Below, piece by piece: positions 1 to 64,000 of a stretch of 64,000 nucleotides of DNA. A program made the position numbers and the translations under genes. Origin of the DNA: Olsenella sp. oral taxon 807 (GTDB lineage: Bacteria; Actinomycetota; Coriobacteriia; Coriobacteriales; Atopobiaceae); NCBI RefSeq assembly GCF_001189515.2, contig NZ_CP012069.2, forward strand, positions 1,736,001-1,800,000, written 5' to 3'. Within the stretch, counting starts at the first letter, position 1. Every line of letters starts with the position of its first letter. Below the pieces are notes generated by a model, which saw nothing but the letters and a program-made list of their open reading frames with translations, made no database searches and was not told the DNA's origin.

Positions 1-1
1 G

Positions 2-274
2 CACATTGCTGTCATCACGCCCAGCAGCGCGGAAAAGGACTGGCTGGGAGATGTCATCCGATACGAGCTCAAGGGGGGCGACGTGACACCAGAGACCATC
101 CGAGCTTTTGAGGACATGGTCGAGAGGGGAAGAGACGAGGGCGCCCAGTCCGTCGTGCTGGCATCATCGGACCTCTGCCTACTGGCCCAGGGCCGCAAAC
201 TGGCGCTTCCCATTGTGAGCTCAATGGACGCTCACGCACGGGTCATTGCGGCGGCACTTGTGGACAACGGCTGA
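2..274 (+). CDS. Aspartate/glutamate racemase-like protein, C-terminal part
   Basis: The frame is open from the left edge, so only the last 90 residues are present. They fit the second half of the Asp/Glu/hydantoin racemase fold: a helix ending in GAQSVVLASSDLCLL, then LPIVSSMDAHARVIAAALV, where such enzymes have a strand with a catalytic Cys and a C-terminal helix beginning with a conserved His. In the family the second catalytic Cys sits in a G-C-T-E type motif. Here that place reads A-S-S-D, so the usual Cys is missing. Either this is a divergent member with another chemistry or the protein is not a racemase. The last codons overlap the end of the opposing GNAT gene by about 30 bp. Confidence 0.6.
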   Translation, partial: HIAVITPSSAEKDWLGDVIRYELKGGDVTPETIRAFEDMVERGRDEGAQSVVLASSDLCLLAQGRKLALPIVSSMDAHARVIAAALVDNG

Positions 275-752
275 GCTGACGGCCACCCGCAAGAAGCATC
301 ATGTCAGGCAGGTCGACGAAGCCCACCCCCTCGTAGAGGGCCCGGCCTTCCTTGGAGGTCTCGAGGTAGATCTTCTCGGCGCCCCATTGCCTCGCACGCG
401 CGACCAGCCATCGCACGACGGAGTGCCCGACACCGCAGTGCTGCGCCTCAGGACGCGTGTAAATGTTCATGAGGTAGGCACACTTGCCAGACAGGTTGTC
501 CGGAGAGGGCATCTCGCGCTGGAGGCACACGCCTCCGCAGCCGATGACCTGCCCATCGATTTCGGCAAAGCAGGCGATGTGCCCCTTTCTCGGCAACTCG
601 CGGGCATAGTAGGTCCGGTTCTCCCGGTCAAGCGCGTCCAGGTCGTCTCTCTCGGATAGCGAGAACACCTCGCGTAACACCTCCAGTCGCCAGGCCATGA
701 GTCGGTCGATCTCATCGATGCCAGCCTGCCTCACGACGACTGCCATGACCAC
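243..752 (-). CDS. GNAT family N-acetyltransferase
   Basis: A 169-residue GNAT-fold protein. The acetyl-CoA pyrophosphate loop is visible as EAQHCGVGHSVVRWLV (consensus Q/R-x-x-G-x-G/A), preceded by the strand YLMNIYTRPE and followed by IYLETSKEGRALYEGVGF, the usual beta-5 to C-terminal layout. The substrate cannot be read from the sequence. The start lies 2 bp after the stop of the adenylation enzyme, so the two are almost certainly co-transcribed and translationally coupled. That pairing suggests an N-acyltransferase acting on an amino acid or its activated derivative, which is an inference. Confidence 0.85.
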   Translation of the reverse strand: MVMAVVVRQAGIDEIDRLMAWRLEVLREVFSLSERDDLDALDRENRTYYARELPRKGHIACFAEIDGQVIGCGGVCLQREMPSPDNLSGKCAYLMNIYTRPEAQHCGVGHSVVRWLVARARQWGAEKIYLETSKEGRALYEGVGFVDLPDMMLLAGGRQLSRCPQVPPQ

Positions 753-754
753 CC

Positions 755-2221
755 CTACCCCTTCAGAACGACGGGGAGCGCCATGCCATCGGGCTTGCCG
801 TTCTCGGTGAGCGGTATCTCGTCCATGCGTACGAAGAACTCGGGGATCATGAAATCCGCGAGCCTGCGCCCAAGACGCGCCCTCAGCTCCGACAGCCTCA
901 GGCCGGCTTCGCTCGGGACGACATAGGCGACCATGTACGACAGCCCCCTCTCGTCGCGGTAGGCACGCACGGTCGCCTGATGGATGACCTCATCCGCTAT
1001 CAGGACGTTCTCGACCTCCAGGCACTCGACGCGGCGCCCCTCGATCATGACCTGGCTGTCCTTGCGATGCAGAAATGCCACGTTGCCGTCTGGTAACAGA
1101 TACCCAAGGTCACCGCTGCGATACAGGTACCTCCCATCTGGCAGGCTGACGAAGTTCGATTGCTCGGGATGGTCGCCCAAATAGCCACGGGACACGCCGT
1201 CACCGAAGATGCAGATCTCGCCCACCTCCCCATCCCTAACGGGTCGCAGGTCATCGCCCAGTATCTCGATGCGGTCGCAACGCACCGCCCTGCCGATGGG
1301 ATAGCTGCCATCCTCGAGCGGGACGCCGTCACTGACGCAGTAGAACGATGCGCAACAGGTGGTCTCCGAGGGGCCGTAGGTGTTGTAGACCTGCGCCACC
1401 CCCACGAGGCGGTCACAGTAGCTCGCGCGCAGGACGTCCCCGCCGCTCACGTACAGACGCACGCCCTCGGGAAGCGTGGCGGCCCGGTTTATGTCGGCCA
1501 GCAGGTGGGGAAAACCGTCCACGATGGTCACCTTCTGCCTCGCGATGTAGTCGATGAGACGCTCGGTGTTTGACCTGTCATGCACCGAAGGGATAGCCAA
1601 CGTCGCCCCACTGAGCAGGGTGGCGAACACCTCCTCGACGAAGATGTCGAACGAGCAGACGGAGTACTGGAGCATGACGTCTTGTGACGTGAGTCCCATC
1701 TCATGCGTGAAGGCGTCGATGTAGCTCAAGACATTGCGGTGCTCGACGCAGACCCCCTTGGGCACGCCCGTGGTTCCCGACGTATAGAGCACGTAGGCCA
1801 GCCTTGACGCCTCGGCGACGCAGGGGGTCTGAACAGGCTCCTCACGAAGGCTCATGCCAGGCTCCACGAACACGCGCGTGACGGACTGGAACAGGTCGTC
1901 ATACGCACGCTGCGTCACGACGGCATCGACGTCGGCCTCGGTCAGCATGAAACGGATGCGCTCCACCGGAAAGCCCGGCTCGGCGGGGACGTAGGCCGCC
2001 CCCAGCTTCAGGACGGCGAGCATCGCCGCGATCATCTCCGCGCCATGGTCCATGACGATGCCAACGAAGCGCGCGCGGTGGGGCAACCGTGCCGCTATGG
2101 TGTCCACAAGCAGCCTGAGCTCGTCATAGCTGAGCGAGCGGCGCTCGTCGCGAACGGCAATCGCGGATGGCGTCTCCTTAGCCCTTTGCAGGAACGACTC
2201 ATAGAGCGATGTCTTGTCCAT
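755..2221 (-). CDS. Stand-alone amino-acid adenylating enzyme (NRPS A-domain/DltA-like)
   Basis: An ANL-superfamily enzyme of about 488 residues counted from MDKTSLYESF; an in-frame ATG six codons upstream is the alternative start. Core motifs are intact: A3 YVLYTSGTTGVPKG (about 143-156), A5 YNTYGPSETT (279-288), A7 YRSGDLGY (367-374), A8 GRRVE (395-399) and the A10 lysine in NGKPD (K476). The FD at 191-192 in the A4 region puts an Asp where NRPS A-domains bind the substrate alpha-amino group, so an amino acid is the likely substrate. No carrier, condensation or thioesterase domain is attached, which resembles DltA or freestanding A-domains. No DltC, DltB or DltD gene is visible. The GNAT gene follows after 2 bp. 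Confidence 0.85.
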   Translation of the reverse strand: MDKTSLYESFLQRAKETPSAIAVRDERRSLSYDELRLLVDTIAARLPHRARFVGIVMDHGAEMIAAMLAVLKLGAAYVPAEPGFPVERIRFMLTEADVDAVVTQRAYDDLFQSVTRVFVEPGMSLREEPVQTPCVAEASRLAYVLYTSGTTGVPKGVCVEHRNVLSYIDAFTHEMGLTSQDVMLQYSVCSFDIFVEEVFATLLSGATLAIPSVHDRSNTERLIDYIARQKVTIVDGFPHLLADINRAATLPEGVRLYVSGGDVLRASYCDRLVGVAQVYNTYGPSETTCCASFYCVSDGVPLEDGSYPIGRAVRCDRIEILGDDLRPVRDGEVGEICIFGDGVSRGYLGDHPEQSNFVSLPDGRYLYRSGDLGYLLPDGNVAFLHRKDSQVMIEGRRVECLEVENVLIADEVIHQATVRAYRDERGLSYMVAYVVPSEAGLRLSELRARLGRRLADFMIPEFFVRMDEIPLTENGKPDGMALPVVLKG

Positions 2222-2548
2222 TCGACAGCTCCTCGTCACGCGTCATGTGTCCACAGGGCCCCTTGAGCCCCCAGCCCGTCGATGTCCCACTGTAGTCGAA
2301 CCGGACATGCGTTCAGGCGTGTACGGCCGTGAACCATAACATCACCCTCGATGCCATCTCGCCCGTCGCGAACCTGACCTCGTATCTGCCGGTATGCTAG
2401 CATGGGACTCGTCATCTGGCCTTGGGGGATGTGCGCTGCGCCCCAAGCAGGGTCCGTGACGTCAGGCGAGGGGCTGTCCGGTGCCTGGCGCCACGGGTCC
2501 GCGCAGCCCCATAGCTTTCAGGTAGTGGTCGGGAGAGTGTCATCGAGT
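2222..2548. other. Intergenic region between divergent genes
   Basis: This stretch separates the adenylation gene (leftward) from the esterase (rightward) and should hold both promoters. I see no clear consensus promoter, repeat or RNA. The rightward ORF can be read open from 2402, but the coding-like sequence and a good ribosome site begin only at 2549. Confidence 0.5.
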
Positions 2549-3223
2549 ATGGAAACCATATTCCAGGTATCAAAAGAATGCGTCACCGTACGCTCAACGG
2601 GAAGCGGCAGGGCCATCGTGTACCTGCACGTATATACCGGAGATGGTGGAAGCGTCTGGGAGAAGTGCCTTGAGCTGGGATGTCGTGACTTCACCCTCGT
2701 CTCCATCGGCAACCTGGACTGGAGCGATGACATGTCACCTTGGGAGTGTCCCCCTACGTTCAAGGGCGACGACGCCTGCGCAGGACATGCGGACAGACAA
2801 CTTGAGCTACTGATCAAAAGGATGATGCCCCGCATCGAGGCCAAGCTTTCGGCACCGCCGGCTTACTCGGCAATCGCAGGTTACTCCCTTGCTGGCCTCT
2901 TTGCCACCTGGTCGGTCCTCAACACGAACGTCTTCTCACGGATGGCAAGCGTGTCTGGCTCCCTCTGGTTTCCGGGCTTCTCGCGCCACGTCGCGCAGCA
3001 CGAGCCCGCAAAGGAGCTGGAGAGAGCGTACTTCTCGCTTGGCAGCACTGAGGCTCGCACCCGCAACAACTTCGTGAGAAGCGTCGAGAAAGACACGAGG
3101 TCGATCGTCGAGTCGTTCTCCTCGCGCGGTGTGACAGTGACGTTCGAGGAGAATCCCGGCAACCACTTCAAGGAACCGGCGCTGCATACGGCAAAGGGCA
3201 TACGCTGGATCCTGGATGCCTGA
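2549..3223 (+). CDS. Alpha/beta hydrolase, putative esterase (Fes/IroE-like family)
   Basis: A cytoplasmic 224-residue hydrolase with no signal peptide. The nucleophile elbow is GYSLAG (Ser about 113) and the catalytic His is probably in NPGNHF (about 206), as in the putative-esterase family PF00756 (enterochelin esterase/IroE type). Length and order of elements fit a single-domain family member. The ATG at 2549 was chosen because GGGAGAG lies about 11 bp upstream and similarity to the family begins there. The substrate is unknown, and no siderophore genes are visible in this window. Confidence 0.75.
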   Translation: METIFQVSKECVTVRSTGSGRAIVYLHVYTGDGGSVWEKCLELGCRDFTLVSIGNLDWSDDMSPWECPPTFKGDDACAGHADRQLELLIKRMMPRIEAKLSAPPAYSAIAGYSLAGLFATWSVLNTNVFSRMASVSGSLWFPGFSRHVAQHEPAKELERAYFSLGSTEARTRNNFVRSVEKDTRSIVESFSSRGVTVTFEENPGNHFKEPALHTAKGIRWILDA

Positions 3224-3514
3224 TGCCACGCCTGCCCCTGCTAGGTCCTTGGCAGGAGGTACGCATTTGGGCTTGTCAGACATCGCAGCTGGTCAGGGCT
3301 ATTCCAGCCATGCCAGGGTCCCTTGCGCACACCCGTAGGCCTGGCTCTCGGCAGGGGCAAAAAGCCGACCCGCCGACCATAGTAGCCCAGTATGTTCGTC
3401 ACGGATAGCCCTCAACAAGGGTGACTACCTCCCCAGCCTGATGGAATGGGTCATGCTCTCACCAACCAAGACATAAGAGTAGGGGGTGTGGCTGGTGCAG
3501 GCAAAAGAGGTCCC

Positions 3515-3816
3515 ATGACGACCAGCGAGCTGGCACGCACCGTCGCCCTGATGCGCGCGCCATCGGCAAGGACACACAGACATATGAGGTGAAGAGTTCG
3601 AGAAAGAGGCTGGCAAGGAACATCTGCAAGACCATCTCCGCCTTCTCGAACGGGACGGGTGGAACGATCATCTGCGGACTCTGCGAGAGGGACGACTTCA
3701 CACCCATCGAAGACTTTGATGCAGAGGTAATCTGCGACTCACTCGCACAGGCATGCAACGAGCGGATGACCCCGCCCGCCAGGGTCCGGCCCAGCGGCAG
3801 ATGTCCCGTAGGATAG
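3515..3816 (+). pseudogene. AlbA_2 (Schlafen-type) DNA-binding protein, frameshifted N-terminal remnant
   Basis: ATG 3515 (upstream AAAAGAGG) begins MTTSELARTVALMRA. The frame then breaks in the run gcgcgcgcc near 3553-3561, and the other frame continues GKDTQTYEVKSSRKRLARNICKTI. Spliced together they match the start of AlbA_2/RecG-like ATP-binding proteins (E-V-K-S-S, then FSNGTGGTIICG). Similarity ends near 3780 and sequence from an unrelated gene follows, so both a one-base frameshift and a 3' truncation are present. An intact relative lies at 50385-51818. Confidence 0.75.
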
Positions 3817-3844
3817 GCACGACCGACTCGCCACGCCCGCGCAC

Positions 3845-4336
3845 ATGGACCACGAGCACGCCATGGTTCTCGGTAACCTCCTCAAAGATGGCGCCCCCGA
3901 GCTCGCCTCGCTCGTCGAGCATCCTTTCTCGCATGAAGACGTGCTCTTTGTGGGCCTTCGATATGACCAGATGGCACCGTGGGAGCTTGACTACGTCGAC
4001 GGGCACCACATGGCATACGTCACACCAGAGCAACTCGAGAGGGATGACTCCCCCGTTCTCGATTGGGTGCGTGCGCATGGCTATGGGCATCTGGCGATAC
4101 ACTTTGACATCGACGCGCTGTCGCCCGCGAGCTTTCTTCAGCAGTACCCCAACAACCCCAACGAGGACTTTGGCGACGTGCCCGTCGGCGGCATGACGCT
4201 CACACAGGTGGCGGGTCTCCTCGCCAAGGTGGCCCAACTCGCAGACATCGTGGGACTCACCATCGCAGAGTTTCTTGCATGGGACCTCATCTCGCTCAGG
4301 GAGAACCTCGCACGCATCGACATCCTCGCGCGATAG
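3845..4336 (+). pseudogene. Arginase/agmatinase-family (ureohydrolase) C-terminal remnant
   Basis: A 163-residue open frame matching only the C-terminal half of ureohydrolases. HFDIDALSP is the conserved D-x-D-x-x-D/S-P metal-binding motif, and the preceding HEDVLFVGLR segment and terminal LISLRENLARIDILAR fit the family. The N-terminal metal ligands (the H and D-A-H-x-D motifs) are absent. Upstream sequence is the tail of the unrelated AlbA_2 remnant, so a deletion has fused two broken genes near 3790-3845. Translation from ATG 3845 is possible, but an active enzyme is unlikely. Confidence 0.7.
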
Positions 4337-4673
4337 CAAGGACACATCCTTGAAGGTGCATCCCCATACCAAAAATCGCCCATGGCTGGTGTGCCGACCG
4401 CAGTCAGGCGACCCTCGACTGGCAACGTACCCCTGGGACGCAAGGCGATCTTGTAGCACGGGTGACAGTAGTCCAGACGTCGATGCTAAAATCAAGATTA
4501 CATTCAATTAAAGTACAGACCACTTCAGTTAGTTTGAGGAAACAGAGGAAGACGCTTGGGGGCAGCCGGGTGCCGTGAGCCTCGCGTACAATCCAGTGGA
4601 TCTACCTGCTATCTGACAGGCTAGGAGGCAAGGTGCGTCGTGGGACGCAGCGCAGCGTACGGGCGGCTACCAT
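4337..4673. other. Intergenic region upstream of the P-type ATPase, with AT-rich patch
   Basis: The stretch 4485-4550 is clearly more AT-rich than its surroundings and includes TTTGAGGAAAC, so it probably carries the promoter of the downstream ATPase. I could not identify a confident -35/-10 pair and see no RNA or repeat. Confidence 0.4.
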
Positions 4674-7091
4674 ATGAGGGGTGATGGGTACGTGACTGAG
4701 ACTGTGACAGATGCCAGCACCCATGGGGACAAGGACCACATGAGGGGACTCGGTCCCGGGGATGTTGCCGAGCGTGTGGCCGCAGGCCTTGTGAATGTCG
4801 ACGCGACGGCACGGACCCAGACGGTAGGACAGATCGTCCGCAGGAACACGCTCACGTTCTTCAACGGCGTCAACCTGGTCATGCTCATCCTGGTGCTCAT
4901 GACAGGACAATTCAGAAACCTGCTCTTCCTCATCGTCGTCCTCGCCAATCTGCTCATCGGCATCGTGCAGGAACTCCACGCCAAGCGCATGGTCGACAGA
5001 CTCTCCATCATCACCGCCACCGACTGCCGCGTGATCCGTGCCGATGGGGAGACCAGCATACCCATCAGCCAGATCGTGCAGGATGACCTCGTGAGGATCG
5101 GGCGGGGGGACCAGGTCCCTGCCGACGGAACGGTGGTCTCAGGCGTGGCGGCGCTCAACGAGAGCCTGCTCACGGGCGAGTCCAACGCCATAGAGAAAAA
5201 TCCGGGCGACGAGGTCATGAGCGGGTCGTTCGTGGACTCCGGCAGCATCACCTATCGCGTGACCCACGTGGGACGGGACGGGTACGCGGCGCGCATCAGC
5301 GAGAAGGCCAAGGCCTACAAGGCCATCCGCTCGGAGATACGCCTCACCATCAACGCGATCATCAAGGTTGGGACGACCATCCTCGTGCCCCTTGGGATAG
5401 GGCTCTTCACAAGCACGATGATCCATGGCCACACGAGCGTCAACCAAGCGCTCCTGCAAGCCGTCGCCGCCGTCGGGGGAATGATCCCACAGGGCCTCGT
5501 GCTGCTGACCTCCACGGTCCTCGCGATCGCGACCGTGCGTCTCGCGGGCGAGAAGGTTCTTGTCCAGCAGGTGTACTGCATCGAGGCGCTTGCCCGCGTG
5601 GATGTGCTCTGCCTTGACAAGACCGGCACGATCACCACAGGCGCGATGGAGGTCGTCGAGGTGCGCGGCGAGGATGTTCGCGGTGCCGAACGTGCTATCT
5701 CGACCATCGCCGTCGCAACCAGGGGGGAGGCCAACGAGACCTCGCGCGCCATCTGCGCCTATGCCGAGGCCCATGACCTCAAGGCCGATGCGTGCTCCCG
5801 CGTCATACCCTTCTCGTCGAGGTACAAGTACTCGGGCTGCGTGACCGAGGACGGCCGGGCATACGTGATGGGCGCCACCCAGTTCGTTCTTGGCGCGGAG
5901 CGCGCATCCCGCGAGGCGCAGGGACTCCCCTTCGAGAGGCTCATGCGCGTGCTCGTCGTAGCGACGTGTGACGGCTTCGACGAGGAGGGGCACATCGTCG
6001 GTGAGCCCCAAACACTCGGCTTCGTCGCCATCCGTGACCAGATCAGGCCTACGGCAGCACCGACCATCTCGTACTTCGGAAAGCAGGGCGTGGGCGTACG
6101 CGTGATATCGGGCGACGACCCTGCGACTGCCTCGGCCATCGCAAGGCAGGTTGGCATACCCAATGCGGAACGATACGTGGACGCGTCGACGCTCGAGAGC
6201 GAGGATGACCTCCTGTGGGCGGTCGCGCATGACACCGTGTTCGGTCGCGTGACCCCCGACATGAAGAGACGGCTCGTCCGCGCCCTCGGCGAGCAGGGCC
6301 ATACCGTCGCGATGACCGGTGACGGTGTAAACGACATCCTCGCCTTCCGCGAGGCCGACTGCTCCATAGCCATGGCCTCGGGCTCAGCTGCGGCGCGCAA
6401 CATCGCCGAGATCGTGCTCGCCGACAGTGACTTCTCACACCTGCCCAACGTCGTCGCCGAGGGGCGTCGCTCGATCAACAACCTGCAGCGCTCGGCGGCG
6501 CTCTTCCTGATGAAGACCGTCTACACGGCCGCGCTGACCTTCGTCTGCATCGTCGTGCCGCCGTACCCCTTCATCCCGATACAGATGTCGCTCATCTCCA
6601 CGGCCATCATAGGGGTCCCTTCGTTCATACTTGCGCTCGAACCGAACTACGACCGCATCAGTGGCAACTTCCTCACGAACGTCCTTGCGCGGTCCCTGCC
6701 CGCTTCCGTCACCACCGTCTTCTCGATAATCCTTCTGATGGTCGTCTCGCACTTCCTCGGTTGGTCGGCTAACCAGTACTCGACGATGTGCATGAGCATC
6801 ATGTGCCTCGTAGGTATGGCGCTGCTCCTGCGCATCTCCCTTCCGCTCAATACCCTGCGGGGGACACTCCTCGTAGGAGTCCTCTCCATCATCCTTCTCG
6901 GCATTTTTGTGTTCAGCGACTTCTTTGGCGTCACGCCGTTCACGCAAAACATGACGGCCGCATTCTGCCTCGTCGCCCTCATCGCCCTCGCTATGTTCTC
7001 GGCCTGCAGCAGGTACCTCCAGGGAAGCGAGAGGTCGGATCTCATGGATCGCATCGTGCGCGAGATCTGGAGGTACGGCACAAGGAAGTAG
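4674..7091 (+). CDS. Cation-translocating P-type ATPase (CtpE-like, probable Ca2+)
   Basis: An integral membrane pump of 805 residues. All hallmarks are present: TGES of the actuator domain (167-170), phosphorylation motif DKTGT (315-319; Asp 315), hinge TGDGVND (548-554), membrane helices before the actuator, around the I-P-Q-G motif (271-274) and a C-terminal block of about six. The N-terminus (GPGDVAERVAAGLVN, then VGQIVRRN) and overall layout closely resemble mycobacterial CtpE, a calcium-uptake ATPase, so Ca2+ is the best substrate guess. The usual P-E-G of the fourth membrane helix reads P-Q-G here. The start is uncertain: GTG 4692 (GAGGGG upstream) or ATG 4740 (AAGGA upstream, beginning MRGLGPGDVA) are also good. 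Confidence 0.85.
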   Translation: MRGDGYVTETVTDASTHGDKDHMRGLGPGDVAERVAAGLVNVDATARTQTVGQIVRRNTLTFFNGVNLVMLILVLMTGQFRNLLFLIVVLANLLIGIVQELHAKRMVDRLSIITATDCRVIRADGETSIPISQIVQDDLVRIGRGDQVPADGTVVSGVAALNESLLTGESNAIEKNPGDEVMSGSFVDSGSITYRVTHVGRDGYAARISEKAKAYKAIRSEIRLTINAIIKVGTTILVPLGIGLFTSTMIHGHTSVNQALLQAVAAVGGMIPQGLVLLTSTVLAIATVRLAGEKVLVQQVYCIEALARVDVLCLDKTGTITTGAMEVVEVRGEDVRGAERAISTIAVATRGEANETSRAICAYAEAHDLKADACSRVIPFSSRYKYSGCVTEDGRAYVMGATQFVLGAERASREAQGLPFERLMRVLVVATCDGFDEEGHIVGEPQTLGFVAIRDQIRPTAAPTISYFGKQGVGVRVISGDDPATASAIARQVGIPNAERYVDASTLESEDDLLWAVAHDTVFGRVTPDMKRRLVRALGEQGHTVAMTGDGVNDILAFREADCSIAMASGSAAARNIAEIVLADSDFSHLPNVVAEGRRSINNLQRSAALFLMKTVYTAALTFVCIVVPPYPFIPIQMSLISTAIIGVPSFILALEPNYDRISGNFLTNVLARSLPASVTTVFSIILLMVVSHFLGWSANQYSTMCMSIMCLVGMALLLRISLPLNTLRGTLLVGVLSIILLGIFVFSDFFGVTPFTQNMTAAFCLVALIALAMFSACSRYLQGSERSDLMDRIVREIWRYGTRK

Positions 7092-7227
7092 CGCACACGG
7101 CGATGGCACGCATGGGACAGTGGCACGAATCCTCATCCGAGGCTGTGTTGGGAACCATGCAGGGGATCCCTCCAAAGTGTACGTCTTCATCTCCTTAAAG
7201 AAACTTAACTGGATTTTATCGACCCAC

Positions 7228-7517
7228 CTCACGGAAAGGCGCACTGTGCCGGCACCCTCACGGAGAAGCGCATTCTGGTCGGTCTGGAGGTTGCAGGCTG
7301 CGTCTTTCGGTGAAGTCAGACTCCAAACCAAAGTTTGCGGACCCTAGCGCAAACCACCCCGCATTCTGGCGGGTGGTTGCTCGAACGTATTTGCCCAGTT
7401 GAGCCATTTTCTATAGTACCCCGCATTCCGGCGGGCGGTTGCCCCGCGCCTCCTCTGGGCGACAACATGACGGAAAAGCGCAGTCTGCACGCGACGTCTC
7501 ACGGAAAGACCTTCTTG
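7228..7517. repeat. Repeat cluster A: 20-bp 'TCACGGAAAAGCGCA-TCTG' units around a hairpin block
   Basis: Forward units lie at 7229-7248, 7258-7277 and 7468-7487, with a degenerate one at 7499-7517. A reverse unit lies at 7294-7313. The last two forward units start 31 bp apart, the pitch seen in clusters B and C. Between the arms, 7314-7467 is a block shared with cluster C: it has the phrases TTTGCGGACCCT and TTTGCCCAGTTG and two short hairpins of the form CCCCGC...GCGGG, at about 7352-7370 and 7420-7440. No convincing ORF spans it. The remainder to 7757 contains no gene that I can support. Confidence 0.8.
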
Positions 7518-7757
7518 AAGGGACCAGAAAAGGCCATTGTCAGTCGCATGACTTCCCCGCTCATTGGTCGGAAAAGCGAGATAGCGGCCCGTTGGGCAAC
7601 CGCGCCTGCAAGCGGGCGGCTCCTGGTACTTCCGTCGACCAAGAGCCGCCCAGTCACGTCACCTGCCAAAATCCCTTACCCACCAAGACAAAGAGATCCG
7701 ACGGTCGCAACTCTTTGAGCCGTACACGGGACCCCTTCATCACGCGATGGCGTAAGA
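7518..7757. other. Intergenic, no recognisable feature
   Basis: This follows repeat cluster A and precedes the end of the leftward membrane-protein gene. It contains one weak match to the cluster unit (GGAAAAGCG near 7570) but no coding signal. Confidence 0.4.
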
Positions 7758-8777
7758 TTACCTGTTCTGACGTTGAAATGCGTCGAAGGCCTTCACGTTC
7801 TCGTCGGAGTAGCCGATCATCGCTGCGGGATTTCTTGCCGAGACCGCCGAGAAGACCTCGTTGATGACGTTTGCCCGCCCCTTTCCGCCTTGGCTGCAGA
7901 TGTTGATAAAGTCGAGGTCACGCAGCCTGCACACCACGTTACTGCTGACAGGGACGAAATTCCTCCTCATCACGTGCTGGTATATCCACACGATGTCGGC
8001 GTAGGCGATGACCGCCCCCTCCTTCTTTGACACGATGAAGTTCGCCGTCAGGGCAGGATTTGCCGAGCCCCCCGTCGTGGACAGGTAGTTTTGCAGCTCT
8101 GCCCAAGCCTGCTGGGTGGCGCCCTCCCTGTCCAATCGATCCAAGCATCTGCGAGCCACCTTTATCTGGGCGAAGTAGCCAAAGAGGAGGATACCGCCAA
8201 AGATAGCCGCGACGATCGCAGCAACGATAAATGGCGTCATCATTGCATCCCGTGGCGTGGTCATCGTGTCGATATACAGCACGCCAACCTTTTCGGTAAG
8301 ATTAGCAGCGCTGACCCCATAGGAAGTCGCTAGGGTGTCCACCAGATTGTCCGGCATCTTGCTCGCCACACCATAGATGCGTACGGGTTTTGGAGTGCTC
8401 GAGACCTCGCCGGTATTAACCTTTTGGCTCTGCCAGTATTCCTGCTGATCCGCGAACCTCTTCTCCTCGGATGCCCTCATACAGACAACGATCGCGTAGT
8501 CCTCCGAGTCAGTTGCAAGATAGTAATAGTGATCGTCTCGGTGTGCCGCATACGTGTCGAGGCTCACCACGTCAAAGTACACCGACGTGCCCTCCAGCGA
8601 CCTGTCCGTCGGATTGAACGCCACCGCGTTCTCTTTGCTCGTCCGACCGATGACGCCCGCATAGATGAGGAGGGCTATGGCAGCCAGGACAAGCGTGGCA
8701 ACGCCACACACCGCACCGATCACGAGCCGGGGTTTCCCGGGCCTCAGATACTCCTCAAACTGACTCCGTATATTCAT
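7758..8777 (-). CDS. Membrane protein of unknown function
   Basis: 339 residues with two clear membrane helices, at about 18-42 and 180-205. Between them is a soluble domain of about 135 residues with many aromatic and charged residues (DDHYYYLATDSEDYAIVVCM), probably extracytoplasmic. The C-terminal soluble domain of about 130 residues is probably cytoplasmic. I do not recognise the family with confidence; it resembles uncharacterised Firmicutes/Actinobacteria two-helix membrane proteins. The start is supported by AAGGGG about 6 bp upstream of ATG 8777. The gene stands alone between a repeat cluster and the CDP-alcohol transferase, transcribed in the same direction as the latter. Confidence 0.7.
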   Translation of the reverse strand: MNIRSQFEEYLRPGKPRLVIGAVCGVATLVLAAIALLIYAGVIGRTSKENAVAFNPTDRSLEGTSVYFDVVSLDTYAAHRDDHYYYLATDSEDYAIVVCMRASEEKRFADQQEYWQSQKVNTGEVSSTPKPVRIYGVASKMPDNLVDTLATSYGVSAANLTEKVGVLYIDTMTTPRDAMMTPFIVAAIVAAIFGGILLFGYFAQIKVARRCLDRLDREGATQQAWAELQNYLSTTGGSANPALTANFIVSKKEGAVIAYADIVWIYQHVMRRNFVPVSSNVVCRLRDLDFINICSQGGKGRANVINEVFSAVSARNPAAMIGYSDENVKAFDAFQRQNR

Positions 8778-9028
8778 GCAATACCCCTTACGTCAGATTC
8801 TGACACGCGATGCCCCGTACGTCAGCTCACGGGCAGTCCGCCAGAACCAAGCGAGTCCTCTTCGTTCTGCAAGCGCCGCAGGCACACCGGCGTTCCGTAA
8901 CGAAGAAGTATACAGGTTTTGGTGGAGTACGCACAAGCGGCTTCCGGGTACCCCGCGTGCCTCCCCTACAGCCGCCCGGCGCCGGGCAGATCATCACCAC
9001 GGGCTTCCGGGCGTAAGGGGCATCAGAT

Positions 9029-9649
9029 TCAGCTGGACGTAAGCACCTTTTTCACCCGCAGCGCAGCGGACGCGAATGCCAGCACGGTGACCACCGCGCA
9101 AGACACGCCAATGACAGCCACATAGGCAGAATCCCTGAGCACAGAGTGAAGGACGAGGGCTCCAAGAGGCATGACGTAGAGCGCTACCGCCACAGCACGG
9201 CCGACCCTGTCGTACCAGAGCATCGCCCTCTCGCCGCGCTGGCGCCTTGCGGCGAGGGAGGTGATAACAAACTCCACGAACATGAGCAGGGCAACACAGG
9301 GCAGCCACCAGGGCAAAAGCCCCAACATACAGAGCGTCGTGATCGCCGTGGTGACAAAGAAGAGGTCTGCGGTCACATCGAGAATCGCGCCCAACGCGCT
9401 CTGGACAGCAAGCCGGCGAGCGAGCCTCCCGTCGAACAGGTCGCTGAGCGCGATAAGCGCAAATAGCGCAACACGGGAAGCGAGGGACTCTCCCGCAAGC
9501 GAGAGAGCGCAGAACACCGCCGCGAGGGGGATGCGTGAGAGCGTGAGTAGGTCTATAAGCACCGTCGCGAACAGACGACGTCCGTCTTTTGGTCTTCCGC
9601 CCATGCACGTCCCACCCCTGCGGGCCTTGGTCATCATGCGTCCACCCAT
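9029..9649 (-). CDS. CDP-alcohol phosphatidyltransferase family protein (PgsA-like)
   Basis: An integral membrane enzyme of up to 206 residues. It carries the full CDP-alcohol motif D-x2-D-G-x2-A-R-x8-G-x3-D-x3-D, seen as DLFDGRLAR followed by GAILDVTAD (Asp about 70, 73, 91 and 95), with five or six hydrophobic helices. Members transfer a phosphatidyl group from CDP-diacylglycerol to an alcohol such as glycerol phosphate or inositol phosphate; the acceptor is not predictable here. In-frame starts at M5/M6 (GGTGGA upstream) or M16 (9604) would fit the usual length of the family better. It is divergent from the methyltransferase gene, with a palindrome between them. Confidence 0.85.
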   Translation of the reverse strand: MGGRMMTKARRGGTCMGGRPKDGRRLFATVLIDLLTLSRIPLAAVFCALSLAGESLASRVALFALIALSDLFDGRLARRLAVQSALGAILDVTADLFFVTTAITTLCMLGLLPWWLPCVALLMFVEFVITSLAARRQRGERAMLWYDRVGRAVAVALYVMPLGALVLHSVLRDSAYVAVIGVSCAVVTVLAFASAALRVKKVLTSS

Positions 9650-9692
9650 GCGTGGTCATCCATACTTATTGCTCCTTCAAACGTCAGTCCTA

Positions 9693-9726
9693 GAGTGAAT
9701 GAGTCATATTGTATATTCATTCACTC
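9693..9726. promoter_or_regulatory. Inverted repeat between divergent genes (candidate operator)
   Basis: Arms GAGTGAATGA (9693-9702) and TCATTCACTC (9717-9726) are perfect 10-bp complements around an AT-rich centre containing TCATATTGTATAT. The position between the divergent CDP-alcohol transferase and methyltransferase genes suits an operator overlapping a promoter. The binding protein is unknown. Confidence 0.6.
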
Positions 9727-9837
9727 AGCTGTCAAGACCTACGCCTGAGAGACGTGTCAGCGAGCATGCGCTATCATCACTCCGAGCATATTCGCCAAGC
9801 TCCAAGCTCATACGACAGCCCGGGAGGAGCATGCCAC

Positions 9838-10605
9838 ATGGACGGAAAGAGCAGCTATCAGGACGTGAACGCCAAGACGGTCAATCGCTGGGTGGACGAG
9901 GGCTGGGAGTGGGGGCGCCCTGTCGATCACGAGGCATTCGTCCGGGCGCGCGATGGCAACCCCCAGATCCGTCTCACCCCGACAAAGGCCATGCCGACAA
10001 GTTGGTGGCCCAAGCTTGTGGGCACGCGCGTGCTCGGCCTCGCCTCAGGCGGCGGGCAACAGATGCCCCTCCTCGCCGCCGCAGGCGCACGCTGCACCGT
10101 ACTTGACTACTCCGAGGCACAGCTCAAGAGCGAGAGGGAGGTCGCACGGCGCGAGGGCTATGAGATCGACGTCATCCACGCAGATATGACCAAGCCGCTT
10201 CCCTTCGCGGACGAATCGTTTGATCTCGTGGTGAATCCGGTCTCCCTCGTCTTCGTACGCGAGGTGGAACCCATATGGCGCGAGGTCGCGCGAGTGCTCT
10301 GCCCTGGCGGCATCCTGGTGTCAGGTCTCGACACGGGCATCAACTACATCGTCGATGATACAGAGTCCTCCATCGTCCATGGGTTGCCCTTCGATCCCAT
10401 AGCGGAACCCGAGCTCGCCAAGAGGCTTGCAGAGGAGGACGGGGGCATGCAGTTCTCCCATACGCTGGAGGAGAGCCTTGGCGGGCTGCTTCGCGCGGGG
10501 TTTACGATCGATGACCTCTATGAGGACACAAACGGCGAGGGACGCCTCCATGACTTGGGTATTCCCTCATACATCGCCGTGCGCGCAACGAGGCTGCAAG
10601 GCTGA
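9838..10605 (+). CDS. SAM-dependent methyltransferase (class I, UbiE/Methyltransf_11 type)
   Basis: 255 residues from ATG 9838, chosen because GGGAGGAG lies about 9 bp upstream and the earlier part of the open frame is not protein-like. SAM-binding motif I is VLGLASGGGQ (65-74). It is followed by the acidic strand end CTVLDYSEAQL, motif II DVIHADMTKPLPF and VARVLCPGGILVSGL. The N-terminal W-x-x-x-G-W-E-W-G segment and overall layout resemble small-molecule methyltransferases of actinobacteria. The substrate is unknown. Confidence 0.85.
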   Translation: MDGKSSYQDVNAKTVNRWVDEGWEWGRPVDHEAFVRARDGNPQIRLTPTKAMPTSWWPKLVGTRVLGLASGGGQQMPLLAAAGARCTVLDYSEAQLKSEREVARREGYEIDVIHADMTKPLPFADESFDLVVNPVSLVFVREVEPIWREVARVLCPGGILVSGLDTGINYIVDDTESSIVHGLPFDPIAEPELAKRLAEEDGGMQFSHTLEESLGGLLRAGFTIDDLYEDTNGEGRLHDLGIPSYIAVRATRLQG

Positions 10606-10645
10606 CGCCCTGAGGGGTCGCTCCCGCCGCCTAAAGCACGGGCCC

Positions 10646-11461
10646 TCAGGCCATAAGCGTGCGGAGTGCGCACGCGATGCCATCATGATCGTTGTCGCTG
10701 GTCACGAAGCCGGCGATGTCGCGGATGTCGTCTGGGGCGTTGCCCATGGCAACCCCCAGGCCTGCGGCCCTGAGCATCTCGAGGTCGTTGTAGTTGTCTC
10801 CAAATGCCAGCGTGTCCTCGACCCGGATATCTTTTGCCTCGCAAAACGCGCGCAGCGCCACCGCCTTGCTCACCCCTGCGGCGTTCACCTCCACGAGAAT
10901 GTCCGAGGATCGGCTGATGGACAGGCTGGGAAACCTGTGCTTTAAGGTGCATTCGACCTCGGTGGACCTCTCGGGCAGGCACATGCAGAGCACCTTGTCC
11001 ACCATTCTGCCATCCGGAAGGTTGCGCACAAGACCCTCTTGGGCCAAGGTCTTCACGATACGCTCCTCACGAAGGACGCGCGGGTCCTCGCGACTGCGAA
11101 CGACCCACTCGTCTGCCGTAAACGCGTTCCAGGTCACGTCACTGAGCTTTGCCTCGACGAAGTCGACCACCTCGGCAGCCTCCTCCCTGCTCATCCCCCG
11201 CTCATGGAGCCTCGTGCGATCCTCGTCGAGCACCAAACCTCCCCCGAACGCGATAATGCAGCAGGTGAGGTCGTTGGCGCTGACGATCGGCTCGATGCCC
11301 TGAGGGCTTCTCGACGAGGAGAGCACGATGCGCACTCCCTCTCGCGCGCAGCGCCTCAGGGCCTCGCGCGTCTTCTCGGACACCTCTCGCGCAGAGTTAA
11401 GTAGCGTTCCGTCGATGTCGGTGAAGATGGCCTTCCAGTCACGTTTGAGCTCGAGCATCAT
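10646..11461 (-). CDS. Cof/YidA-type HAD-IIB sugar-phosphate phosphatase
   Basis: 271 residues. Motif I is FTDIDGTLLNS (nucleophile Asp about 15 and Asp 17), motif II is the Ser in IVLSSSR, and motif III/IV is AFGDNYNDLEML, followed by GVAMGNAPDDIRDIAGFVTSDNDHDGIA, typical of the HAD-IIB Cof subfamily, which dephosphorylates sugar phosphates and related metabolites in the cytoplasm. The cap is C2B-sized. GGGAGGAC lies immediately upstream of the two tandem ATGs, so the second (11458) may be the real start. A decayed relative follows 290 bp upstream on the other strand. Confidence 0.9.
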   Translation of the reverse strand: MMLELKRDWKAIFTDIDGTLLNSAREVSEKTREALRRCAREGVRIVLSSSRSPQGIEPIVSANDLTCCIIAFGGGLVLDEDRTRLHERGMSREEAAEVVDFVEAKLSDVTWNAFTADEWVVRSREDPRVLREERIVKTLAQEGLVRNLPDGRMVDKVLCMCLPERSTEVECTLKHRFPSLSISRSSDILVEVNAAGVSKAVALRAFCEAKDIRVEDTLAFGDNYNDLEMLRAAGLGVAMGNAPDDIRDIAGFVTSDNDHDGIACALRTLMA

Positions 11462-11748
11462 GTCCTCCCTTGGGCGGGTACCCCTGCGCCAGCTTGCCTG
11501 TGTCTATAGGGTAGAGCCTATCGAGAGTCACGGCACCCATCTGGCAAAAATGGCATCTATACACAACGACTCGGACCTTGGGCGACGCGACGGCCTTCAT
11601 AGGATCCCGGAGAAACTGAGGGTAGGGTGCGTGTGTCGCGCCCGCGAGAGGAAGGTCCTCGCGGATAAGGTCGCTCTTGCCAGACGGGCGCAGCGGCATA
11701 GTGGACGATATGTTGCACGCTTACGTACGGTATGCTGAGATGGCATGC

Positions 11749-12044
11749 ATGACGGTACGGACGGTACGCGCGGTATTCTTCGACGTAGACGGGACCCTCG
11801 TGCCGCACGCCACGAAAACCATCCCCACGAGCACGCGTCGGGCTCTCGCAACGCTACGGCAAAGCGGAGTGCTCGCGGCCGTAGCGACGGACAGAACGAC
11901 ATCGAGATGCGCCGAGGGTTCGGCCTTGGGATTGCCATGGGAAACGCGTGCGAGGAGGCCAAGGGCGCGGCCGACTACGTCACGTCGGACATCGACGACG
12001 ACGGAGTGAGCCGGGCGCTCTCGGCGCTTGGGATACCCTGCTAA
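11749..12044 (+). pseudogene. HAD-IIB (Cof-type) phosphatase with large internal deletion
   Basis: ATG 11749 begins MTVRTVRAVFFDVDGTLVP, the normal Cof motif I region, and runs to GVLAAVAT near 11887. In another frame the sequence resumes directly with DGQNDIEMRRG, then GLGIAMGNACEEAKGAADYVTSD, the motif IV end of the same family. About 190 residues of cap and core are missing between these points and the frame shifts at the join, so it cannot make a functional enzyme. It is probably a relic of a paralogue of the intact gene at 10646-11461. Confidence 0.8.
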
Positions 12045-12058
12045 TTTTCCTAGGCCCC

Positions 12059-13429
12059 TCAGCCCAAGAGGGCGTTGAACAGCTCGGACGTGCTGGGGTG
12101 CGTGTAGATCCCGCCACCGAGCTCGGTAGCGGTCATCCCTGACCTGATGGCAACGGCGACCGCATTGATGAGCTCCTGGGCGTCGGGGCAGAACAGGGTC
12201 GCCCCCAATATGAGGTCGCTCTTTACGTCGATCACGAACTTGGCCATGCCGTCGGTCTGGCCAAGTATCTTGGGTCTGGGGACGATGGCCATATCGGCGA
12301 TGAGGCCGCTTTTCACCACGACGTCATACCCCTTCCCGACTGCGGCAGCCTCGCTCATGCCGACCGTCGCAAGGGGAGGCTCTATGAAGGTCGTGGTGGG
12401 AAGAACGCGCCCGCACGTGCTGCGCGCGCCCGCATGCCCCTTGTCAGCGCCCCAAGCGTCCTCGAGGATGATGCGGTGGTCGTCGAACGAGACGTAGGTG
12501 AACTGCGGACCACCGTTCACGTCCCCTGCGGCATAGACGCCATCGACGTTGGTGCGCAGGTGCTCGTCCACCTTCACGGCACCGCGCGGCGTGACCTCTA
12601 TCCCTACGGCACCCAGGTCAAGCGTCGAAGTAGCAGGCTTGCGTCCTATCGCACAGAGCACGGCATCGGCCTCAAGGACGCTCCCGTCGGCCAACCTGAC
12701 CCTGATACCGTCAGCCTCCTTTTCGAAGAGCGTGGCCGTGTTGTTGAGGTGGAAGTTGATGTTGCGTCTCTCGAGTACGCCCTGGGCGTACGCCGCGACG
12801 TCAGGCTCGAAGTTGCGCAGTGCCCTGTCAGAGTTGTCCACGATGTGGACCTCGGTCCCAAAGCCCGAGAAGAGAGTGGAGAACTCGAGGGCTATCGGCC
12901 CACCACCCACGATCACGAGACGGCGTGGGAGCCTCTCTATCTGCTGGATGGAGGTGGATGTGTACACGCGCGGAAGGTCTGCTCCGGGCACAGGGGGTAT
13001 GATGGTCTCGGAGCCCGTGTCTATGATGACGACCGTGCCCTCGATGACGCGCTCCTTTGCCTCGGTCCTGACCGCGATGGTCCGCTCCCCGACGAAGCGA
13101 CCCTCTCCGAGGATCACCTGCACGCCGGCAGCCTCTGCCATCTGAAGGTTTGCCGCATTCATCTTCCTGACGAGGGCATTGCGACGCTGCTGCGCCCTCT
13201 TGAACGCCTTTGCGCCGTCATCACCCCCCAGCTCGAAGCGGGCCATGTCGGTCAGGAGGGTTTTCGTGGGCACGCACCCCACATTGATGCACGTGCCGCC
13301 ATACATCATGGGATCGCGCTCGACGAGCGCCACGCGATCTCCCGCCTTCGCACGCTTCATCGCGACGGTCTTTCCCGCCTTGCCAAACCCAATGACGACG
13401 AGATCGAAATCCTCCGTGGAGCCTGCCAT
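12059..13429 (-). CDS. rclA: RclA-like FAD-dependent pyridine nucleotide-disulfide oxidoreductase
   Basis: 456 residues from MAGSTEDFDL. ATG 13429 is preceded by GAGAGGAGA, and the longer ORF to 13501 is not family-like. FAD-binding IGFGKAGKT (13-21) is the variant typical of RclA rather than mercuric reductase or lipoamide dehydrogenase. The redox pair is in GGTCINVGCVPTK (Cys 47 and Cys 52), the NAD(P)H motif is VGGGPIALE, and the C-terminal H-P-S-T-S-E supplies the partner His. RclA-type enzymes reduce hypothiocyanous acid (and Cu(II)) and protect bacteria against peroxidase-derived oxidants in saliva and mucosa. The role here is inferred from that similarity. Confidence 0.85.
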   Translation of the reverse strand: MAGSTEDFDLVVIGFGKAGKTVAMKRAKAGDRVALVERDPMMYGGTCINVGCVPTKTLLTDMARFELGGDDGAKAFKRAQQRRNALVRKMNAANLQMAEAAGVQVILGEGRFVGERTIAVRTEAKERVIEGTVVIIDTGSETIIPPVPGADLPRVYTSTSIQQIERLPRRLVIVGGGPIALEFSTLFSGFGTEVHIVDNSDRALRNFEPDVAAYAQGVLERRNINFHLNNTATLFEKEADGIRVRLADGSVLEADAVLCAIGRKPATSTLDLGAVGIEVTPRGAVKVDEHLRTNVDGVYAAGDVNGGPQFTYVSFDDHRIILEDAWGADKGHAGARSTCGRVLPTTTFIEPPLATVGMSEAAAVGKGYDVVVKSGLIADMAIVPRPKILGQTDGMAKFVIDVKSDLILGATLFCPDAQELINAVAVAIRSGMTATELGGGIYTHPSTSELFNALLG

Positions 13430-13544
13430 CGCCTGTCTCCTCTCCTCGAATGCCCATGTCGGGCCGTCCGCAAAGACCACTATAGTCTTATCGCACATCA
13501 TAATACTTGTGCATGAGTCTGGGGAAGCCGAGGCCTATCGGGAA

Positions 13545-13760
13545 CTACCGGGCAACCCCGTCATCCCCTATGCACAGAAGAGAGGTGCAGCAGGTGTGAA
13601 TGAGCTTCACATCGTGGGTGATCAAGAGGATCGTCTTGCCCGTCCCCCTCAGTGACTTCAAGCTCTTGAACACCTCGGGCATGTGTCGATAGTTCGATCC
13701 GCTGGTCGGCTCATAAAACAACAGAAGCTTCTTGCCAGACGCCATCGCGCTACCAATTGC
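13545..13760 (-). pseudogene. ABC transporter ATP-binding protein, 3' remnant
   Basis: Only the C-terminal part of an ABC ATPase remains. ASGKKLLLFYEPTSG is the Walker B/D-loop region with the Walker B Asp changed to Tyr, followed by YRHMPEVFKSLKSL and the H-switch LLITHD. The Walker A and signature motifs are absent, and the upstream side passes directly into repeat cluster B. It resembles energy-coupling-factor type ATPases. Non-functional. Confidence 0.75.
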
Positions 13761-13770
13761 GACATGAGGG

Positions 13771-14034
13771 CAGACTGCGCTTTTCCGTGAGGCGTCGGTT
13801 GGAGAATGCGCTTTTCCGTGACCCTGCGGATGCAGACTGCGCTTTTCCGTGACCCTGCGGATGCAGAATGCGCTTTTCCGCAGAATGCGCTTTTTCTCAC
13901 CTGGGCAAACGTGTCGGCACCTCACGGAAAAGCGCAGTCTGGAGTCGACACCTCACGGAAAGGCGCATTTTGAACAGCTGCGGTACCAAAAAGCGCACTT
14001 TGCAACCCAACGCCTCACGGCAAGGCGCATTCTG
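13771..14034. repeat. Repeat cluster B: two opposed arrays of a 20-bp unit at exactly 31-bp pitch
   Basis: Left array, reverse orientation (CAGACTGCGCTTTTCCGTGA): units start at 13771, 13802, 13833 and 13864, each 31 bp apart, with a fifth at 13881. Right array, forward orientation (TCACGGAAAAGCGCAGTCTG): units start at 13922, 13953, 13984 and 14015, again 31 bp apart. Between them lies CACCTGGGCAAACGT, which recurs in similar form at the centre of cluster C (near 43269). The arrangement looks like two sets of protein-binding sites facing each other. Overlapping reading frames in this stretch are repeat translations, not genes. Confidence 0.85.
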
Positions 14035-14120
14035 CGACCCCCAGACGAGCCAAACTACGCCTTTCCACCCATAACGGAGCTACCGTCTTTGCGATGACCT
14101 CGGGAGGGCCGAACCCGTTC

Positions 14121-14486
14121 TCATCCCTGTGCCTCTGAGTCGTTGGCATCACCCACAATCTTTTCGATCGCATCTCGTGCAGCCTGCAGGGTGCCGATCG
14201 TCTCGTCGATACGCGACATCTTCGCGCGCAGTGCCCGGACGGACTTGGGACAGAGCGTTGAGACGCCGCCATCCCACGAAAGGCAGGACGCACTCTGTGC
14301 TATCTCATTTGTGGAGAATCCTGCGGCAATGAGCGCCTGCACTCCTTTTGCCACCTTAATGTCGGCGGATCCATACACGCGATACCCCAGGTCATCGCGC
14401 CTTGGTGCCAGCAGACCCTGCACCTCATAGTGGCGCAGCGACCGCACCGAGACTCCCGCCGCGCGGGCGGCTTCATTGATCCTCAT
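14121..14486 (-). CDS. MerR family transcriptional regulator
   Basis: 121 residues from MRINEAARAAGVSV. ATG 14486 was chosen because AAGGGG precedes it and the MerR winged helix starts there. The N-terminal DNA-binding region shows INEAARAAGVSVRSLRHYEVQGLL and the wing Y-R-V-Y, then a C-terminal helix suited to dimer coiled-coil formation (RAKMSRIDETIGTLQAARDAI). The only Cys pair is in the linker region, so a metal sensor is possible but not evident. It diverges from the amidohydrolase gene, which has a MerR-type promoter, so it likely controls that gene and itself. Confidence 0.9.
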   Translation of the reverse strand: MRINEAARAAGVSVRSLRHYEVQGLLAPRRDDLGYRVYGSADIKVAKGVQALIAAGFSTNEIAQSASCLSWDGGVSTLCPKSVRALRAKMSRIDETIGTLQAARDAIEKIVGDANDSEAQG

Positions 14487-14494
14487 ACGACCCC

Positions 14495-14525
14495 TTGCCT
14501 TCACATTGATGTCAATCCCTACCAT
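14495..14525 (+). promoter_or_regulatory. MerR-type promoter with 19-bp spacer and dyad
   Basis: A -35-like TTGCCT (14495-14500) and -10-like TACCAT (14520-14525) are separated by 19 bp, the lengthened spacer typical of MerR-activated promoters. Inside the spacer is a perfect inverted repeat ATTGA-TG-TCAAT (14505-14516). It reads toward the amidohydrolase, whose ATG lies 43 bp downstream, and sits next to the divergent merR gene. Confidence 0.65.
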
Positions 14526-14567
14526 AGTAATAGCGCAGGAACACGCTTTTCAGCGAAAGGAGAACGG

Positions 14568-15374
14568 ATGATCATCGATAGCATAGAGCACGTGATGCTT
14601 CCCACCGAATCGCAGGTCGCGCAGCTCGACGAGGCGAGTGTCGACCAAGCGGTGCTGTTCACCACAACTCCCCATCCTGAGCGGGCCGCCACGGCAACGC
14701 TCAAGGACATCGAATCGGAAATGACCGTCCTCTACAAGATCCTTGGCGCAACGATGGACATCGCCACCCGGTCCTCGCAGATGGTGGGGATAATTGAGGA
14801 GATGAGGAGGGCTATGGGTGCGTACCCCGACCGATTCCCCGCAGCGTTCGGCCCGGTTCCGCTGGGCCTTGACCAGCCGCACACTCATGAGTGGGTTGAG
14901 CGACACGTGCTGACGAACGGTTTCGTGGGGCTGGGAGAGTTCACTCCCGGAGACGACGAGCAGATGCGCGGCATCGAGATCGTGGCTGCCGTCTCCGAGG
15001 AGTGTGGCAGACTTCCACTCTGGGTGCACACGTTCACCCCCGTCACAAGACGGGGGATACGGACGCTTGGCGACATCGCCAAGCGTCACCCCCATGTACC
15101 CATCATATTCGGGCATGGCGGGGGATACAGCTGGATGGACACCGTAGCCATCGTACGTGACCACAAGAACGCTTGGTTCGACCTCTCGGCTGTGTTCAGC
15201 CCGCTTTCGGCACGCGTCGCGATGAACGAGGTACCCGAACGTTGCCTGTTCGGCACCGACGCACCCTACGGCGATCCGGTACTCTCACGCGCCCTGATCG
15301 AGCGGACGAGCCCTTCCGATGCCGTCACAGAGGCCGTGCTTGGCACGAATGTACAGCGACTTCTCAAGATATAA
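14568..15374 (+). CDS. Amidohydrolase_2 family metal-dependent hydrolase
   Basis: 268 residues from ATG 14568, with GAAAGGAG 6-8 bp upstream. TIM-barrel features of PF04909 are visible: LWVHTFTP (His about 154), IIFGHGGGY (His about 183) and CLFGTDAPYG (Asp about 231), with Trp/Asp-rich loops. The N-terminal H-x-H metal motif typical of the family is replaced by DSIEHV, so the first metal site is altered. Such enzymes hydrolyse or decarboxylate small aromatic or amide substrates; the substrate here is unknown. Expression is probably controlled by the divergent MerR through the 19-bp-spacer promoter. Confidence 0.75.
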   Translation: MIIDSIEHVMLPTESQVAQLDEASVDQAVLFTTTPHPERAATATLKDIESEMTVLYKILGATMDIATRSSQMVGIIEEMRRAMGAYPDRFPAAFGPVPLGLDQPHTHEWVERHVLTNGFVGLGEFTPGDDEQMRGIEIVAAVSEECGRLPLWVHTFTPVTRRGIRTLGDIAKRHPHVPIIFGHGGGYSWMDTVAIVRDHKNAWFDLSAVFSPLSARVAMNEVPERCLFGTDAPYGDPVLSRALIERTSPSDAVTEAVLGTNVQRLLKI

Positions 15375-15388
15375 GCACTTGAGACGAG

Positions 15389-16018
15389 CTATATGAGCCC
15401 GCCCATGTGTGCATACAAGACCACTGCGATGTCCAGGATGATGAAAAATGGCAAACCCCAGACGAAGTGCCATTTCTTGGTCTTGTGGCGCACGACGTTC
15501 ATGGCAATCATTCCGCCAACGGAGCCGCCAACGAGGCAGAGCCCAAGCAAGCGCGCCTCTGGAGCACGCCTCCCGTAGTCGTTGCCACTCTCTGCAACAT
15601 GCTTATCCCAGGCGAATGCGACGAGGGTGATGACGTTAAGCACAGCCAGGTAGATACCCAGGATCCTCAGCTTGCCCAGGTCCCAACCAGAGAGGATGCC
15701 ATCGATGCTCGCATCAAGCGTTATGAGCCCAAATTTTGCGACGACTACCAGCCCCCATACGATAAGACAGACGATGGCAAGAAACCACCACGCGATGTTA
15801 CCCTTGTTCATGCGGTGCCCACGGCCGAGGCCACCCCATACAAACAGCGCGAGCAACATGCCGACCGCGCCTCCTGCAATCGGAAACACATCGAGGATCA
15901 GCGAGTTCGCCGCCGAGTTATCAAGATCGGGATTAACCATGCAGAGGAAAAAGTCAACGGTGAACGCCAGGAACGTCACCACGTTCATTATGATCAAGTA
16001 GAGAAGAAATGAGTCCAA
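15389..16018 (-). CDS. Membrane protein with duplicated DUF1294 domain
   Basis: 209 residues if the start is TTG 16018 (AAAGAGGT upstream; a GTG nine codons earlier is also open). The C-terminal half is a clear DUF1294: YLAVLNVITLVAFAWDKHVA, then R-x-P-E, GGSVGGMIAMNVVRHKTKK and FVWGLPF. The N-terminal half is a diverged copy (YLIIMNVVTFLAFTVD, then GGAVGMLLAL) that has lost the H-K-T motif. Six or so membrane helices. DUF1294 function is unknown, though some members are fused to cold-shock domains. The internal duplication is unusual for the family. Confidence 0.8.
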   Translation of the reverse strand: MDSFLLYLIIMNVVTFLAFTVDFFLCMVNPDLDNSAANSLILDVFPIAGGAVGMLLALFVWGGLGRGHRMNKGNIAWWFLAIVCLIVWGLVVVAKFGLITLDASIDGILSGWDLGKLRILGIYLAVLNVITLVAFAWDKHVAESGNDYGRRAPEARLLGLCLVGGSVGGMIAMNVVRHKTKKWHFVWGLPFFIILDIAVVLYAHMGGLI

Positions 16019-16241
16019 GGCTACCTCTTTGTGTTCGCCACCCACAGTTCGCTCTTTTATAGCCCTTCACGCTGCCATCCACACAGCCACACGTCAAAGG
16101 ATATGTAGGGGAAACCCTATAGATCGATGCCTCACATGGAGGCGATCCTCAGGCTCTTTGCCATGACAGCCATAGCATCACATTGGCAACGGACGATGCC
16201 TGGACGTGCGAGCGCCGATGACGCTTATCTCAGTACTGCAG
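16019..16241. other. Intergenic, small hairpin
   Basis: Contains TAGGG-GAAA-CCCTA at 16106-16119, a five-pair stem closed by a GNRA-type tetraloop, lying downstream of the lipoprotein gene. There is no T-tract. Nothing else is recognised. Confidence 0.35.
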
Positions 16242-16784
16242 TTAGCTAGCACATATCTGACATGGCGTGAGGCCACTCGATTGCGCCTCGCCGAGCGTCG
16301 TCTCCGTAATGGACTTTGCCCTGCCAAGACCACGGCAGTGCTCATCAAAATGATACCTCTTGCCGGTCTGCGTGACGTATACGGTCTTGCTGTTGTTGTC
16401 CTGCTGCGTGACAGGCTGCGTCTGCGTCGGAGCGCTTGCAGTCGCCTGGGGCGTTGCCTCGGATTCTTCCTGATCGGTCTGAGGCGCGGTGGAACCGCCG
16501 CCCTCCGAATCGCCATCGACGGTCTGCGGCGCGGAGTCATCGGTACCTTGTCCCGAGGAGTCCGCCGTGGGCGATGTGGTGGCCTTCGTCTCTTCAGTTC
16601 CAGCGTCTTGTTCCTGCGTAGGTGACGTGGTGGTCTGTGCAACCTCGCCGCCAGACACACGCTCAGCGGAACTCGAGGCCGAGGAGGAACCGGAGCATCC
16701 GAGGGCTGCGCACAGGCACAGTGTAAGGATGCCGGTTAACACTGTCCGAGCAGCGCTACCTCCAGTTAGGCCTTTCACTCTCAC
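16242..16784 (-). CDS. Lipoprotein with Cys/His-containing C-terminal domain
   Basis: 180 residues from GTG 16784, picked because GGAGGG sits 7 bp upstream and it yields a compact signal peptide. The lipobox is C-A-A-L-G-C with the lipidated Cys at about 30. A Ser/Thr/Gln/Asp-rich low-complexity linker of about 95 residues follows, like a cell-wall spacer. The C-terminal 45 residues read TVYVTQTGKRYHFDEHCRGL and end LTPCQICAS. This short H-x-x-x-C plus C-x-x-C module is found at the end of many Gram-positive secreted proteins and nucleases and probably binds a metal. The protein is expected to be anchored to the outer face of the membrane. Confidence 0.8.
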   Translation of the reverse strand: MRVKGLTGGSAARTVLTGILTLCLCAALGCSGSSSASSSAERVSGGEVAQTTTSPTQEQDAGTEETKATTSPTADSSGQGTDDSAPQTVDGDSEGGGSTAPQTDQEESEATPQATASAPTQTQPVTQQDNNSKTVYVTQTGKRYHFDEHCRGLGRAKSITETTLGEAQSSGLTPCQICAS

Positions 16785-17208
16785 GGCATGTCCCTCCATA
16801 CGATGTGCCAAAGATTGCGATGCGACGCTCACCTCTCCCCCAGAAGTGGAAGTCGTGGGGTCGAACAACCGCGACATTATACATATTATTCAGCTGTCTC
16901 TATCAATATATATGTGTCGCCATAAAAGCTGGATATGTTCAGTCATCGACGGGAAGGCATAGCCCGCTGGAGGGCATGCCTCCCAACAATCGCTTGAAAG
17001 AGCGCGCTCCCCCGCATCGCACCAGACGATGGATGCCATACATCCACAACTCGCCCGAGCGACACGCGGCGATGTGCGCCTACTGCCAATCGGCCGTCCC
17101 GACGATGATCCTCTCGTCGCATGCCATGGGGCTCAAAGAAGTGCTTCATCGTGACCGACGAAGCCCGGGTGCCAAGGCCGGCCAGCTGCACGGGGCCAGT
17201 TTGTGCGG
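16785..17208. other. Intergenic between lipoprotein gene and TIR-ATPase gene
   Basis: Contains an AT-rich stretch (16880-16930) suited to the lipoprotein promoter and the left copy of an 18-bp direct repeat at 17033-17050. The rest (17051-17208) has weak coding character in several frames but no recognisable product; it may be remnant DNA carried with the neighbouring gene. Confidence 0.4.
17033..17050 (+). repeat. 18-bp direct repeat, left copy
   Basis: ATGCCATACATCCACAAC, identical to 19719-19736. The two copies flank the AAA_14-DUF4143-TIR gene at a distance of 2.69 kb and are in the same orientation. I found no third copy in the window. Confidence 0.75.
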
Positions 17209-19665
17209 TCAGGTCCCACTGCCTGCTGGCATCTCGGAGCCGATCATGCTTTCGACTGACCGTATGCGATCAAGCAGAGAATTGCAGGAGCTCTCAATCG
17301 CACCAAACGTACCGATAGCCTCCTCTATGATCCATGCAAGAGGCGCAGGCCTGGGCGACGCTGCCTGAAGCATCCTAGCCATAGGCAGGAGGTCCCGCGC
17401 CGAGGGAGACAAGATGGTGGACTGCCGGATTGAGTAGGCAAGATGCTCCATGGTCCTCAACCCTTCCTGCCGTTGGTCGGCGTCAGAAGACGATATGAGA
17501 ACAGCGAGACAACGGTTCAGCGCATCGTGAACGTCACCCCAATAGCGAGCCAGCTCCTTCAATCCCTCGCGCAGGGTCTTGGTACCCTTCCCTACCCCCT
17601 CGCCAAAGGTCTGACTCCAGGCAAGATACGATGTAGCGCTGCTCTGTGATGGAGCTGGGTGCTCGTGTGCGAAGGCACTAATGTCGTCGATGCCCGTCAC
17701 AACCCTCGCTACCGCATCGTTGAACGGTGGGATATCCTGCTCCAGCCTATCAAATGCTTCAATCAGCCCGTCTGCCTCCCCCCGCCCATGCCCTTTCTCG
17801 GCGATGTCAGAGGCGTCCTCATGAGCTGTCCCCCGCTCCATCAACTCCCTGAGCTTCGATACGATCTCGGCGACCTTCGCCTGATACGCAGTGGAGTCTA
17901 TACTGAGGCCACGTAGCTCAGATACGGATATCCTCTGATGCTTGTCTATCGCCTTGAGAACGGGATCGTTGGGCATAGCTCTCCTGACGGCCCCGTAGTC
18001 CTGCCACACCAGTGACAGCACCTGTGAGCCTGGTACGCCCCTCATCCGATCATCGAACTGCGTGAGCTCGTCTCGACATGCGGGATTCCGCAGATAACGG
18101 GGGGTTACAGCAGGCATCAAAACGTTAGCGATTCCCAAGCTCCCGTTCATTGCGGCCTTCCAGTCCTCCTCCCAGTTGATTGAACGCTTGTCGACAAAGA
18201 CGTTGAGGGTCGATCCCATCTCATACTCATATTCGCTCTTGATCTGGTCGACGAGTCCTATGATGGCACCTCCCAGATGTGCGTCATCGGCATGGGAGTA
18301 GCTCAGAAAGACATTCGCATCTACGGGCAACGCATCCGCAGAAGACAAGGGATTGGCATCCGCTCTCATCACCGGGTTGCCCAAAAGCGATCCATGCGCA
18401 TCAGACACGAACGCTCCATCCTCCCAGAGCGCCGATACGGGAATCGCCCATAGGCGATCGTCCTCTTTGATGACTTGGCTGCCCGTATATATCACAAACC
18501 CACGACTCAGGCGCCCATCTCTGGACGCAAGGGCACGCAGCCCCTTGAAATCGTCCTGCTTGACAGTCTCTGAGCTCTTGACCTCGATACCAATAAGCTT
18601 CCCAGCATCGTTTTTCAAGACGAGATCGACCTCGCGTGGTGACACACCCGCCTCTCTCCAATAGAAGCAATCGGGCCGCTCCTGAGACCACTGGCATGCC
18701 GGGATGACCTGTTGCACCACAAACGACTCAAGAAGGTTTCCGAACTCCTCTGGCTCGCGCGTCATATCATGTCCCGACATCCTCAGCGTCTCGACCGAAA
18801 AAGAGCTGTCTACCGGGTGCACCTTCGCTCGGGCATAGGGCTGCCTCGTTGGTCGGGTGGCTAGGTTTGGAAGCGTGTGAATAAGGAAGCGCCTGATAAA
18901 TATGCTTATATACCTATTGATTGTCCTGACATCATATTCCAACCCGGATGCGACCTTGCTGACATTCAGGATGCCACCTGGGTACACAAGCAACCTCTGC
19001 AAGATCTTTTGTGCAATGTTCTTATCAAATCTCTCCTCAGGAAGAAGCGTGTCCCCCAAAACGCTATCGATGTCATCGCGTATCGATAGCCCACGCTCGC
19101 TGGTGCTCATCAGCCGTGTGTCCACAGCATACTTTGGGAACCCGCCGGTGGACATCATCAACCCAAGGTCATCCATCGTCAGACGTGATCCATACGTAAG
19201 GTCAGGCTCTGAGTGCCAGAGGCTATCAACGATGTTGAACGTAGACCTATGAAGCTCTGCCTGGGTCAGAGGGTAGAGTGAGAACCTCCTCACACGCCTT
19301 GTCAGAGGATCCTGACCGCCCAGCCCCGAGCGTGCGATAGATGCTGACCCCGTAAGTATGAAAAGTATGTCCTGTCCCGGCTTCTGGTCCGTGTACTCTT
19401 TCACCGCAAGCGGAATATCCTTGGCGAGCTGAGCCTCATCAATAATCGCCGGCACCCTGATGCGTTGTATCCAAGCCGCCGCATCCGACGACGCCTGTCG
19501 CAATGTGCCCGCATCTGCCAGCGTGTAATAGGCGTATCCGTGCGACTCCAGCTGCCTGCGCGCAAGCGTGGACTTCCCGACGGCACGCGCACCCTCAAGC
19601 ACGACAACCTTGCTGTGCGCACGGAGGATCTCGCCCGCAAGTGGGCGCTCGTAATACGTCATCAT
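17209..19665 (-). CDS. AAA_14 ATPase-DUF4143-TIR fusion protein (candidate defence effector)
   Basis: 818 residues in four parts. (1) AAA_14 ATPase: Walker A GARAVGKST (25-33), Walker B AIIDEAQ (73-79), sensor LTGSASI (104-110). (2) DUF4143 region with a PD-(D/E)xK-like core: REVDLVL (344-350) followed by GIEVKSS (359-365). (3) TIR/SEFIR-like domain at about 448-560: NVFLSYSHADD, FVDKRSINWEEDW and NPACRDEL; the Glu at 533 aligns with the catalytic Glu of TIR NADases. (4) A helical C-terminus of about 250 residues with no recognised domain. TIR domains in bacterial immunity hydrolyse NAD+ or make nucleotide signals; whether this one does so is inferred. GGAG lies about 10 bp before the ATG. 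No partner gene overlaps it. Confidence 0.85.
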   Translation of the reverse strand: MMTYYERPLAGEILRAHSKVVVLEGARAVGKSTLARRQLESHGYAYYTLADAGTLRQASSDAAAWIQRIRVPAIIDEAQLAKDIPLAVKEYTDQKPGQDILFILTGSASIARSGLGGQDPLTRRVRRFSLYPLTQAELHRSTFNIVDSLWHSEPDLTYGSRLTMDDLGLMMSTGGFPKYAVDTRLMSTSERGLSIRDDIDSVLGDTLLPEERFDKNIAQKILQRLLVYPGGILNVSKVASGLEYDVRTINRYISIFIRRFLIHTLPNLATRPTRQPYARAKVHPVDSSFSVETLRMSGHDMTREPEEFGNLLESFVVQQVIPACQWSQERPDCFYWREAGVSPREVDLVLKNDAGKLIGIEVKSSETVKQDDFKGLRALASRDGRLSRGFVIYTGSQVIKEDDRLWAIPVSALWEDGAFVSDAHGSLLGNPVMRADANPLSSADALPVDANVFLSYSHADDAHLGGAIIGLVDQIKSEYEYEMGSTLNVFVDKRSINWEEDWKAAMNGSLGIANVLMPAVTPRYLRNPACRDELTQFDDRMRGVPGSQVLSLVWQDYGAVRRAMPNDPVLKAIDKHQRISVSELRGLSIDSTAYQAKVAEIVSKLRELMERGTAHEDASDIAEKGHGRGEADGLIEAFDRLEQDIPPFNDAVARVVTGIDDISAFAHEHPAPSQSSATSYLAWSQTFGEGVGKGTKTLREGLKELARYWGDVHDALNRCLAVLISSSDADQRQEGLRTMEHLAYSIRQSTILSPSARDLLPMARMLQAASPRPAPLAWIIEEAIGTFGAIESSCNSLLDRIRSVESMIGSEMPAGSGT

Positions 19666-19718
19666 AGAGGCAACTCCAAAGGTTTATAGTATTCAATGAC
19701 ATAATTATATATCATCCA

Positions 19719-19736
19719 ATGCCATACATCCACAAC
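19719..19736 (+). repeat. 18-bp direct repeat, right copy
   Basis: Identical to 17033-17050 and lies 54 bp upstream of the start of the TIR-ATPase gene. The sequences outside the 18 bp are only faintly similar, so this could be a target duplication, recombination site or conserved fragment. Confidence 0.75.
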
Positions 19737-19818
19737 CTCCCCATGCACGAGGGCGAGAGGAACACGGCCACGAGCGTGACCAACCGGACCACGAGCGTCT
19801 CGGCAGCCCCCATCGTGA

Positions 19819-20082
19819 CGGACGCCCAACGTAAGCACATTCGCCTCGACGGACATTATGGCCATCGATCAGGCCTCCGTCGATATGGTCTGTGTGATGA
19901 AACCAGAGGAGAGCCGCGACCTGACCGAGCGCATGACGAGCCACCATGACCTGCGCCACGTCTCGTACGTGAAGGAGCTGGGCATCGGGCACGACCGCTA
20001 CGTGCTGATCAACCTCGGCCACAGCGGCAGGCGCATGACCGTGCACGAGGCCGTCGAGAACTTAACCCCCCTCGCAAGCTGA
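19819..20082 (+). pseudogene. DUF362 protein, C-terminal remnant
   Basis: The open frame begins just after a stop at 19816 and reads NVSTFASTDIMAIDQASVDMV, then LRHVSYVKELGIGHDRYVLINL. It fits the end of DUF362 proteins, often ferredoxin-linked, where a D-P-V-A-x-D-Q-A-x-x-D motif is followed by a short C-terminal strand. The rest of the protein, including any 4Fe-4S motifs, is absent. The sequence immediately upstream carries the right copy of the 18-bp repeat next to the TIR-ATPase gene, so the DUF362 gene may have been cut by that insertion. Confidence 0.55.
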
Positions 20083-20240
20083 GGGAGCAACGAGGCTACC
20101 CCCAGGTGGCCCCGCACTTGCGAGGGTTCCGCGCCTCAAGACCTTCGCGAAGGCTACCAGTTTGTATCCTCGCTAGAAGTTATGATTTCCGTAGGCTACA
20201 CTGGGGTGGCAGTGCAGGAGAACGCTGGAGGTGTTGCAGA

Positions 20241-21146
20241 ATGGATACCAAGATGGGCGGCCCGATGGGTCGCAGGTCGTTTCTCGGCATGATGGCAGCG
20301 GGAGCAACGCTCGCACTCGCGGGCTGCAAAGGGCCGCAAGAAGGCACTGCTGGCGGTGCGTCATCCTCGGCCTCGACAACAGATCTCTCTGGACGGCACC
20401 TTAGCTTCGTAGGCGATGACGCCTTCGCGCCCTATCGCTACGTCGAGATGCAGTCCGACGGCACCCAGAAGGTCGTGGGCCTTGACATTGCCGTTGCAGA
20501 CGAGATGGCCAAGCGTCTTGGCTTTACGTACGACTTCGAGCCGCAGCAGTTCGCCGCCACACTGGCCTCCGTTCAGGCGAGCGACACCTCCTTCACGATG
20601 GCCATGTCCTCGAATGCCGAGCGCGAGCAAAGCTATGACTTCACACGCGGCTATTACCAGCCGCTCGTCGGCGTGCTCACCCTGGGCGGCAATCCCATCA
20701 CGAGCGTGGATGGCCTTTCGGGCAAGAGCATCGCCTGCACCACCGGCACCGTGCAGAACAAGTTCGTCTCTGCCGTCCTGCCAAACGCCGACATCCACAC
20801 CTACGACGGTGGCAACCAGTGCCTCCAAGAGGTCCTTGCCGGCCGCATCGACGCCTACCTGTGCGACGGCGCCGAGGGTCAGTCCATGCGCGACGCCAAT
20901 GGCGGCCTGGTGCTTGGTCTTCTCGGCCGGGCCGAGACGAAGGACTACGTGGGCGTCTACCGCATCATGGCCACGAAGGGAGCATCGTTCGTCGCGGCCT
21001 TCGACCAGTGCGTCGGCGAGATGCTCAAGGACGGCACCATCGACCAGTTCATTGGAACCTACGTGGGCACAGACTTCAAGTGGGACGGGGACTTCTCGGC
21101 CTCTGGCACGGCGACAAAGGGCGTGGGTTCCGCCACGCCGGGCTAG
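20241..21146 (+). CDS. Amino-acid ABC transporter substrate-binding lipoprotein (Tat-type)
   Basis: 301 residues from ATG 20241 (GGAGGTG 7 bp upstream). The signal carries a twin-arginine RRSFLG (R11-R12), a hydrophobic stretch and lipobox L-A-G-C (Cys 29), so export by Tat and lipid anchoring are expected. The mature part is an SBP_bac_3 fold: FAPYRYVEM, VVGLDIAVADEMAKRLGF, SNAEREQSYDFTRGYY and LSGKSIACTTGTVQ. This family binds polar amino acids. The permease gene follows after 12 bp. No HisP/GlnQ-type ATPase is adjacent, so the energising subunit must be encoded elsewhere. Confidence 0.9.
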   Translation: MDTKMGGPMGRRSFLGMMAAGATLALAGCKGPQEGTAGGASSSASTTDLSGRHLSFVGDDAFAPYRYVEMQSDGTQKVVGLDIAVADEMAKRLGFTYDFEPQQFAATLASVQASDTSFTMAMSSNAEREQSYDFTRGYYQPLVGVLTLGGNPITSVDGLSGKSIACTTGTVQNKFVSAVLPNADIHTYDGGNQCLQEVLAGRIDAYLCDGAEGQSMRDANGGLVLGLLGRAETKDYVGVYRIMATKGASFVAAFDQCVGEMLKDGTIDQFIGTYVGTDFKWDGDFSASGTATKGVGSATPG

Positions 21147-21158
21147 CCAGAGGGCCGT

Positions 21159-21809
21159 ATGAACTTCTCGCTCATCGAACCCTATGCGCCCATGTTCGTG
21201 GGTGGCCTCGTCGTCACCCTGGAGGTGACGGGAGCCGCTTTACTCCTAGCGTTTGTGCTGGGGTTTCTCATCTCCGTGCTCAAGGTGCTGCCGTGCGAGC
21301 CGCTTCGCGTGATCCTAGACTTCTACACGTCAATCTTTCGCGGCATACCGCTCATCGTGCTGCTCTTCATCACGTACTTTGGGATGCCGCAGCTCACTGG
21401 CTACAAGATCTCGATGTTCGCGGCATCCGTGCTTACGCTTGGACTCAACGGGTCAGCCACCGTCTCGGAGACCGTCCGTGGCGGCATCGAGGGCGTCGAT
21501 CGCGGCCAGTACGACGCCGCACGCGCCCTAGGCCTGCCCTACCCTTCGATGATGTGGGAGATCATCATCCCGCAAGCACTGCGCTCGGTTGCTCCGGCGC
21601 TGGTCAATGAGGCCATCACGGTGCTCAAGAGCTCGTCTCTGGTGGCGACGATCGGCCTCATGGACATGATGCGCGCGGCGCAGAGCGTCCAGGCACTCAC
21701 GTACCGCGCGTTCGAGCCGTTTGTTGTTGTCGCCGCTGTCTACTACGTGATCGTCATGGCACTTGTGGCGCTGAGCCGACGCATGGAGCGCCACCTGAGG
21801 CGGAGCTAG
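21159..21809 (+). CDS. Amino-acid ABC transporter permease (HisM/GlnP family)
   Basis: 216 residues with about five membrane helices. The family signature is FYTSIFRGIPLIVLLFITYFG at the start of the second half, and the cytoplasmic EAA loop reads GLPYPSMMWEIIIPQALR, the contact site for the ATPase. It starts 12 bp after the binding-protein gene and clearly forms an operon with it. The following gene is convergent, so the expected ATPase gene is missing. Confidence 0.9.
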   Translation: MNFSLIEPYAPMFVGGLVVTLEVTGAALLLAFVLGFLISVLKVLPCEPLRVILDFYTSIFRGIPLIVLLFITYFGMPQLTGYKISMFAASVLTLGLNGSATVSETVRGGIEGVDRGQYDAARALGLPYPSMMWEIIIPQALRSVAPALVNEAITVLKSSSLVATIGLMDMMRAAQSVQALTYRAFEPFVVVAAVYYVIVMALVALSRRMERHLRRS

Positions 21810-21884
21810 ACGGCCAAAGACCGCCTCGCCGCATCGAACTGCCTTTTTGTCTCGGACGTTTGGCATCTTCGTGCCCGTGCGGCC

Positions 21885-23465
21885 TCACGGGCGGATGCGA
21901 AAGGTCTTTGGCGCCAGTCGATAGACGAGAACGCTCGCCACGATGCAATAGCATACGCAAAAGGCAATGAGTGCCGCGCCAAAGACCAGTGCGGGCAGTC
22001 GCACCCACATCATTAGGTAGCAGACAGCATAGGTCACCGCAGTCATGACGCGGTACGTCCCACTCCTCATCTCCGTGCCTGCGTTATAGGGCTGCAACAG
22101 GTAATAGAGGGTCAGATAGTGCACAGAGAGAAAGACGCTCATCACCGTGACAGACACGAACAGCACCACGTAGTCCACGGGGGCATCCGTGCCACCGGAG
22201 AGGTAGAGCAACGACGTGAGCGCCACACCGATCACAGCTGCCGGCAACAGGTTCACCTTGACGATCTCTCTGAGGCGGATCCAGAACAGCCGCAGAATGC
22301 TTCCCGGCTGCTTGTAGAACGGATAGGTCAGCAGGCTGCGATCACAATTGACGAACAGCGTCTGAGTAAAGCCCGACCCACGATTGATCGCGTACATCAC
22401 AAGGACCATATGCGGCAGATAGGACATCAGCGAGTCGTTCACGCTGAGCCTGAACGACGGGAGCTGCCGCATCGCGACCACGCAGCCGACGAACACGATA
22501 AGGGCAGCTACGACAATCCGCCTCGCCGATCTCCAGAGAAGCCCCTGGTGTCGCTTGATGAACAGCTCATTCAGGTATTCAAGACCCTTTCTCTGGCTTG
22601 TGATACCCGTGTCCACACTGATGCTCTTCCTGATCGCATCCAAGCGAACGCCTTGCAGGGTGACTGGATGGGTCACGACCGCATCCTGCAGCAGCTCCTT
22701 ACACATCGTGGGATAGTGGGCAAAGGTCAGTATCTTCCACAGTGCCGGTATGCCCAAAAGGGCACCTGCGACCATACAGGGCACAGCCACTGTCACAGGA
22801 ATCATGAGCCCCATGAGCGGAAGGGCGTATGCGGCGCCCAGCAGCAGGAACATCACGACCCACAGCGACGCTGCGTCTCTCATCTCGCTATGCACCCGCC
22901 CGCCCTTTTCATAATCCCACAGCCATCTTGCGCTGTAGACCATCTTAACGCCCACCACGTACAGCGGAACAAGCAGGCACTGCCCAAGAGACAGGCCAGC
23001 CGGCAGGGCAAACACCAACGTACACAGCGTGAGGCCGACAAGCGCCTTCGCAAGCGCATAGAGGTAATTGACAAGGGTGTGTTCCCGCGCGTCCATGCCA
23101 AGCAGGACCACGGCATAGTACTTGTCCTTTGACGGATCGAACAGATAAGTGTCCGTTGTCGCGCCGATCAGGGAGAGCAACAGAAACAGGTGGAGCAAGA
23201 GCTGTGCCCTGGCATGTGCGGAGAGGTCCAGCAGGCTCGCGGGCACCATCACCATAAGGACAACGTACAGGGCCTTCCCGACAAACACCGACAGGATCTC
23301 CCACACTACGGACAGGACGTTCGCGAGCAGCTTGAACTCGCGGTGCCGATACACATCGGCAGGAACAAGTCGCCTCAGCAGGGGGACCTGCCTGAGGGCA
23401 TACAGGATCGAGTTGACGCGGTAGGTATTTCTCAGCGAGAAGGACAGTCGCAGGGTCTTACGCAT
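21885..23465 (-). CDS. ABC-2 type exporter permease subunit
   Basis: 526 residues, strongly hydrophobic with about ten to twelve membrane helices grouped in two halves separated by a cytoplasmic stretch (about 235-315). The long N-terminal segment includes a short amphipathic region, and no Walker motif is present. It is preceded by and overlaps (8 bp) the ATPase gene at 23458-24165, so the two form one operon and presumably one transporter. This size and architecture occur in Gram-positive exporters of peptides or antimicrobials. The substrate cannot be inferred. Confidence 0.8.
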   Translation of the reverse strand: MRKTLRLSFSLRNTYRVNSILYALRQVPLLRRLVPADVYRHREFKLLANVLSVVWEILSVFVGKALYVVLMVMVPASLLDLSAHARAQLLLHLFLLLSLIGATTDTYLFDPSKDKYYAVVLLGMDAREHTLVNYLYALAKALVGLTLCTLVFALPAGLSLGQCLLVPLYVVGVKMVYSARWLWDYEKGGRVHSEMRDAASLWVVMFLLLGAAYALPLMGLMIPVTVAVPCMVAGALLGIPALWKILTFAHYPTMCKELLQDAVVTHPVTLQGVRLDAIRKSISVDTGITSQRKGLEYLNELFIKRHQGLLWRSARRIVVAALIVFVGCVVAMRQLPSFRLSVNDSLMSYLPHMVLVMYAINRGSGFTQTLFVNCDRSLLTYPFYKQPGSILRLFWIRLREIVKVNLLPAAVIGVALTSLLYLSGGTDAPVDYVVLFVSVTVMSVFLSVHYLTLYYLLQPYNAGTEMRSGTYRVMTAVTYAVCYLMMWVRLPALVFGAALIAFCVCYCIVASVLVYRLAPKTFRIRP

Positions 23466-24165
23466 CGCCCTCCTCCCTCAGCGCCGCGATGATCTTGTCC
23501 TTGAACTCCCCGTTGTTGAGGTCGGACTTGTCGACGGCCTCAAGAACGCCATGGTTCAGCAGCACGATCTCATCACACAGATCCAACGCCAGATCCAAGA
23601 GGTGCGTCGAGAAGATGATGATTCGCCCCTCCTTCAAGGAGCGCAGCAGCTGCTTCATCTCCTCTGCGACCACAACGTCAAGGGAGGTCAAAGGCTCATC
23701 CAGTAACATCAAGGTCGGTCGGGCGATGATGCTGACCAGCATCTGCATCTTGCTCTTCATGCCGTGGGAGTAGTCCTTGAGCAGCCTGTCCCTGTCCCCC
23801 ACCTCGATGCTCATGTCATCGAAGTAGTCGTCGATGGACCTTGTGTCGCTCAGCTCGTCCGCGTGGATGTCCATAAAGAACTTCAAGAACTCCCGTCCGG
23901 TAAGGAACTCCGGAACAGTCGGCGTCGAGAGGACGTAGCCGATGTCCTCGGGCAAGACGTCCCTGACGCCATCCGCCGTCTCAAAATGGAAGGTTCCGCC
24001 GTCAGTCCGGATGTCCCGGTTAAGGCAGTTGAAGAGGGTCGTCTTCCCTGCACCATTCCTGCCGAGCAGGCCGTATATCTTCCCCTCCTCAAAGGTGAAG
24101 CTGATATCCCTCAGGACTTCCTTTGCGTCGAAACGCTTCGACAGCTGCTCTATGACAAACCTCAT
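23458..24165 (-). CDS. ABC transporter ATP-binding protein
   Basis: 235 residues, a complete nucleotide-binding domain. Walker A is GLLGRNGAGKTTLFN, the signature region is DYSHGMKSKMQML (S-H-G-M-K-S in place of L-S-G-G-Q), Walker B is LMLLDEPLTSLD and the switch His is in IIFSTHLLD. The variant signature is common in ABC-2/bacteriocin-type exporters. It overlaps the downstream permease gene by 8 bp. Confidence 0.9.
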   Translation of the reverse strand: MRFVIEQLSKRFDAKEVLRDISFTFEEGKIYGLLGRNGAGKTTLFNCLNRDIRTDGGTFHFETADGVRDVLPEDIGYVLSTPTVPEFLTGREFLKFFMDIHADELSDTRSIDDYFDDMSIEVGDRDRLLKDYSHGMKSKMQMLVSIIARPTLMLLDEPLTSLDVVVAEEMKQLLRSLKEGRIIIFSTHLLDLALDLCDEIVLLNHGVLEAVDKSDLNNGEFKDKIIAALREEGDA

Positions 24166-24740
24166 GTCCCCCTACCCTCTGTTTCTGGAGACAGCCCTGG
24201 ACGGATGCGGCGAACGGTGCGCTTTGCCGAGGTGGGACCACAGCCTGACTGCAAGGCAGTCAGGCGCAACCACCTAAGGGGAAGGGCGAGCAGGGCCATG
24301 CGTCTGCGACGCACGCCCCACGCCCCCTCCTTCTGGCAACCAAGGAGTACACCCGTTGGGGCAATGCTACCATCAAATGCCCCCCGGCATGTGCCACCTC
24401 GAAGGATGTGCGGACGCGCGCCCAAAGGCTCCCGCAAGACCCTGGGCTACCTGGACCACCTGGTCCACCGTACGTGGCGATGGCCTTTGGGGAGTTGTGG
24501 GGACGATCTTTCTCAGGAAGACGACGTTCCTTCGATCATCGCACGTGCCCTTCAAACGCATCCGCGCGCAGGGAGGTTTGGCACGCCTCTTTGGCAGCCT
24601 GGCGAGGGCGAACTGGCGCCTGCCTTCGTAGAGACTCTCGTAGAAACGGGGCGGTGGGCCATCGGAAGCGTTGTGTCGATATAAATGTGCGGAAATGCAC
24701 TATATTGAAGTCTAATAAAGTACGGAAATGAGGTGTGGAG
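24166..24740. other. Intergenic between ABC exporter and AAA_14/DUF4143 gene 2
   Basis: At 24244-24264 there is a perfect hairpin, CCTGACTGC-AAG-GCAGTCAGG, with no T-run. The region 24390-24660 is open in several frames but shows no recognisable protein. Upstream of the ATPase gene, CGGAAATG occurs twice, at 24690-24697 and 24723-24730, in an AT-rich promoter-like patch; the first copy is embedded in GTGC-GGAAAT-GCAC. These may be operator sites. Confidence 0.4.
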
Positions 24741-26069
24741 ATGTTCAAACGCAAAATCTACAGTGTCATGCAGGAGTGGAAGCTTCGCTCCGACGGTAAG
24801 ACGGCGCTGCTGATCGAGGGTGCGCGACGCGTCGGCAAATCAACCGTTGTTGAGGAGTTCGCAAAGAATGAGTACCGTAGCTATATCCTCATCGACTTTG
24901 CCGAGGCGGCGCACGACGTCCGGGAACTCTTCGAGGACGTGTCGGACCTGAACTACCTTTTCCTCCAGCTCCAGCTACGCTATTCGGTCCGCCTCTTCGA
25001 ACGAGAGTCTCTTATCATCTTCGACGAGGTGCAGCTCTGCCCCATGGCGAGGCAAGCCATAAAGAAGCTTGTCAAGGACGGGCGCTATGACTACATCGAA
25101 ACGGGTTCGCTTATCTCGATACGAAAGAACACTGCGGGCATCCTCATTCCAAGTGAGGAAGAGCGAGTCCAGATGCGTCCCATGGACTATGAGGAGTTCA
25201 TGTGGGCACGTGGCAACGATTCGACGCTATCCTTGTTGAAGGATGCCTTTGTCTCGAAGGCACAGCTTGGTGAACAGACGAACCGAAGGCTCATGCGTGA
25301 CTTTCGTCTCTACATGCTTGTGGGCGGGATGCCACAGATTGTCGACACCTACCTGCAGACGAACAACCTCCGGGAGATAGACGGCGCCAAACGGATGATC
25401 ATCAACCTGTATGAGGAAGACTTCCACAAGATCAGCCCATCGGGAGTGCTGGCACTTCTCTTCGACGCCATACCGGCACAGCTAGCGAGGAAGTCATCGC
25501 GGTACCACGTGTCAAGCATCCTTGCCAACCGCCGGGCTGCAGACATCCTTGAGGAGATTGCCGAGCTGCACGAGTCTAAGACCGTGCTGGTCGCCTACCA
25601 TGCAAACGACCCGAACGTGGGGATGTCCTCGAACGTCAACCTAGAGAAGTTCAAACTATATCTTGCGGATACCGGATTGTTCGTTACCCTCTCATTCAAG
25701 GATGCGGACATGACCGAGAACGCTGTGTACGAGAAGCTGCTCGCCGACAGGCTTCCCGCGAACCTAGGGGCCGTGTATGAGAATGTCGTGGCGCAGGAGC
25801 TGGTTGCACACGGGCACCGGCTCTTCTACCACACGTGGCCAAAGGAGGGGGCAAATCGCAACTACGAGATCGACTTCCTCGTCCCTGATGGGAAAAAGAT
25901 CTGCCCGGTCGAAGTCAAGTCGTCCAAGTACAGCACGCACCCTTCGCTCGACGCGTTTAGCCAGAAGTACCCCTCGAGGGTCGGCAGCCAGTATCTGGTC
26001 TACACGAAGGACATGCGCAGCGACGGTGCGATTACCTGCGTTCCAACATACATGTCTTGCTTCTTGTAG
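24741..26069 (+). CDS. AAA_14/DUF4143 ATPase, copy 2
   Basis: 442 residues from ATG 24741 (GAGGTGTGGAG just upstream). Walker A is GARRVGKST (27-35), Walker B is LIIFDEVQ (91-98) and the sensor region is ETGSLIS. The C-terminal DUF4143 domain has the PD-(D/E)xK-like pair EIDFLV (Asp about 378) and PVEVKSS (Glu 391, Lys 393). The family is abundant in archaea and anaerobic bacteria and has no settled function. It shares the layout of copies 1, 3, 4 and 5 but not close sequence identity. The downstream DUF2442-HTH gene follows after 50 bp in the same direction and may be co-transcribed. Confidence 0.9.
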   Translation: MFKRKIYSVMQEWKLRSDGKTALLIEGARRVGKSTVVEEFAKNEYRSYILIDFAEAAHDVRELFEDVSDLNYLFLQLQLRYSVRLFERESLIIFDEVQLCPMARQAIKKLVKDGRYDYIETGSLISIRKNTAGILIPSEEERVQMRPMDYEEFMWARGNDSTLSLLKDAFVSKAQLGEQTNRRLMRDFRLYMLVGGMPQIVDTYLQTNNLREIDGAKRMIINLYEEDFHKISPSGVLALLFDAIPAQLARKSSRYHVSSILANRRAADILEEIAELHESKTVLVAYHANDPNVGMSSNVNLEKFKLYLADTGLFVTLSFKDADMTENAVYEKLLADRLPANLGAVYENVVAQELVAHGHRLFYHTWPKEGANRNYEIDFLVPDGKKICPVEVKSSKYSTHPSLDAFSQKYPSRVGSQYLVYTKDMRSDGAITCVPTYMSCFL

Positions 26070-26119
26070 GCCACAGAACGCAGGAGTCCAGAAGGCTCGA
26101 TCCACGTGGCGAGGAGGCA

Positions 26120-26500
26120 ATGGGAATGTTGTTTCATAAGGTGAGGGATGTTGCCGCACTGTCCGACATGAGGCTCAGCGTCCAGTTTGCGAACGGGGCC
26201 ACCAAAGTGTACGACACGAAATCCCTCGACAGGAGATTTCCCGCTTTCAGGGCACTCAGGAACGGGGCGCTGTTCGGGTCCGTAGAGGTGGACCAGGGCG
26301 GTTACGGGATCGTCTGGGGCGATGACCTCGATCTGTCATGCGACGAGCTGTGGGAGAACGGTATGAAGGTCAAGACGCCCTTTGACGGGCTCATGTCGTT
26401 CTCGGACGCAAGCGAGCTCTGGGGCCTGAGTGAGTCGACGCTGCGTAAAGCCGTGGCGTACGGCAAGAGAAAGCCGAAACTCGCGTGGGATAACGAGTAA
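26120..26500 (+). CDS. DUF2442 protein with C-terminal helix-turn-helix
   Basis: 126 residues from ATG 26120 (GAGGAGG upstream). The first 75 residues match DUF2442: LSVQFANGATKVYDTKSL, then FRALRNGALFGSVEVD and WGDDLDLSCDELWENG. The last 45 residues contain SFSDASELWGLSESTLRKAVAYGK, a helix-turn-helix in the style of small antitoxins. DUF2442 proteins commonly accompany DUF4160 toxins as antitoxins, but no DUF4160 gene is adjacent. The nearest upstream gene in the same direction is AAA_14/DUF4143 copy 2. Confidence 0.75.
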   Translation: MGMLFHKVRDVAALSDMRLSVQFANGATKVYDTKSLDRRFPAFRALRNGALFGSVEVDQGGYGIVWGDDLDLSCDELWENGMKVKTPFDGLMSFSDASELWGLSESTLRKAVAYGKRKPKLAWDNE

Positions 26501-26627
26501 GGCCCGACTCGGACGCCGGACTTCACTCGTAAGGTCTGCTCATGTGTTGGGTGTTCGGGTCGGGTAGGATGTGAGCATGTGAGCAACAACAATCGTAGCA
26601 TACCTCCCATAGAATCTCCCACAATTC

Positions 26628-26658
26628 TTGTACAGGACACGCCCTTCTGTGCTAGACT
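26628..26658 (+). promoter_or_regulatory. Sigma-70-like promoter for the RNA upstream of the Abi gene
   Basis: A -35 element TTGTAC (26628-26633) and an extended -10 TGC-TAGACT (26650-26658) are separated by 19 bp. Transcription would begin near 26665, just before the hairpin at 26671-26704. Confidence 0.5.
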
Positions 26659-26659
26659 A

Positions 26660-26709
26660 GCTTTAGTAAGCCCGCCTGGCCTCTCAACGATGCACACTGG
26701 CGGGTTTTT
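26660..26709 (+). ncRNA. Small structured RNA upstream of abi_2 (possible abiF RNA)
   Basis: After the promoter, CCCGCC (26671-26676) pairs with GGCGGG (26699-26704), followed by TTTTT (26705-26709), giving a terminator-shaped hairpin with a 22-nt loop that could form further contacts. The Abi_2 gene starts 24 bp later with its own AAAGGA site. A conserved 'abiF RNA' motif preceding Abi_2-family genes has been reported from comparative genomics, and this position and shape fit it. I matched position and general shape only, not the covariance model. Confidence 0.5.
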
Positions 26710-26733
26710 GCCTATCTAAAGGACACCGTGTCC

Positions 26734-27663
26734 ATGGAATATACTAAGCCCTTTCTCACCTTTGAGCAGCAGGCTGACCTCCTCATGAATGACCGAGGTA
26801 TGGTTGCTGACCGAGACGACCTTACTAACCATCTTCGGGACATGGGCTACTATCGCCTGAGTGGCTACTGGCACATCCACAAGAAACAGGGCTCGGACGA
26901 GTTCCAGGAGGGTACCACGTTCCGTCGCGTCTGGGACATGTACGTGTTCGATCGGCAGTTCCGCCTCGTGGTCTTTGATGCCGTAGAGCGCGTGGAGGTC
27001 TACATGCGCACGCAGCTCGCATACATCCTTGCCGAGCAGACCGGCCCCTTCGGCTTCCTGGACAGGGGGAAGCTCCCCAGACTGAGCGAGAAGCGCTACG
27101 GGCACTTCATCGAGAAGTGCCACGACACCTATGGGAGGGCCAAGAGAGGCGAGCCCTTCGCCAAGCACTTCCACAACAAGTACGGTGACCACCACGACCT
27201 GCCGCCCTACTGGATACTCGTGAACGTGATGGACTTCGGCATGGTGGTCGCCCTCTACAAGGGCTCACCCGTACTCGTGAGGAAGCAGATTGCGCACAAC
27301 CTGGGCATTAACACCACGGTGCTCGACTCATGGCTGCTGACCGTCAACACCGTGCGCAACATCTGTGCCCACCACGGTCGCCTCTGGAACAGGACCATCG
27401 GTAACCCGCCTAAGATCCCGAGGTCACAACCTAAGTGGCGCGACCCCTATGACGTGAAAAACGACAAGATGTTTGGCACGCTCACCATGCTGAGCTACCT
27501 ACTCGAGCGTATTGCACCAGACACGAGCTGGCGCAAGCGCCTGCTGGACATGATGTTCGGGCTCACGAGGCGCAACCAGGAGCGCATGGGCTTCACGGGT
27601 GAATGGCGCGAGTGTCTATTATGGAAGCCATACCTGTCCAATACCGAAAGCACGGAGGGCTAG
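26734..27663 (+). CDS. Abi_2 (AbiD/AbiF-like) HEPN-fold abortive-infection protein
   Basis: 309 residues from ATG 26734 (AAAGGA upstream; a GTG two codons earlier is possible). The N-terminal LTFEQQADLL, then LRDMGYYRLSGYW, and the central FDRQFRLVVFDAVERVEVYMRTQ are diagnostic of Abi_2 (PF07751). TVRNICAHHGRLWN holds the R-N-x4-H HEPN RNase motif (Arg 208, His 213). HEPN proteins of this kind cleave RNA and arrest growth during phage infection. The hairpin RNA immediately upstream is likely part of the unit. No separate antitoxin gene is adjacent. Confidence 0.9.
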   Translation: MEYTKPFLTFEQQADLLMNDRGMVADRDDLTNHLRDMGYYRLSGYWHIHKKQGSDEFQEGTTFRRVWDMYVFDRQFRLVVFDAVERVEVYMRTQLAYILAEQTGPFGFLDRGKLPRLSEKRYGHFIEKCHDTYGRAKRGEPFAKHFHNKYGDHHDLPPYWILVNVMDFGMVVALYKGSPVLVRKQIAHNLGINTTVLDSWLLTVNTVRNICAHHGRLWNRTIGNPPKIPRSQPKWRDPYDVKNDKMFGTLTMLSYLLERIAPDTSWRKRLLDMMFGLTRRNQERMGFTGEWRECLLWKPYLSNTESTEG

Positions 27664-27719
27664 CCTGCTGAGACCCCGCCTACGACCGTCACGAAAGGCC
27701 CCCAGGTGGCGATTAGCAA

Positions 27720-27930
27720 TGCGGCCGGCCGCTCAAGTCGCTGCAGCACATCGTCAGACTCATCTCCTCAACCACAGCCTCCGCCAGCCTGGAGGTGCGC
27801 TGCACGGTGGACCCGGCGGTCTACGAGCGTAGGATCAAGGTGGCAGGTAACGAGATGGAATCTATCGACATCGAGCGCGATGGCTTTCACGGTGAGTAGA
27901 GGTACTTCATCAGGCCAAGGCCCGACTAGG
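27720..27930 (+). mobile_element. ISAzo13-family transposase, 3' remnant
   Basis: One frame reads IVRLISSTTASASLEVRC, then DPAVYERRIKVAGNEMESIDI and GFHGE, then a stop followed by RYFIRP. This matches the C-terminus of ISAzo13 ('Rhodopirellula-type') transposases, where S-T-T-T-x-x-G-L-x-V leads to a final F-H-G-x-W-N-Y. The rest of the transposase is missing. A longer remnant of the same family lies at 52630-53345. Confidence 0.65.
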
Positions 27931-28002
27931 GTTGGATAGTTAATTTCGTTACGTTTTCTGAGCCCCAACCAGCCGACTCACGAACCCATGTGCCGCTAGT
28001 TC

Positions 28003-28026
28003 GGAAGTATATTAGAATTTACTTCC
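28003..28026. promoter_or_regulatory. Inverted repeat upstream of Fic gene 1
   Basis: Perfect 7-bp arms GGAAGTA (28003-28009) and TACTTCC (28020-28026) around TATTAGAATT, about 40 bp before the Fic start codon in an AT-rich stretch. A plausible operator overlapping the promoter. Confidence 0.5.
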
Positions 28027-28067
28027 GTTATTATCTACAAACCGGAGCAAAGAGAGCGGAAGACGCC

Positions 28068-29249
28068 ATGTGGCCGAGCATCACGCACGAGACGTGCGCA
28101 TGGGAACGTGACCCAGATGAGCTGGCACTCATCCCCAAGAGCCGCAGGAGGAAGATTCTATCGAGCTACGAGGCCGCAGTTCCCGCGACCATCGCCAGCG
28201 AGGCGGTCAGCCTACCACGGGGACTGTCACAGCGCATCTTGGAGGTGGAGGTCGCCATGGCGCGCTTCGACCAGGCACAGGCAGTACGCTCCTACGACCT
28301 CCCGGCGCTGCTCCTCAGGAGCGAGTCCTCATCTAGCTCCCAGATCGAGCGGCTGACGTCCAGCGTACGCAACGTGGCGCTCGCCGAACTGACGGACAAG
28401 GCTCCTGCTAACGCCCTGACAATCGCTGGCAACGTCGCTGCCATGCGTGAGGCCTTGCGCCAGCAAGGACCCATCGACATCGATTCGATATGCGACATCC
28501 ACGACACACTCATGGCAAACGTCACCGAAGAGGGCCTGCGGGACGAGCAGGTGTGGATAGGCGGTTCCCCCTACAGTCCCCATGGCGCCTCGTTCGTCCC
28601 TCCGCATGCCGCAAGGGTGCGCGGATGTCTTGATGACCTTGTGACGTTCGGGCGCCGCGAGGACATGCCGTCTGTGACGAAGGCAGCGCTCTTCCACGCG
28701 CAGTTCGAGACCATACACCCATTCACGGATGGCAACGGTCGCACGGGGCGCGTAATCCTGCACCGCATGCTGGCACTGGACGAGGCCCTGCTGCACGCGA
28801 CCCTGCCCATCTCGGCGGGGCTTCTGCACGACGTAAAGAGGTACATGGGAGCGCTCGACGCGTACCATGAGGGAGAGATCGAGCCCATCGTCAGCTGCCT
28901 AGCCGACGCATTGGAGCTTGCCGTCGTCATAGGCTCCCGGATCGCCGCAGACGTTGATGTTATCCTGGGCACGTGGCGCTCCTCAAACGCCGACCGCGCC
29001 GGTTCGGCCTCGCACAGGCTTCCTGCCCTGCTTGTTGAGCAGCCGGTGGTCGATGTCGGCTTCGTGTCCAGACGCCTTGGCATCACCGACCGCGCGGGGC
29101 GCGCCCTCATCCAGACCGCCTGCAAGCGAGGGATACTCTCGAAGATGGGCAACGCGAGGCGAGGCGCGTTCTATCAGGCGACCGATCTCATCGGGATACT
29201 CGAGGAAGCGTCGAGCCTCCAGGGCATCCGCAGGATCGCAGCGCGGTAG
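28068..29249 (+). CDS. Fic family protein (AMPylase-type) with C-terminal winged helix
   Basis: 393 residues from ATG 28068. An N-terminal Fic_N region contains the inhibitory-type helix SESSSSSQIERL. The core Fic motif is HPFTDGNGRTGR starting at His 217, complete for nucleotide transfer. The C-terminal 100 residues (LVEQPVVDVGFVSRRLGITDRAGRALI) form a winged-helix DNA-binding segment, as in many bacterial Fic proteins. The class II inhibitory motif (S/T)-x3-E-(G/N) reads S-S-Q-I-E-R here, with Arg at the last place, so self-inhibition may be weakened. It is convergent with a second Fic gene. Confidence 0.9.
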   Translation: MWPSITHETCAWERDPDELALIPKSRRRKILSSYEAAVPATIASEAVSLPRGLSQRILEVEVAMARFDQAQAVRSYDLPALLLRSESSSSSQIERLTSSVRNVALAELTDKAPANALTIAGNVAAMREALRQQGPIDIDSICDIHDTLMANVTEEGLRDEQVWIGGSPYSPHGASFVPPHAARVRGCLDDLVTFGRREDMPSVTKAALFHAQFETIHPFTDGNGRTGRVILHRMLALDEALLHATLPISAGLLHDVKRYMGALDAYHEGEIEPIVSCLADALELAVVIGSRIAADVDVILGTWRSSNADRAGSASHRLPALLVEQPVVDVGFVSRRLGITDRAGRALIQTACKRGILSKMGNARRGAFYQATDLIGILEEASSLQGIRRIAAR

Positions 29250-29399
29250 CGGCTGGCAACGCCTGCATCCCCCGTCCCTTGGGAAGTCGGGCTGCGCGCC
29301 ATGTCTCCCAGACGCGGAGCGTACGGTCACTCGCCCTCGCCATCCCAGACGGCCGGCGGCACGACAACGCCCGCATTCAGTTTGGGACTCTCGCTCACC

Positions 29400-30296
29400 T
29401 CAGCCGAAGTACGGAATGCGATAGTAGTCCAACCACCCCTTAAAGCTGTCCTGAGCCGAGAGGCACGTGCCCATGAGCCACCCCCTCTCCTTGTCCCACC
29501 GAGACAGGCCACGATAGTAGAAGAACTTTGTATCATCACCGATGACGAACGGCACTATCCCATGGCGCAGGCATTCCTTGAACATGACGAGCCGGCCAAC
29601 GCGGCCGTTGCCGTCCTGGAAGGGATGGATGCGCTCGAACGACACGTGGAAGGACACGATGTCCTCGAGCGTCAGGGCACGATTCGCCTCATAGGAGGAT
29701 ATGAGACCGCGCACCTCCCGTGCGACGTTCTCTGGGGCGGTCGTCTCGCGGCCTCCAACCTCGTTGGGCAGCAGCTTATAGTCGCCCACGGCGAACCAGT
29801 CCCTGCCCGAGGCACTCGTGGATGCCTTGAGGGTCCCGTGCAAGTCCTTCAGCAGCGACTCGGAGAGGGCCTCGCCTGCATGGCTGATGATGTGATCGAC
29901 GCAACGGAAGTGGTTGGAGGCCTCGATCACATCATCGACGCGCACGCCCTCCCCTTGCGGGCTAATCGTAGAGGTCTCGAAGATGAGGCGTGTCTGGTCG
30001 CGGGTAAGCCTGCTGCCCTCCATGTGGTTGGAGTTGTAGGTAAGCTCAACTTGCACCTTGTGGTAGATGCCCCCCGAAGTTCGCGCGGACATCTCCTCGC
30101 GAAGTCTCGCAAGAAGTGGGGTAGGCGCCACTCGTCGCCCGTTCAGGCGAGCCGGTTTCCTCGCGTCGGCCGGGATGCTCCATGTCTTCCCCGTGAGGAA
30201 GGCGCCCGGCACGCGCCCCTGTATGCAGTAGTTGCGCACGCCCCTAGCGGAGATACCCCAAAGTCTGGCGATCTCTGCAACCGAAAGGTATCTCAT
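29400..30296 (-). CDS. Fic family protein with N-terminal helix-turn-helix
   Basis: 298 residues from MRYLSVAEIA (ATG 30296). Residues 1-26 are a MerR-like helix-turn-helix (SVAEIARLWGISARGVRNYC). The inhibitory helix carries SNHMEG (89-94), a perfect S-x3-E-G motif, and the active site is HPFQDGNGRVGR (224-235). The fold is thus a self-inhibited, probably AMP-transferring Fic with its own DNA-binding module. Upstream lie two inverted repeats built from TTGCCGA half-sites, suggesting autoregulation. The alternative start at 30374 lies within the palindrome and is unlikely. Confidence 0.9.
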   Translation of the reverse strand: MRYLSVAEIARLWGISARGVRNYCIQGRVPGAFLTGKTWSIPADARKPARLNGRRVAPTPLLARLREEMSARTSGGIYHKVQVELTYNSNHMEGSRLTRDQTRLIFETSTISPQGEGVRVDDVIEASNHFRCVDHIISHAGEALSESLLKDLHGTLKASTSASGRDWFAVGDYKLLPNEVGGRETTAPENVAREVRGLISSYEANRALTLEDIVSFHVSFERIHPFQDGNGRVGRLVMFKECLRHGIVPFVIGDDTKFFYYRGLSRWDKERGWLMGTCLSAQDSFKGWLDYYRIPYFG

Positions 30297-30308
30297 GCGT
30301 GCCTCCCG

Positions 30309-30374
30309 TCGGCAAATGGCTTGCCGATAGTCTACCAGAGGATCATGCATATTGCCGATATCGGCAATATGCAT
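30309..30374. promoter_or_regulatory. Two inverted-repeat operators upstream of the HTH-Fic gene
   Basis: The distal one is a perfect 30-bp palindrome at 30345-30374, with 15-bp arms ATGCATATTGCCGAT and ATCGGCAATATGCAT. The proximal one is TCGGCAA (30309-30315) and TTGCCGA (30321-30327) with a 5-bp centre. Both contain the same heptamer TTGCCGA and its complement. They lie 13 to 78 bp upstream of the Fic start codon. Confidence 0.75.
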
Positions 30375-30429
30375 TTGCAGACAGACTTGCCGTAGATATA
30401 TGAGGGCTGTAGCTGCCTAACTACTGTTG

Positions 30430-30895
30430 AAATGGAAGCTTCGTGAGCTCGTGTGGGTGGGTGGTTGCGTTACCGCTAGGGCGGCGTGGGCATCACCGCC
30501 AAGGCGACGACGCAGGAGTGTACACAAATTGGCTAAAATGGTCTCTCGGTACCGTTTTTGGGCGTTTGTGTACACTGTTGGGCCGTGGGCTTGGGTTGTG
30601 GGTGGCCTTGGGATCGCAATAGTGTACACAAATGGGAGGATCGGGCCTCTCGGTGCCGTTTTGGGGCATTTGTGTACACTGTTGCAACGCGAGTCGCGAT
30701 ACGAATTGCGACGCGAGCTGCGCCAGGTGGCACGAGCGCCTCAACCGCCACGGCGTGCCGGCGGCGCCCCCTCGCTGGCCCCTCTCGCTTGGTCGGGAAG
30801 ACAGACTCTGAGCGAGTGGCGCCGTTGCCAGGTTGGCATCTTCGCCAAGGCGTCAACCCACACGAACCCCCGAAGAGCCTCGAAATGAGTGCTTG
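30430..30895. repeat. GTGTACAC-containing intergenic element, copy 1 (two 58-bp units)
   Basis: The element begins near CTTCGTGAGCTCGTGTGGGT and ends near CCACACGAACCCCCGAAGAG, which are imperfect inverted ends. It contains two 58-bp units, each starting and ending with GTGTACAC (30518-30575 and 30622-30679). The outer 12 bases of each unit pair with each other and an inner AAAAxGG/CCGTTTT pair gives a long hairpin. Downstream, GTCGCGATACGAATTGCGAC is a further imperfect dyad. Copies 2 and 3 are at 33905-34253 and 53350-53610. No ORF is credible here. Confidence 0.85.
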
Positions 30896-30976
30896 ACGTA
30901 ATCTACGATGATGGCTCCAAAAGGCTCAAGGGGGTGCCACAGCATCGAGCACGCGATGGGGAGACTCACTGCCAGC

Positions 30977-32251
30977 TCACTGCCAGTTATCCAAAAAGAA
31001 GTCGCGTGCCCGAACAATCCTAATGCCGTCGACGTCAGTCTCGTATGAGCCCTTCCTCACAATAACCATCTTTGGGAATGCGTCCCTGAGTGATCTCAGC
31101 GATGCGAGTTCGCGCTTCTTGGTCAACTCGTTGGACAGCTCATCGGCCACCTGGATGTAGAGCCTCTCGCCGTCTTTTACCGCTACGAAGTCGATCTCCT
31201 TGCCGTAAATCTTGCCAACGTGCACACTATACCCCCTGAAACAAAGCTCCAGGTACACGATGTTCTCGAAGATCCGACCCATGTCGGTTGCCCTGTAACC
31301 GCCAAGATATGATCTGAGGCCAAGGTCAACGATGTACTCCTTGGGGTTCGTCCTCAGGATTGCCTTGCCGTGTAGGTCGTAACGGGACACCCTATAGAAG
31401 AGGTACGCTTCGTTGAGGGCGGAGATGTACGACGCGGCGGTTGGATGGGAGGTCCTGACGCCCGCAGATGTCAGGGTGCTTGCGATGCTGGACGCGGAGA
31501 CCTGGTTTCCTATGTTGTCGGCAAGAAAGTCGGCCACGTTTCGCAGAAGTTCCGGGTTTGTCACGCGGCTCTGCCGCCTATTCCGCTCGCGATTGACAAT
31601 ATCGCGGGACGCCACCGCCTCATAGATACTCGACATGTACGCGGCATGCTCTGCCTGCCGGACCTCGAGAGAGGCGATGGCTGGCATCCCGCCATACGCC
31701 AGGTATCGTTCGAACAGGTCGTCGAACAGCACCGGCTCGCCAAAGAGGTCGAGAGCGACGACGCTGCCAGGCTTGAACGAGACGCCACAGAAGTCTGCGT
31801 ATTCGGCAAAGGCGAGCGGCAACATCCCGACCTCGACGTAGCGTCCCGACAGGTACGTGGAGAGTTCGCTCGAGAGCAGGTAGGCGTTCGAGCCCGTAAG
31901 GTAGATGTCGCAGTCGAAGTCCACGCGCATGGCATTGACAGCATCTTGCCAACCAGCAATGCGTTGGGGCTCATCGAGAAAGATGTAGGTGCGTCCATCA
32001 TCCGACAGCCTCTCGCGGAAGTAGGCATACAGTTCCTCTGCGGTGTTCACAGAACATGTCATGCTCTCGAGGTTAAGTCCGACGAAACTCCGCCCCTTGA
32101 CCTGCTCGGACTCGAGCGCGTTACGGACGAGGGCGAGCAGACTCGACTTTCCACAGCGACGCACGCCGGTAACGACCTTGATGAGGTCGGTGTCCCTGAA
32201 CATGAGCGCCTCGTCTAGATAGCGCTGCCTGTTCTTGAGGTCCTTTCGCAT
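30977..32251 (-). CDS. AAA_14/DUF4143 ATPase, copy 3
   Basis: 424 residues from MRKDLKNRQR; an in-frame GTG at 32302 is also possible and neither site has a strong ribosome signal. Walker A is GVRRCGKSS, Walker B is YIFLDEPQ, with sensor LTGSNAYLLSSEL. In the C-terminal domain the first acidic residue is kept (EIDFVAVKDG) but the E-x-K pair of the other copies is replaced by RLYIQVADEL, that is Q-V-A, so a nuclease-type active site is probably lost. GTGTACAC element copy 1 lies just beyond its 3' end. Confidence 0.9.
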   Translation of the reverse strand: MRKDLKNRQRYLDEALMFRDTDLIKVVTGVRRCGKSSLLALVRNALESEQVKGRSFVGLNLESMTCSVNTAEELYAYFRERLSDDGRTYIFLDEPQRIAGWQDAVNAMRVDFDCDIYLTGSNAYLLSSELSTYLSGRYVEVGMLPLAFAEYADFCGVSFKPGSVVALDLFGEPVLFDDLFERYLAYGGMPAIASLEVRQAEHAAYMSSIYEAVASRDIVNRERNRRQSRVTNPELLRNVADFLADNIGNQVSASSIASTLTSAGVRTSHPTAASYISALNEAYLFYRVSRYDLHGKAILRTNPKEYIVDLGLRSYLGGYRATDMGRIFENIVYLELCFRGYSVHVGKIYGKEIDFVAVKDGERLYIQVADELSNELTKKRELASLRSLRDAFPKMVIVRKGSYETDVDGIRIVRARDFFLDNWQ

Positions 32252-32732
32252 GAGCGCCGCTTTCAAAGGAGAAATGCCGTTTGCCTTTTGAAAGTATATC
32301 ACCTGTCATTGACCGGTACCTTGCAGTCCGAGCGCTTACTCTACTCCGATGCCCATCACCTGATCGGGCAGAACTTTATGATAGTCCCTCTCAGATACAG
32401 CTTAAGAGCCCACCTACACGGGAAAGTGGTTCTACCTTCCCCTCCACCGCGAGTCTATACGCTCTTGGTGCGGATGCCCTCGAGTTTGCAGCGCCCAAGA
32501 TCCGGCCATCAGGAACGTCGAATGCCCCAGGAAAAGGGAGAAGACCGTGCTTTCCCAAGGTAGCCCTGCACGCATCGAATCGCGTGGGTGCCGTTCGACG
32601 TGGCGATGTAAATAGAACATGACACCTGACGGGCAAAGATGTCCGGTTTGGTTGGTTGTCCCGTACAACTCCCACGCCTACCATGGACCAAGCGGATACA
32701 AAACATGTGAAAGGTGGAAGGAGGCAAAGGTG
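32252..32732. other. Intergenic, no recognisable feature
   Basis: Separates divergent AAA_14/DUF4143 copy 3 and the alpha/beta hydrolase. A promoter for the ATPase is likely around 32290-32320 (TTTGAAAG...ATATAC reading leftward). I found no gene, repeat or RNA in the rest. Confidence 0.4.
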
Positions 32733-33800
32733 ATGGCACTCGTCGCTGCGGTGATCCTCGCTGCCGCAGGCATTGGACTCGGGCTCTATCGCGACCACAA
32801 CCTCCACCACGACGAGAGGATGACCAGAAGGGCCCTGTCCGCTGGGTGCGTCGAGAGGCACGCCACCGTGGGGGGCGTGACGGTAAACTACGCCGAGGGG
32901 CCGAGCGACGGCTTGGCCCTCCTCCTCATACACGGACAGGGAATGGAGTGGGAAGACTACTCACCGGTGCTCCCAGCGCTGGCAAAGCGCTACCATGTGT
33001 TTGCCGTGGACTGCCTTGGGCATGGAGAGTCCGCCCACGACCCCTCACTCTACTCCTGCGTTGCGGGAGGAGACGTGCTGATCTCATTCGCAAGGCAGGT
33101 GATCGGTGGGCCGTATGCCGTCTCGGGCCACAGCTCGGGCGGCATCCTCGCAGCCTACGTCGCCGCCCACGATTCCGCGAACGTCCTCGCATGCATCCTG
33201 GAAGACCCGCCGTTTTTCAGCGTCACCCCCGATGAGGTCCAAAGGGGGGCGGGAGCATTCGTCTGGTACGACGGCTACCTGCCCGCCCACGAGTACTGCG
33301 AGCAAGAGGGTGCACAGATGACCTATCCCGTATGGTATGTGCACAAAAGCTACCTCTACTCGCTGTTTGGGGGCTTTCAGGCCAAGCTCGCACGTGCCAC
33401 CGAGAGCTGGTGCGCGAGGCACCCGGGCGAGCACGTGGTAAACGCATGGATACCGCGCACGTGGACTCACATCACGCACTACATGGACGACTACGACCCG
33501 CACTTTGGTGATGCGTTTTACGACGGGAGCTGGATGTGCGGCGTTGACCAGGAGGCACTGCTCAAGGCGATCGAGTGTCCCGTGGTGTACCTCAAGGCGA
33601 GGACTCGCTATGGGAAAGGGGGCGTGCTCTATGCCGCAAACACCGATGAGGACGCGCTGCGCGTCCAGGCCGCGATACCGGACTGCAGGACGGTCGTGGT
33701 CGAGTCAGGGCACGACATCCACCAGGAGGCGCCCAACGATTTCACGCGGGCCATCGACGCGGCGTGCGGGCCGTCGTCGGCACGGGACGCCCTTTCGTGA
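32733..33800 (+). CDS. Alpha/beta hydrolase with N-terminal membrane anchor
   Basis: 355 residues from ATG 32733 (GGAGG 8 bp upstream). Residues 2-18 form one hydrophobic segment (LVAAVILAAAGIGLGLY), a signal anchor. The hydrolase core shows LLIHGQGMEWEDY (oxyanion loop), DCLGHGESAH, nucleophile elbow GHSSGG (Ser about 141) and catalytic His in ESGHDIHQE near the end. It is probably an extracytoplasmic esterase or peptidase-like enzyme; the substrate is unknown. Its 3' end is followed by GTGTACAC element copy 2. Confidence 0.85.
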   Translation: MALVAAVILAAAGIGLGLYRDHNLHHDERMTRRALSAGCVERHATVGGVTVNYAEGPSDGLALLLIHGQGMEWEDYSPVLPALAKRYHVFAVDCLGHGESAHDPSLYSCVAGGDVLISFARQVIGGPYAVSGHSSGGILAAYVAAHDSANVLACILEDPPFFSVTPDEVQRGAGAFVWYDGYLPAHEYCEQEGAQMTYPVWYVHKSYLYSLFGGFQAKLARATESWCARHPGEHVVNAWIPRTWTHITHYMDDYDPHFGDAFYDGSWMCGVDQEALLKAIECPVVYLKARTRYGKGGVLYAANTDEDALRVQAAIPDCRTVVVESGHDIHQEAPNDFTRAIDAACGPSSARDALS

Positions 33801-33904
33801 GCGCGAACCCGCATGCGTGATCGCCGACCGGGTCGCAACGCCCCAGCAGGATCCCAGCACGAGGGGAAGCCGCTTGTCCCTCCTCGTGACGAGGGCCTGT
33901 CGCC

Positions 33905-34253
33905 ACTTTGTGAGGTTCGTGAGCTCGTGTGGGTGGGTGGTTGCGTCACTACCCCGGCAACGTGGGCGTCACCGCCAGGGCGACGACGCAGGAGTGTACA
34001 CAGATCGGCTAAAATGGCCTCTCGGTGCCGTTTTGGGGCACTTGTGTACACTGTTGAGACGCGAGTCGCGATACGAATCGCGACGCGAGCTGCGTCAGGT
34101 GGCACGAGCGCCTCAACCACCATGGCGTGCCGGCGGCGCCCCCCTCGCTGGCCCCTCTCGCTTGGTCGGGAAAACAGACTCTGAGCAAGTGGCACCGCTG
34201 CTAGGTTGGCATCTTCACCGAGGCGTCAACCCACACGAACCCCTGAAGAGCCC
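33905..34253. repeat. GTGTACAC-containing intergenic element, copy 2 (one 58-bp unit)
   Basis: Closely similar to copy 1 over most of its length but with a single 58-bp unit (33994-34051). The same imperfect inverted ends are present (TTCGTGAGCTCGTGTGGGT and CCACACGAACCCCTGAAGAG), as is a perfect inner dyad TCGCGAT-ACGA-ATCGCGA. The right end abuts the DUF4143 remnant at 34254, so the element may have inserted in or deleted part of that gene. Confidence 0.85.
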
Positions 34254-34508
34254 ATTTTGTTCTATGCCCCAGACGCGGGGCTGGCGATACAGGTGGCCCA
34301 TTCGATCACGGAGAGGGCGCGAAAACGCGAGGTCCAAAGCCTAGCGAAGCTCTCCCGCGTACAGGATGACATCCGCCGGCTGGTCATCGTCACCAAGGAG
34401 GAGCAGGAGACGATCGCTGTCGGCGGCACGTCCATCGAGGTGATCCCCGCGTGGAGGTTCCTGCTCCAGCTTGCAGAGCCAGGAGCCTTGGCTACAGATA
34501 TGCCCTGA
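34254..34508 (+). pseudogene. AAA_14/DUF4143 family, C-terminal remnant (copy 6)
   Basis: The frame reads ILFYAPDAGLAIQVAHSI, then RARKREVQSLAKLSRV, RRLVIVTKEEQETI and IEVIPAWRFLL. This aligns with the last 80 residues of copy 3 (RLYIQVADELSNELTKKREL and onward). The ATPase domain is gone, and the 5' side stops exactly at the end of the GTGTACAC element. It shares the Q-V-A variant with copy 3, suggesting the two come from one subgroup. Confidence 0.75.
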
Positions 34509-34656
34509 GGCCGTCGCGCCACGTCAGCGTGCTGGACGCTGACGTTCGCGCCCCGTGCGCATCGACTGCCCCGGGAGGACGTCATCGCCCGCTCACCGCA
34601 GGGTGAGGATCCGACTCCTTGTTCGCCTCCCAATACAGCGCATGGGCTTTCCGATT

Positions 34657-36048
34657 TCATATCCCTCCCATCAGTCTCTCTGGGGGCAGCCACTCGCTCG
34701 ACCTCCTCTCACCTCTCTCAATGGCTATGGCGTTCCCGTCGCTGGAGCTCCCGCCACCCTCGTTCTCTGGATGTCTTGCGGACAATGACGCGGACGCCAT
34801 CACGTCCTTATCAGGCATGATTCCCAACGAATCAAAGAACATCTTGACATCCAAGACAAAGTATGTCCCGCTTTTGGTAAGGGTCGCGGACAGGGTCGAG
34901 CCAGTATGCTCAAAGTCGACGGGAGCGAAGCCCCCGCTCTCATCCAGGGTGGCGATGATGAGGTAGGTCGCATCACCCTCATACCTGCTTAGATCAAAGC
35001 TGAGCGTCAGGCCAGAGACGTGGCTATCGTCACCGACAACCTGCACTGCCTTCCCAATGATTGCACGGTTGTCCCTCACCGCTGCGTCGCCCGCTATTGA
35101 CAGGTGGATGCTGCTCGCCAGCTCGCCCGCCGCCTCTCCTTTGAGGCTCGGTCTGGCGACGTTCGACTCATCCCTCAATTGTTGGCTCATCGCGGACTCC
35201 GGGAGGGTCTGGGATGTCTTGACCTCATCGTCTCTGTGAGTCCCGTCGGAGCTGCCGGAGTTCGGGTCAAGCCCATGGTCGATCTCGAACTTGTCGGACA
35301 GGGAGTCACCATCGGTGTCCTTCTTCAGCGGGTCCGTCTTGTGCGTGACCACCTCCTCGTAGTCACTGAGCCCGTCGAAGTCTGTGTCCTTCGCGTGCGG
35401 GTCCGTCTTGTGTTTCGTCGCCTCGTCCAGGTCGGTCAACCCGTCCCCGTCGCTGTCACGCGTCGCGTCGTATTCGTTGGGCGTGAGCGGATCGGTCCCA
35501 AGGAGAAGCTCCTCGTAATCACTGAGCCCGTCGCCGTCGGTGTCGGGCTTCCGCGGATCGGTTCCGAGCGAGGCCTCGTCCGCGTCAATGATGCCGTCCC
35601 CATCGCTGTCCACGGGACGCCCGTCCACCTTGGGCTTCACGACAACACTGAATTCCCTTGTCACGGTCTGGGCTATGGGGTCATCTTTCCCCAGCACCCT
35701 CCCGATGATGATGAGGGCCCACTCCCAGAGCCTACCGCCGATGCCGGGCATCGCGATGGTCGCCCTGATCGTCGCGTGGCCCTCGCCCACGCCCCTCACG
35801 ACGCCTTCGTCGGTCACCGTCGCGACCCTCGGGTCACTGGACTCGAAAGTCGTCCTCCCGTCCGGGGACGGCAACGTCACCGTCTCCCCCACCCCGATCT
35901 CATAGGTGGCGGCGTCCCCGGGCCGTGCGGTGTCGACGCGCGCCGCCACTGCGGGCACATAGCCCTGGAGGGCCATCGCAACCGTCAGGATAACGACCAG
36001 AAGCGTCCTCGCGCCGAAGCGGACCTCCCTCGACATGCTGCTGCCCAT
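34657..36048 (-). CDS. Secreted thrombospondin type 3 repeat (Ca2+-binding) protein, likely C-terminally truncated
   Basis: 463 residues from ATG 36048 (GATGAGGA upstream). A signal peptide spans about 8-36 and ends near V-A-A. A bacterial Ig-like (Big_2) domain follows: YEIGVGETVTLP, SSDPRVATVTDEGVV. Then come five TSP3-type calcium-binding repeats between about 148 and 270, such as DSDGDGIIDADEASLGTDP and DTDGDGLSDYEE. A C-terminal beta domain ends SGTYFVLDV, the point where relatives often continue into a von Willebrand A domain. Here the protein instead ends about 60 residues later in a polar tail with no LPXTG or membrane anchor, so a truncation or frameshift is likely. Confidence 0.8.
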   Translation of the reverse strand: MGSSMSREVRFGARTLLVVILTVAMALQGYVPAVAARVDTARPGDAATYEIGVGETVTLPSPDGRTTFESSDPRVATVTDEGVVRGVGEGHATIRATIAMPGIGGRLWEWALIIIGRVLGKDDPIAQTVTREFSVVVKPKVDGRPVDSDGDGIIDADEASLGTDPRKPDTDGDGLSDYEELLLGTDPLTPNEYDATRDSDGDGLTDLDEATKHKTDPHAKDTDFDGLSDYEEVVTHKTDPLKKDTDGDSLSDKFEIDHGLDPNSGSSDGTHRDDEVKTSQTLPESAMSQQLRDESNVARPSLKGEAAGELASSIHLSIAGDAAVRDNRAIIGKAVQVVGDDSHVSGLTLSFDLSRYEGDATYLIIATLDESGGFAPVDFEHTGSTLSATLTKSGTYFVLDVKMFFDSLGIMPDKDVMASASLSARHPENEGGGSSSDGNAIAIERGERRSSEWLPPERLMGGI

Positions 36049-36402
36049 AGCCAATCCTCATCTCTAAGGGAATGCTTTGGTTAACTATAACACGGAGATC
36101 CTGTGGAGATAAGTGAGGTCTGCCTCAAACGACCTTAGGTTTGGGACGTCTCCCGCAGCCCCCCCCGCGCCGCCAGGCGCCCCTCGGGGACCTCCCGAGA
36201 CGGCTGCGCCTGGAGTTACGACGGACCGGTGGCCTGCCCCGCTCTCCCTGCGACCACGCGGCTGGATGACGCGCTCGAGCTTGCGCGGCGCTTGGGGACA
36301 CGGTGGCCCCTCGCACATCACGGCCCTCGCGGGGCGTGGTACGATAAGGATGACAGTCCTCTGCTGTGACGGCTGGGAATCGTCGTTGGGAGGGAGCTCC
36401 AC
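36049..36402. other. Intergenic between divergent genes
   Basis: A GC-rich stretch with an AT-rich patch next to the TSP3 gene (36070-36120), likely its promoter. No repeat, RNA or ORF was recognised. Confidence 0.4.
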
Positions 36403-36780
36403 ATGTCTGGGCGAGAGAGGCAGCCCGAGCGCAGCCCACAGGCGGGTGCGGCCGCCGGTGCATGGCGAAGGTACCTGCAGCCGCTCATCGGGGGGGCGCT
36501 CGTGTCCCTCGTGGTGCTGGTCGTGAACGTTGCCGTGCACGCCCTCGTCGCACGGACGCTCGATATCCATCACGAGGTGTCACTCGGGCCCGTCCACGCC
36601 TCCGTGGCGTCCGCCGTAGCCTCCGTGAGCGCGCTCGTCGCGGGCATGGGCGCCACACTCGCGGAGGATAGGGTCCTCGACGAGCGTGCCAGCGCACTCA
36701 CGTGGCTGGTGGGCTGCGTCCTAGCGGGTGTCCTCTACGTGATTCTGGGCGCCCTCCTCTTGGACATACTCGGCTCTTGA
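36403..36780 (+). CDS. Small membrane protein of unknown function
   Basis: 125 residues from ATG 36403 (GGGAGGGAG upstream). After a polar, Arg-rich N-terminus of about 22 residues there are three or four hydrophobic helices (GGALVSLVVLVVNVAVHAL; an Ala/Val-rich segment; WLVGCVLAGVLYVILGALLL). I do not recognise the family. It stands alone. Confidence 0.7.
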   Translation: MSGRERQPERSPQAGAAAGAWRRYLQPLIGGALVSLVVLVVNVAVHALVARTLDIHHEVSLGPVHASVASAVASVSALVAGMGATLAEDRVLDERASALTWLVGCVLAGVLYVILGALLLDILGS

Positions 36781-37332
36781 TGGTTTCTGGTGGGTGGCGC
36801 GGGCTAAGATGACCGGCTCCGAGAGCCTCGAGCGGCCTCTTGGGCTACCATACTCTTGGGTCACCTACGGAGGGCTGGATCGGGCGGGGTCAGCATCGAC
36901 ATCAGTCGCGGCGCTCAACGCCCAAGTCAGCGAGGTCAAGCACCAGGGTCCCAATCCATTTTCCGCAGCCGATGTGCTTAGATAGGGCCGCTTATCTGCG
37001 CAGACGATCGATATAGCTTGATTGCTTTTGTAGAGCGTCGAACCAGAGGGTCGGCATTAACGCCGATCAGTTTGGTCATGGACATCTACGAGGGACTTCA
37101 CAGCCGCAGCGGCTGTGGCGCCAGAGTCTTTCCGATCCCCCGCGCAGGAACAAGCCCTTACGTCTCTGTGACATCCATCGTCTGGGGTGAGCTTAAGCCA
37201 TGGCGCTCCCTCATCGAGGCTCCCCCTCGCCCACTGCCTGCGTCGCAACCCCCCCATCAGTCTGGGCACCAGCTTGTAAACCTGCTTCACACCCGCACAG
37301 AGCTCTGCGACCAAACTCCCCCAAAGCCCAGT
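36781..37332. other. Intergenic, probably decayed DNA
   Basis: Open in several frames for 50 to 190 codons, but none has recognisable domains or ribosome sites and they overlap one another. I see no repeat or RNA. It lies downstream of AAA_14/DUF4143 copy 4. Confidence 0.4.
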
Positions 37333-38736
37333 CTATTCCGAGAAGCCCGAGAAGTCGATCGGATCGAGCCTGACGCCCTTGAGCGCGTCAGAGTCCGTCA
37401 CTGGCGTCGATGCCTCGGCAGCAACCAGACCAACCATATAGAGCGGCAGGTAGTGCACTGTCTTTCCCGCCCGTCTGCCCTGCGAGACGTTAGCCTCCGA
37501 GAGCACGACCGCCTCCTCGATCCCGTATTCATCCGTTCCCAGCAGGCTGTTGAGGGCGGTGTGAAGCTTGTAGTCCTTCCCTGACTTGACTTCGATGGGC
37601 AGGACCGCGCCCTTGTGCGTCTCGATCAGAAAGTCCACCTCCCCCTTACGGCTATGGTGGTAATAGCGCAACGGGGACCGCAGCGCGGCCAGCTCCTGCG
37701 CCACGACGTTCTCGTACACCGAACCAGAGTTGACCGACCTCTCACCCGATATCGCCGCCATGGCAACCTCTGCGGGGTAGCTGGCAAGGAGCATTCCGAC
37801 ATCGCTAAGGTACAACTTGAACCGCCCCTGTTCCTCTGTGCGGGCAAGCATAGGTTTGGGCTCTGTCACATTGACCGTCCTCAGCACAGAGCGCGCGGCG
37901 ACGAGCCAAGCGAAGTCGTTGGCATATCGCTCGAAACGGGCACCGTCTTTCAGCGTCTTCAGTTGAAAGCGCTTGTTCTCCTTGTCAAGCTGTGTTGGTA
38001 TGGCGTCATAGATCGCCTTGACCTGAAGGGAGCGATTGCCCGCGTATTGTGCGATGTCCTCACGATACAGGCTCAGGAGATCCGCCTGCACCTGCCGCAC
38101 CGCACCAAGGTCATTGCGCGTATTCAGGCTCTTCTGCACCACCTCCGGCATACCGCCGATGACAAGATACTGCCTAAAGAGGTCGATGAGAAGACCATGC
38201 AGGGAGTCATCGAGCGGGGTCTTCTCCTCATAGCCCTCTCTCACCTGGTCGAGAATCGATTGGGGAACCCCCCTCGCCCAGCAGAACTCCTCGAAGGTAA
38301 GAGGAGCCATGTCTATGGTATGCAGATAGCCTACAGGCCATGACCTTACCCCTCCCAGCTCGACTCCAAGCATCGACCCAGACATCGCAAGGTCAAACCT
38401 TCCATCGATTACCAGATACTTCGAGAAGGTGACGAGATTCTGCGCCCTCTGGACCTCATCGAAGAAGACGAGGGTCTCCCCGGGAACCAGCTCGTGTCCC
38501 GCGATGAGGGAAACCAGCTCGATGACCCTGGCGGCGCTTTGGGCGGATCCGAACCGCCTCCTGGCGTCCTCGTCAACGAGAAAGTCGATCTTCACGAGGT
38601 CCCGGTACTCCCTCCTCCCAAACTCCTCGAGGAGAAACGTCTTTCCGACCTGGCGCGGACCATCGACCATGAGGGCCTTCTGATGGTTGTTGGCCTTCCA
38701 GTTGAGCAGGGCATCATAGAGAGACCGCTTGAGCAC
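37333..38736 (-). CDS. AAA_14/DUF4143 ATPase, copy 4
   Basis: 467 residues. Walker A is GPRQVGKTF (26-34), Walker B is LVFFDEVQ, sensor AMSGSMLG. The C-terminal domain has EVDFLIETHKG followed by PIEVKSGK, an intact D...E-x-K arrangement. The family core YLVIGGMPEVVQ and YREDIAQYAG is clear. Upstream on the same strand lie three 23-bp palindromes (38858-38880, 38889-38911, 39010-39032) of a type also found in front of copy 5, implying a shared regulator. Confidence 0.9.
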   Translation of the reverse strand: MLKRSLYDALLNWKANNHQKALMVDGPRQVGKTFLLEEFGRREYRDLVKIDFLVDEDARRRFGSAQSAARVIELVSLIAGHELVPGETLVFFDEVQRAQNLVTFSKYLVIDGRFDLAMSGSMLGVELGGVRSWPVGYLHTIDMAPLTFEEFCWARGVPQSILDQVREGYEEKTPLDDSLHGLLIDLFRQYLVIGGMPEVVQKSLNTRNDLGAVRQVQADLLSLYREDIAQYAGNRSLQVKAIYDAIPTQLDKENKRFQLKTLKDGARFERYANDFAWLVAARSVLRTVNVTEPKPMLARTEEQGRFKLYLSDVGMLLASYPAEVAMAAISGERSVNSGSVYENVVAQELAALRSPLRYYHHSRKGEVDFLIETHKGAVLPIEVKSGKDYKLHTALNSLLGTDEYGIEEAVVLSEANVSQGRRAGKTVHYLPLYMVGLVAAEASTPVTDSDALKGVRLDPIDFSGFSE

Positions 38737-38857
38737 GAAAGCACCCCCTCAATTCGTATCTGTCTCTAAATCAGAATAAATATAGGGACAATATGGCACT
38801 AACGCAGATTGTATCAGACTCACGCCCCGATCGAATCAGGTCCGGTCGTGTCATCGC

Positions 38858-38911
38858 GATGTGAGTGATTCACTCACATCATGTTCCTGAAGTGAGTGAT
38901 TCACTCACTTC
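38858..38911. promoter_or_regulatory. Tandem 23-bp palindromes upstream of AAA_14/DUF4143 copy 4
   Basis: 38858-38880 has arms GATGTGAGTGA and TCACTCACATC around a single T, a perfect palindrome. 38889-38911 has arms GAAGTGAGTGA and TCACTCACTTC around a single T, also perfect. They are 8 bp apart, so their centres are 31 bp apart, about three helical turns. They lie 120-175 bp upstream of the gene start. Confidence 0.8.
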
Positions 38912-39009
38912 GATATTCTATTCAGTAAGTCTTTTACCTGCGCATACGCAAATTTGACTCTATGGATCACGCCGCCTGAGAGCCGAAAAACCACTCACTT
39001 CGCGAAGAC

Positions 39010-39032
39010 GATGTGAGTGGTTCACTCACATC
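39010..39032. promoter_or_regulatory. Third 23-bp palindrome (GTGAGTG family)
   Basis: Arms GATGTGAGTGG and TCACTCACATC around T, with one mismatched pair. A half-site CCACTCACTTCGCGAAG precedes it at 38991-39007. The same half-site plus degraded palindrome occurs at 47715-47757 near copy 5. Confidence 0.7.
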
Positions 39033-39097
39033 GCGCAGTCACACGCCATTGCAGTATCACGCCGTTGCGATCGCGCTACCACAGCCGTCCGCGAGCG

Positions 39098-39736
39098 TCA
39101 CCGATACTGCGCGATCGCCTCCGAGACCTCGGTGTCGCCGTCGGACATCTTGATGATCCTCCCGTAGCTGTTCTTGGCCTCGAGCACACCTGCGAGCACG
39201 GCGGCCACGTTTGCGATGGAGTTGGGAGAGGACCTTTCCGTGACGTGCAGATTCACCCTGCCGCTACCCGGCCCTTCGACCAAGCCGCCTGGCTGCACGA
39301 TAGTGTACACGAGGTGAGTGTTGTTCATGAGCCACTGGTCGGCAAAGAACTTCGCGATGTTGTAGTCGGTGATCTTGGCCAGCGCCGGGTCACCCCACTT
39401 CTCGGGCTCGTCGGCAAAGACGGAGCTCAGCATCACGAAGCGTCTCACACCTGTCGCCTCGCATGCCTGCATGAGTTTCACGGCACCGAACGCATCGGTC
39501 TGCAGGAGGTCCTTGCCACGCGAGCCCGCCACAAAGTACACGGCGTCGGCATCCGCGACCAGGGCCTTAAGCTCCTTTGCGTCGGCATGCAGGTCAAGCG
39601 CAGTGGACTGTACCTCCCGGTCGGCCACATTCTCTGGCTTCCTGGCTCCGGCGACCACTTGGTGACCGACAGCCTTCAAGTTTGCAATAAGCTCTGTCGC
39701 CACACGACCGGTGGCACTCGCTACGAACACTCTCAT
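39098..39736 (-). CDS. NAD(P)-binding oxidoreductase (atypical SDR, NmrA/YwnB-like)
   Basis: 212 residues with an N-terminal dinucleotide-binding strand MRVFVASATGRVATELI, where the glycine-rich loop is A-x-A-T-G-R-V-A, less glycine-rich than usual. VVAGARKPENV, DADAVYFVAGS and RRFVMLSSVFADEP complete the Rossmann core. It lacks the long C-terminal substrate domain of large SDRs and matches short NAD(P)-binding domain proteins such as YwnB/BVR-B-like reductases. The ligand is unknown. It stands alone, divergent from the malolactic operon. Confidence 0.85.
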   Translation of the reverse strand: MRVFVASATGRVATELIANLKAVGHQVVAGARKPENVADREVQSTALDLHADAKELKALVADADAVYFVAGSRGKDLLQTDAFGAVKLMQACEATGVRRFVMLSSVFADEPEKWGDPALAKITDYNIAKFFADQWLMNNTHLVYTIVQPGGLVEGPGSGRVNLHVTERSSPNSIANVAAVLAGVLEAKNSYGRIIKMSDGDTEVSEAIAQYR

Positions 39737-39977
39737 GGCTATTCTCCTCGTCGTCCCTATGGACCCGTGCGCCAGTCCTCACACCCTAACAACAGTCCCT
39801 CAAAGGCCCCGGCACGTGGGCCCGTCCTGCGACAGGTAGAGCCATGGGACCTATCGAGGTCGATGGTACCCCCACCCCCACGGATGTCCATCCCTTGGCC
39901 TGCACGCATTTATGGGGCCATAAGCTCTTTCCATGGCCTACAGTGAGGGGAAGCCACACTGACGAAGGGATCACACC

Positions 39978-41615
39978 ATGAAGACCTCGTTCGACTTGCT
40001 CAACGACCCGTTCCTTAACAAGGGGACAGCCTTCGACGCCAAGGAGCGCAGGCGCCTCGGTCTGGTGGGGCTGCTTCCTCCCCAGGTGCAGACGCTCGAG
40101 GAGCAGGCGTGCCAGGCCTACGACAACTACCAGTCCAAGGACAGCGACATCGCCAAGCGCCGCTTCCTCATGAGGATCTTCTCGCAGAATAGGACGCTCT
40201 TCTACAAGCTCTTCTCCGAGCACGTCGAGGAGTTCATGCCCATCGTCTATGACCCCACCATCGCCCAGGACATCGAGGAGTACAGCGAGCGCTACGTGGA
40301 CTCCCAGTACGCCTGCTACCTCTCTGTGGACGAGCCCGACTGCGTGGAGTGGGCGCTTGCCAACGCCTCGGGGGGCCGCGACATCGACCTTATCGTGGTC
40401 TCCGACGCGGAGGCCATCCTCGGCATCGGGGACTGGGGCACCAACGGCGTGGAGATAGCGGTCGGCAAGCTTATGGTCTACACGGCGGCGGCCGGCCTCG
40501 ACCCCGCGCGCGTGCTGCCCGTTGTCATCGACGCCGGCACGAATCGCCAGTCGCTGCTCGATGACCCGCTCTACCTGGGCAACCGGCACAAGCGCGTGGA
40601 CGATGAGACCTACTACGCCTACGTGGACGACTTCGTGCGAACGGCCGAGAGGCTCTTTCCCCACCTATACCTGCACTTCGAGGACTTTGGGCGAGGGCAT
40701 GCCGCCACGCTCCTGAACAAGTACGCAAAGACCTACCCCGTCTTCAACGACGACATCGAGGGCACGGGCATCGTCACGCTCGCGAGCATCCTCGGTGGCC
40801 TCAACATCACGGGAGAGAGCCTGCTCGACCAGACCTACCTGTGCTTTGGCGCCGGAACCGCCGGCTGCGGCATCGCCGAGCGCGTACTCCAGGAGTTCGT
40901 CGACCAAGGCATGGGCCGCGAGGAGGCGCGAAGGCGCTTCTACCTCGTCGACAGGCAGGGACTCCTCTTCGACGACATGGACGATCTCACCCCCGAGCAG
41001 CGTCCCTTCGCACGCAGGCGGTCGGAGTTTGCCGACGCGTCCAAGCTCACTTGCCTGGAGGCCGTCGTGGCCACGGTACGTCCCACCATCATGGTGGGCA
41101 CCTCGACGGTCCATGGGGCCTTCACGGAGGGGGTCATACGCCAGATGGCGGTCCACGCGAGGCGACCGATGATCTTTCCCCTCTCCAACCCCACCAAGCT
41201 TGCCGAGGCGAGCGCGACGGACCTTATCGCGTGGACGGATGGGCGGGCGCTCGTGGCGACGGGCGTGCCCTCCGCGCCTGTCGAGCATGCGGGGGTGAGC
41301 CACGAGATCGGCCAGGCCAACAACGCGCTCATCTATCCCGGGCTCGGCTTGGGTGCGATCGCGGCCCACGCCAGCCTCGTCAGCGACCAGATGATCTCGC
41401 GGGCGGCTCACTCGCTCGGCGGCATCGTGGACGTCACGAGGCCTGGGGCGGCTGTGCTCCCACCCGTGTCGAGGCTCACCGAGTTCACCGAGAGAATCGC
41501 CGTCGCCGTCGCCCGCCAGGCCATTGACCAGGAACTCAACCAAGTTCCCATCGAGGATGTGGAGGCAGCCGTCAGGGCGACCAAGTGGGTGCCCGAATAC
41601 GCGGACGCCCTATAG
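39978..41615 (+). CDS. mleA: Malolactic enzyme (NAD-dependent malate decarboxylase to lactate)
   Basis: 545 residues. The opening LLNDPFLNKGTAF and internal VVSDAEAILGIGDWG, FEDFGRG, FNDDIEGTGIV, FGAGTAGCGIAERV, FDDMDDLTPEQ and PLSNPTKLAEA match malolactic enzymes (MleS/MleA, about 540 residues) better than malic enzymes. The malate and metal residues (E-D-F, N-D-D) and the NAD loop are intact. The enzyme converts L-malate to L-lactate and CO2, and with malate/lactate exchange it builds proton motive force and raises pH. GAAGGGA lies about 10 bp upstream. The AEC transporter gene follows in the same direction. Confidence 0.85.
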   Translation: MKTSFDLLNDPFLNKGTAFDAKERRRLGLVGLLPPQVQTLEEQACQAYDNYQSKDSDIAKRRFLMRIFSQNRTLFYKLFSEHVEEFMPIVYDPTIAQDIEEYSERYVDSQYACYLSVDEPDCVEWALANASGGRDIDLIVVSDAEAILGIGDWGTNGVEIAVGKLMVYTAAAGLDPARVLPVVIDAGTNRQSLLDDPLYLGNRHKRVDDETYYAYVDDFVRTAERLFPHLYLHFEDFGRGHAATLLNKYAKTYPVFNDDIEGTGIVTLASILGGLNITGESLLDQTYLCFGAGTAGCGIAERVLQEFVDQGMGREEARRRFYLVDRQGLLFDDMDDLTPEQRPFARRRSEFADASKLTCLEAVVATVRPTIMVGTSTVHGAFTEGVIRQMAVHARRPMIFPLSNPTKLAEASATDLIAWTDGRALVATGVPSAPVEHAGVSHEIGQANNALIYPGLGLGAIAAHASLVSDQMISRAAHSLGGIVDVTRPGAAVLPPVSRLTEFTERIAVAVARQAIDQELNQVPIEDVEAAVRATKWVPEYADAL

Positions 41616-41740
41616 CATGGGAGGCTCAGAGACGGGCTGAGGCCACCCGACGCCAACGGCGGGTCGGGTGAGTCCCTCCTCGTCCGACACGGAGCCAAAA
41701 ACACAAGGAACACCGACGACAGCGCTTCAAAGGAGCGGTG

Positions 41741-42712
41741 ATGGTTATCTTTAGCGCACTTGAGAGCATGCTCCCCATAATCCTCCTCATCATCCTTGGC
41801 TACGTGCTGAGAAAGGCGGGGTGGCTTGGGGACACGTTCGCCCCCTCCGCGTCGAGGCTCATCATGAACGTGGCGCTCCCGGCCTCCATCTTCACGTCGG
41901 TCCTCAAGAACCTGACGCTCAAGACGCTGCTCTCGCTCGACAGCGGCCTCGTGGTGTGCTTCGCAAGCGTCGCCATCTGCTACCTCGTTGCGCTGGCGAC
42001 GGTCGTCCTCCTCAAGGTTCGCCCTGGCAGGAGGGGCGTCATGGTGAACACCTTCGCCAATGCGAACACCATCTTCATAGGTATGCCGCTCAACGTGGCC
42101 CTCTTCGGTGAGGGCGCCGTCGGGTTCTTTCTTGTGTACTACATCACCAACACGGTCTCGACCTGGGCAGTCGGTACCTTCCTCATCGACGCGGATCCTA
42201 TGGTCAAGGCTGAGGGATCCGAGCCGTCCGCCCAAAGGAGGCGAGGCATCGACATCAAGAGGCTGCTCCCACCGCCCCTTATAGGGTTTCTCGTGGCCCT
42301 CGTCTTTTTGCTACTGCAGCTACCCGTTCCCTCCTTCGTCGAATCGACGCTCACCTACACGGGCAACCTGGTGACGCCGCTCTCCCTCATCTACATCGGC
42401 ATCGTGCTAAAGGAGAGTGGCTTGACGAGCGTGAGGATGGATCGCGACACGGTGGTGGCCCTTGTGGGTAAGTTCGTCATCGCCCCCCTGTCCATGGTCG
42501 GTGTCCTTGCCGCCTATGCCGCCCTGTTCGGAGCGCTGCCTGCCACGGAGGCGCACACCTTCATCATCCAGGCCGCAGTGCCCGCGCTCACCGTGCTCCC
42601 GATCCTTGCCAACGAGGGGAAGGGCGACGTACGCTTCGCAACGAACGTCGTCGTCACGAGCACCCTCCTGTGCGCCGTGGTGGTCCCTATCGTCTACGCG
42701 CTGCTTGGGTGA
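41741..42712 (+). CDS. mleP: AEC family transporter, probable malate permease
   Basis: 323 residues from ATG 41741 (AAAGGAG 6 bp upstream). Ten hydrophobic helices in the AEC (auxin efflux carrier) pattern: ILGYVLRKAGWLGD at the N-terminus, VNTFANANTIFIGMPL in the central loop and FIIQAAVPALTVLPILANEG before the last helices. Some malolactic permeases (MleP of Oenococcus and relatives) belong to this family. Its place 126 bp after the malolactic enzyme gene makes malate uptake or malate/lactate exchange the likely role. Confidence 0.85.
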   Translation: MVIFSALESMLPIILLIILGYVLRKAGWLGDTFAPSASRLIMNVALPASIFTSVLKNLTLKTLLSLDSGLVVCFASVAICYLVALATVVLLKVRPGRRGVMVNTFANANTIFIGMPLNVALFGEGAVGFFLVYYITNTVSTWAVGTFLIDADPMVKAEGSEPSAQRRRGIDIKRLLPPPLIGFLVALVFLLLQLPVPSFVESTLTYTGNLVTPLSLIYIGIVLKESGLTSVRMDRDTVVALVGKFVIAPLSMVGVLAAYAALFGALPATEAHTFIIQAAVPALTVLPILANEGKGDVRFATNVVVTSTLLCAVVVPIVYALLG

Positions 42713-42928
42713 GGGTAGGACACCCTGTCTCCTTCGCGGCCACCCGAAGAGGGGTCCGCCTGGCGGAAGGGGACGTGCCCGGTGACAGCCGAGCGATGTG
42801 GGTGCGTTCCCGCAAAGACGTGAGCTGACCGACCCACGAGGAGGCCCAGCCCCTGGCACCATGCGCGGGAGACGCAGGTCAGCGCGATCGACGGGCATCA
42901 GGCGTAGGTTTACGAGAGGCGGCTCGGC

Positions 42929-43341
42929 CAAAGTGCGCCTTTCCCGTGAGACATCCAGCGCAGAGTGCGTCTTTCCGTGAGGCCAAACTCCAGGCCGGGT
43001 TTGCGGACCCTGGTGCGGTCCGCCCCGCAGCCTAGCGGGGGGTTCCTCGAGCGCATTTGCCCAGTTGGACCATTTTTCACGGTACCCCGCAGTCTGGCGG
43101 GGGGTTGGCCCCACAACCTCCTGTGGGCGGTAACGTGACGCAAGGGCGCAGTGTGCGCGATCTGGGGGTCGCAGGGTGCGCCTTTCCGTGAGGCGTGGGG
43201 GACAGACTGCGCTTTTCGGTGACGCTCAACAGACAGAGTGCGCCTTTCGGTGAAATGCACCTTTCCTGACCTGCGCAAACGTCGCGCCATCTCACGGAAA
43301 GGCGCATTTCGTGGCTGCGTCTCATGGAAAGGCGCACTCTG
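42929..43341. repeat. Repeat cluster C: opposed 20-bp units at 30-31-bp pitch around a hairpin block
   Basis: Reverse units begin at about 42930, 42961, 43172, 43203 and 43234 (31-bp steps within each group). Forward units are at 43136-43155, 43292-43311 and 43322-43341. From about 42981 to 43135 lies the same block as in cluster A, with TTTGCGGACCCT, two CCCCGC...GCGGGG hairpins and ATTTGCCCAGTTG. Between the inner arms, TGACCTGCGCAAACGT matches the centre of cluster B. The rest of 42713-43432 shows no gene. Confidence 0.85.
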
Positions 43342-43432
43342 CATGTGTCCGGGTTGCGGAGAAGCTCTTGAAAGTTTAGCCTCATCGCACGCCCCTTCGG
43401 ATGCTCTGTCTGCAGTGGGTGGGACGGAGCCG

Positions 43433-43771
43433 TCACTCCCCCGGCGTGGGCTGGTCGCCCCTGCGAGCCCCTAAGATCGGGCGATAGGGCGGGACGGTCA
43501 CGCCCCAGGTGCGTGCCAGCTGCGCCTGCGGGTCCCAGCCCTCGGGGGGCCTCCTACAGCCCGTCAACTTCCACACGCAGCCACCGGCGACCCAGCGCTC
43601 GCGCCACTCGGATATGAGCCTCTCCCTGCCCTCGTAGGGGAAATCGTCGAGGCCGAACTGGAAGGCGCAGCACGGGCAGAGCTCGTCCGAGCCGATGCCC
43701 CTCTCGTTGAAGGGAGGGGCGAACAGTCCGTCATAGCCGCAGACCGGGCATATGTTCTCTCCCATGTTCAT
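43433..43771 (-). CDS. Cysteine-rich CPCC-domain protein (possible immunity protein)
   Basis: 112 residues. A zinc-ribbon-like pair of knuckles, NICPVCGYDGL and ELCPCCAFQFGLDDF, matches the Cys_rich_CPCC domain, followed by RERLISEWRERWVAGG. GAGAGGAGAC precedes the start. It lies just after a gene encoding a toxin-like C-terminal domain on the same strand, separated by 19 bp, so it may be the cognate immunity protein. That role is inference from order only. Confidence 0.65.
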   Translation of the reverse strand: MNMGENICPVCGYDGLFAPPFNERGIGSDELCPCCAFQFGLDDFPYEGRERLISEWRERWVAGGCVWKLTGCRRPPEGWDPQAQLARTWGVTVPPYRPILGARRGDQPTPGE

Positions 43772-43790
43772 GTCTCCTCTCGTGCGTGCG

Positions 43791-44120
43791 TCACGGCATG
43801 GCCCATTCCTGATTGTCGAAGTAGGCCTGGCCTCCGGTGGGCGCGAAGTAGGACTTTGTCATCCCGTTGGGGTTGTATGCCCCGAACAGGTTGCGTGCGG
43901 CGTCATACACTCGTGTGATCCCCTCTTTATCGACTTTTACCTGGTACTGTCCCTTGTTGAGGTAGAACTCGTGGGCCATCCTGGTGTACTCCTCCTCCGA
44001 GGTGGCGCCCACGCCCTTGCCATGTTGCGCATAGTGATCTGCGAGGGTTTCGGGCTTTTCCCAATAGTTGTTCGCCGCCCGCGCCGGCGCACGACTCCCC
44101 GCGACAGCCCTCGCAGGCAC
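43791..44120 (-). CDS. Toxin-like C-terminal domain, orphan fragment
   Basis: 109 residues. The segment NYWEKPETLADHYAQHGKGV, then EEYTRMAHEFYLNKG, YDAARNLFGAYNPNGMTKSYF looks like the C-terminal nuclease-type domain of polymorphic toxins (H-Y-x-x-H-G, Y-D-x-x-x-N-x-F-G, then x-T-x-F-x-P), perhaps of the barnase/EndoU/colicin-like class. The first 20 residues are Ala/Arg-rich and not signal-like. No secretion or RHS region precedes it. The GTG start overlaps the stop of the LysR gene (TAGTG), so it could be expressed by coupling, or it could be a broken tail. Confidence 0.55.
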   Translation of the reverse strand: MPARAVAGSRAPARAANNYWEKPETLADHYAQHGKGVGATSEEEYTRMAHEFYLNKGQYQVKVDKEGITRVYDAARNLFGAYNPNGMTKSYFAPTGGQAYFDNQEWAMP

Positions 44121-45058
44121 TATACCTCGCGCCTGGCCCGCGCCGCCTGAAAGAGCACCCGCTTGATGGCACAGACGAGCTCGGCCTCGGGCCTGACGGA
44201 GCGTGCGACGTCATCGAAGACGAAGACATTGAAGCTCAGGGGTCGTTTTCCCACGAGGGGAAGCAGACACAGATCCTTTTGCGTTTTCTCGAACGCGATA
44301 CTTGTGGCAACCCCCACGCCCATCCCCGCCACGACGAGCCGGCGCATCATCTCGGGCTGATCAGTCTCTGCGGCTACGCCCAGCTCATGTCCGTCGTGGC
44401 CGAGGAGGAGTGCCAACGCCTCGCGCTGGACGAAGTCCCCCGTGAACGAGAGGATGGGAAGCCCCAGCGCCTCGAGCTCGTCGATGCCGACGGACCCCCT
44501 GTCCGCGAGGCGCGACGCCTTGGGAAGCGCGACGAGAAACGGAAAGGATCCCACCTTCCACCCTCTGACCCTTGGCAGGCCGAGGGATACCTCCACAGAG
44601 GCGATCATCCCCACATCGATGCCGTGGCGCTCGAGCTCCGTGTGCATGCGCTCCGAGCCATAGGAGAGTATCTCGACCGGATGGGTGCCGCATGCGTTTG
44701 CGAGCGAGTCCAGGCCGCCGGGAAAGTAGTGGTGGGTGATGATGGGAGGCAGGCCTATGCGGACTGGCCTTCTGCCCTCCATGGCGGTTATGGCGTCGGT
44801 CGCCTCGTCCATCTCGGCTATGGCCCGGCTTGTGTGGGCAGCTAGGACCTCTCCGGTCCTCGTAACGAAGCCCTGCCTTTTGCCTGAGCTCTGTCGGTCG
44901 AACAGGGTGGTCCCCAGCTGCCGCTCCAACCGCGCTATGGCAAGCGACACCGCCGGCTGGGTCATGCCCAAGCTGCGAGCCGCGCCAGAGAAGCTCCCCT
45001 CCCGCACCGCGCTCTGGAAGATCTCGAGGTCGCGAAAGCTCTCTGTCGGTACCATCAC
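44120..45058 (-). CDS. LysR family transcriptional regulator
   Basis: 312 residues. The N-terminal helix-turn-helix is LEIFQSAVREGSFSGAARSLGMTQPAVSLAIARLERQ (about 10-46, key pattern A-A-x-x-L-x-M-T-Q-P-A-V-S). An effector-binding domain of two Rossmann-like lobes follows (VRIGLPPIITHHYFPG, then GMIASVEVSLG). Malolactic operons are often controlled by a LysR protein (MleR), and this gene lies 1.4 kb from the malolactic permease, but the repeat cluster and two small genes intervene, so regulation of mleA-mleP is only a possibility. Confidence 0.9.
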   Translation of the reverse strand: MMVPTESFRDLEIFQSAVREGSFSGAARSLGMTQPAVSLAIARLERQLGTTLFDRQSSGKRQGFVTRTGEVLAAHTSRAIAEMDEATDAITAMEGRRPVRIGLPPIITHHYFPGGLDSLANACGTHPVEILSYGSERMHTELERHGIDVGMIASVEVSLGLPRVRGWKVGSFPFLVALPKASRLADRGSVGIDELEALGLPILSFTGDFVQREALALLLGHDGHELGVAAETDQPEMMRRLVVAGMGVGVATSIAFEKTQKDLCLLPLVGKRPLSFNVFVFDDVARSVRPEAELVCAIKRVLFQAARARREV

Positions 45059-45111
45059 ACACTCCTTGCCTCTGCCGCTTCTTCCGGGATGGGAGGCACG
45101 ACCGCTACGAC

Positions 45112-45753
45112 CTAGCGACTCTTCGGGTACGGGACAAGCTCCAGCTCATCCTTGAGAAACTCCCCGAGGAAGATGTCTCGCACGCCCTTGTAGCCTTGCT
45201 CCCCCACCTTCTTGGCGACCCATGCTTCGTCTCGACCGATGAGCTCGAGGGCCTCGCGGTTGATACGGCCGTTGCTGATGACGAGGAGCTCAACGTCATC
45301 ATCGCCCGCACACACGGTGGTCAGGCGTCCGTTTTGCTCCATAACGGTCGCCTTCACGTCCCTGATGCTGTGCACGCCCTCCTCGCGCAGGTGTCGGCTC
45401 AGCTGGTCGGCCGTCAGGCCCACTCGGGCGCACTGGGCCACATCGACCTCGCCATCGCGCACCAGCACCCTCGGTCTGCCAGCGACGACGGACCGGAAGA
45501 AGCCACTTGCCTCTATGAGCACCTTCACGATTATGACGACGAGGGACCAGACCAAAAGCACTATGCAGAAATGCAGCACCGTGATCGAGGGGTTGTAGAT
45601 GACGCCCCCTATGATTCCACCCAGCACGTAGTTCTGTATCTGGTTCAGGGGCGTGTTGATAGAGAACTCGTACTTTCCCAACAGGTTGATCTGCAGGATC
45701 ATGACCAGCATCCCGATGAGGAACTTACCGGCAACAACAGCGTATGCATCCAC
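45112..45753 (-). CDS. DUF421 membrane protein
   Basis: 213 residues from GTG 45753 (GGAGGG upstream). Three N-terminal membrane helices are followed by the cytoplasmic DUF421 domain: GRPRVLVRDGEVDVAQCARVGLTADQLSRHLRE, then R-D-V-K-A-T-V-M-E-Q-N-G. The family is linked to spores and envelope stress in Firmicutes but has no firm function. Its start lies 4 bp after the DUF3290 stop, and the pair DUF3290-DUF421 is a recurring operon. Confidence 0.9.
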   Translation of the reverse strand: MDAYAVVAGKFLIGMLVMILQINLLGKYEFSINTPLNQIQNYVLGGIIGGVIYNPSITVLHFCIVLLVWSLVVIIVKVLIEASGFFRSVVAGRPRVLVRDGEVDVAQCARVGLTADQLSRHLREEGVHSIRDVKATVMEQNGRLTTVCAGDDDVELLVISNGRINREALELIGRDEAWVAKKVGEQGYKGVRDIFLGEFLKDELELVPYPKSR

Positions 45754-45757
45754 GGTG

Positions 45758-46207
45758 TTATCCCTCCTGGTTCACGTAGACGTTATGGTCGATGATGTGG
45801 GTACGCTCAAGGGAGAACGAGTTGTTGTCATCATTGAGGTGCACGAGATAGTCCTCGCCCTTGAAGCGGACGATCATCCCATCTGCCAGGGAGGTCGAAT
45901 TGACCAGAACCTCATCCGTGGAGACGCCCTGGTCGGTCGCCACCCCCTCTATGAACTTGACCAGCATCTGCGACTGGGAGCTTCTCAGACTCACCTGCGA
46001 GTAGTTCTCCACCTGCACGCCCAAAAGGATGAGGGTGAGAACCAGCATGCCTATGCCCACGTCACGCCAGCGGGTCTTGATCCTGTTACGCACATAGACC
46101 GAGCTGAACGCCACGGCTAAGATCAGGAAGAAGATGATGAAGGCAGCCCTCAGCCTCAGGTCGAAGGACTGGTGGCTAAGGATATACTCAAGGTTGTAGA
46201 ATCGCAT
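45758..46207 (-). CDS. DUF3290 membrane protein
   Basis: 149 residues from ATG 46207 (GGAAGGTGAG just upstream); the longer open frame to 46507 runs into the neighbouring gene and is not coding. MRFYNLEYILSHQS, two membrane helices (about 20-45 and 50-70) and a C-terminal domain with DEVLVNSTSLADGMIVRFKG are typical of DUF3290. It forms an operon with DUF421. Confidence 0.85.
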   Translation of the reverse strand: MRFYNLEYILSHQSFDLRLRAAFIIFFLILAVAFSSVYVRNRIKTRWRDVGIGMLVLTLILLGVQVENYSQVSLRSSQSQMLVKFIEGVATDQGVSTDEVLVNSTSLADGMIVRFKGEDYLVHLNDDNNSFSLERTHIIDHNVYVNQEG

Positions 46208-46299
46208 GCACTCACCTTCCACGCATAGACCAGACAGGGCCCGTGAGTCAGGACGACTGATAATAGCACGACTCGGTCGCATCGCCCAAGAACCTCGCC

Positions 46300-47601
46300 T
46301 TAGGCGGACAGCGTTGCCGCCGGTATCACGTACACGCCATCCTTGCGCCGGTACGCAAGGTTGCCCTTCCCCACGATGACGGCAAGAAACGCCGGCTCCA
46401 CAGTGCGAGCGACCGGGTTTTTCAGCACCTTGTCCCGAAGTCGCACAAGACTTCCTGCTCCCTCCCCAACCTTCGCGTCGCTCAACTTGATCTCTATGCC
46501 AGCCCAACGGGAGGCATGCTCCACTATCACGTCAACCTCAAGCCCCGTATCGTCCCGGTAATAGGACAGCGTGTTGCCCATGCCTGGGTAGGAGGACAAG
46601 AAGACCCTCAGATCGCGCAAGACGAGGTTCTCGAAGAGCATCCCAAGTGTCTGTATGTCGCGAGACAAACGCTCAGGGATGGCATTCAGGAGCGCGACCG
46701 CAAGCGAGGGGTCGACGAAGTACCGTTTGGGCTTGACCCTCACGCGCGCCTTCGCGCGCATCGGGGGTTCCCAGCCACACAGGTCTTCGGTGAGATACAG
46801 GCGATGGAAGAGCTCAAGATACGACGCGATGGTCTCGTCGCTCGTCCTGCCACTCGCACGTCCCATGTCACGAGAGAGCGTCTTGTATGTGACTGCCTGA
46901 CTCTCGTTTACGGCAAGCGCCCGCATCAGACCAAACGCCAGCTCGGGCGAGCGGCCCTCATCGATGACGTTCACGTCCAGAACGGCCTGTATGTACTGTC
47001 CCGCAGCCTCCATGGCGGCGTCATCCTCAAGCCCCAGGTTTGCCGGCCACCCACCACGACAACACCACCGTGCCACGTCTCGGAGCCCCGTCTCCCTCCT
47101 GAAGGAAACGTGGGCATCTCCCCCGAAGAGGCTGCATAGGCTGACCTCGGCTGTGGAATCTCCTGTCTCGGCAAGCGTCATGGGACGCATGGTGAGGCGT
47201 GCGATACGCCCTGCGCCAGAGTGACGCAGCCTGTCGCACTCGTCCTTGCGCACACACGTTGAGCCCGTGAGTAGGAGCAGCCCGCGGCGATTTCCAGAAT
47301 CATCGACAAACCTGCGGGCAGCGTCCCAGATCTCAGGGACCTCCTGCCATTCGTCGACAAGGTGAGGGGTGTCACCGAGCAGGGCCAGGGAGGGATCCAC
47401 CTGAGCAGCCTCGCGCTCCGGCCTGACATCGAGCTTAGAGACGCTTGCGCAACGTGACAGGGCCGTCCATGTCTTGCCACACCATTTAGGACCCGTGATC
47501 TCGACGCAACCGAAGCCGCGCATGAGGACATCGAGGCGCTCCTCGATCAGTCGCGGATGGTATCCGACGGGCGTGAGCTGTTGTCTCTCCTGTTGCATCA
47601 T
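46300..47601 (-). CDS. AAA_14/DUF4143 ATPase, copy 5
   Basis: 433 residues from ATG 47601 (AAGGA 6 bp upstream; the ORF can be read back to 47640 but that part is the operator). Walker A is GPKWCGKTW (37-45), Walker B is HLVDEWQE, sensor LLTGSTCV. The C-terminal DUF4143 domain has GLEVDVIVEHASRWAGIEIK, an intact D...E-x-K type pair. This subgroup (G-P-K-W-C-G-K) is widespread in anaerobic actinobacteria and Firmicutes. A 23-bp palindrome 14 bp before the start codon matches those of copy 4. Confidence 0.9.
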   Translation of the reverse strand: MMQQERQQLTPVGYHPRLIEERLDVLMRGFGCVEITGPKWCGKTWTALSRCASVSKLDVRPEREAAQVDPSLALLGDTPHLVDEWQEVPEIWDAARRFVDDSGNRRGLLLLTGSTCVRKDECDRLRHSGAGRIARLTMRPMTLAETGDSTAEVSLCSLFGGDAHVSFRRETGLRDVARWCCRGGWPANLGLEDDAAMEAAGQYIQAVLDVNVIDEGRSPELAFGLMRALAVNESQAVTYKTLSRDMGRASGRTSDETIASYLELFHRLYLTEDLCGWEPPMRAKARVRVKPKRYFVDPSLAVALLNAIPERLSRDIQTLGMLFENLVLRDLRVFLSSYPGMGNTLSYYRDDTGLEVDVIVEHASRWAGIEIKLSDAKVGEGAGSLVRLRDKVLKNPVARTVEPAFLAVIVGKGNLAYRRKDGVYVIPAATLSA

Positions 47602-47614
47602 GGGTCCTTGCTGC

Positions 47615-47637
47615 GAAGTGAGCGAATCACTCACTTC
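47615..47637. promoter_or_regulatory. 23-bp palindrome immediately upstream of AAA_14/DUF4143 copy 5
   Basis: Arms GAAGTGAGCGA and TCACTCACTTC around one A, with one mismatch. It differs from the 38889-38911 palindrome of copy 4 by two bases. Upstream, CCACTCACTTCGTGATGATGTCGTGAGCGAGCCACCCACATC in 47716-47757 resembles the half-site plus third palindrome of copy 4. The position within the leader suits repression. Confidence 0.75.
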
Positions 47638-47769
47638 CATCTAAAGTTCAGTACGTCTCTGAGCTGCTCCTATGAGATTTGCCCTCTTGGCTGCGCGCTG
47701 ATTTGAGCGAGAAAGCCACTCACTTCGTGATGATGTCGTGAGCGAGCCACCCACATCGTACGGGCGAGC

Positions 47770-48312
47770 AATGTGGGTACACGAGGCGGCCGTGCCACCT
47801 TCAAGCGAGAGCACGACAGCACCTGCTCAGCCTGACCGCAGGTCCATGACCCTCGGGGGCACGAGGCGTGACAGGGAGTCCGACCGACACACCAGACGCA
47901 GCCACGGCCAGGCGTACCTTGGCGCAGAGAGACGACGTGCGGCCGCAGCGCCTCTCGCGAGGCCCTCGCCACCACCCGTGGTCCCGCCGTCGTCACGGTG
48001 CCCGGCAGAGCCCGTGCCGACCATGAGCCACTCGAAGCCAGGCTCGTCGATCAGGACCTCAAGCAGCTGCTCCCAGACGCCCCTGTCCCTCCACCTGCAG
48101 AAGCGTCGATGCGTGTTCTTCCAGCCGCCAAAGTCGGGCGGCAGGTCGCGCCACGGGAAGCCGGTCCTCAGGATCCAGAGGACGGCATTGACAAAGCGCC
48201 TGTTGTCCTCGGCGATACCTCCCCACTCTCCGACCCTGCCGGGCAGACGAGGTTCCAGCCGTGCCCACACCCGATCGTCCAGATCGTCGCGGTGGTGGTC
48301 TGCCCCTGTCAT
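47770..48312 (-). mobile_element. IS5-family transposase remnant
   Basis: The 5' part reads DDRVWARLEPRLPG, NRRFVNAVLWILRTGFPWRDLPPDFGGWKNTHRRF and WEQLLEVL, the DUF4096 N-terminus of IS5 (IS427-group) transposases. After FEWLMVGTG, where an intact element has the D-A/S-T-I-V-R-A-H motif and frameshifts into ORF B, the sequence degrades (DDGGTTGGGEGLARGAA) and no DDE catalytic half is readable. Inactive. Confidence 0.75.
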
Positions 48313-48386
48313 CGAAGCCCCCTCACGTCGGCACGCATGACGTCGCCGGGCCCGTTCTTGCCGCCACACTCGCGACCACGCCGCCC

Positions 48387-48878
48387 CTATCCATCAAGCA
48401 GGCTAAAGTCCACGTGGCAGTAGCCCCCGGGATTCTTCTTGAGGTAGTCCTGGTGGTAGCTCTCGGCCGCGTAGAAGTTCTGGAGCGCCATGAGCTCAAT
48501 CACGATGGGTCGCTCGTACTTCTCCTGTTCCTCTGCAAACACCGCCCGCAAGGTCGGGAGGTCCGCCTCGTCCGTGTAGTAGACCCCGGTGCGGTACTGG
48601 ACGCCATGGTCGCCTCCTTGGCGGTTCAAGGACGTCGGATCTATCACGCGGAAGAGCTGGCGCACGAGCTTAGCGAGGCTCACGCGCGCCGGATCATACT
48701 CCACACGCACGCACTCCACATGCCCCGATCCAAGGCACACCTCCTCGTAGCTGGGATTTTTTGTGGCACCGTTCGCATAGCCGCTCGTGGTCGCGACGAC
48801 ACCAGGCACGCGCGAGAAGTACTCGTCAATGCCCCAGAAACAGCCGCCTGCCAGATATATCTCCTTGGTACGTCCCAT
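48387..48878 (-). CDS. msrA: Peptide methionine-S-sulfoxide reductase MsrA
   Basis: 163 residues. The catalytic motif is AGGCFWG with nucleophilic Cys 13, followed by GYANGATKNPSYEEVCLGSGHVE, the MsrA signature, and HQDYLKKNPGGYCHV with a C-terminal Cys for resolution. The enzyme reduces methionine-S-sulfoxide in proteins in the cytoplasm and complements the RclA-like oxidant defence in this window. No MsrB is fused or adjacent. No strong ribosome site is visible beyond GAAGGGC. Confidence 0.95.
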   Translation of the reverse strand: MGRTKEIYLAGGCFWGIDEYFSRVPGVVATTSGYANGATKNPSYEEVCLGSGHVECVRVEYDPARVSLAKLVRQLFRVIDPTSLNRQGGDHGVQYRTGVYYTDEADLPTLRAVFAEEQEKYERPIVIELMALQNFYAAESYHQDYLKKNPGGYCHVDFSLLDG

Positions 48879-49177
48879 CTTTGCCCTTCTCTTTATCGCG
48901 CTCGCTGACTCGCCACCTTTTGTGTGATGACCGTCCGTGCGCTTCCTGTCTCATACTGTCATATAGTGTATGCGTACAAGCCTAGCACGCAAGGTGACTG
49001 CGCGAAGTGCGCCGCCCGCCCTCGTGTAAGGAATGTGCGCAGGTGCAACGGGAGACGAACGGAAGACGGCTTTTCCAGAGTGCCCATTGACTTAGACCAT
49101 GGCATAAGGTCGACAATGTCCCTCATATGACCCGAACACTGTCAATAGGCAATGACCGGCTTCTTGAAAGTTCCTTG
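48879..49177. other. Intergenic, no recognisable feature
   Basis: AT-richer patch at 48940-48980 is a possible promoter of msrA. No gene, RNA or repeat was recognised. Confidence 0.35.
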
Positions 49178-50164
49178 TCAACCTTCGATGGCAGATCCGC
49201 ACCTGCGTCCCAAAGGACTGCTGCGAGACCGACGTGCCGGCGCGCAGTCCCATGTCCGCGGATACCGCAGCTCGTGCGGCCCGCACCTCGCCTCTTCCGG
49301 CGCGGCGGCCGCCAGCGCGTCCCTGCCGACGCGAAGCGGCATGCGCGCCATCTCGGCGGCCGTGGCGGTGTTGGCCTCGCGGGGTACCGGGCCTCGGGAG
49401 ACCAGCTCCCTGCGACGTCCGAGGAGCCTTCCCGAGCAGGCCCGCGCGTGCCCTGAGATCGCGAGGGACACCGGCGTTCCGCCCTCCTTGCGGCACGCCG
49501 GGTTGTCCCGCGCGAGGACCCAGGCACCCTCGATGAGAGGCTTGCGCACGAGCGCGCAGCCGTTCCCCGGGATGCGGCCCAGCCCCCGGCTCTCGGCGCC
49601 CGGGCCCCCCGAGGGCGTGAGACCGAGGTGGGACGCGGCCCCTCGCGCGCACGGGCGTGTCAACGGGCGGCCCCGGGTCGGAGGCCCTGGCGACCCCCTC
49701 GGCCTTGGCCCCCGGCCCGTCGCAGGCGACCTCGGCCGACTCGGCGGCCGAGAGAGCCGCGAGGCAGTCCCCGCAACCCAGCATCGCCCAGTCCGACGGG
49801 GCGCGGCCGGTCCCGGAGGTGCCGGCACCGGCGCCTCTCGGGCCCGCCGGTCGGCGTGCGCCCGTCCCGCGACATGCCGTGTCGGCACAGGGTCGCACCC
49901 GCGCGCTGGCGCGCCGCCTCGCGGACGCAGGCCAGGTCGCCCGTCGCCCGGTCCGGCTCGCGCAGCCCCCGGCCCGCTCGGGGACGCCCTGGCCGGGCCG
50001 GCCTCCCCGGCCAGGGCGAGTCGCGCACGGCCCCCCGCGTCGCGCCCGTCGTCCCCCCCCGGGGGGGCGTGAATCGGCCGGGCCGGAGAGGCCTCGGGGA
50101 GGCCACGAACCCCGCCGACGCGCATATCGTCGTGGCTCACGGGTGGCCGCCGATCCCGAGGCAT
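49178..50164 (-). mobile_element. IS110-family transposase remnant, very GC-rich
   Basis: The clearest segment is HLGLTPSGGPGAESRGLG, then NGCALVRKPLIEGAWVLAR, the C-terminal Transposase_20 region of IS110 (G-L-x-P-S-x-x-S-S-G-x-x, then G-N-x-x-x-R-x-x-L-V-E-A-A-W). Upstream GCDPVPTRHVAGRAHADRRA resembles the V-K-T-D-R-R-D-A part of the RuvC-like half, but the frame is broken repeatedly. Base composition is far more GC-rich than the neighbours, so all six frames are open for long stretches; none is a real gene. Inactive. Confidence 0.6.
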
Positions 50165-50384
50165 GCACGATGGATGGCCATGGGGACCCTCCCGTCGGTC
50201 GTGGCGCCTCGGCGCCGCCCTGCCGCGACGGAACCATCCCGGCTCACGGGAGGTCCCCTTGGGACCCCGACCCAGAGATAAGTTCCACTCCCTCAGTTCG
50301 GGTCATATCGTCTAGCATAGCGCCCACATCGCCTATAATCATCGACATACCACCGGTCCGGCTGGCGAGGGGAGGCTGGCATCG
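50165..50384. other. Intergenic leader of the AlbA_2 gene
   Basis: Transition from the GC-rich IS remnant to normal composition. The AlbA_2 gene promoter is probably at 50300-50350. GAGGGGAGG precedes the TTG start. Confidence 0.4.
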
Positions 50385-51818
50385 TTGAACCTTGGAAGGG
50401 AGACCGAGACCGTCGAGTTCAAAAAGACGACGTCTGAGCTGCGCGAGGGTATAGAGTCCATCGCCTCGATACTCAACAAGCATGGAGCGGGTGAGCTCTA
50501 CTTTGGTGTTCGTGACGACGGCGAGGTAACTGGACAGGACGTTGCAGGATCCACATTGAGGCGTGTCAGCCAAGCCGTCGCCAGCTCAATATCTCCAACG
50601 ATCCATCCTTCCGTCGAAAGACTCGACGACGGTGAGGGGCGAAGCTACATTCGCGTGTCGTTTGTTGGTAGAGAACCTCCGTATTCTTGCCACGGTCGCT
50701 TTCGGACTCGCGTTGCCGATGAGGACGTCCCCATGTCTCAGGAGGAAATCGGCAGGATGTTCCTCTACGCCCGCACCCATGAGTTGCCTTGGGACGAGTG
50801 GGAGTCAGATCGTCCGATTCTCGATATCGACGAGGAGGAGCTCAGAGCGTTCGTCAGTCGTGGAAATGCCTGTGGTCGCATTGAGGAGCCGTTCGCATCA
50901 GTAGAGGCAACGCTTGAAGGACTCGGACTATTACGAGGTGACCATCTAACCAACGCTGCCGAAGTCCTGTTCTGCACCTCTCGCGACGTCGAGCTCAAGA
51001 TGGGCATCCTCGCGACACACGCACGTACCGAGATTCTGGACCTGCACCAAGAGTCCGGTACCCTATTCGAACTCGTGCGTAAGGCACAGACATATATCCT
51101 CAACAACACACGGAGGCGCTTCGTCATCAAGGGGATGGGGCCACGTGAGGAGATTCCCGAGATACCCACCGATGCGGTACGCGAGATCCTGATCAATGCC
51201 TACACGCATCGTGACTGGCTCTCCTCAGGTTGTGTACAGATAGATATCTACAATGACAGCGTCGAGGTGTTTAACCCCGGATGGTTCATAGAGGGCCAGG
51301 ATCCCGAGGCCCATTTGTCTGGAAAGAGCAGATCGTCGCTCACTCGAAACGAGCTCATAGCGAGGACCCTCTACAGATCGAAGGACATCGAGTCATACGC
51401 ATCGGGCATCCCACGCGTAAGAGACCTCTGCACAAATGCCAACATCTGTATCGAGTACCAGCGTATGGCCGATGGCACCAACTTTGTGTTTCACCGCAAC
51501 GACGCGTTCGCCGACAACCCGCCGACAAACCGCCAACAAACCGCCGACAAACCGCCGACAAACCGCCGACAAACCGCCGAACCCTTAGAATCGCAACACC
51601 CCGCTTGGAGGGATATGCCCGAGAACGATAGGCTCGTGTACCAGTACCTACTGGAAAATGGCAGCTCACGCACCTCTGACATTGCACGCACCCTTAAGGT
51701 CTCACCCCGCACGCTACGCGATGTCATGCGTCGCCTGAGCGAGCGGGGCGTCGTGGTTGCCCACGGTGCCAACAGGAACCGGACATACGACCTGGCACCG
51801 AGGGCGAGGGGTACCTGA
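50385..51818 (+). CDS. AlbA_2 (Schlafen-type)/HATPase DNA-binding protein with variable tandem repeat
   Basis: 477 residues from TTG 50385. The N-terminal AlbA_2 domain is ETVEFKKTTSELREGIESIASILNKHGAGELYFGV; the central part DAVREILINAYTHRDW and the SSLTRNELIARTLY region form the HATPase-like C-terminal domain found in 'RecG-like' AlbA_2 proteins. Residues about 376-398 are two 11-residue repeats encoded by six 11-bp units. A C-terminal winged helix (YLLENGSSRTSDIARTLKVSPRTLRDVMRRL) ends the protein. The family is often found in defence islands and may bind nucleic acid. Because the repeat unit is 11 bp, gain or loss of a unit would remove the winged helix. Confidence 0.85.
   Translation: MNLGRETETVEFKKTTSELREGIESIASILNKHGAGELYFGVRDDGEVTGQDVAGSTLRRVSQAVASSISPTIHPSVERLDDGEGRSYIRVSFVGREPPYSCHGRFRTRVADEDVPMSQEEIGRMFLYARTHELPWDEWESDRPILDIDEEELRAFVSRGNACGRIEEPFASVEATLEGLGLLRGDHLTNAAEVLFCTSRDVELKMGILATHARTEILDLHQESGTLFELVRKAQTYILNNTRRRFVIKGMGPREEIPEIPTDAVREILINAYTHRDWLSSGCVQIDIYNDSVEVFNPGWFIEGQDPEAHLSGKSRSSLTRNELIARTLYRSKDIESYASGIPRVRDLCTNANICIEYQRMADGTNFVFHRNDAFADNPPTNRQQTADKPPTNRRQTAEPLESQHPAWRDMPENDRLVYQYLLENGSSRTSDIARTLKVSPRTLRDVMRRLSERGVVVAHGANRNRTYDLAPRARGT
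51511..51576 (+). repeat. Six tandem 11-bp repeats inside the AlbA_2 coding region
   Basis: Unit CCGACAAACCG, six head-to-tail copies plus a 4-bp partial; copies 2, 4, 5 and 6 are identical. 11 is not a multiple of three, so three units encode 11 residues and any change in copy number shifts the frame. Confidence 0.9.
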
Positions 51819-52209
51819 GAACTGCGCCGTAGCGCAGCCGCAGGCCCTCGCATCGAAGCTTGTGACAGGGCTCAGCTCGCCACGGATGTCCTCTCGTGAC
51901 ATCGGGAAGGCCATCCTTTCGGCGCCAACCCCGGTCACAGTCTCGCGAAAATGGAGCTGGCCCTGATGCGCTCGAGTCCGCGTGGGGGCATGCGTCACGC
52001 AGCGACGGCCACCACGTGCTCGCCAATCTTTGCAACAGGGCTGGACACCGCCATCACGAGGCGACGACGAGCGCCCGCCACGTGAGATCGACAACCGCCC
52101 CCAGCCCCACAGCCCGGACCTTGACGCGGACCACAACCGCTCTTACAATTCCTTCAGTAGGATTTCTCACCACAAAGCAGGCAACACCGACATCCTGGGG
52201 GAGACACCC
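51819..52209. other. Intergenic upstream of the antitoxin-like gene
   Basis: Several short overlapping open frames with no recognisable product. A promoter for the next gene probably lies at 52130-52180 (TCTTACAATTCC, then TAGGATT). No repeat or RNA was recognised. Confidence 0.35.
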
Positions 52210-52449
52210 ATGGGCACCGTGAGGGAGTACGACGTCCGCGTGGACGGCAAGCACCGCGTCACGCTGCATGGAGTCCGCTACGACTACTATAACGCGAAGG
52301 AGCTTGCCAAAGGCTGCTACATCTTGGAGTCCCGTGAGCTCGCTGCCCCGGAGGGCATATCGTCCGCGACCCTCGCCGACATGGACGCCACCATCGCCAA
52401 CGTGCGCACAGGGGTAGTCTTTGCCCCCATCGGCCTCTCTGATTCCTAG
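52210..52449 (+). CDS. Small antitoxin-like protein
   Basis: 79 residues from ATG 52210 (GGGGGAG 7 bp upstream). It begins MGTVREYDVRVDGKHRVTLHG, suggestive of an AbrB-like or similar beta-rich antitoxin N-terminus, followed by YYNAKELAKGCYILESRELA and an acidic helical tail. The next frame starts 9 bp after its stop with its own GGGAGGG site and resembles a small toxin, the usual order of a type II toxin-antitoxin operon. I recognise the pair by style, not by a named family. Confidence 0.6.
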   Translation: MGTVREYDVRVDGKHRVTLHGVRYDYYNAKELAKGCYILESRELAAPEGISSATLADMDATIANVRTGVVFAPIGLSDS

Positions 52450-52458
52450 GGAGGGTCC

Positions 52459-52625
52459 GTGCTGTTCGACATCCGCATGGGTATTCCGGAGATGGAGCGT
52501 CTCTGGAACAATCTGCAAACCAAGCACCGCACGAATAAGGCCAGCAAGCAGGAGGACCAGCTCTACGAGAGGCGGGGCAAGCCCCGTCGAGGGGTTGATC
52601 GCCATCGTTGGCCTAGAGTCCCACC
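52459..52625 (+). pseudogene. Toxin-like partner, truncated by ISAzo13 remnant
   Basis: GTG 52459 begins LFDIRMGIPEMERLWNNLQT, then ASKQEDQLYER, a pattern seen in small proteins encoded after such antitoxins. After GKA/GKP the frame shifts and similarity continues as GLIAIVGLESHP before passing at about 52625 into transposase sequence. The C-terminal half is thus missing. Confidence 0.5.
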
Positions 52626-52629
52626 CCGA

Positions 52630-53345
52630 GGGCGGCAAGCGGGGTGCCTATGACCGCATTAGCTTCTTTGACCCTGCGGGGCTGGCGTCGGGCGCTCCGG
52701 TAGTCTCGGTCGACCGCGAGAAGAAGGAGGCCGTGGGCAGGTTCGCCAACGGCGGTCGCGAGTGGCGGCCCGCAGGCGAGCCCACCGAGGTCCTCGGCCA
52801 CGACCTCTCCCTGCCGGGGCTCGGGAAGGTCGCCCCCCTACGGAGCCCGCGACGTGGGCGCCGACGAGGGCTGGGTGAGCGTAGGCATGTCCCGCGACAC
52901 GGCGCACCTCGCCGTCGCCTCCCCACGGTCATGGTGGGACCAGATGGGGAGCGAGAGGTGCGCCGGGACGGCCAGACTCCTCCCGGCCTGCGACGGCGGC
53001 GGGTCCAACGGCAGCCGCGACAGGCTCCGGGAGCGCGAGCTGCAGCTCTTCTGCGACCGCAACCGCATGGAGGCGGGGCCCGCCACCTGCCTCCCGGCAC
53101 CTCAAAGTGGAACAAGGTCGAGCACCGCATCTTCACCCAGGTCACCCGCAACTGGCGCGGCGGGCCTCCGGGGTCGCTTGAGGTGATCGCCGGCCCCGTC
53201 GCCTCGACGACGACCTCGAGGGGCCTCAGGGTCATGCGCGAGGTCGACCCCCGCTCGTACGAGGCCGGGATCAGGATCACCGACGAGGAGACGGGCACCC
53301 TCGACATCTCCAGGTAGGACTTCCACGGCGAGTGGAACTACGTCA
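52630..53345 (+). mobile_element. ISAzo13-family transposase remnant with two frameshifts
   Basis: Fragments in three frames follow the order of an ISAzo13 transposase: PVVSVDREKKEAVGRFANGG and REWRPAGEPTEV; then, shifted, GWVSVGMSRDTAHLAVASPR and DGGGSNGSRDRLRE; then, shifted again, LPPGTSKWNKVEHRIFTQVT, RNWRGGPPGSLEVI and ASTTTSRGLRV, ending D-F-H-G-E-W-N-Y after a stop. At least two frameshifts and one stop make it inactive. The N-terminal third is absent. It shares its end with the remnant at 27720-27930. Confidence 0.75.
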
Positions 53346-53349
53346 TAAG

Positions 53350-53610
53350 GGAGGCTTCGTGAGTTCGTGTGAGTGGGTGGTTGCGTTACCGCTAGGGCGG
53401 CGTGGGCGTCACCGCCGGGCAACGACGCAGGAGTGTACACAAATCGATGGAAATGGCCTCTCGGCGACGTTTCGGGGCGTTTGTGTACACTGTTGCGACT
53501 CGCGAGGATCGTGCGAACAGCCGTAGTGACGCAGAGTGTACACAGATCGGCGGAAATGGCCTCTCGGCGCCACTTTGGGGCATTTGTGTACACTGTTGCG
53601 ACGCGAGTTG
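53350..53610. repeat. GTGTACAC-containing element, copy 3 (two 58-bp units)
   Basis: Begins GCTTCGTGAGTTCGTGTGAG as in copies 1 and 2. Units lie at 53433-53490 and 53536-53593, each 58 bp with GTGTACAC at both ends. The second unit's right end provides the likely GTG start codon (53586) of the DUF1016 gene. The right half of the element seen in copies 1 and 2 is missing, replaced by the DUF1016 coding sequence. Confidence 0.85.
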
Positions 53611-54719
53611 CAATCGACGCTGCCGAGGAGCATGCCCTCTCAGTCGCGCGCGCGGCGATTGATACCGCGCGCGGCGAGATGACGCACGCGGTCAACTCCG
53701 CTATGGTCGAGGCTTATTGGACCATCGGCAGGGAGATCGCCGAGACAGTGGGAGACAGGGCCGAATATGGGAGTCACCTCATCACGTACCTCGCGCGCAA
53801 TCTGATCACCGAATACGGCAAAGGCTTCAGCGAGCCTAACTTGCGTAACATGCGGCAGTTCTACCGTGCTTTCCCAATTCGCTACACACTGTCTAGCGAA
53901 TTGAGCTGGTCCCACTATCAGCGCATCATGCGCGTTGACTCTCCCGCAGCGCGTGAGTTCTACGTTCGCGAAGCGGTCACCGCAAATTGGGGAGTGCGAG
54001 AGCTCAAGCGCCAGATCGATACACACCTCTACGAGCGCTTGCTGCGCACCCAGGAGGCCGAGGTCCTAGACGGCGTGGCCGACACAGAGCGGGCCTTGAC
54101 GGTTCTGCACGACCTAGGCGGCATAAAGGACGCCGAGACCAACACAGCCATGAGCCCGTTCAAGGACCCGTACGTCTTCGAGTTCGCCGACATCCCCAGG
54201 AACCAGCACGTGCTCGAGACCGACCTCGAGTCTGTCCTCATCGACAGCCTGGAGGAATTCCTTCTGGAGCTGGGGCGCGGCTTCTCATTCGTAAAACGCC
54301 AACGGAGGCTCTCGGACGACGGAGAGAACTGGTGTGTCGACCTCGTCTTCTACAACTACTACCTCAGGCGCTTTGTACTCTTCGACCTTAAGACCGGTAA
54401 GCTCGACCCGCGCGACGTGGGTCAGATGGACTTCTACCTGAGCTTCTTCGACGACAAGTACAAGCTGCCAGAAGACGAGCCTTCCATCGGCATCCTCCTC
54501 TGCTCGGAGAAAGATAAGGTCGTGGCCAAGTACTCCGCACTTGCGCGCAACGAGAACCTGCGAGCGGCTCAGTACTTCACCTACCTCCCCACGGAGGAGG
54601 AGCTTGCCAAGGTGCTCAGGCGCAACCGCGCAGAGTTCGAGGAGCGCGTATCGCGGGAGCTGCAGGGGGCGGACGCGAACCTGTCCGTGCTACCAGATGC
54701 CAGACTCGAGGAAGAGTAG
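53586..54719 (+). CDS. DUF1016 (YhcG-like) PD-(D/E)xK nuclease-family protein
   Basis: 377 residues from GTG 53586, matching the usual length of about 375. The N-terminal helical DUF1016_N has NSAMVEAYWTIGREI, LARNLITEYGKGFSEPNLRNMRQF and SWSHYQRIMRV. The C-terminal nuclease core is ENWCVDLVFYNYYLRRFVLFDLKTGK with Asp 252 and Asp 267/Lys 269, then QMDFYLSFFDD and GILLCSEKD. Such proteins are common beside type I restriction and BREX loci. A pglX remnant follows directly. Upstream in-frame starts (ATG 53556, or further into the repeat) are possible. Confidence 0.85.
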   Translation: MYTVATRVAIDAAEEHALSVARAAIDTARGEMTHAVNSAMVEAYWTIGREIAETVGDRAEYGSHLITYLARNLITEYGKGFSEPNLRNMRQFYRAFPIRYTLSSELSWSHYQRIMRVDSPAAREFYVREAVTANWGVRELKRQIDTHLYERLLRTQEAEVLDGVADTERALTVLHDLGGIKDAETNTAMSPFKDPYVFEFADIPRNQHVLETDLESVLIDSLEEFLLELGRGFSFVKRQRRLSDDGENWCVDLVFYNYYLRRFVLFDLKTGKLDPRDVGQMDFYLSFFDDKYKLPEDEPSIGILLCSEKDKVVAKYSALARNENLRAAQYFTYLPTEEELAKVLRRNRAEFEERVSRELQGADANLSVLPDARLEEE

Positions 54720-54728
54720 GGAGCTAAC

Positions 54729-54960
54729 ATGGACTCCAGCAGGATCAGTAGCCTCGCGACGCGCTGCGCGCAAAGGCATCGGCACGAACTACGCAGCGCT
54801 TGCCGAGGGCAGCAGCAAGAGACTCGAGACACCACAGCAGGTTCACACCATCGAGGCGGGTGTCCGCAACCACGGGCGAGACGAGGTTGTGGACCGCGCT
54901 TCCTACACGTGGCTCAACCACCTCTGCGCCGCAGTCGTGCTCGTCGTGCTGTGGGACAGG
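54729..54960 (+). pseudogene. pglX: BREX methyltransferase PglX, N-terminal remnant
   Basis: ATG 54729 starts MDSSRISSLATRCAQRHRHEL, then the frame shifts and the other frame reads GIGTNYAALAEGSSKRLETPQ, RNHGRDEVVDRASYTWLNHLCA. The second part matches the PglX N-terminus with its Y-T-W-F-N-R-L-x-A motif. After about 54960 the PglX similarity stops. The methyltransferase core is absent, so only a relic remains, right after the DUF1016 gene. Confidence 0.6.
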
Positions 54961-55302
54961 TATGAGGCGTACTCCACAGACACAGGGACCACCCGGCGAG
55001 CAAAGATAAGAGGCACCCTTATCGCCATAGGCTTGTATTCCATGCTCGTCCTTACGGTGATCGAGTCGATCTCGGTCATTCGAGGACGGGACCCCTTGGA
55101 ATCGGAGCTCATCATCGAGCTCAACAAATGGCTTTCCCTCGTCGAGTTCGCATGCTTTGTCCTCTCTGCCCTGGAATGGGTGCTCGCCTCCGATGATGCG
55201 AACCATGAGGACCCCCTGTCCCGGTCGCACAGACCAACGCCTCTCTGCATGGGCGCAATCCTGCCGAATGCTCCTGCGAGACACAGGCTTGACAAGCTAA
55301 AT
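54961..55302 (+). pseudogene. Membrane protein fragment joined to the pglX remnant
   Basis: In the same frame as the second pglX part the sequence continues LWDRYEAYSTDTGTTRRAKI, then IAIGLYSMLVLTVIESISVI and VEFACFVLSALEWVLAS, two hydrophobic helices. It looks like the end of an unrelated integral membrane protein lacking its start. The family is not recognised. Confidence 0.4.
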
Positions 55303-55407
55303 TCAAATTGCATCCCGTTAGATGACAGACAACGACGCCCGCATCTGGGACACTACAGCCAATAAGTTGGCCTTCCTGTAAGGGATTATACGAAGGGATG
55401 AGCTCTC

Positions 55408-56406
55408 ATGGGCCGCAAAGCGTTGGTTTCCAGCCTTCTCGTGAGTGTTCTCGCCTCGTTCATGGCGTGGGCCGTCATCTGGACGCTTCAAGATAGCGCG
55501 GAGACAGTCCGTGGGGTCGGCGATGAAGCCGTCGCGCTCAGCATCCTCAACGTGGGCACAGGCGAGAGGGCAGATGCCACTTCCAACGGTAGCGTGGGGC
55601 GCCTCGCGGACCTGCTCTCAAGATACGGGGTGGCCGCCATCATAAACGGTCGCGGAGACGGTCACCCCGTCCTGTGGGCGCTGGACTCAGAGGGCATCAT
55701 CCCCTGGCTCTCGCAGTACGCAGGAAGGCTGGTGCCAAGCGACAGGCCACAGGTCATCCTGTTCAAGGGCAGCTACTCGGAGGGTAGGTGGGAGGCCGGG
55801 CTGCCGCTCACGCTCCTTCCGGAGGGCTCCAGCGTTATCGACACCATCAACCCGACGCACGACAACAACGGGACCCTGCAGGGCGTCTGCGTGCCGTCGA
55901 GGCAAAGTCGGCTCATCCCCGGGACCTACGTGCTTTCCTCCATGCCAAAGGGGCTGCTCGACGAGCTGCGACCCCTGCTGCTCTCAACGGACCTTGAGCT
56001 GGGAGGCCTGGAGGAACGGCCGCTGTGGCTTGACCTGGTGAGTAGCCCAATGTTCGTGATAGCCTCCTTTCTGCTCGTCTTTGGGCTCATGTCCACTGGC
56101 GTCTTTTGGAGGGTCTCTGCGACAGGCAGGCGCGACGACATCAGGCTCGTCTACCTGGCAGGCGGGACCGCCCGCACGATGGTCAGGAGTAACTTTGTCG
56201 GTTGCGTGGCTCCCATCCTGGTCGGCGTGCTTGGAGGCGCAGCAGCATCGGCCGTCCTCACGGGGGCAGTGAGCCAGGCCCCACCTCCCGAGGGACTCCT
56301 CGAATGCCTCTGCCTCACGACGGGCCTCTCGGCTTTGGTCCTTCTTGTCCTCATGTACCTGGTGCTTCGCTGGGCAATAGTAAGCGCGCTAAGGGGGTGC
56401 GACTGA
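55408..56406 (+). CDS. ABC exporter permease-like membrane protein (FtsX/MacB-like), subunit 1
   Basis: 332 residues. One N-terminal helix (8-26), an extracytoplasmic domain of about 185 residues and three C-terminal helices (about 213-236, 258-285, 300-325): the FtsX/MacB layout, although the conserved FtsX sequence motifs are faint. The following gene starts in its stop codon (TGATG at 56404-56408) and has the same topology, and an ATPase gene follows, so the three encode one heteromeric ABC transporter. These typically export peptides or act mechanically on the envelope. Confidence 0.7.
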   Translation: MGRKALVSSLLVSVLASFMAWAVIWTLQDSAETVRGVGDEAVALSILNVGTGERADATSNGSVGRLADLLSRYGVAAIINGRGDGHPVLWALDSEGIIPWLSQYAGRLVPSDRPQVILFKGSYSEGRWEAGLPLTLLPEGSSVIDTINPTHDNNGTLQGVCVPSRQSRLIPGTYVLSSMPKGLLDELRPLLLSTDLELGGLEERPLWLDLVSSPMFVIASFLLVFGLMSTGVFWRVSATGRRDDIRLVYLAGGTARTMVRSNFVGCVAPILVGVLGGAAASAVLTGAVSQAPPPEGLLECLCLTTGLSALVLLVLMYLVLRWAIVSALRGCD

Positions 56407-57473
56407 TGGAGGAGGTCACGGGCGGGATGCGGCTGGCGCTGCGCCATTGGCGCGAGCTTGCGGGAACGACCCTCATCTTTGCGCTCGTCTGTTTTGCGTT
56501 GTCCTTCATCTTGGGGGATGTCATCGTGGAAGTGGGAGTGTTGAGGGGTGGGGCCACCGTGAGGAGAGAGGGGGCGACCACCTTCGCCTGCTTCTATCCT
56601 CCCCTCAGGCCAGTAAGCGACACGAACCCCCGCCTGCTCGATATGCTTGCAGAGAAGATCGAGGAGGGTAGGGCCTACTCATCGGTGATCGGAAACCTCG
56701 AGGCTGACAGCCCGGAGGACTTTGACGTAAGAACTATCCTGGTGGTTGGCGGAAGGGCCCGGAGCCTGTTTTCCGACCTGGGCCTCACGCCTACCGCCCC
56801 CGGAGCCTTCCTTGGAACCAAGGTCGAGCAAACCTCCCCATTTGTGAGACTAAGGGGCAAGGAGATCCCCGTCGCAGGCAGGCTCAGGGGTGGCGCCGTG
56901 TGGTTTGACCCCTCTTCTGCCGGCATGGACCTCGACAGCTGCCAGGTACTGCAGGTGACTCCGGCAGAGTTCTCTGGGCTTGGCACGATCGCCCAGGAGG
57001 AGCTCGTGCTGCGTGCGGTGTTCTTTGACGTGTCGGACGACTTCATCGAAGAATACATTGCTGAGGCGGCAAAGGGCGAGCTCTACCTTGTGCCACAACA
57101 CATAGCCGTCGTGCAGCCCCGGGGGTTCGCGGCACTGATGGTACGGGCGAGCCTCTACCTTATCTCGACGGTTGCCTTCTTCGCCCTTGCACTCTTCTCG
57201 TTCTGCGCCTCCACGAACGAGATCCTAAGGCAAGAGAGGAGGGCCTTCGCCATCAGGCGCATGTGTGGGGCCACAAAAGTTGCGCTTGCCGTCAGGCTGG
57301 CGTCGTTTCTCGCTGTGGGCGTTCTGGCGCTTCCCGTGCCCTCGTGCCTCGCGCTGACGCTCCTTGGGCCGCCGGTGGGCACCGGGGCGCTCGCGGCGCT
57401 CCTCAGCATCCTGTTAGTCTATGTTGCGCTCCTCTGCGTCTTCATGCGCAGGGTGTTCCCAGGAAGGGAGTGA
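56406..57473 (+). CDS. ABC exporter permease-like membrane protein (FtsX/MacB-like), subunit 2
   Basis: 355 residues from ATG 56406, which overlaps the upstream stop. An N-terminal helix (18-38), an extracytoplasmic domain of about 220 residues and three C-terminal helices. The cytoplasmic loop EILRQERRAFAIRRMCGATK before the second helix pair is the FtsX/MacB coupling motif (R-x-x-x-I-R-R-x-x-G-A-x) that contacts the ATPase. Operon with the genes on both sides. Confidence 0.8.
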   Translation: MEEVTGGMRLALRHWRELAGTTLIFALVCFALSFILGDVIVEVGVLRGGATVRREGATTFACFYPPLRPVSDTNPRLLDMLAEKIEEGRAYSSVIGNLEADSPEDFDVRTILVVGGRARSLFSDLGLTPTAPGAFLGTKVEQTSPFVRLRGKEIPVAGRLRGGAVWFDPSSAGMDLDSCQVLQVTPAEFSGLGTIAQEELVLRAVFFDVSDDFIEEYIAEAAKGELYLVPQHIAVVQPRGFAALMVRASLYLISTVAFFALALFSFCASTNEILRQERRAFAIRRMCGATKVALAVRLASFLAVGVLALPVPSCLALTLLGPPVGTGALAALLSILLVYVALLCVFMRRVFPGRE

Positions 57474-57478
57474 TCAAG

Positions 57479-58153
57479 GTGAGTTGTCTTCTCAGGCTGG
57501 AGGGCGTCACGAAGTCCTTCCGAGCCAAGCCCGACCCCGTCAAAGCCCTTCGCGGGGTCACGCTTGAGATCAAGGCAGCAGAGATGGTGGCGCTCATGGG
57601 GCCGTCGGGCTCCGGGAAGTCCACGGCCCTCTCCCTCGCGGGACTCATGCTGCGCCCAACGGGCGGGACCGTCTTTCTTTCGGGCGAGGCCGCACCGGAT
57701 GACGAGAGGGGTCGGGCAAGGCTGCGCAACTCCTTCGTGGGGACCGTCCACCAGAGCTACGCTGTGATAGGCGATATCAGCGGCATCGCCAACGTCGAGA
57801 TCCCCCTGGAGTACGCCTCGCCGCGACTGCCAAGAGGACGAAGGCGCGAGCTGGCACGAGAGGCACTGGGCAAGGTGGGGCTGGGCGAGGACATCTACTC
57901 CAGAAGGGCCTCGAGCATGTCCGGAGGCCAGCAGCAGCGCGTCGCCATCGCGCGGGCACTCGTCGTCAGCCCAAGACTGATCCTTGCCGACGAGCCCACG
58001 GCCGCCCTCGACGGGAAGTTGATAGCTGTCATCATGGGCCTGCTGAGGGACGCCTGCAAAGCTGGGGCCGGAGCCCTCATCGCAACACACGACGAGCGCG
58101 TGGCGTCATGCTGCGACCGAAGCCTCACGCTCGTGGACGGCGCCATCGTCTGA
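57479..58153 (+). CDS. ABC exporter ATP-binding protein (LolD/MacB type)
   Basis: 224 residues from GTG 57479 (AGGAAGGGA upstream; GTG 57470, which overlaps the preceding stop, is the alternative). Walker A MGPSGSGKST, Q-loop GTVHQSYAVI, signature SSMSGGQQQRVAIARAL, Walker B LILADEPTAALD, switch LIATHDE. This class pairs with FtsX/MacB permeases such as those encoded just upstream. A convergent XRE-type regulator gene follows 200 bp on. Confidence 0.9.
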   Translation: MSCLLRLEGVTKSFRAKPDPVKALRGVTLEIKAAEMVALMGPSGSGKSTALSLAGLMLRPTGGTVFLSGEAAPDDERGRARLRNSFVGTVHQSYAVIGDISGIANVEIPLEYASPRLPRGRRRELAREALGKVGLGEDIYSRRASSMSGGQQQRVAIARALVVSPRLILADEPTAALDGKLIAVIMGLLRDACKAGAGALIATHDERVASCCDRSLTLVDGAIV

Positions 58154-58356
58154 GGGCGAGAGTCCCAGTCTTGTCAGACCCCGAACCCCGCCAGCCCTGT
58201 CAGGATCCGAACCCCCCCTCAGATTGAGGGGTACCGAGTTTTGGCTGCCAACTGGGCAAACACCCACGGGATAGTGCCCGGCAGATTCCGGGGCACGCAG
58301 CGCCGTCCCCCAGCGGCGCCCAATGTCACAAGCGATTGTCGCCTGCCACGCGCCCC

Positions 58357-59205
58357 TCAGGCGCCGACAATGGTAAGCTCGCTCGCAAAGCCGTTGAGCT
58401 CGATGACGTGACATGCGTCCTCGTCCTCCTCGACGCCCTCGAGAACGATCCTGTTGCGGATGCCTCGCGTGCGCGTGGAAAACTCGGCTCCCCTTGGGAC
58501 TACGATCCTGGATGCTGCCCCATGCTGGTTGAGGTCGAGTTTGTCGGGCAGTGAGGCGCAGCTGACGTCCACGTCTCCGTTAGCGTCCAGCTCCACGTGG
58601 CCGACAAGCCCATCGATGACGACGGTGCTCACCCTACCGCCAAACTCCACGTGTGGGCAGTCAAGACCCCGAAGGACGAGCTCAGTCGTGTTGCCCGTAA
58701 ACTCAACGCCGCGATCGGTCTGTGGCAGGCGCACGATGACGTCGAGGCCCTCCCGGCACTCTGCATCCGTCACGCCCTCCAGGCGAGTCACGTCCACATC
58801 GAAGTTGCGACCCTGGTCCAGATACACCCTCAGTTTGTCAATAAGGCCAATGGTGTCGCTGCCCAGAAGCACGCAGACGCGACCGTCAGGGCTCGGCTCC
58901 GCCACGATGCGGCGCGACCCGCAGACGTTGATGTCAAAGCTCCTCGCGTCCTTCACGTCGCACTGCGTAAGGCTCGTGAAAAGGTAGCCTTTCTCGCCCG
59001 CCCTGGCAAGCGGCGTGTTTTCGAGTAGCTCGTCGACCGAGACCTCGAAGAGGTGCGCAAGCGCCGTCAAATTGCTGATATCAGGCAGACCAGCGTTCGT
59101 CTCCCACTTCGTGACGGCTTGCCGAGAGACGCCGATCCTCTCGGCAAGCGCGTCCTGGGAAAGCCCAGCCCTCTTACGAAGTTCTCTGATTCTGTCGGAA
59201 AGCAT
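58357..59205 (-). CDS. XRE-family regulator with C-terminal beta-helix-like sensor domain
   Basis: 282 residues from ATG 59205 (GAGGAG 6 bp upstream); ATG 59280 with AAGGA is a good alternative that adds 25 residues. The HTH is IRELRKRAGLSQDALAERIG, then RQAVTKWETNAGLPDI, a canonical Cro/C1 domain. The remaining 200 residues are short repeated beta-strand segments such as FDINVCGSRRIVAEP, VEFTGNTTELVLRG and VDVSCASLPDKLDL, resembling a DUF4097-like stacked-beta fold. It is convergent with the FtsX/MacB-like exporter and may control it in response to envelope stress. Confidence 0.8.
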   Translation of the reverse strand: MLSDRIRELRKRAGLSQDALAERIGVSRQAVTKWETNAGLPDISNLTALAHLFEVSVDELLENTPLARAGEKGYLFTSLTQCDVKDARSFDINVCGSRRIVAEPSPDGRVCVLLGSDTIGLIDKLRVYLDQGRNFDVDVTRLEGVTDAECREGLDVIVRLPQTDRGVEFTGNTTELVLRGLDCPHVEFGGRVSTVVIDGLVGHVELDANGDVDVSCASLPDKLDLNQHGAASRIVVPRGAEFSTRTRGIRNRIVLEGVEEDEDACHVIELNGFASELTIVGA

Positions 59206-59559
59206 GTCGCTCCTCGCCGCATCGGTGGTTGTTGGGCCCGCCTGTGGGTCCGTCTGAAACGTGTGCTCGACTGCGTCCATTCCTTGTCCTCTCGTTGGTT
59301 GTGACCGAACGAGCACAAGGTATCGGCTAGGGACGGGGCTGGCCAGCAACAAGGGCTTGCACGGGGCATATTGACTGCTACGCTTCGTGGCATATGGCCC
59401 TGAGCTGGCAAGACACTGCGCCCTCGCACCCTACAGGCTTTGGGGTGCGAGGGCATCCGACCTATGTGGCGCCACATGGCGAGCAGGCCGGCGCGAGCGA
59501 GACAGATATTCCGCCAAGACGGACGGGACGAGCGGCAGCAGACGGGACACCTACAACGA
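59206..59559. other. Intergenic, perfect 12-bp stem hairpin
   Basis: At 59420-59431 GCCCTCGCACCC pairs with GGGTGCGAGGGC (59443-59454) around an 11-nt loop. No T-tract follows on either strand. It lies 105 bp downstream of the DUF438 gene and may act as a factor-dependent terminator or RNA-stability element. The region also holds the XRE promoter near 59290-59320. No gene. Confidence 0.55.
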
Positions 59560-61215
59560 CTACTCGCCGTGCGCACTGATGAGCTCGGAGATCTTCCTCG
59601 AGAGTTCGTCTAGGTTCATGCCAGAGCGCTCCGCCATCATGCGGACGGTGGCCTTGGGAATCATCACCCGCGCGAGCGGGGAGTGGAGCAGCGCAAACTT
59701 CTCATTCACCTGCGGCAACGCGTCTTTGAGCCAAGGATGAGCCGCAAGGAGGTCGCGCAGGCGCGTGTCGCCATTGATCGGGCTCGTCGCCTGGGCGGAT
59801 GAGACGGGTGCCGTATCTCCTTCAGGTGACGACTCCTTGGTGGAAGACGACTCCTCGGCGGGCGCCGCAGCCTGCTTGTCCGGACGAGCGGCAGATCCCT
59901 CCGCTTTCGAGTCCTGCGCCTGCTCACCATCGCCGTCTGCAGGCTCACCACCGTGCTCCTTCGCGCTCCACGTGAGTAGCGTCTGGGAGCCCTCAAGGCT
60001 GCGGATGTGGGTGCAGTCCTGCATCATCTCGAGGATGCCCCTAAAGGTGCCGTCCTCGTCGCGCACTGCCAGGTAGGTGATGTAGATGAACAGATCTGGC
60101 TTGTTGATCCAGAACTCGGCAGATTCCTGCTCGCCGCTGCGGAACTTGTCGATGATCTCGCGCACGATGTGGGCAGACTTGCGCGGGTGGCAGTTCATGA
60201 TGTCGCGGCCGATCACATTCTTGCTTCTGGGGAAGACGCGATGCTTGGTGTCACTGTAGAAGCACACAAGCTCGTTCTCGTCCACATAGGAGAGATCGAC
60301 CGGCAGATGCTTGTAGATGAGGTTGATCTGCTCCAGCGTGAGCGAGCCTTCGGCAACATGAAGCTTGGAGGAGGCGCTCACACCGCCCAGACCATGCTTG
60401 CCGAGCAGCTCCAGAAGGTCCTGCGAGAGATCGGACGTGGTGCCCTTCCCCTTGGCGCCATCGTCTTTCGCGGGCTTCTCTCCCGCATCAATCCACGCGA
60501 AGCCTATCTCGTGGTCGCCTGCAGCCATGTCTCGAAACTCGTCAGGTGTAAGCAGGATGAGCGAGGTGGGGTACAGGACGTTCTGCTCCTTCGAGATGAG
60601 GTCGCGAATGTCGGCGACGAGCGTCGGCTGCATGTCGATGAACCTCTCCTCGTCCGTATCGAGGAGCTTACGAGCCGTGCCGATCTCCTCCCAGATAAAG
60701 TCATCCAGGGTCCACATCGTCGTGGTGGGCCGGTCGAAGCCCTTCTTCTCGAGCATGGAATAGAGCTGATTCTGCTTCCTGGACAGGTGCTTTTTGTACT
60801 CCTTCAGCCTATCGTATATGCTGAGCCACTGGTTCTTGATGGGAGGATACTGGACGAGGTCCTCGATGGACAGGCAGATCTTCTCTAGCTCGTCGTTCTC
60901 TGCGTAGTAGCGCGCGATGGGGTGGTCAGCCGGAAGCTCTGGGCGCGAGCGATCGATGAGGCCCTCGAAGAGGGCGAGCATGCTTTGGATGTCCTCCTTC
61001 TGGCACTGCCCCTCCTCGAACTCCTCGAGCTCCTGCTCCGCCAAGGCGACCTCATACGGCTTGATGGAGTCCACCCGCTCGCGTAGGCGCCTTCGGCCCT
61101 CCTCGAGGGTGATCGAGCCGCTATTGTAGGCATCCTTCACCTCAAGGATGAACTTGAGCTTATCCATGTCATGCTCGGGAACGTGATCCATCATGCTCTC
61201 GGTCTTGCGCTTCAT
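59560..61215 (-). CDS. DUF438/PAS/DUF1858 domain protein
   Basis: 551 residues from ATG 61215 (GAAGGAG 6 bp upstream). The N-terminal DUF438 region (KLKFILEVKDAYNSGSITLEEGRRRL and onward) is followed by a hemerythrin-like helical part (EKICLSIEDLVQYPPIKNQWL, LFD-style H/E positions), a PAS domain (LPVDLSYVDENELVCFYSDTKHRVFPRSKNVIGRDIMNCHP), a low-complexity linker rich in A, S, E and P, and a C-terminal DUF1858 domain (RLRDLLAAHPWLKDALPQ). It is a cytoplasmic redox or small-molecule sensor-type protein of anaerobes whose biochemical role is not established. Confidence 0.9.
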   Translation of the reverse strand: MKRKTESMMDHVPEHDMDKLKFILEVKDAYNSGSITLEEGRRRLRERVDSIKPYEVALAEQELEEFEEGQCQKEDIQSMLALFEGLIDRSRPELPADHPIARYYAENDELEKICLSIEDLVQYPPIKNQWLSIYDRLKEYKKHLSRKQNQLYSMLEKKGFDRPTTTMWTLDDFIWEEIGTARKLLDTDEERFIDMQPTLVADIRDLISKEQNVLYPTSLILLTPDEFRDMAAGDHEIGFAWIDAGEKPAKDDGAKGKGTTSDLSQDLLELLGKHGLGGVSASSKLHVAEGSLTLEQINLIYKHLPVDLSYVDENELVCFYSDTKHRVFPRSKNVIGRDIMNCHPRKSAHIVREIIDKFRSGEQESAEFWINKPDLFIYITYLAVRDEDGTFRGILEMMQDCTHIRSLEGSQTLLTWSAKEHGGEPADGDGEQAQDSKAEGSAARPDKQAAAPAEESSSTKESSPEGDTAPVSSAQATSPINGDTRLRDLLAAHPWLKDALPQVNEKFALLHSPLARVMIPKATVRMMAERSGMNLDELSRKISELISAHGE

Positions 61216-61518
61216 CTGCGACTCCTTCTCTTGAGGCAAACCTGTCCCTCGGGATATGTTGCCACATCAACAATTGTCAAGGCGTACTGTAACAGAGATG
61301 CTGCACCCCCATCAGAGGGTGCAGTTAATCCCTACTAATTATATAGCAATTACGCGCCAGAGATCTTCCCAAAAAGTCGGTAAGCCCACAAGGCTCTGCA
61401 CCCCAAGGCCTCATGCCGCCTACCTGCCATACTCCTCCTCGACACGTAGTTACGCGTCGGACTCAGGATGACGCTCTTCTCACTGCCGAGAAAGACCTAA
61501 AGAACCGGGCTCTATGTA
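61216..61518. other. Intergenic with promoter and hairpin for the DUF438 gene
   Basis: On the minus strand TTGACA (61275-61280) gives a consensus -35, with an AT-rich -10 region around 61255-61260 (ATATCC). A hairpin with 8-bp arms CTGCACCC (61301-61308) and GGGTGCAG (61317-61324) lies just upstream of the -35 element. TATATAATT at 61337-61345 is a further promoter-like patch. No gene. Confidence 0.5.
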
Positions 61519-62445
61519 TCAGAACCAATCTTTTTGAGATTGCACGTAGATTCGCTGGAACTCTTCATCGCTTTTCGTGAGATACATAACGCCTTCAATG
61601 ATGCTCACGAGAAACATGGCGAGAGGCACCACAATGGTCCACCAAAGAAAGAAGGTCAGCAAAAACATGATGATACCCGCACTTATGTATCCTAAATAAA
61701 ACTTGTGAAAACCGAGTATCCCGCAGAATATCGCTAGCAATCCTGCCGCCACTCTGCTCTTGCGAGATACTGGCCGAGTGGGATATGGGGGCTGCGTGAA
61801 CACCTGCACCTGCGTATATGATGTTGGTTGCTGCGGGTATGCCTGCGTAGCCGACGCTCCGGGCTGATTATATGTCTGCCCCTGCGGCTGGGCGTAGGTG
61901 GCGTAGGGTCCCTGCTGCGCGTCCTGCCCCCGAGGATGTGGTCCCTGTGACTGTGGATTTGACTGTGCCTGGTAGTCATCCTCCTGAGATTGGGAAAAGG
62001 CCACCTCATGTGTCGTGTTGAAACGCGTTTCCTGAGTAACCGCCTCTGAGAGCGGTGGCCCCTCATCCTCCTGCCCCTCACCCAAGCTCTCGTTCGTCCC
62101 TTTGCCTATGGACTTAGAGTCATCGGGCACAAAGAACGACGTACCACGCGAATCTGCCCGATCCGTGGGCGACTCCACCTCCCTGGCAACTCCCTCATCC
62201 ACTGAGCTGATGACATCGCCTGTCGTAACGTCCTGGACGCCCCCCTCTTCTGTATCCCCCTGTGGGTCTTGCGTCACCACGGTAGCCGTCTCTGTGAGTG
62301 CGGGCGTGGTGTCTGTTGCGGAGGATGTGTTCGTAGGTGTCGCGATCCCCACAGCAGGCTGTGCAGTAGGGATGGGGCTGCCGCATTCTGGGCAGATTCG
62401 CACCGCATTCGGAACAGAACCTCCATCGTGTGTATGGGTTGACAT
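61519..62445 (-). CDS. TM2-domain protein with N-terminal zinc ribbon and long disordered region
   Basis: 308 residues from MSTHTHDGGS (ATG 62445, GGAGGGAAG upstream). A short zinc-ribbon-like motif CPECGSPIP lies at 18-26 without an evident second C-x2-C pair. About 190 residues rich in T, Q, P, S, E and D follow, with PQGQTYNQP-type Gln/Tyr/Pro segments. The C-terminal TM2 domain has two membrane helices and the motif AIFCGILGFHKFYLGYISAGI. TM2 proteins have unknown roles. The disordered region likely lies in the cytoplasm. Confidence 0.85.
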   Translation of the reverse strand: MSTHTHDGGSVPNAVRICPECGSPIPTAQPAVGIATPTNTSSATDTTPALTETATVVTQDPQGDTEEGGVQDVTTGDVISSVDEGVAREVESPTDRADSRGTSFFVPDDSKSIGKGTNESLGEGQEDEGPPLSEAVTQETRFNTTHEVAFSQSQEDDYQAQSNPQSQGPHPRGQDAQQGPYATYAQPQGQTYNQPGASATQAYPQQPTSYTQVQVFTQPPYPTRPVSRKSRVAAGLLAIFCGILGFHKFYLGYISAGIIMFLLTFFLWWTIVVPLAMFLVSIIEGVMYLTKSDEEFQRIYVQSQKDWF

Positions 62446-62856
62446 ACTTCCCTCCTTGTCTCGACTTTTATGGTTGAACTGGTTGTAGCCATATGGAGAA
62501 CAGATAATGGAGACCCGTGTAGAACTATCTTGAGGCAGTGTACCCACCCAGAAAGAGATCAAAGCTCTGAATCGCAGTCCCGAAAGACAGCGATGAAGTC
62601 CTCAACGAGCGACTCATGAGCAGACGACTACAAGCCCACATACCAGATGTCGAGAAACCCGGTAAGGGCACAGGAGAGACATCTAAGGGGGCACGCCGTC
62701 ATGACTGACCATACAACCACGGCCGCATCACCGACAAGGAAGGGCAAGGGACTATGATGAGCCGAGCCACAGGCCGCGCAAACGACGAGGCCATAGACCC
62801 TAGATAAGCTGCAGCAAGGCGGCACGACACCCCTGTCCGCCTGCCCCGATCCCGGG
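62446..62856. other. Intergenic, no recognisable feature
   Basis: Between two leftward genes. The TM2 promoter lies probably at 62460-62540. I found no repeat, RNA or credible ORF in the rest. Confidence 0.35.
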
Positions 62857-63606
62857 CTACAGCGCCGTGTACGTCTTGTCACTCACCGGCTCGCACCACT
62901 CGTTCGAGAGGCCCTCTCCGGGAATCCCAAACGCAAGATGACTGAACCAGCTGTCAACCTTCGCTCCGTGCCAGTGCTTGACCTCGGCAGGAATCTCGAT
63001 GACGTCACCCGGCCTCAGGCCCTGGGCGGGCTTGCCCCACTCCTGGTACCAACCCTCGCCGTCAACGCAGATGAGCACCTGCCCGCCCCCTGTGGTGGCG
63101 TGGTGGATGTGCCAGTTGTTGCGGCAACCCGGTTCGAAGGTCACGTTGTGGATGGCAATGGGATCATCTGGCGTCGTGAGCGCCTTTAGGTAGGAGTTCC
63201 CTATGAAGTACTGCGCGTAGGCGTCGTTTGGCTCGCCCAGACCAAAGAAGCCTCCATGTCCCTCGACGCCCCCTCCCCCAAGTACCGCGTCGGTGTAGAC
63301 CTCCTTCGCTAGCTTGAACACCGCCCAGGCGTTTGGCCAGCCCGCATAGAAGGCCACATGCGTCAGGAGCTCGGCCATCTCCGTCTTGCTGACCCCGTTT
63401 TCGCGCGCCGACTGTAGGTGATACCTGAGCGAATCGTCGACGATCCCCTTTCCTATGAGCGCACTGACCGTGACGATGGAGCGGAGTTTGAGGGGAAGCT
63501 CACTCTCTCGCGACCACACCTGCCCAAAGAGCACGTCATCGTTGAGCTCTGCGAACTTTGGGGCAAAGTCTCCGAGCGCGTCGTGTCCTGCCGTCTGCGT
63601 AACCAT
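62857..63606 (-). CDS. Carboxymuconolactone decarboxylase-cupin fusion protein
   Basis: 249 residues from MVTQTAGHDA (ATG 63606, GGAAGGAAG upstream). Residues 10-110 are a CMD/AhpD-like domain (KLRSIVTVSALIGKG, YHLQSARENGVSKTEMAELLTHVAFYAGWPNAW), though the AhpD C-x-x-C pair is absent. Residues 150-240 are a cupin with metal ligands in GCRNNWHIHHATTGGGQVLICVDGEGWYQEWG and VIEIPAEVKHWHGA. Such fusions are widespread in anaerobes, often near aldo/keto reductase genes as here, and their reaction is unknown. Confidence 0.85.
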   Translation of the reverse strand: MVTQTAGHDALGDFAPKFAELNDDVLFGQVWSRESELPLKLRSIVTVSALIGKGIVDDSLRYHLQSARENGVSKTEMAELLTHVAFYAGWPNAWAVFKLAKEVYTDAVLGGGGVEGHGGFFGLGEPNDAYAQYFIGNSYLKALTTPDDPIAIHNVTFEPGCRNNWHIHHATTGGGQVLICVDGEGWYQEWGKPAQGLRPGDVIEIPAEVKHWHGAKVDSWFSHLAFGIPGEGLSNEWCEPVSDKTYTAL

Positions 63607-63652
63607 GCCTGGCTTCCTTCCCACGGTACCATCCCTGCCTGGCATGATATCG

Positions 63653-64000
63653 CTACAGCCTACCCCCATACACCGGGAAGAGAGAACTGGCCCCGTAGTC
63701 CTTGATGCGCTCCATGGACTTCAGGCTCTGCATGTCGCCATCAGAGATGGTGAAATCGACGTCCGCGTTATCCCTCAGATGCTCCACGCTCGTCGTCTTG
63801 GGAAGGGCCACCAGGCCCAGTTGGATGTCATAGCGCACGCAGAGCTGTGCGACTGACACGTGATACTTCTTGGCCACCTTCGCTATCTGTGGGTTCTTGA
63901 GCACCATGCCGTGGGCGATCGGTGAGTATGCCTCGACCTGGATGCCATGGTCCTGGCAGAAGCGGATGAGCTCGAAGGGTGTGTTGCTCACGTGCGCCAG
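63653..64000 (-). CDS. Aldo/keto reductase, C-terminal part
   Basis: The 3' end of the gene is at 63653 and the 5' part is beyond the right edge. The visible 115 residues contain CQDHGIQVEAYSPIAHGM, VAQLCVRYDIQLGLVALPKTTS and DFTISDGDMQSLKSME, the C-terminal half of the AKR barrel with the NADPH-binding P-K-T-T/S-x-x-x-H-L segment. The catalytic Tyr/Lys/His would be upstream, outside the window. It precedes the CMD-cupin gene by 46 bp and the two are likely in one operon. Confidence 0.9.
   Translation of the reverse strand: MAHVSNTPFELIRFCQDHGIQVEAYSPIAHGMVLKNPQIAKVAKKYHVSVAQLCVRYDIQLGLVALPKTTSVEHLRDNADVDFTISDGDMQSLKSMERIKDYGASSLFPVYGGRL

Follow-up and report, generated by a model that had tools for sequence, protein, structure and literature searches.

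The window, that is, the whole stretch of 64,000 nucleotides of Olsenella sp. oral taxon 807 DNA analysed here, carries at 13771–14034 an array of short units in two opposed arms, which lies between the genes for a pyridine nucleotide-disulphide oxidoreductase and a MerR-family regulator (Table 1). An earlier note on this DNA had described eight units, four facing four, around a conserved centre. Indeed, all eight units are present, and the core between the arms recurs genome-wide as full-length matches. The same note gave the unit as 20 bp and all six steps within the arms as exactly 31 bp. According to the information profile, the conserved stretch is 22 nt, and the pitch of 31 bp holds for four of the six steps: the left arm has 31, 31 and 31 bp, and the right arm, if the conserved ends of its units (13941, 13972, 14002 and 14034) are taken as reference points, has 31, 30 and 32 bp, where the last two steps flank the third right-hand unit, which is shifted by 1 bp. 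The fourth left-arm unit (13864) deviates at its 3′ end, at the onset of the core. A ninth, truncated unit at 13880–13896, 17 bp after the fourth one, was absent from the earlier list; it overlaps the centre and is part of the conserved core.

Two other array clusters and three copies of a MITE-type element, here called M, lie in the window, and all three M copies are without arrays. An 11-bp tandem repeat (CGCCGACAAAC; 6.5 copies, 95% matches) was also observed at 51509–51580.

Table 1 Features of the window, with positions counted from its first nucleotide
Feature	Position	Strand	Description
Pyridine nucleotide-disulphide oxidoreductase gene	12059–13501	−	Flanks the array
Apparent C-terminal fragment of an ABC-type ATPase	13545–13745	−	Cut off at the edge of the array; assigned by eye from its translation
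Left arm	13771–13885	+	Four 22-nt CAGANTGCGCYTTTCCGTGAGG-type units, starts 13771, 13802, 13833, 13864
Core A of the window array	13864–13941	+	Last left unit, overlapping truncated unit 17 bp on, TCACCTGGGCAAACGT motif, first right unit
Right arm	13920–14034	−	Four opposite-facing units, about 13920–13941, 13951–13972, 13981–14002, 14013–14034
MerR-family regulator gene	14121–14525	−	Flanks the array
Second array cluster	7227–7487		Four units, core B (172-bp type)
Third array cluster	42961–43341		Seven units; one core A match and one core B match
M without array	30435–30879	+	Left end GAAGCTTCGTGAGCTCGTGTGGGT, right end ...ACCCACACGAACCCCCGAAGAGCC, flanks TTGAAATG/TCGAAATG (7/8)
M without array	33911–34252	+	Near-duplicate flanks CACTTTGT/CATTTTGT with the left end read one base further in; 3/8 match in the fixed register of the systematic scan
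M-type left end with palindromic interior	53351–53606	+	No right end found nearby; truncated copy

Units, cores and spacing across the genome

The genome is a single contig of 3,213,585 bp. A search for the 15-nt core of the unit with at most one mismatch gave 594 matches, compared with 0 for the reversed-pattern control. Since, in addition, 381 adjacent pairs show the same 31-bp pitch, we conclude that the window array did not arise by chance. With a weight matrix, 796 units were detected in the approximately 1.27 Mb read (evenly spaced samples and places known to hold arrays, containing 457 of the 594 core matches), and 790 of them fell within 63 clusters of at least three units; the reversed-sequence control gave 49 matches. 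These counts of clusters and units are lower bounds, as some 20% of the units are outside the stretches read in context. The genome-wide count and map that the earlier note had proposed as a check gave at least 63 clusters over the chromosome. The 31-bp pitch, whose absence elsewhere would have refuted the reading of the note, is kept at the other clusters.

The unit is CAGANTGCGCYTTTCCGTGAGG, 22 nt long and followed by a near-random 9-bp spacer; each position carries 0.5–2.0 bits of information in the unit and about 0.1–0.4 bits in the spacer. Two different cores, core A and core B, stand between opposed arms. Core A has a start-to-start spacing of 56 bp, common to 89 opposed pairs, and contains TYACCTGSGCAAACGT. 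Core B, across which the spacing is about 172 bp, contains AACTGGGCAAATGCG and two GC-rich hairpin-like repeats of the type CCCCGC...GCGGGG. The motif CTGGGCAAA(C/T)G is common to both cores. The cluster adjacent to tpi (L033 12839–14305) contains three tandem copies of a 428-bp super-unit that combines core B and core A.

The spacing between same-strand neighbours was 31 bp in 381 cases, 30 bp in 54, 32 bp in 14, 41–42 bp in 34 and 52 bp in 3; that is, it was exactly 31 bp in 381 of the 449 spacings of 30–32 bp. Opposed neighbours were 38 bp apart in 81 of the 105 back-to-back pairs and 56 bp apart in 89 face-to-face pairs. The proposal of the earlier note, that the spacers had diverged while the spacing stayed fixed, with the units on one helical face, agrees with this quantisation at 31, 41/42 and 52 bp within arms. 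Neighbouring units separated by unrelated spacers (at most 4 of 9 positions identical, n = 290) were still 84% identical, and spacer identity was 39% overall, close to the 35% between clusters. The units appear to be constrained, because under tandem duplication alone units and spacers would diverge in step; the fixed pitch could in part be inherited through such duplication.

To assess phasing, similar spacers were collapsed into families, which may share hidden ancestry and so may not be fully independent. The 19 unrelated spacer families with a spacing of at least 34 bp were in phase with 31 bp, with a period of 10.3–10.5 bp (best 10.3 bp); at 10.5 bp, the observed value exceeded that of every one of 20,000 random sets. 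That unrelated spacers keep to a step of 10.3–10.5 bp supports the idea of one helical face. The distances between opposed units fit one face as well, although as weak tests: 38 + 56 = 94 bp (about 9 turns) and 172 − 56 = 116 bp (about 11 turns).

Genomic setting and distribution

Among 28 clusters from the evenly spaced stretches, 25 had no overlap with any gene called by a simple purpose-written gene caller. As 31 is also not a multiple of 3, the units are not relics of a degraded coding repeat, the case that the earlier note itself had named as refuting its reading. The genes flanking the clusters have all orientations, no preferred arrangement and diverse functions; uvrA, tpi, rapZ and the IMPDH, secA and tsaE genes are among them. 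On the tpi side, the gap that holds the cluster measures 1709 bp, compared with 89–294 bp between the syntenic genes in relatives, and on the tsaE side it is 2.7 kb, compared with about 0.3 kb in most relatives. The open frame between the two clusters that separate tsaE and tsaD (L057 10463–11508) resembles, by eye, an AbiEi/DUF559-type protein. An AAA_14/DUF4143 ATPase gene lies between two clusters with similar outer flanks (L051 15310–19372), and another AAA_14/DUF4143 gene adjoins a cluster in L023.

The number of clusters per tenth of the chromosome was 9, 7, 7, 5, 3, 8, 4, 3, 6 and 11, with no clear ori/ter trend relative to an origin roughly placed near 2.95–3.0 Mb from the sampled GC skew. 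A replichore-polar (KOPS-like) motif was rejected, the core matches being about equally divided between the strands (291 and 303). A CRISPR-like array and plasmid iterons were ruled out by the 9-bp spacers and by the lack of a single locus. Plasmid or replication iterons would stand with a Rep or partition gene at one origin; here, at least 63 dispersed clusters with unrelated neighbours were found.

Comparison with related species, also proposed in the earlier note, showed that the arrays are not conserved but missing from every relative searched. The 15-nt core occurred 0–2 times per genome in 59 relatives, like the control. Full-length core A and core B were absent from the genus, and full-length core B from 140 family genomes, where short weak matches stayed at noise level. 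Neither the array family nor M loci were present in four congeners, and the 31-bp pitch was not found in a 360-kb sample of a congener. The exact two-unit pattern had no match in GTDB genomes or in IMG/VR, the array had none in plasmids and phages, and Rfam families gave 0 matches at the gathering score. The family is species-restricted among the genomes searched, a set that other strains of the same species stand outside.

The repeat load of this genome is high overall, as there were 406 distinct 14-mers occurring at least 5 times in 360 kb, compared with 4 in 360 kb of the congener G004; this load includes the GAGTGGCAGTG family, which is unrelated to the arrays. Two regions stand out in composition, with a G+C content of 73% (genome 1–20000, L018) and 52% (320001–340000, L022) compared with about 62% elsewhere.

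M elements and the resident ISL3 insertion sequence

When the flanks of several clusters were aligned, they proved to share their ends: GAGGCTTCGTGAGCTCGTGTGGGT... at the left and ...ACCCACACTAACCCCCGAAGAGCC at the right. The M copies, and these only, carry IS-related TIRs like those of a MITE, with the left end GAGGCTTCGTGAG(C/T)TCGTGTGGGT and the right end GGCTCTTCGGGGGTT(A/C)GTGTGGGT. A scan of the sequence read for 8-bp target duplications (TSD), another MITE property, showed that 15 of 25 M elements match at 7–8 of 8 positions; when the flanks of different elements were paired as a control, the mean was 2.6, and 1.8% reached at least 6. Like MITEs, the M elements are short (193–1050 bp between ends), present at many loci (about 40 genome-wide) and devoid of a transposase: no left-right pair spanning a transposase-sized interval was noticed.

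Nine M elements hold units. Six of these match at 7–8 of 8 positions, and one more, at 1506921, does so when offset by one base; the remaining two show no match. A minimal copy of 422 bp with the TSD TTATGTCT contains four units but lacks a core, which a deletion between direct units would explain. Only about 13 of the 63 clusters showed M ends, whole or partial, and the other 50 are without them. At the window's own array, at 13771–14034, no M ends were recognisable around the arms, and there is neither a TIR nor a TSD; this array is either a decayed copy or one that spread via another route.

The genome has a resident ISL3 insertion sequence with the ends GGCTCTTCGGGGTTTTTGGTGGGT and the TSD TATTTTTT. 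Of the two full-length PF01610 matches in the genome, that at 530941 is bounded by GGCTCTTC ends with an 8-bp TSD. ISL3-type ends and duplications in M go together with an ISL3 transposase in the same genome, as in an ISL3-derived MITE. Counted by eye, the ends of M and of the ISL3 element are alike at about 20 of 24 bases. Because of these closely similar ends and the 8-bp duplication, the resident ISL3 is the likely mobiliser, and its transposase presumably mobilises the M elements in trans; this reading is based on the similarity of the ends and the 8-bp duplication rather than on an autonomous element whose ends are identical. Another ISL3 transposase, at 869297, adjoins a minimal M copy, but was rejected as the mobiliser, as it appears to be part of a different IS with other ends.

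Interpretation and comparison with known systems

Our preferred reading, to which we give a probability of about 0.65, is that the array forms the internal module of a dispersed repeat that is composite, MITE-like, non-autonomous and lineage-specific, and that this module is a phased array of probable protein sites. The 22-nt units of the family keep a helically phased pitch and stand in opposed arms on the two sides of core A or core B, at no fewer than 63 places that are mostly intergenic. Part of the family went in as MITE-type cargo, with an ISL3 transposase presumably acting in trans, since at least nine array copies lie inside complete TIR elements, most of them with 8-bp duplications. 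The duplicated spacers and the tandem 428-bp super-units suggest that arrays gain and lose length by tandem duplication and by deletion between units, through slippage or unequal exchange. As the units are alike, the spacers random and the phase kept, each unit is probably the binding site for one protein, several copies of which would sit on one helix face on either side of the core. The array most probably benefits the element, not the host cell.

The arrays with core A or core B might instead be transposable elements themselves, with the units as terminal or arm-type recombinase sites, and be caught in M elements only sometimes. The 50 clusters without M ends, which nevertheless all match core A or core B, would agree with this, as would the motif common to both cores and another conserved flank shared by a subset of the core B arrays. 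However, clusters without M ends showed, by eye, neither a constant outer boundary nor a target duplication, and the scan of flanking genes revealed no recombinase gene. We regard this explanation as rather unlikely.

It is improbable that the arrays serve the host as protein-binding sites (of a nucleoid organiser, in partition or replication control, or as repressor operators) and are merely carried or flanked by mobile DNA. The conservation of the units among random spacers, the helical phasing and the spread of clusters over the whole chromosome would suit such a role, but the arrays are missing from the four congeners and the 140 family genomes, their neighbour genes are unrelated and in all orientations, the ori/ter pattern is not clear, and part of them lies inside elements with target duplications. 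The same observations speak against the nucleoid, partition or replication site suggested in the earlier note; a repressor, which the note also named, or another binder may still act on the units. A hairpin element acting as RNA or extruded DNA (a BIME/REP-like or BrickBuilt-like stem loop), in which the arms matter by pairing, is very improbable. The window array does fold at −144.6 kcal/mol (z = −10.6 against shuffles), and core B has its two GC-rich hairpin-like repeats; a strong fold is, however, the trivial outcome of opposed copies. Mirror-placed units are 81% complementary, compared with 84% for units of different clusters, and mirror spacers match at 30% compared with 35%; a unit taken singly does not fold stably (0 to −0.5 kcal/mol, not better than its shuffles). 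That mirror units show no excess of complementarity over random ones disfavours pairing as RNA or cruciform.

For the preferred MITE-like composite repeat, the closest known systems are BrickBuilt and BOX, of which the present family would, by analogy, be a more elaborate cousin. BrickBuilt of Porphyromonas gingivalis, described by its authors as a MITE that trapped a repeat, is likewise a minisatellite in an intergenic MITE-like element with the TIRs of a resident IS, variable in copy number and restricted to its species, and its distinct leader and tail, one or both of which some copies lack, are a further likeness (PMC4596501). BrickBuilt, however, has 23-nt repeats without spacers, about 19 copies and IS5-type ends (PMC4596501), whereas the present family has 22-nt units with variable 9-bp spacers, phasing, opposed arms around two cores, no fewer than 63 clusters, ISL3-type ends and an 8-bp TSD. 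The BOX elements of Streptococcus pneumoniae and S. suis are likewise modular, combining end modules with internal modules that vary in number; the same internal module is enclosed by different end modules in S. suis, and BOX is judged parasitic and non-autonomous (PMC3049150). In the part of the published account compared here, the boxB modules form a tandem array, and neither phased variable spacers nor opposed arms are described (PMC3049150). The SIRC elements of Arabidopsis differ in being eukaryotic, and the portion of their description considered mentions neither phasing nor opposed arms (PMC10342631).

REP/BIME sequences with RAYT share the very many short intergenic units, the alternating orientation and the regular spacing, but REPs are palindromic, have a GTAG-type head and flank RAYT genes (PMC2817692). 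Neither a palindromic unit of 20–40 nt nor a repeat-flanked RAYT gene was found here, and a RAYT/REP system was rejected: the unit is not palindromic, and neither of the two Y1_Tnp matches lies within or beside a detected cluster. These matches (1897213–1897560 and 2547829–2548131) look like degenerate IS200-type remnants.

New here in relation to the closest systems are the variable phased spacers, the opposed arms around two cores and the scale. A bolder and tentative reading, to which we assign less than even odds, is that the arrays serve as phased platforms on which a lineage-specific DNA-binding protein, encoded by either the element or the host, would assemble on one face of the helix and on both sides of the core. 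Selection on this assembly would have kept the unit and the phase while the spacers were randomised, and the minisatellite of a selfish repeat would then be a functional nucleoprotein scaffold.

Compared with a near relative, this genome owes a good part of its repeat load to the arrays, and the family looks like spreading, probably protein-bound, non-coding DNA rather than a one-off control region. A bacterial MITE minisatellite can be read as a trapped passenger; approximately 800 units that keep their sequence and phase despite the drift of the spacers point to a binding protein. The predicted protein would be the reason why such arrays persist, and this prediction is directly testable.
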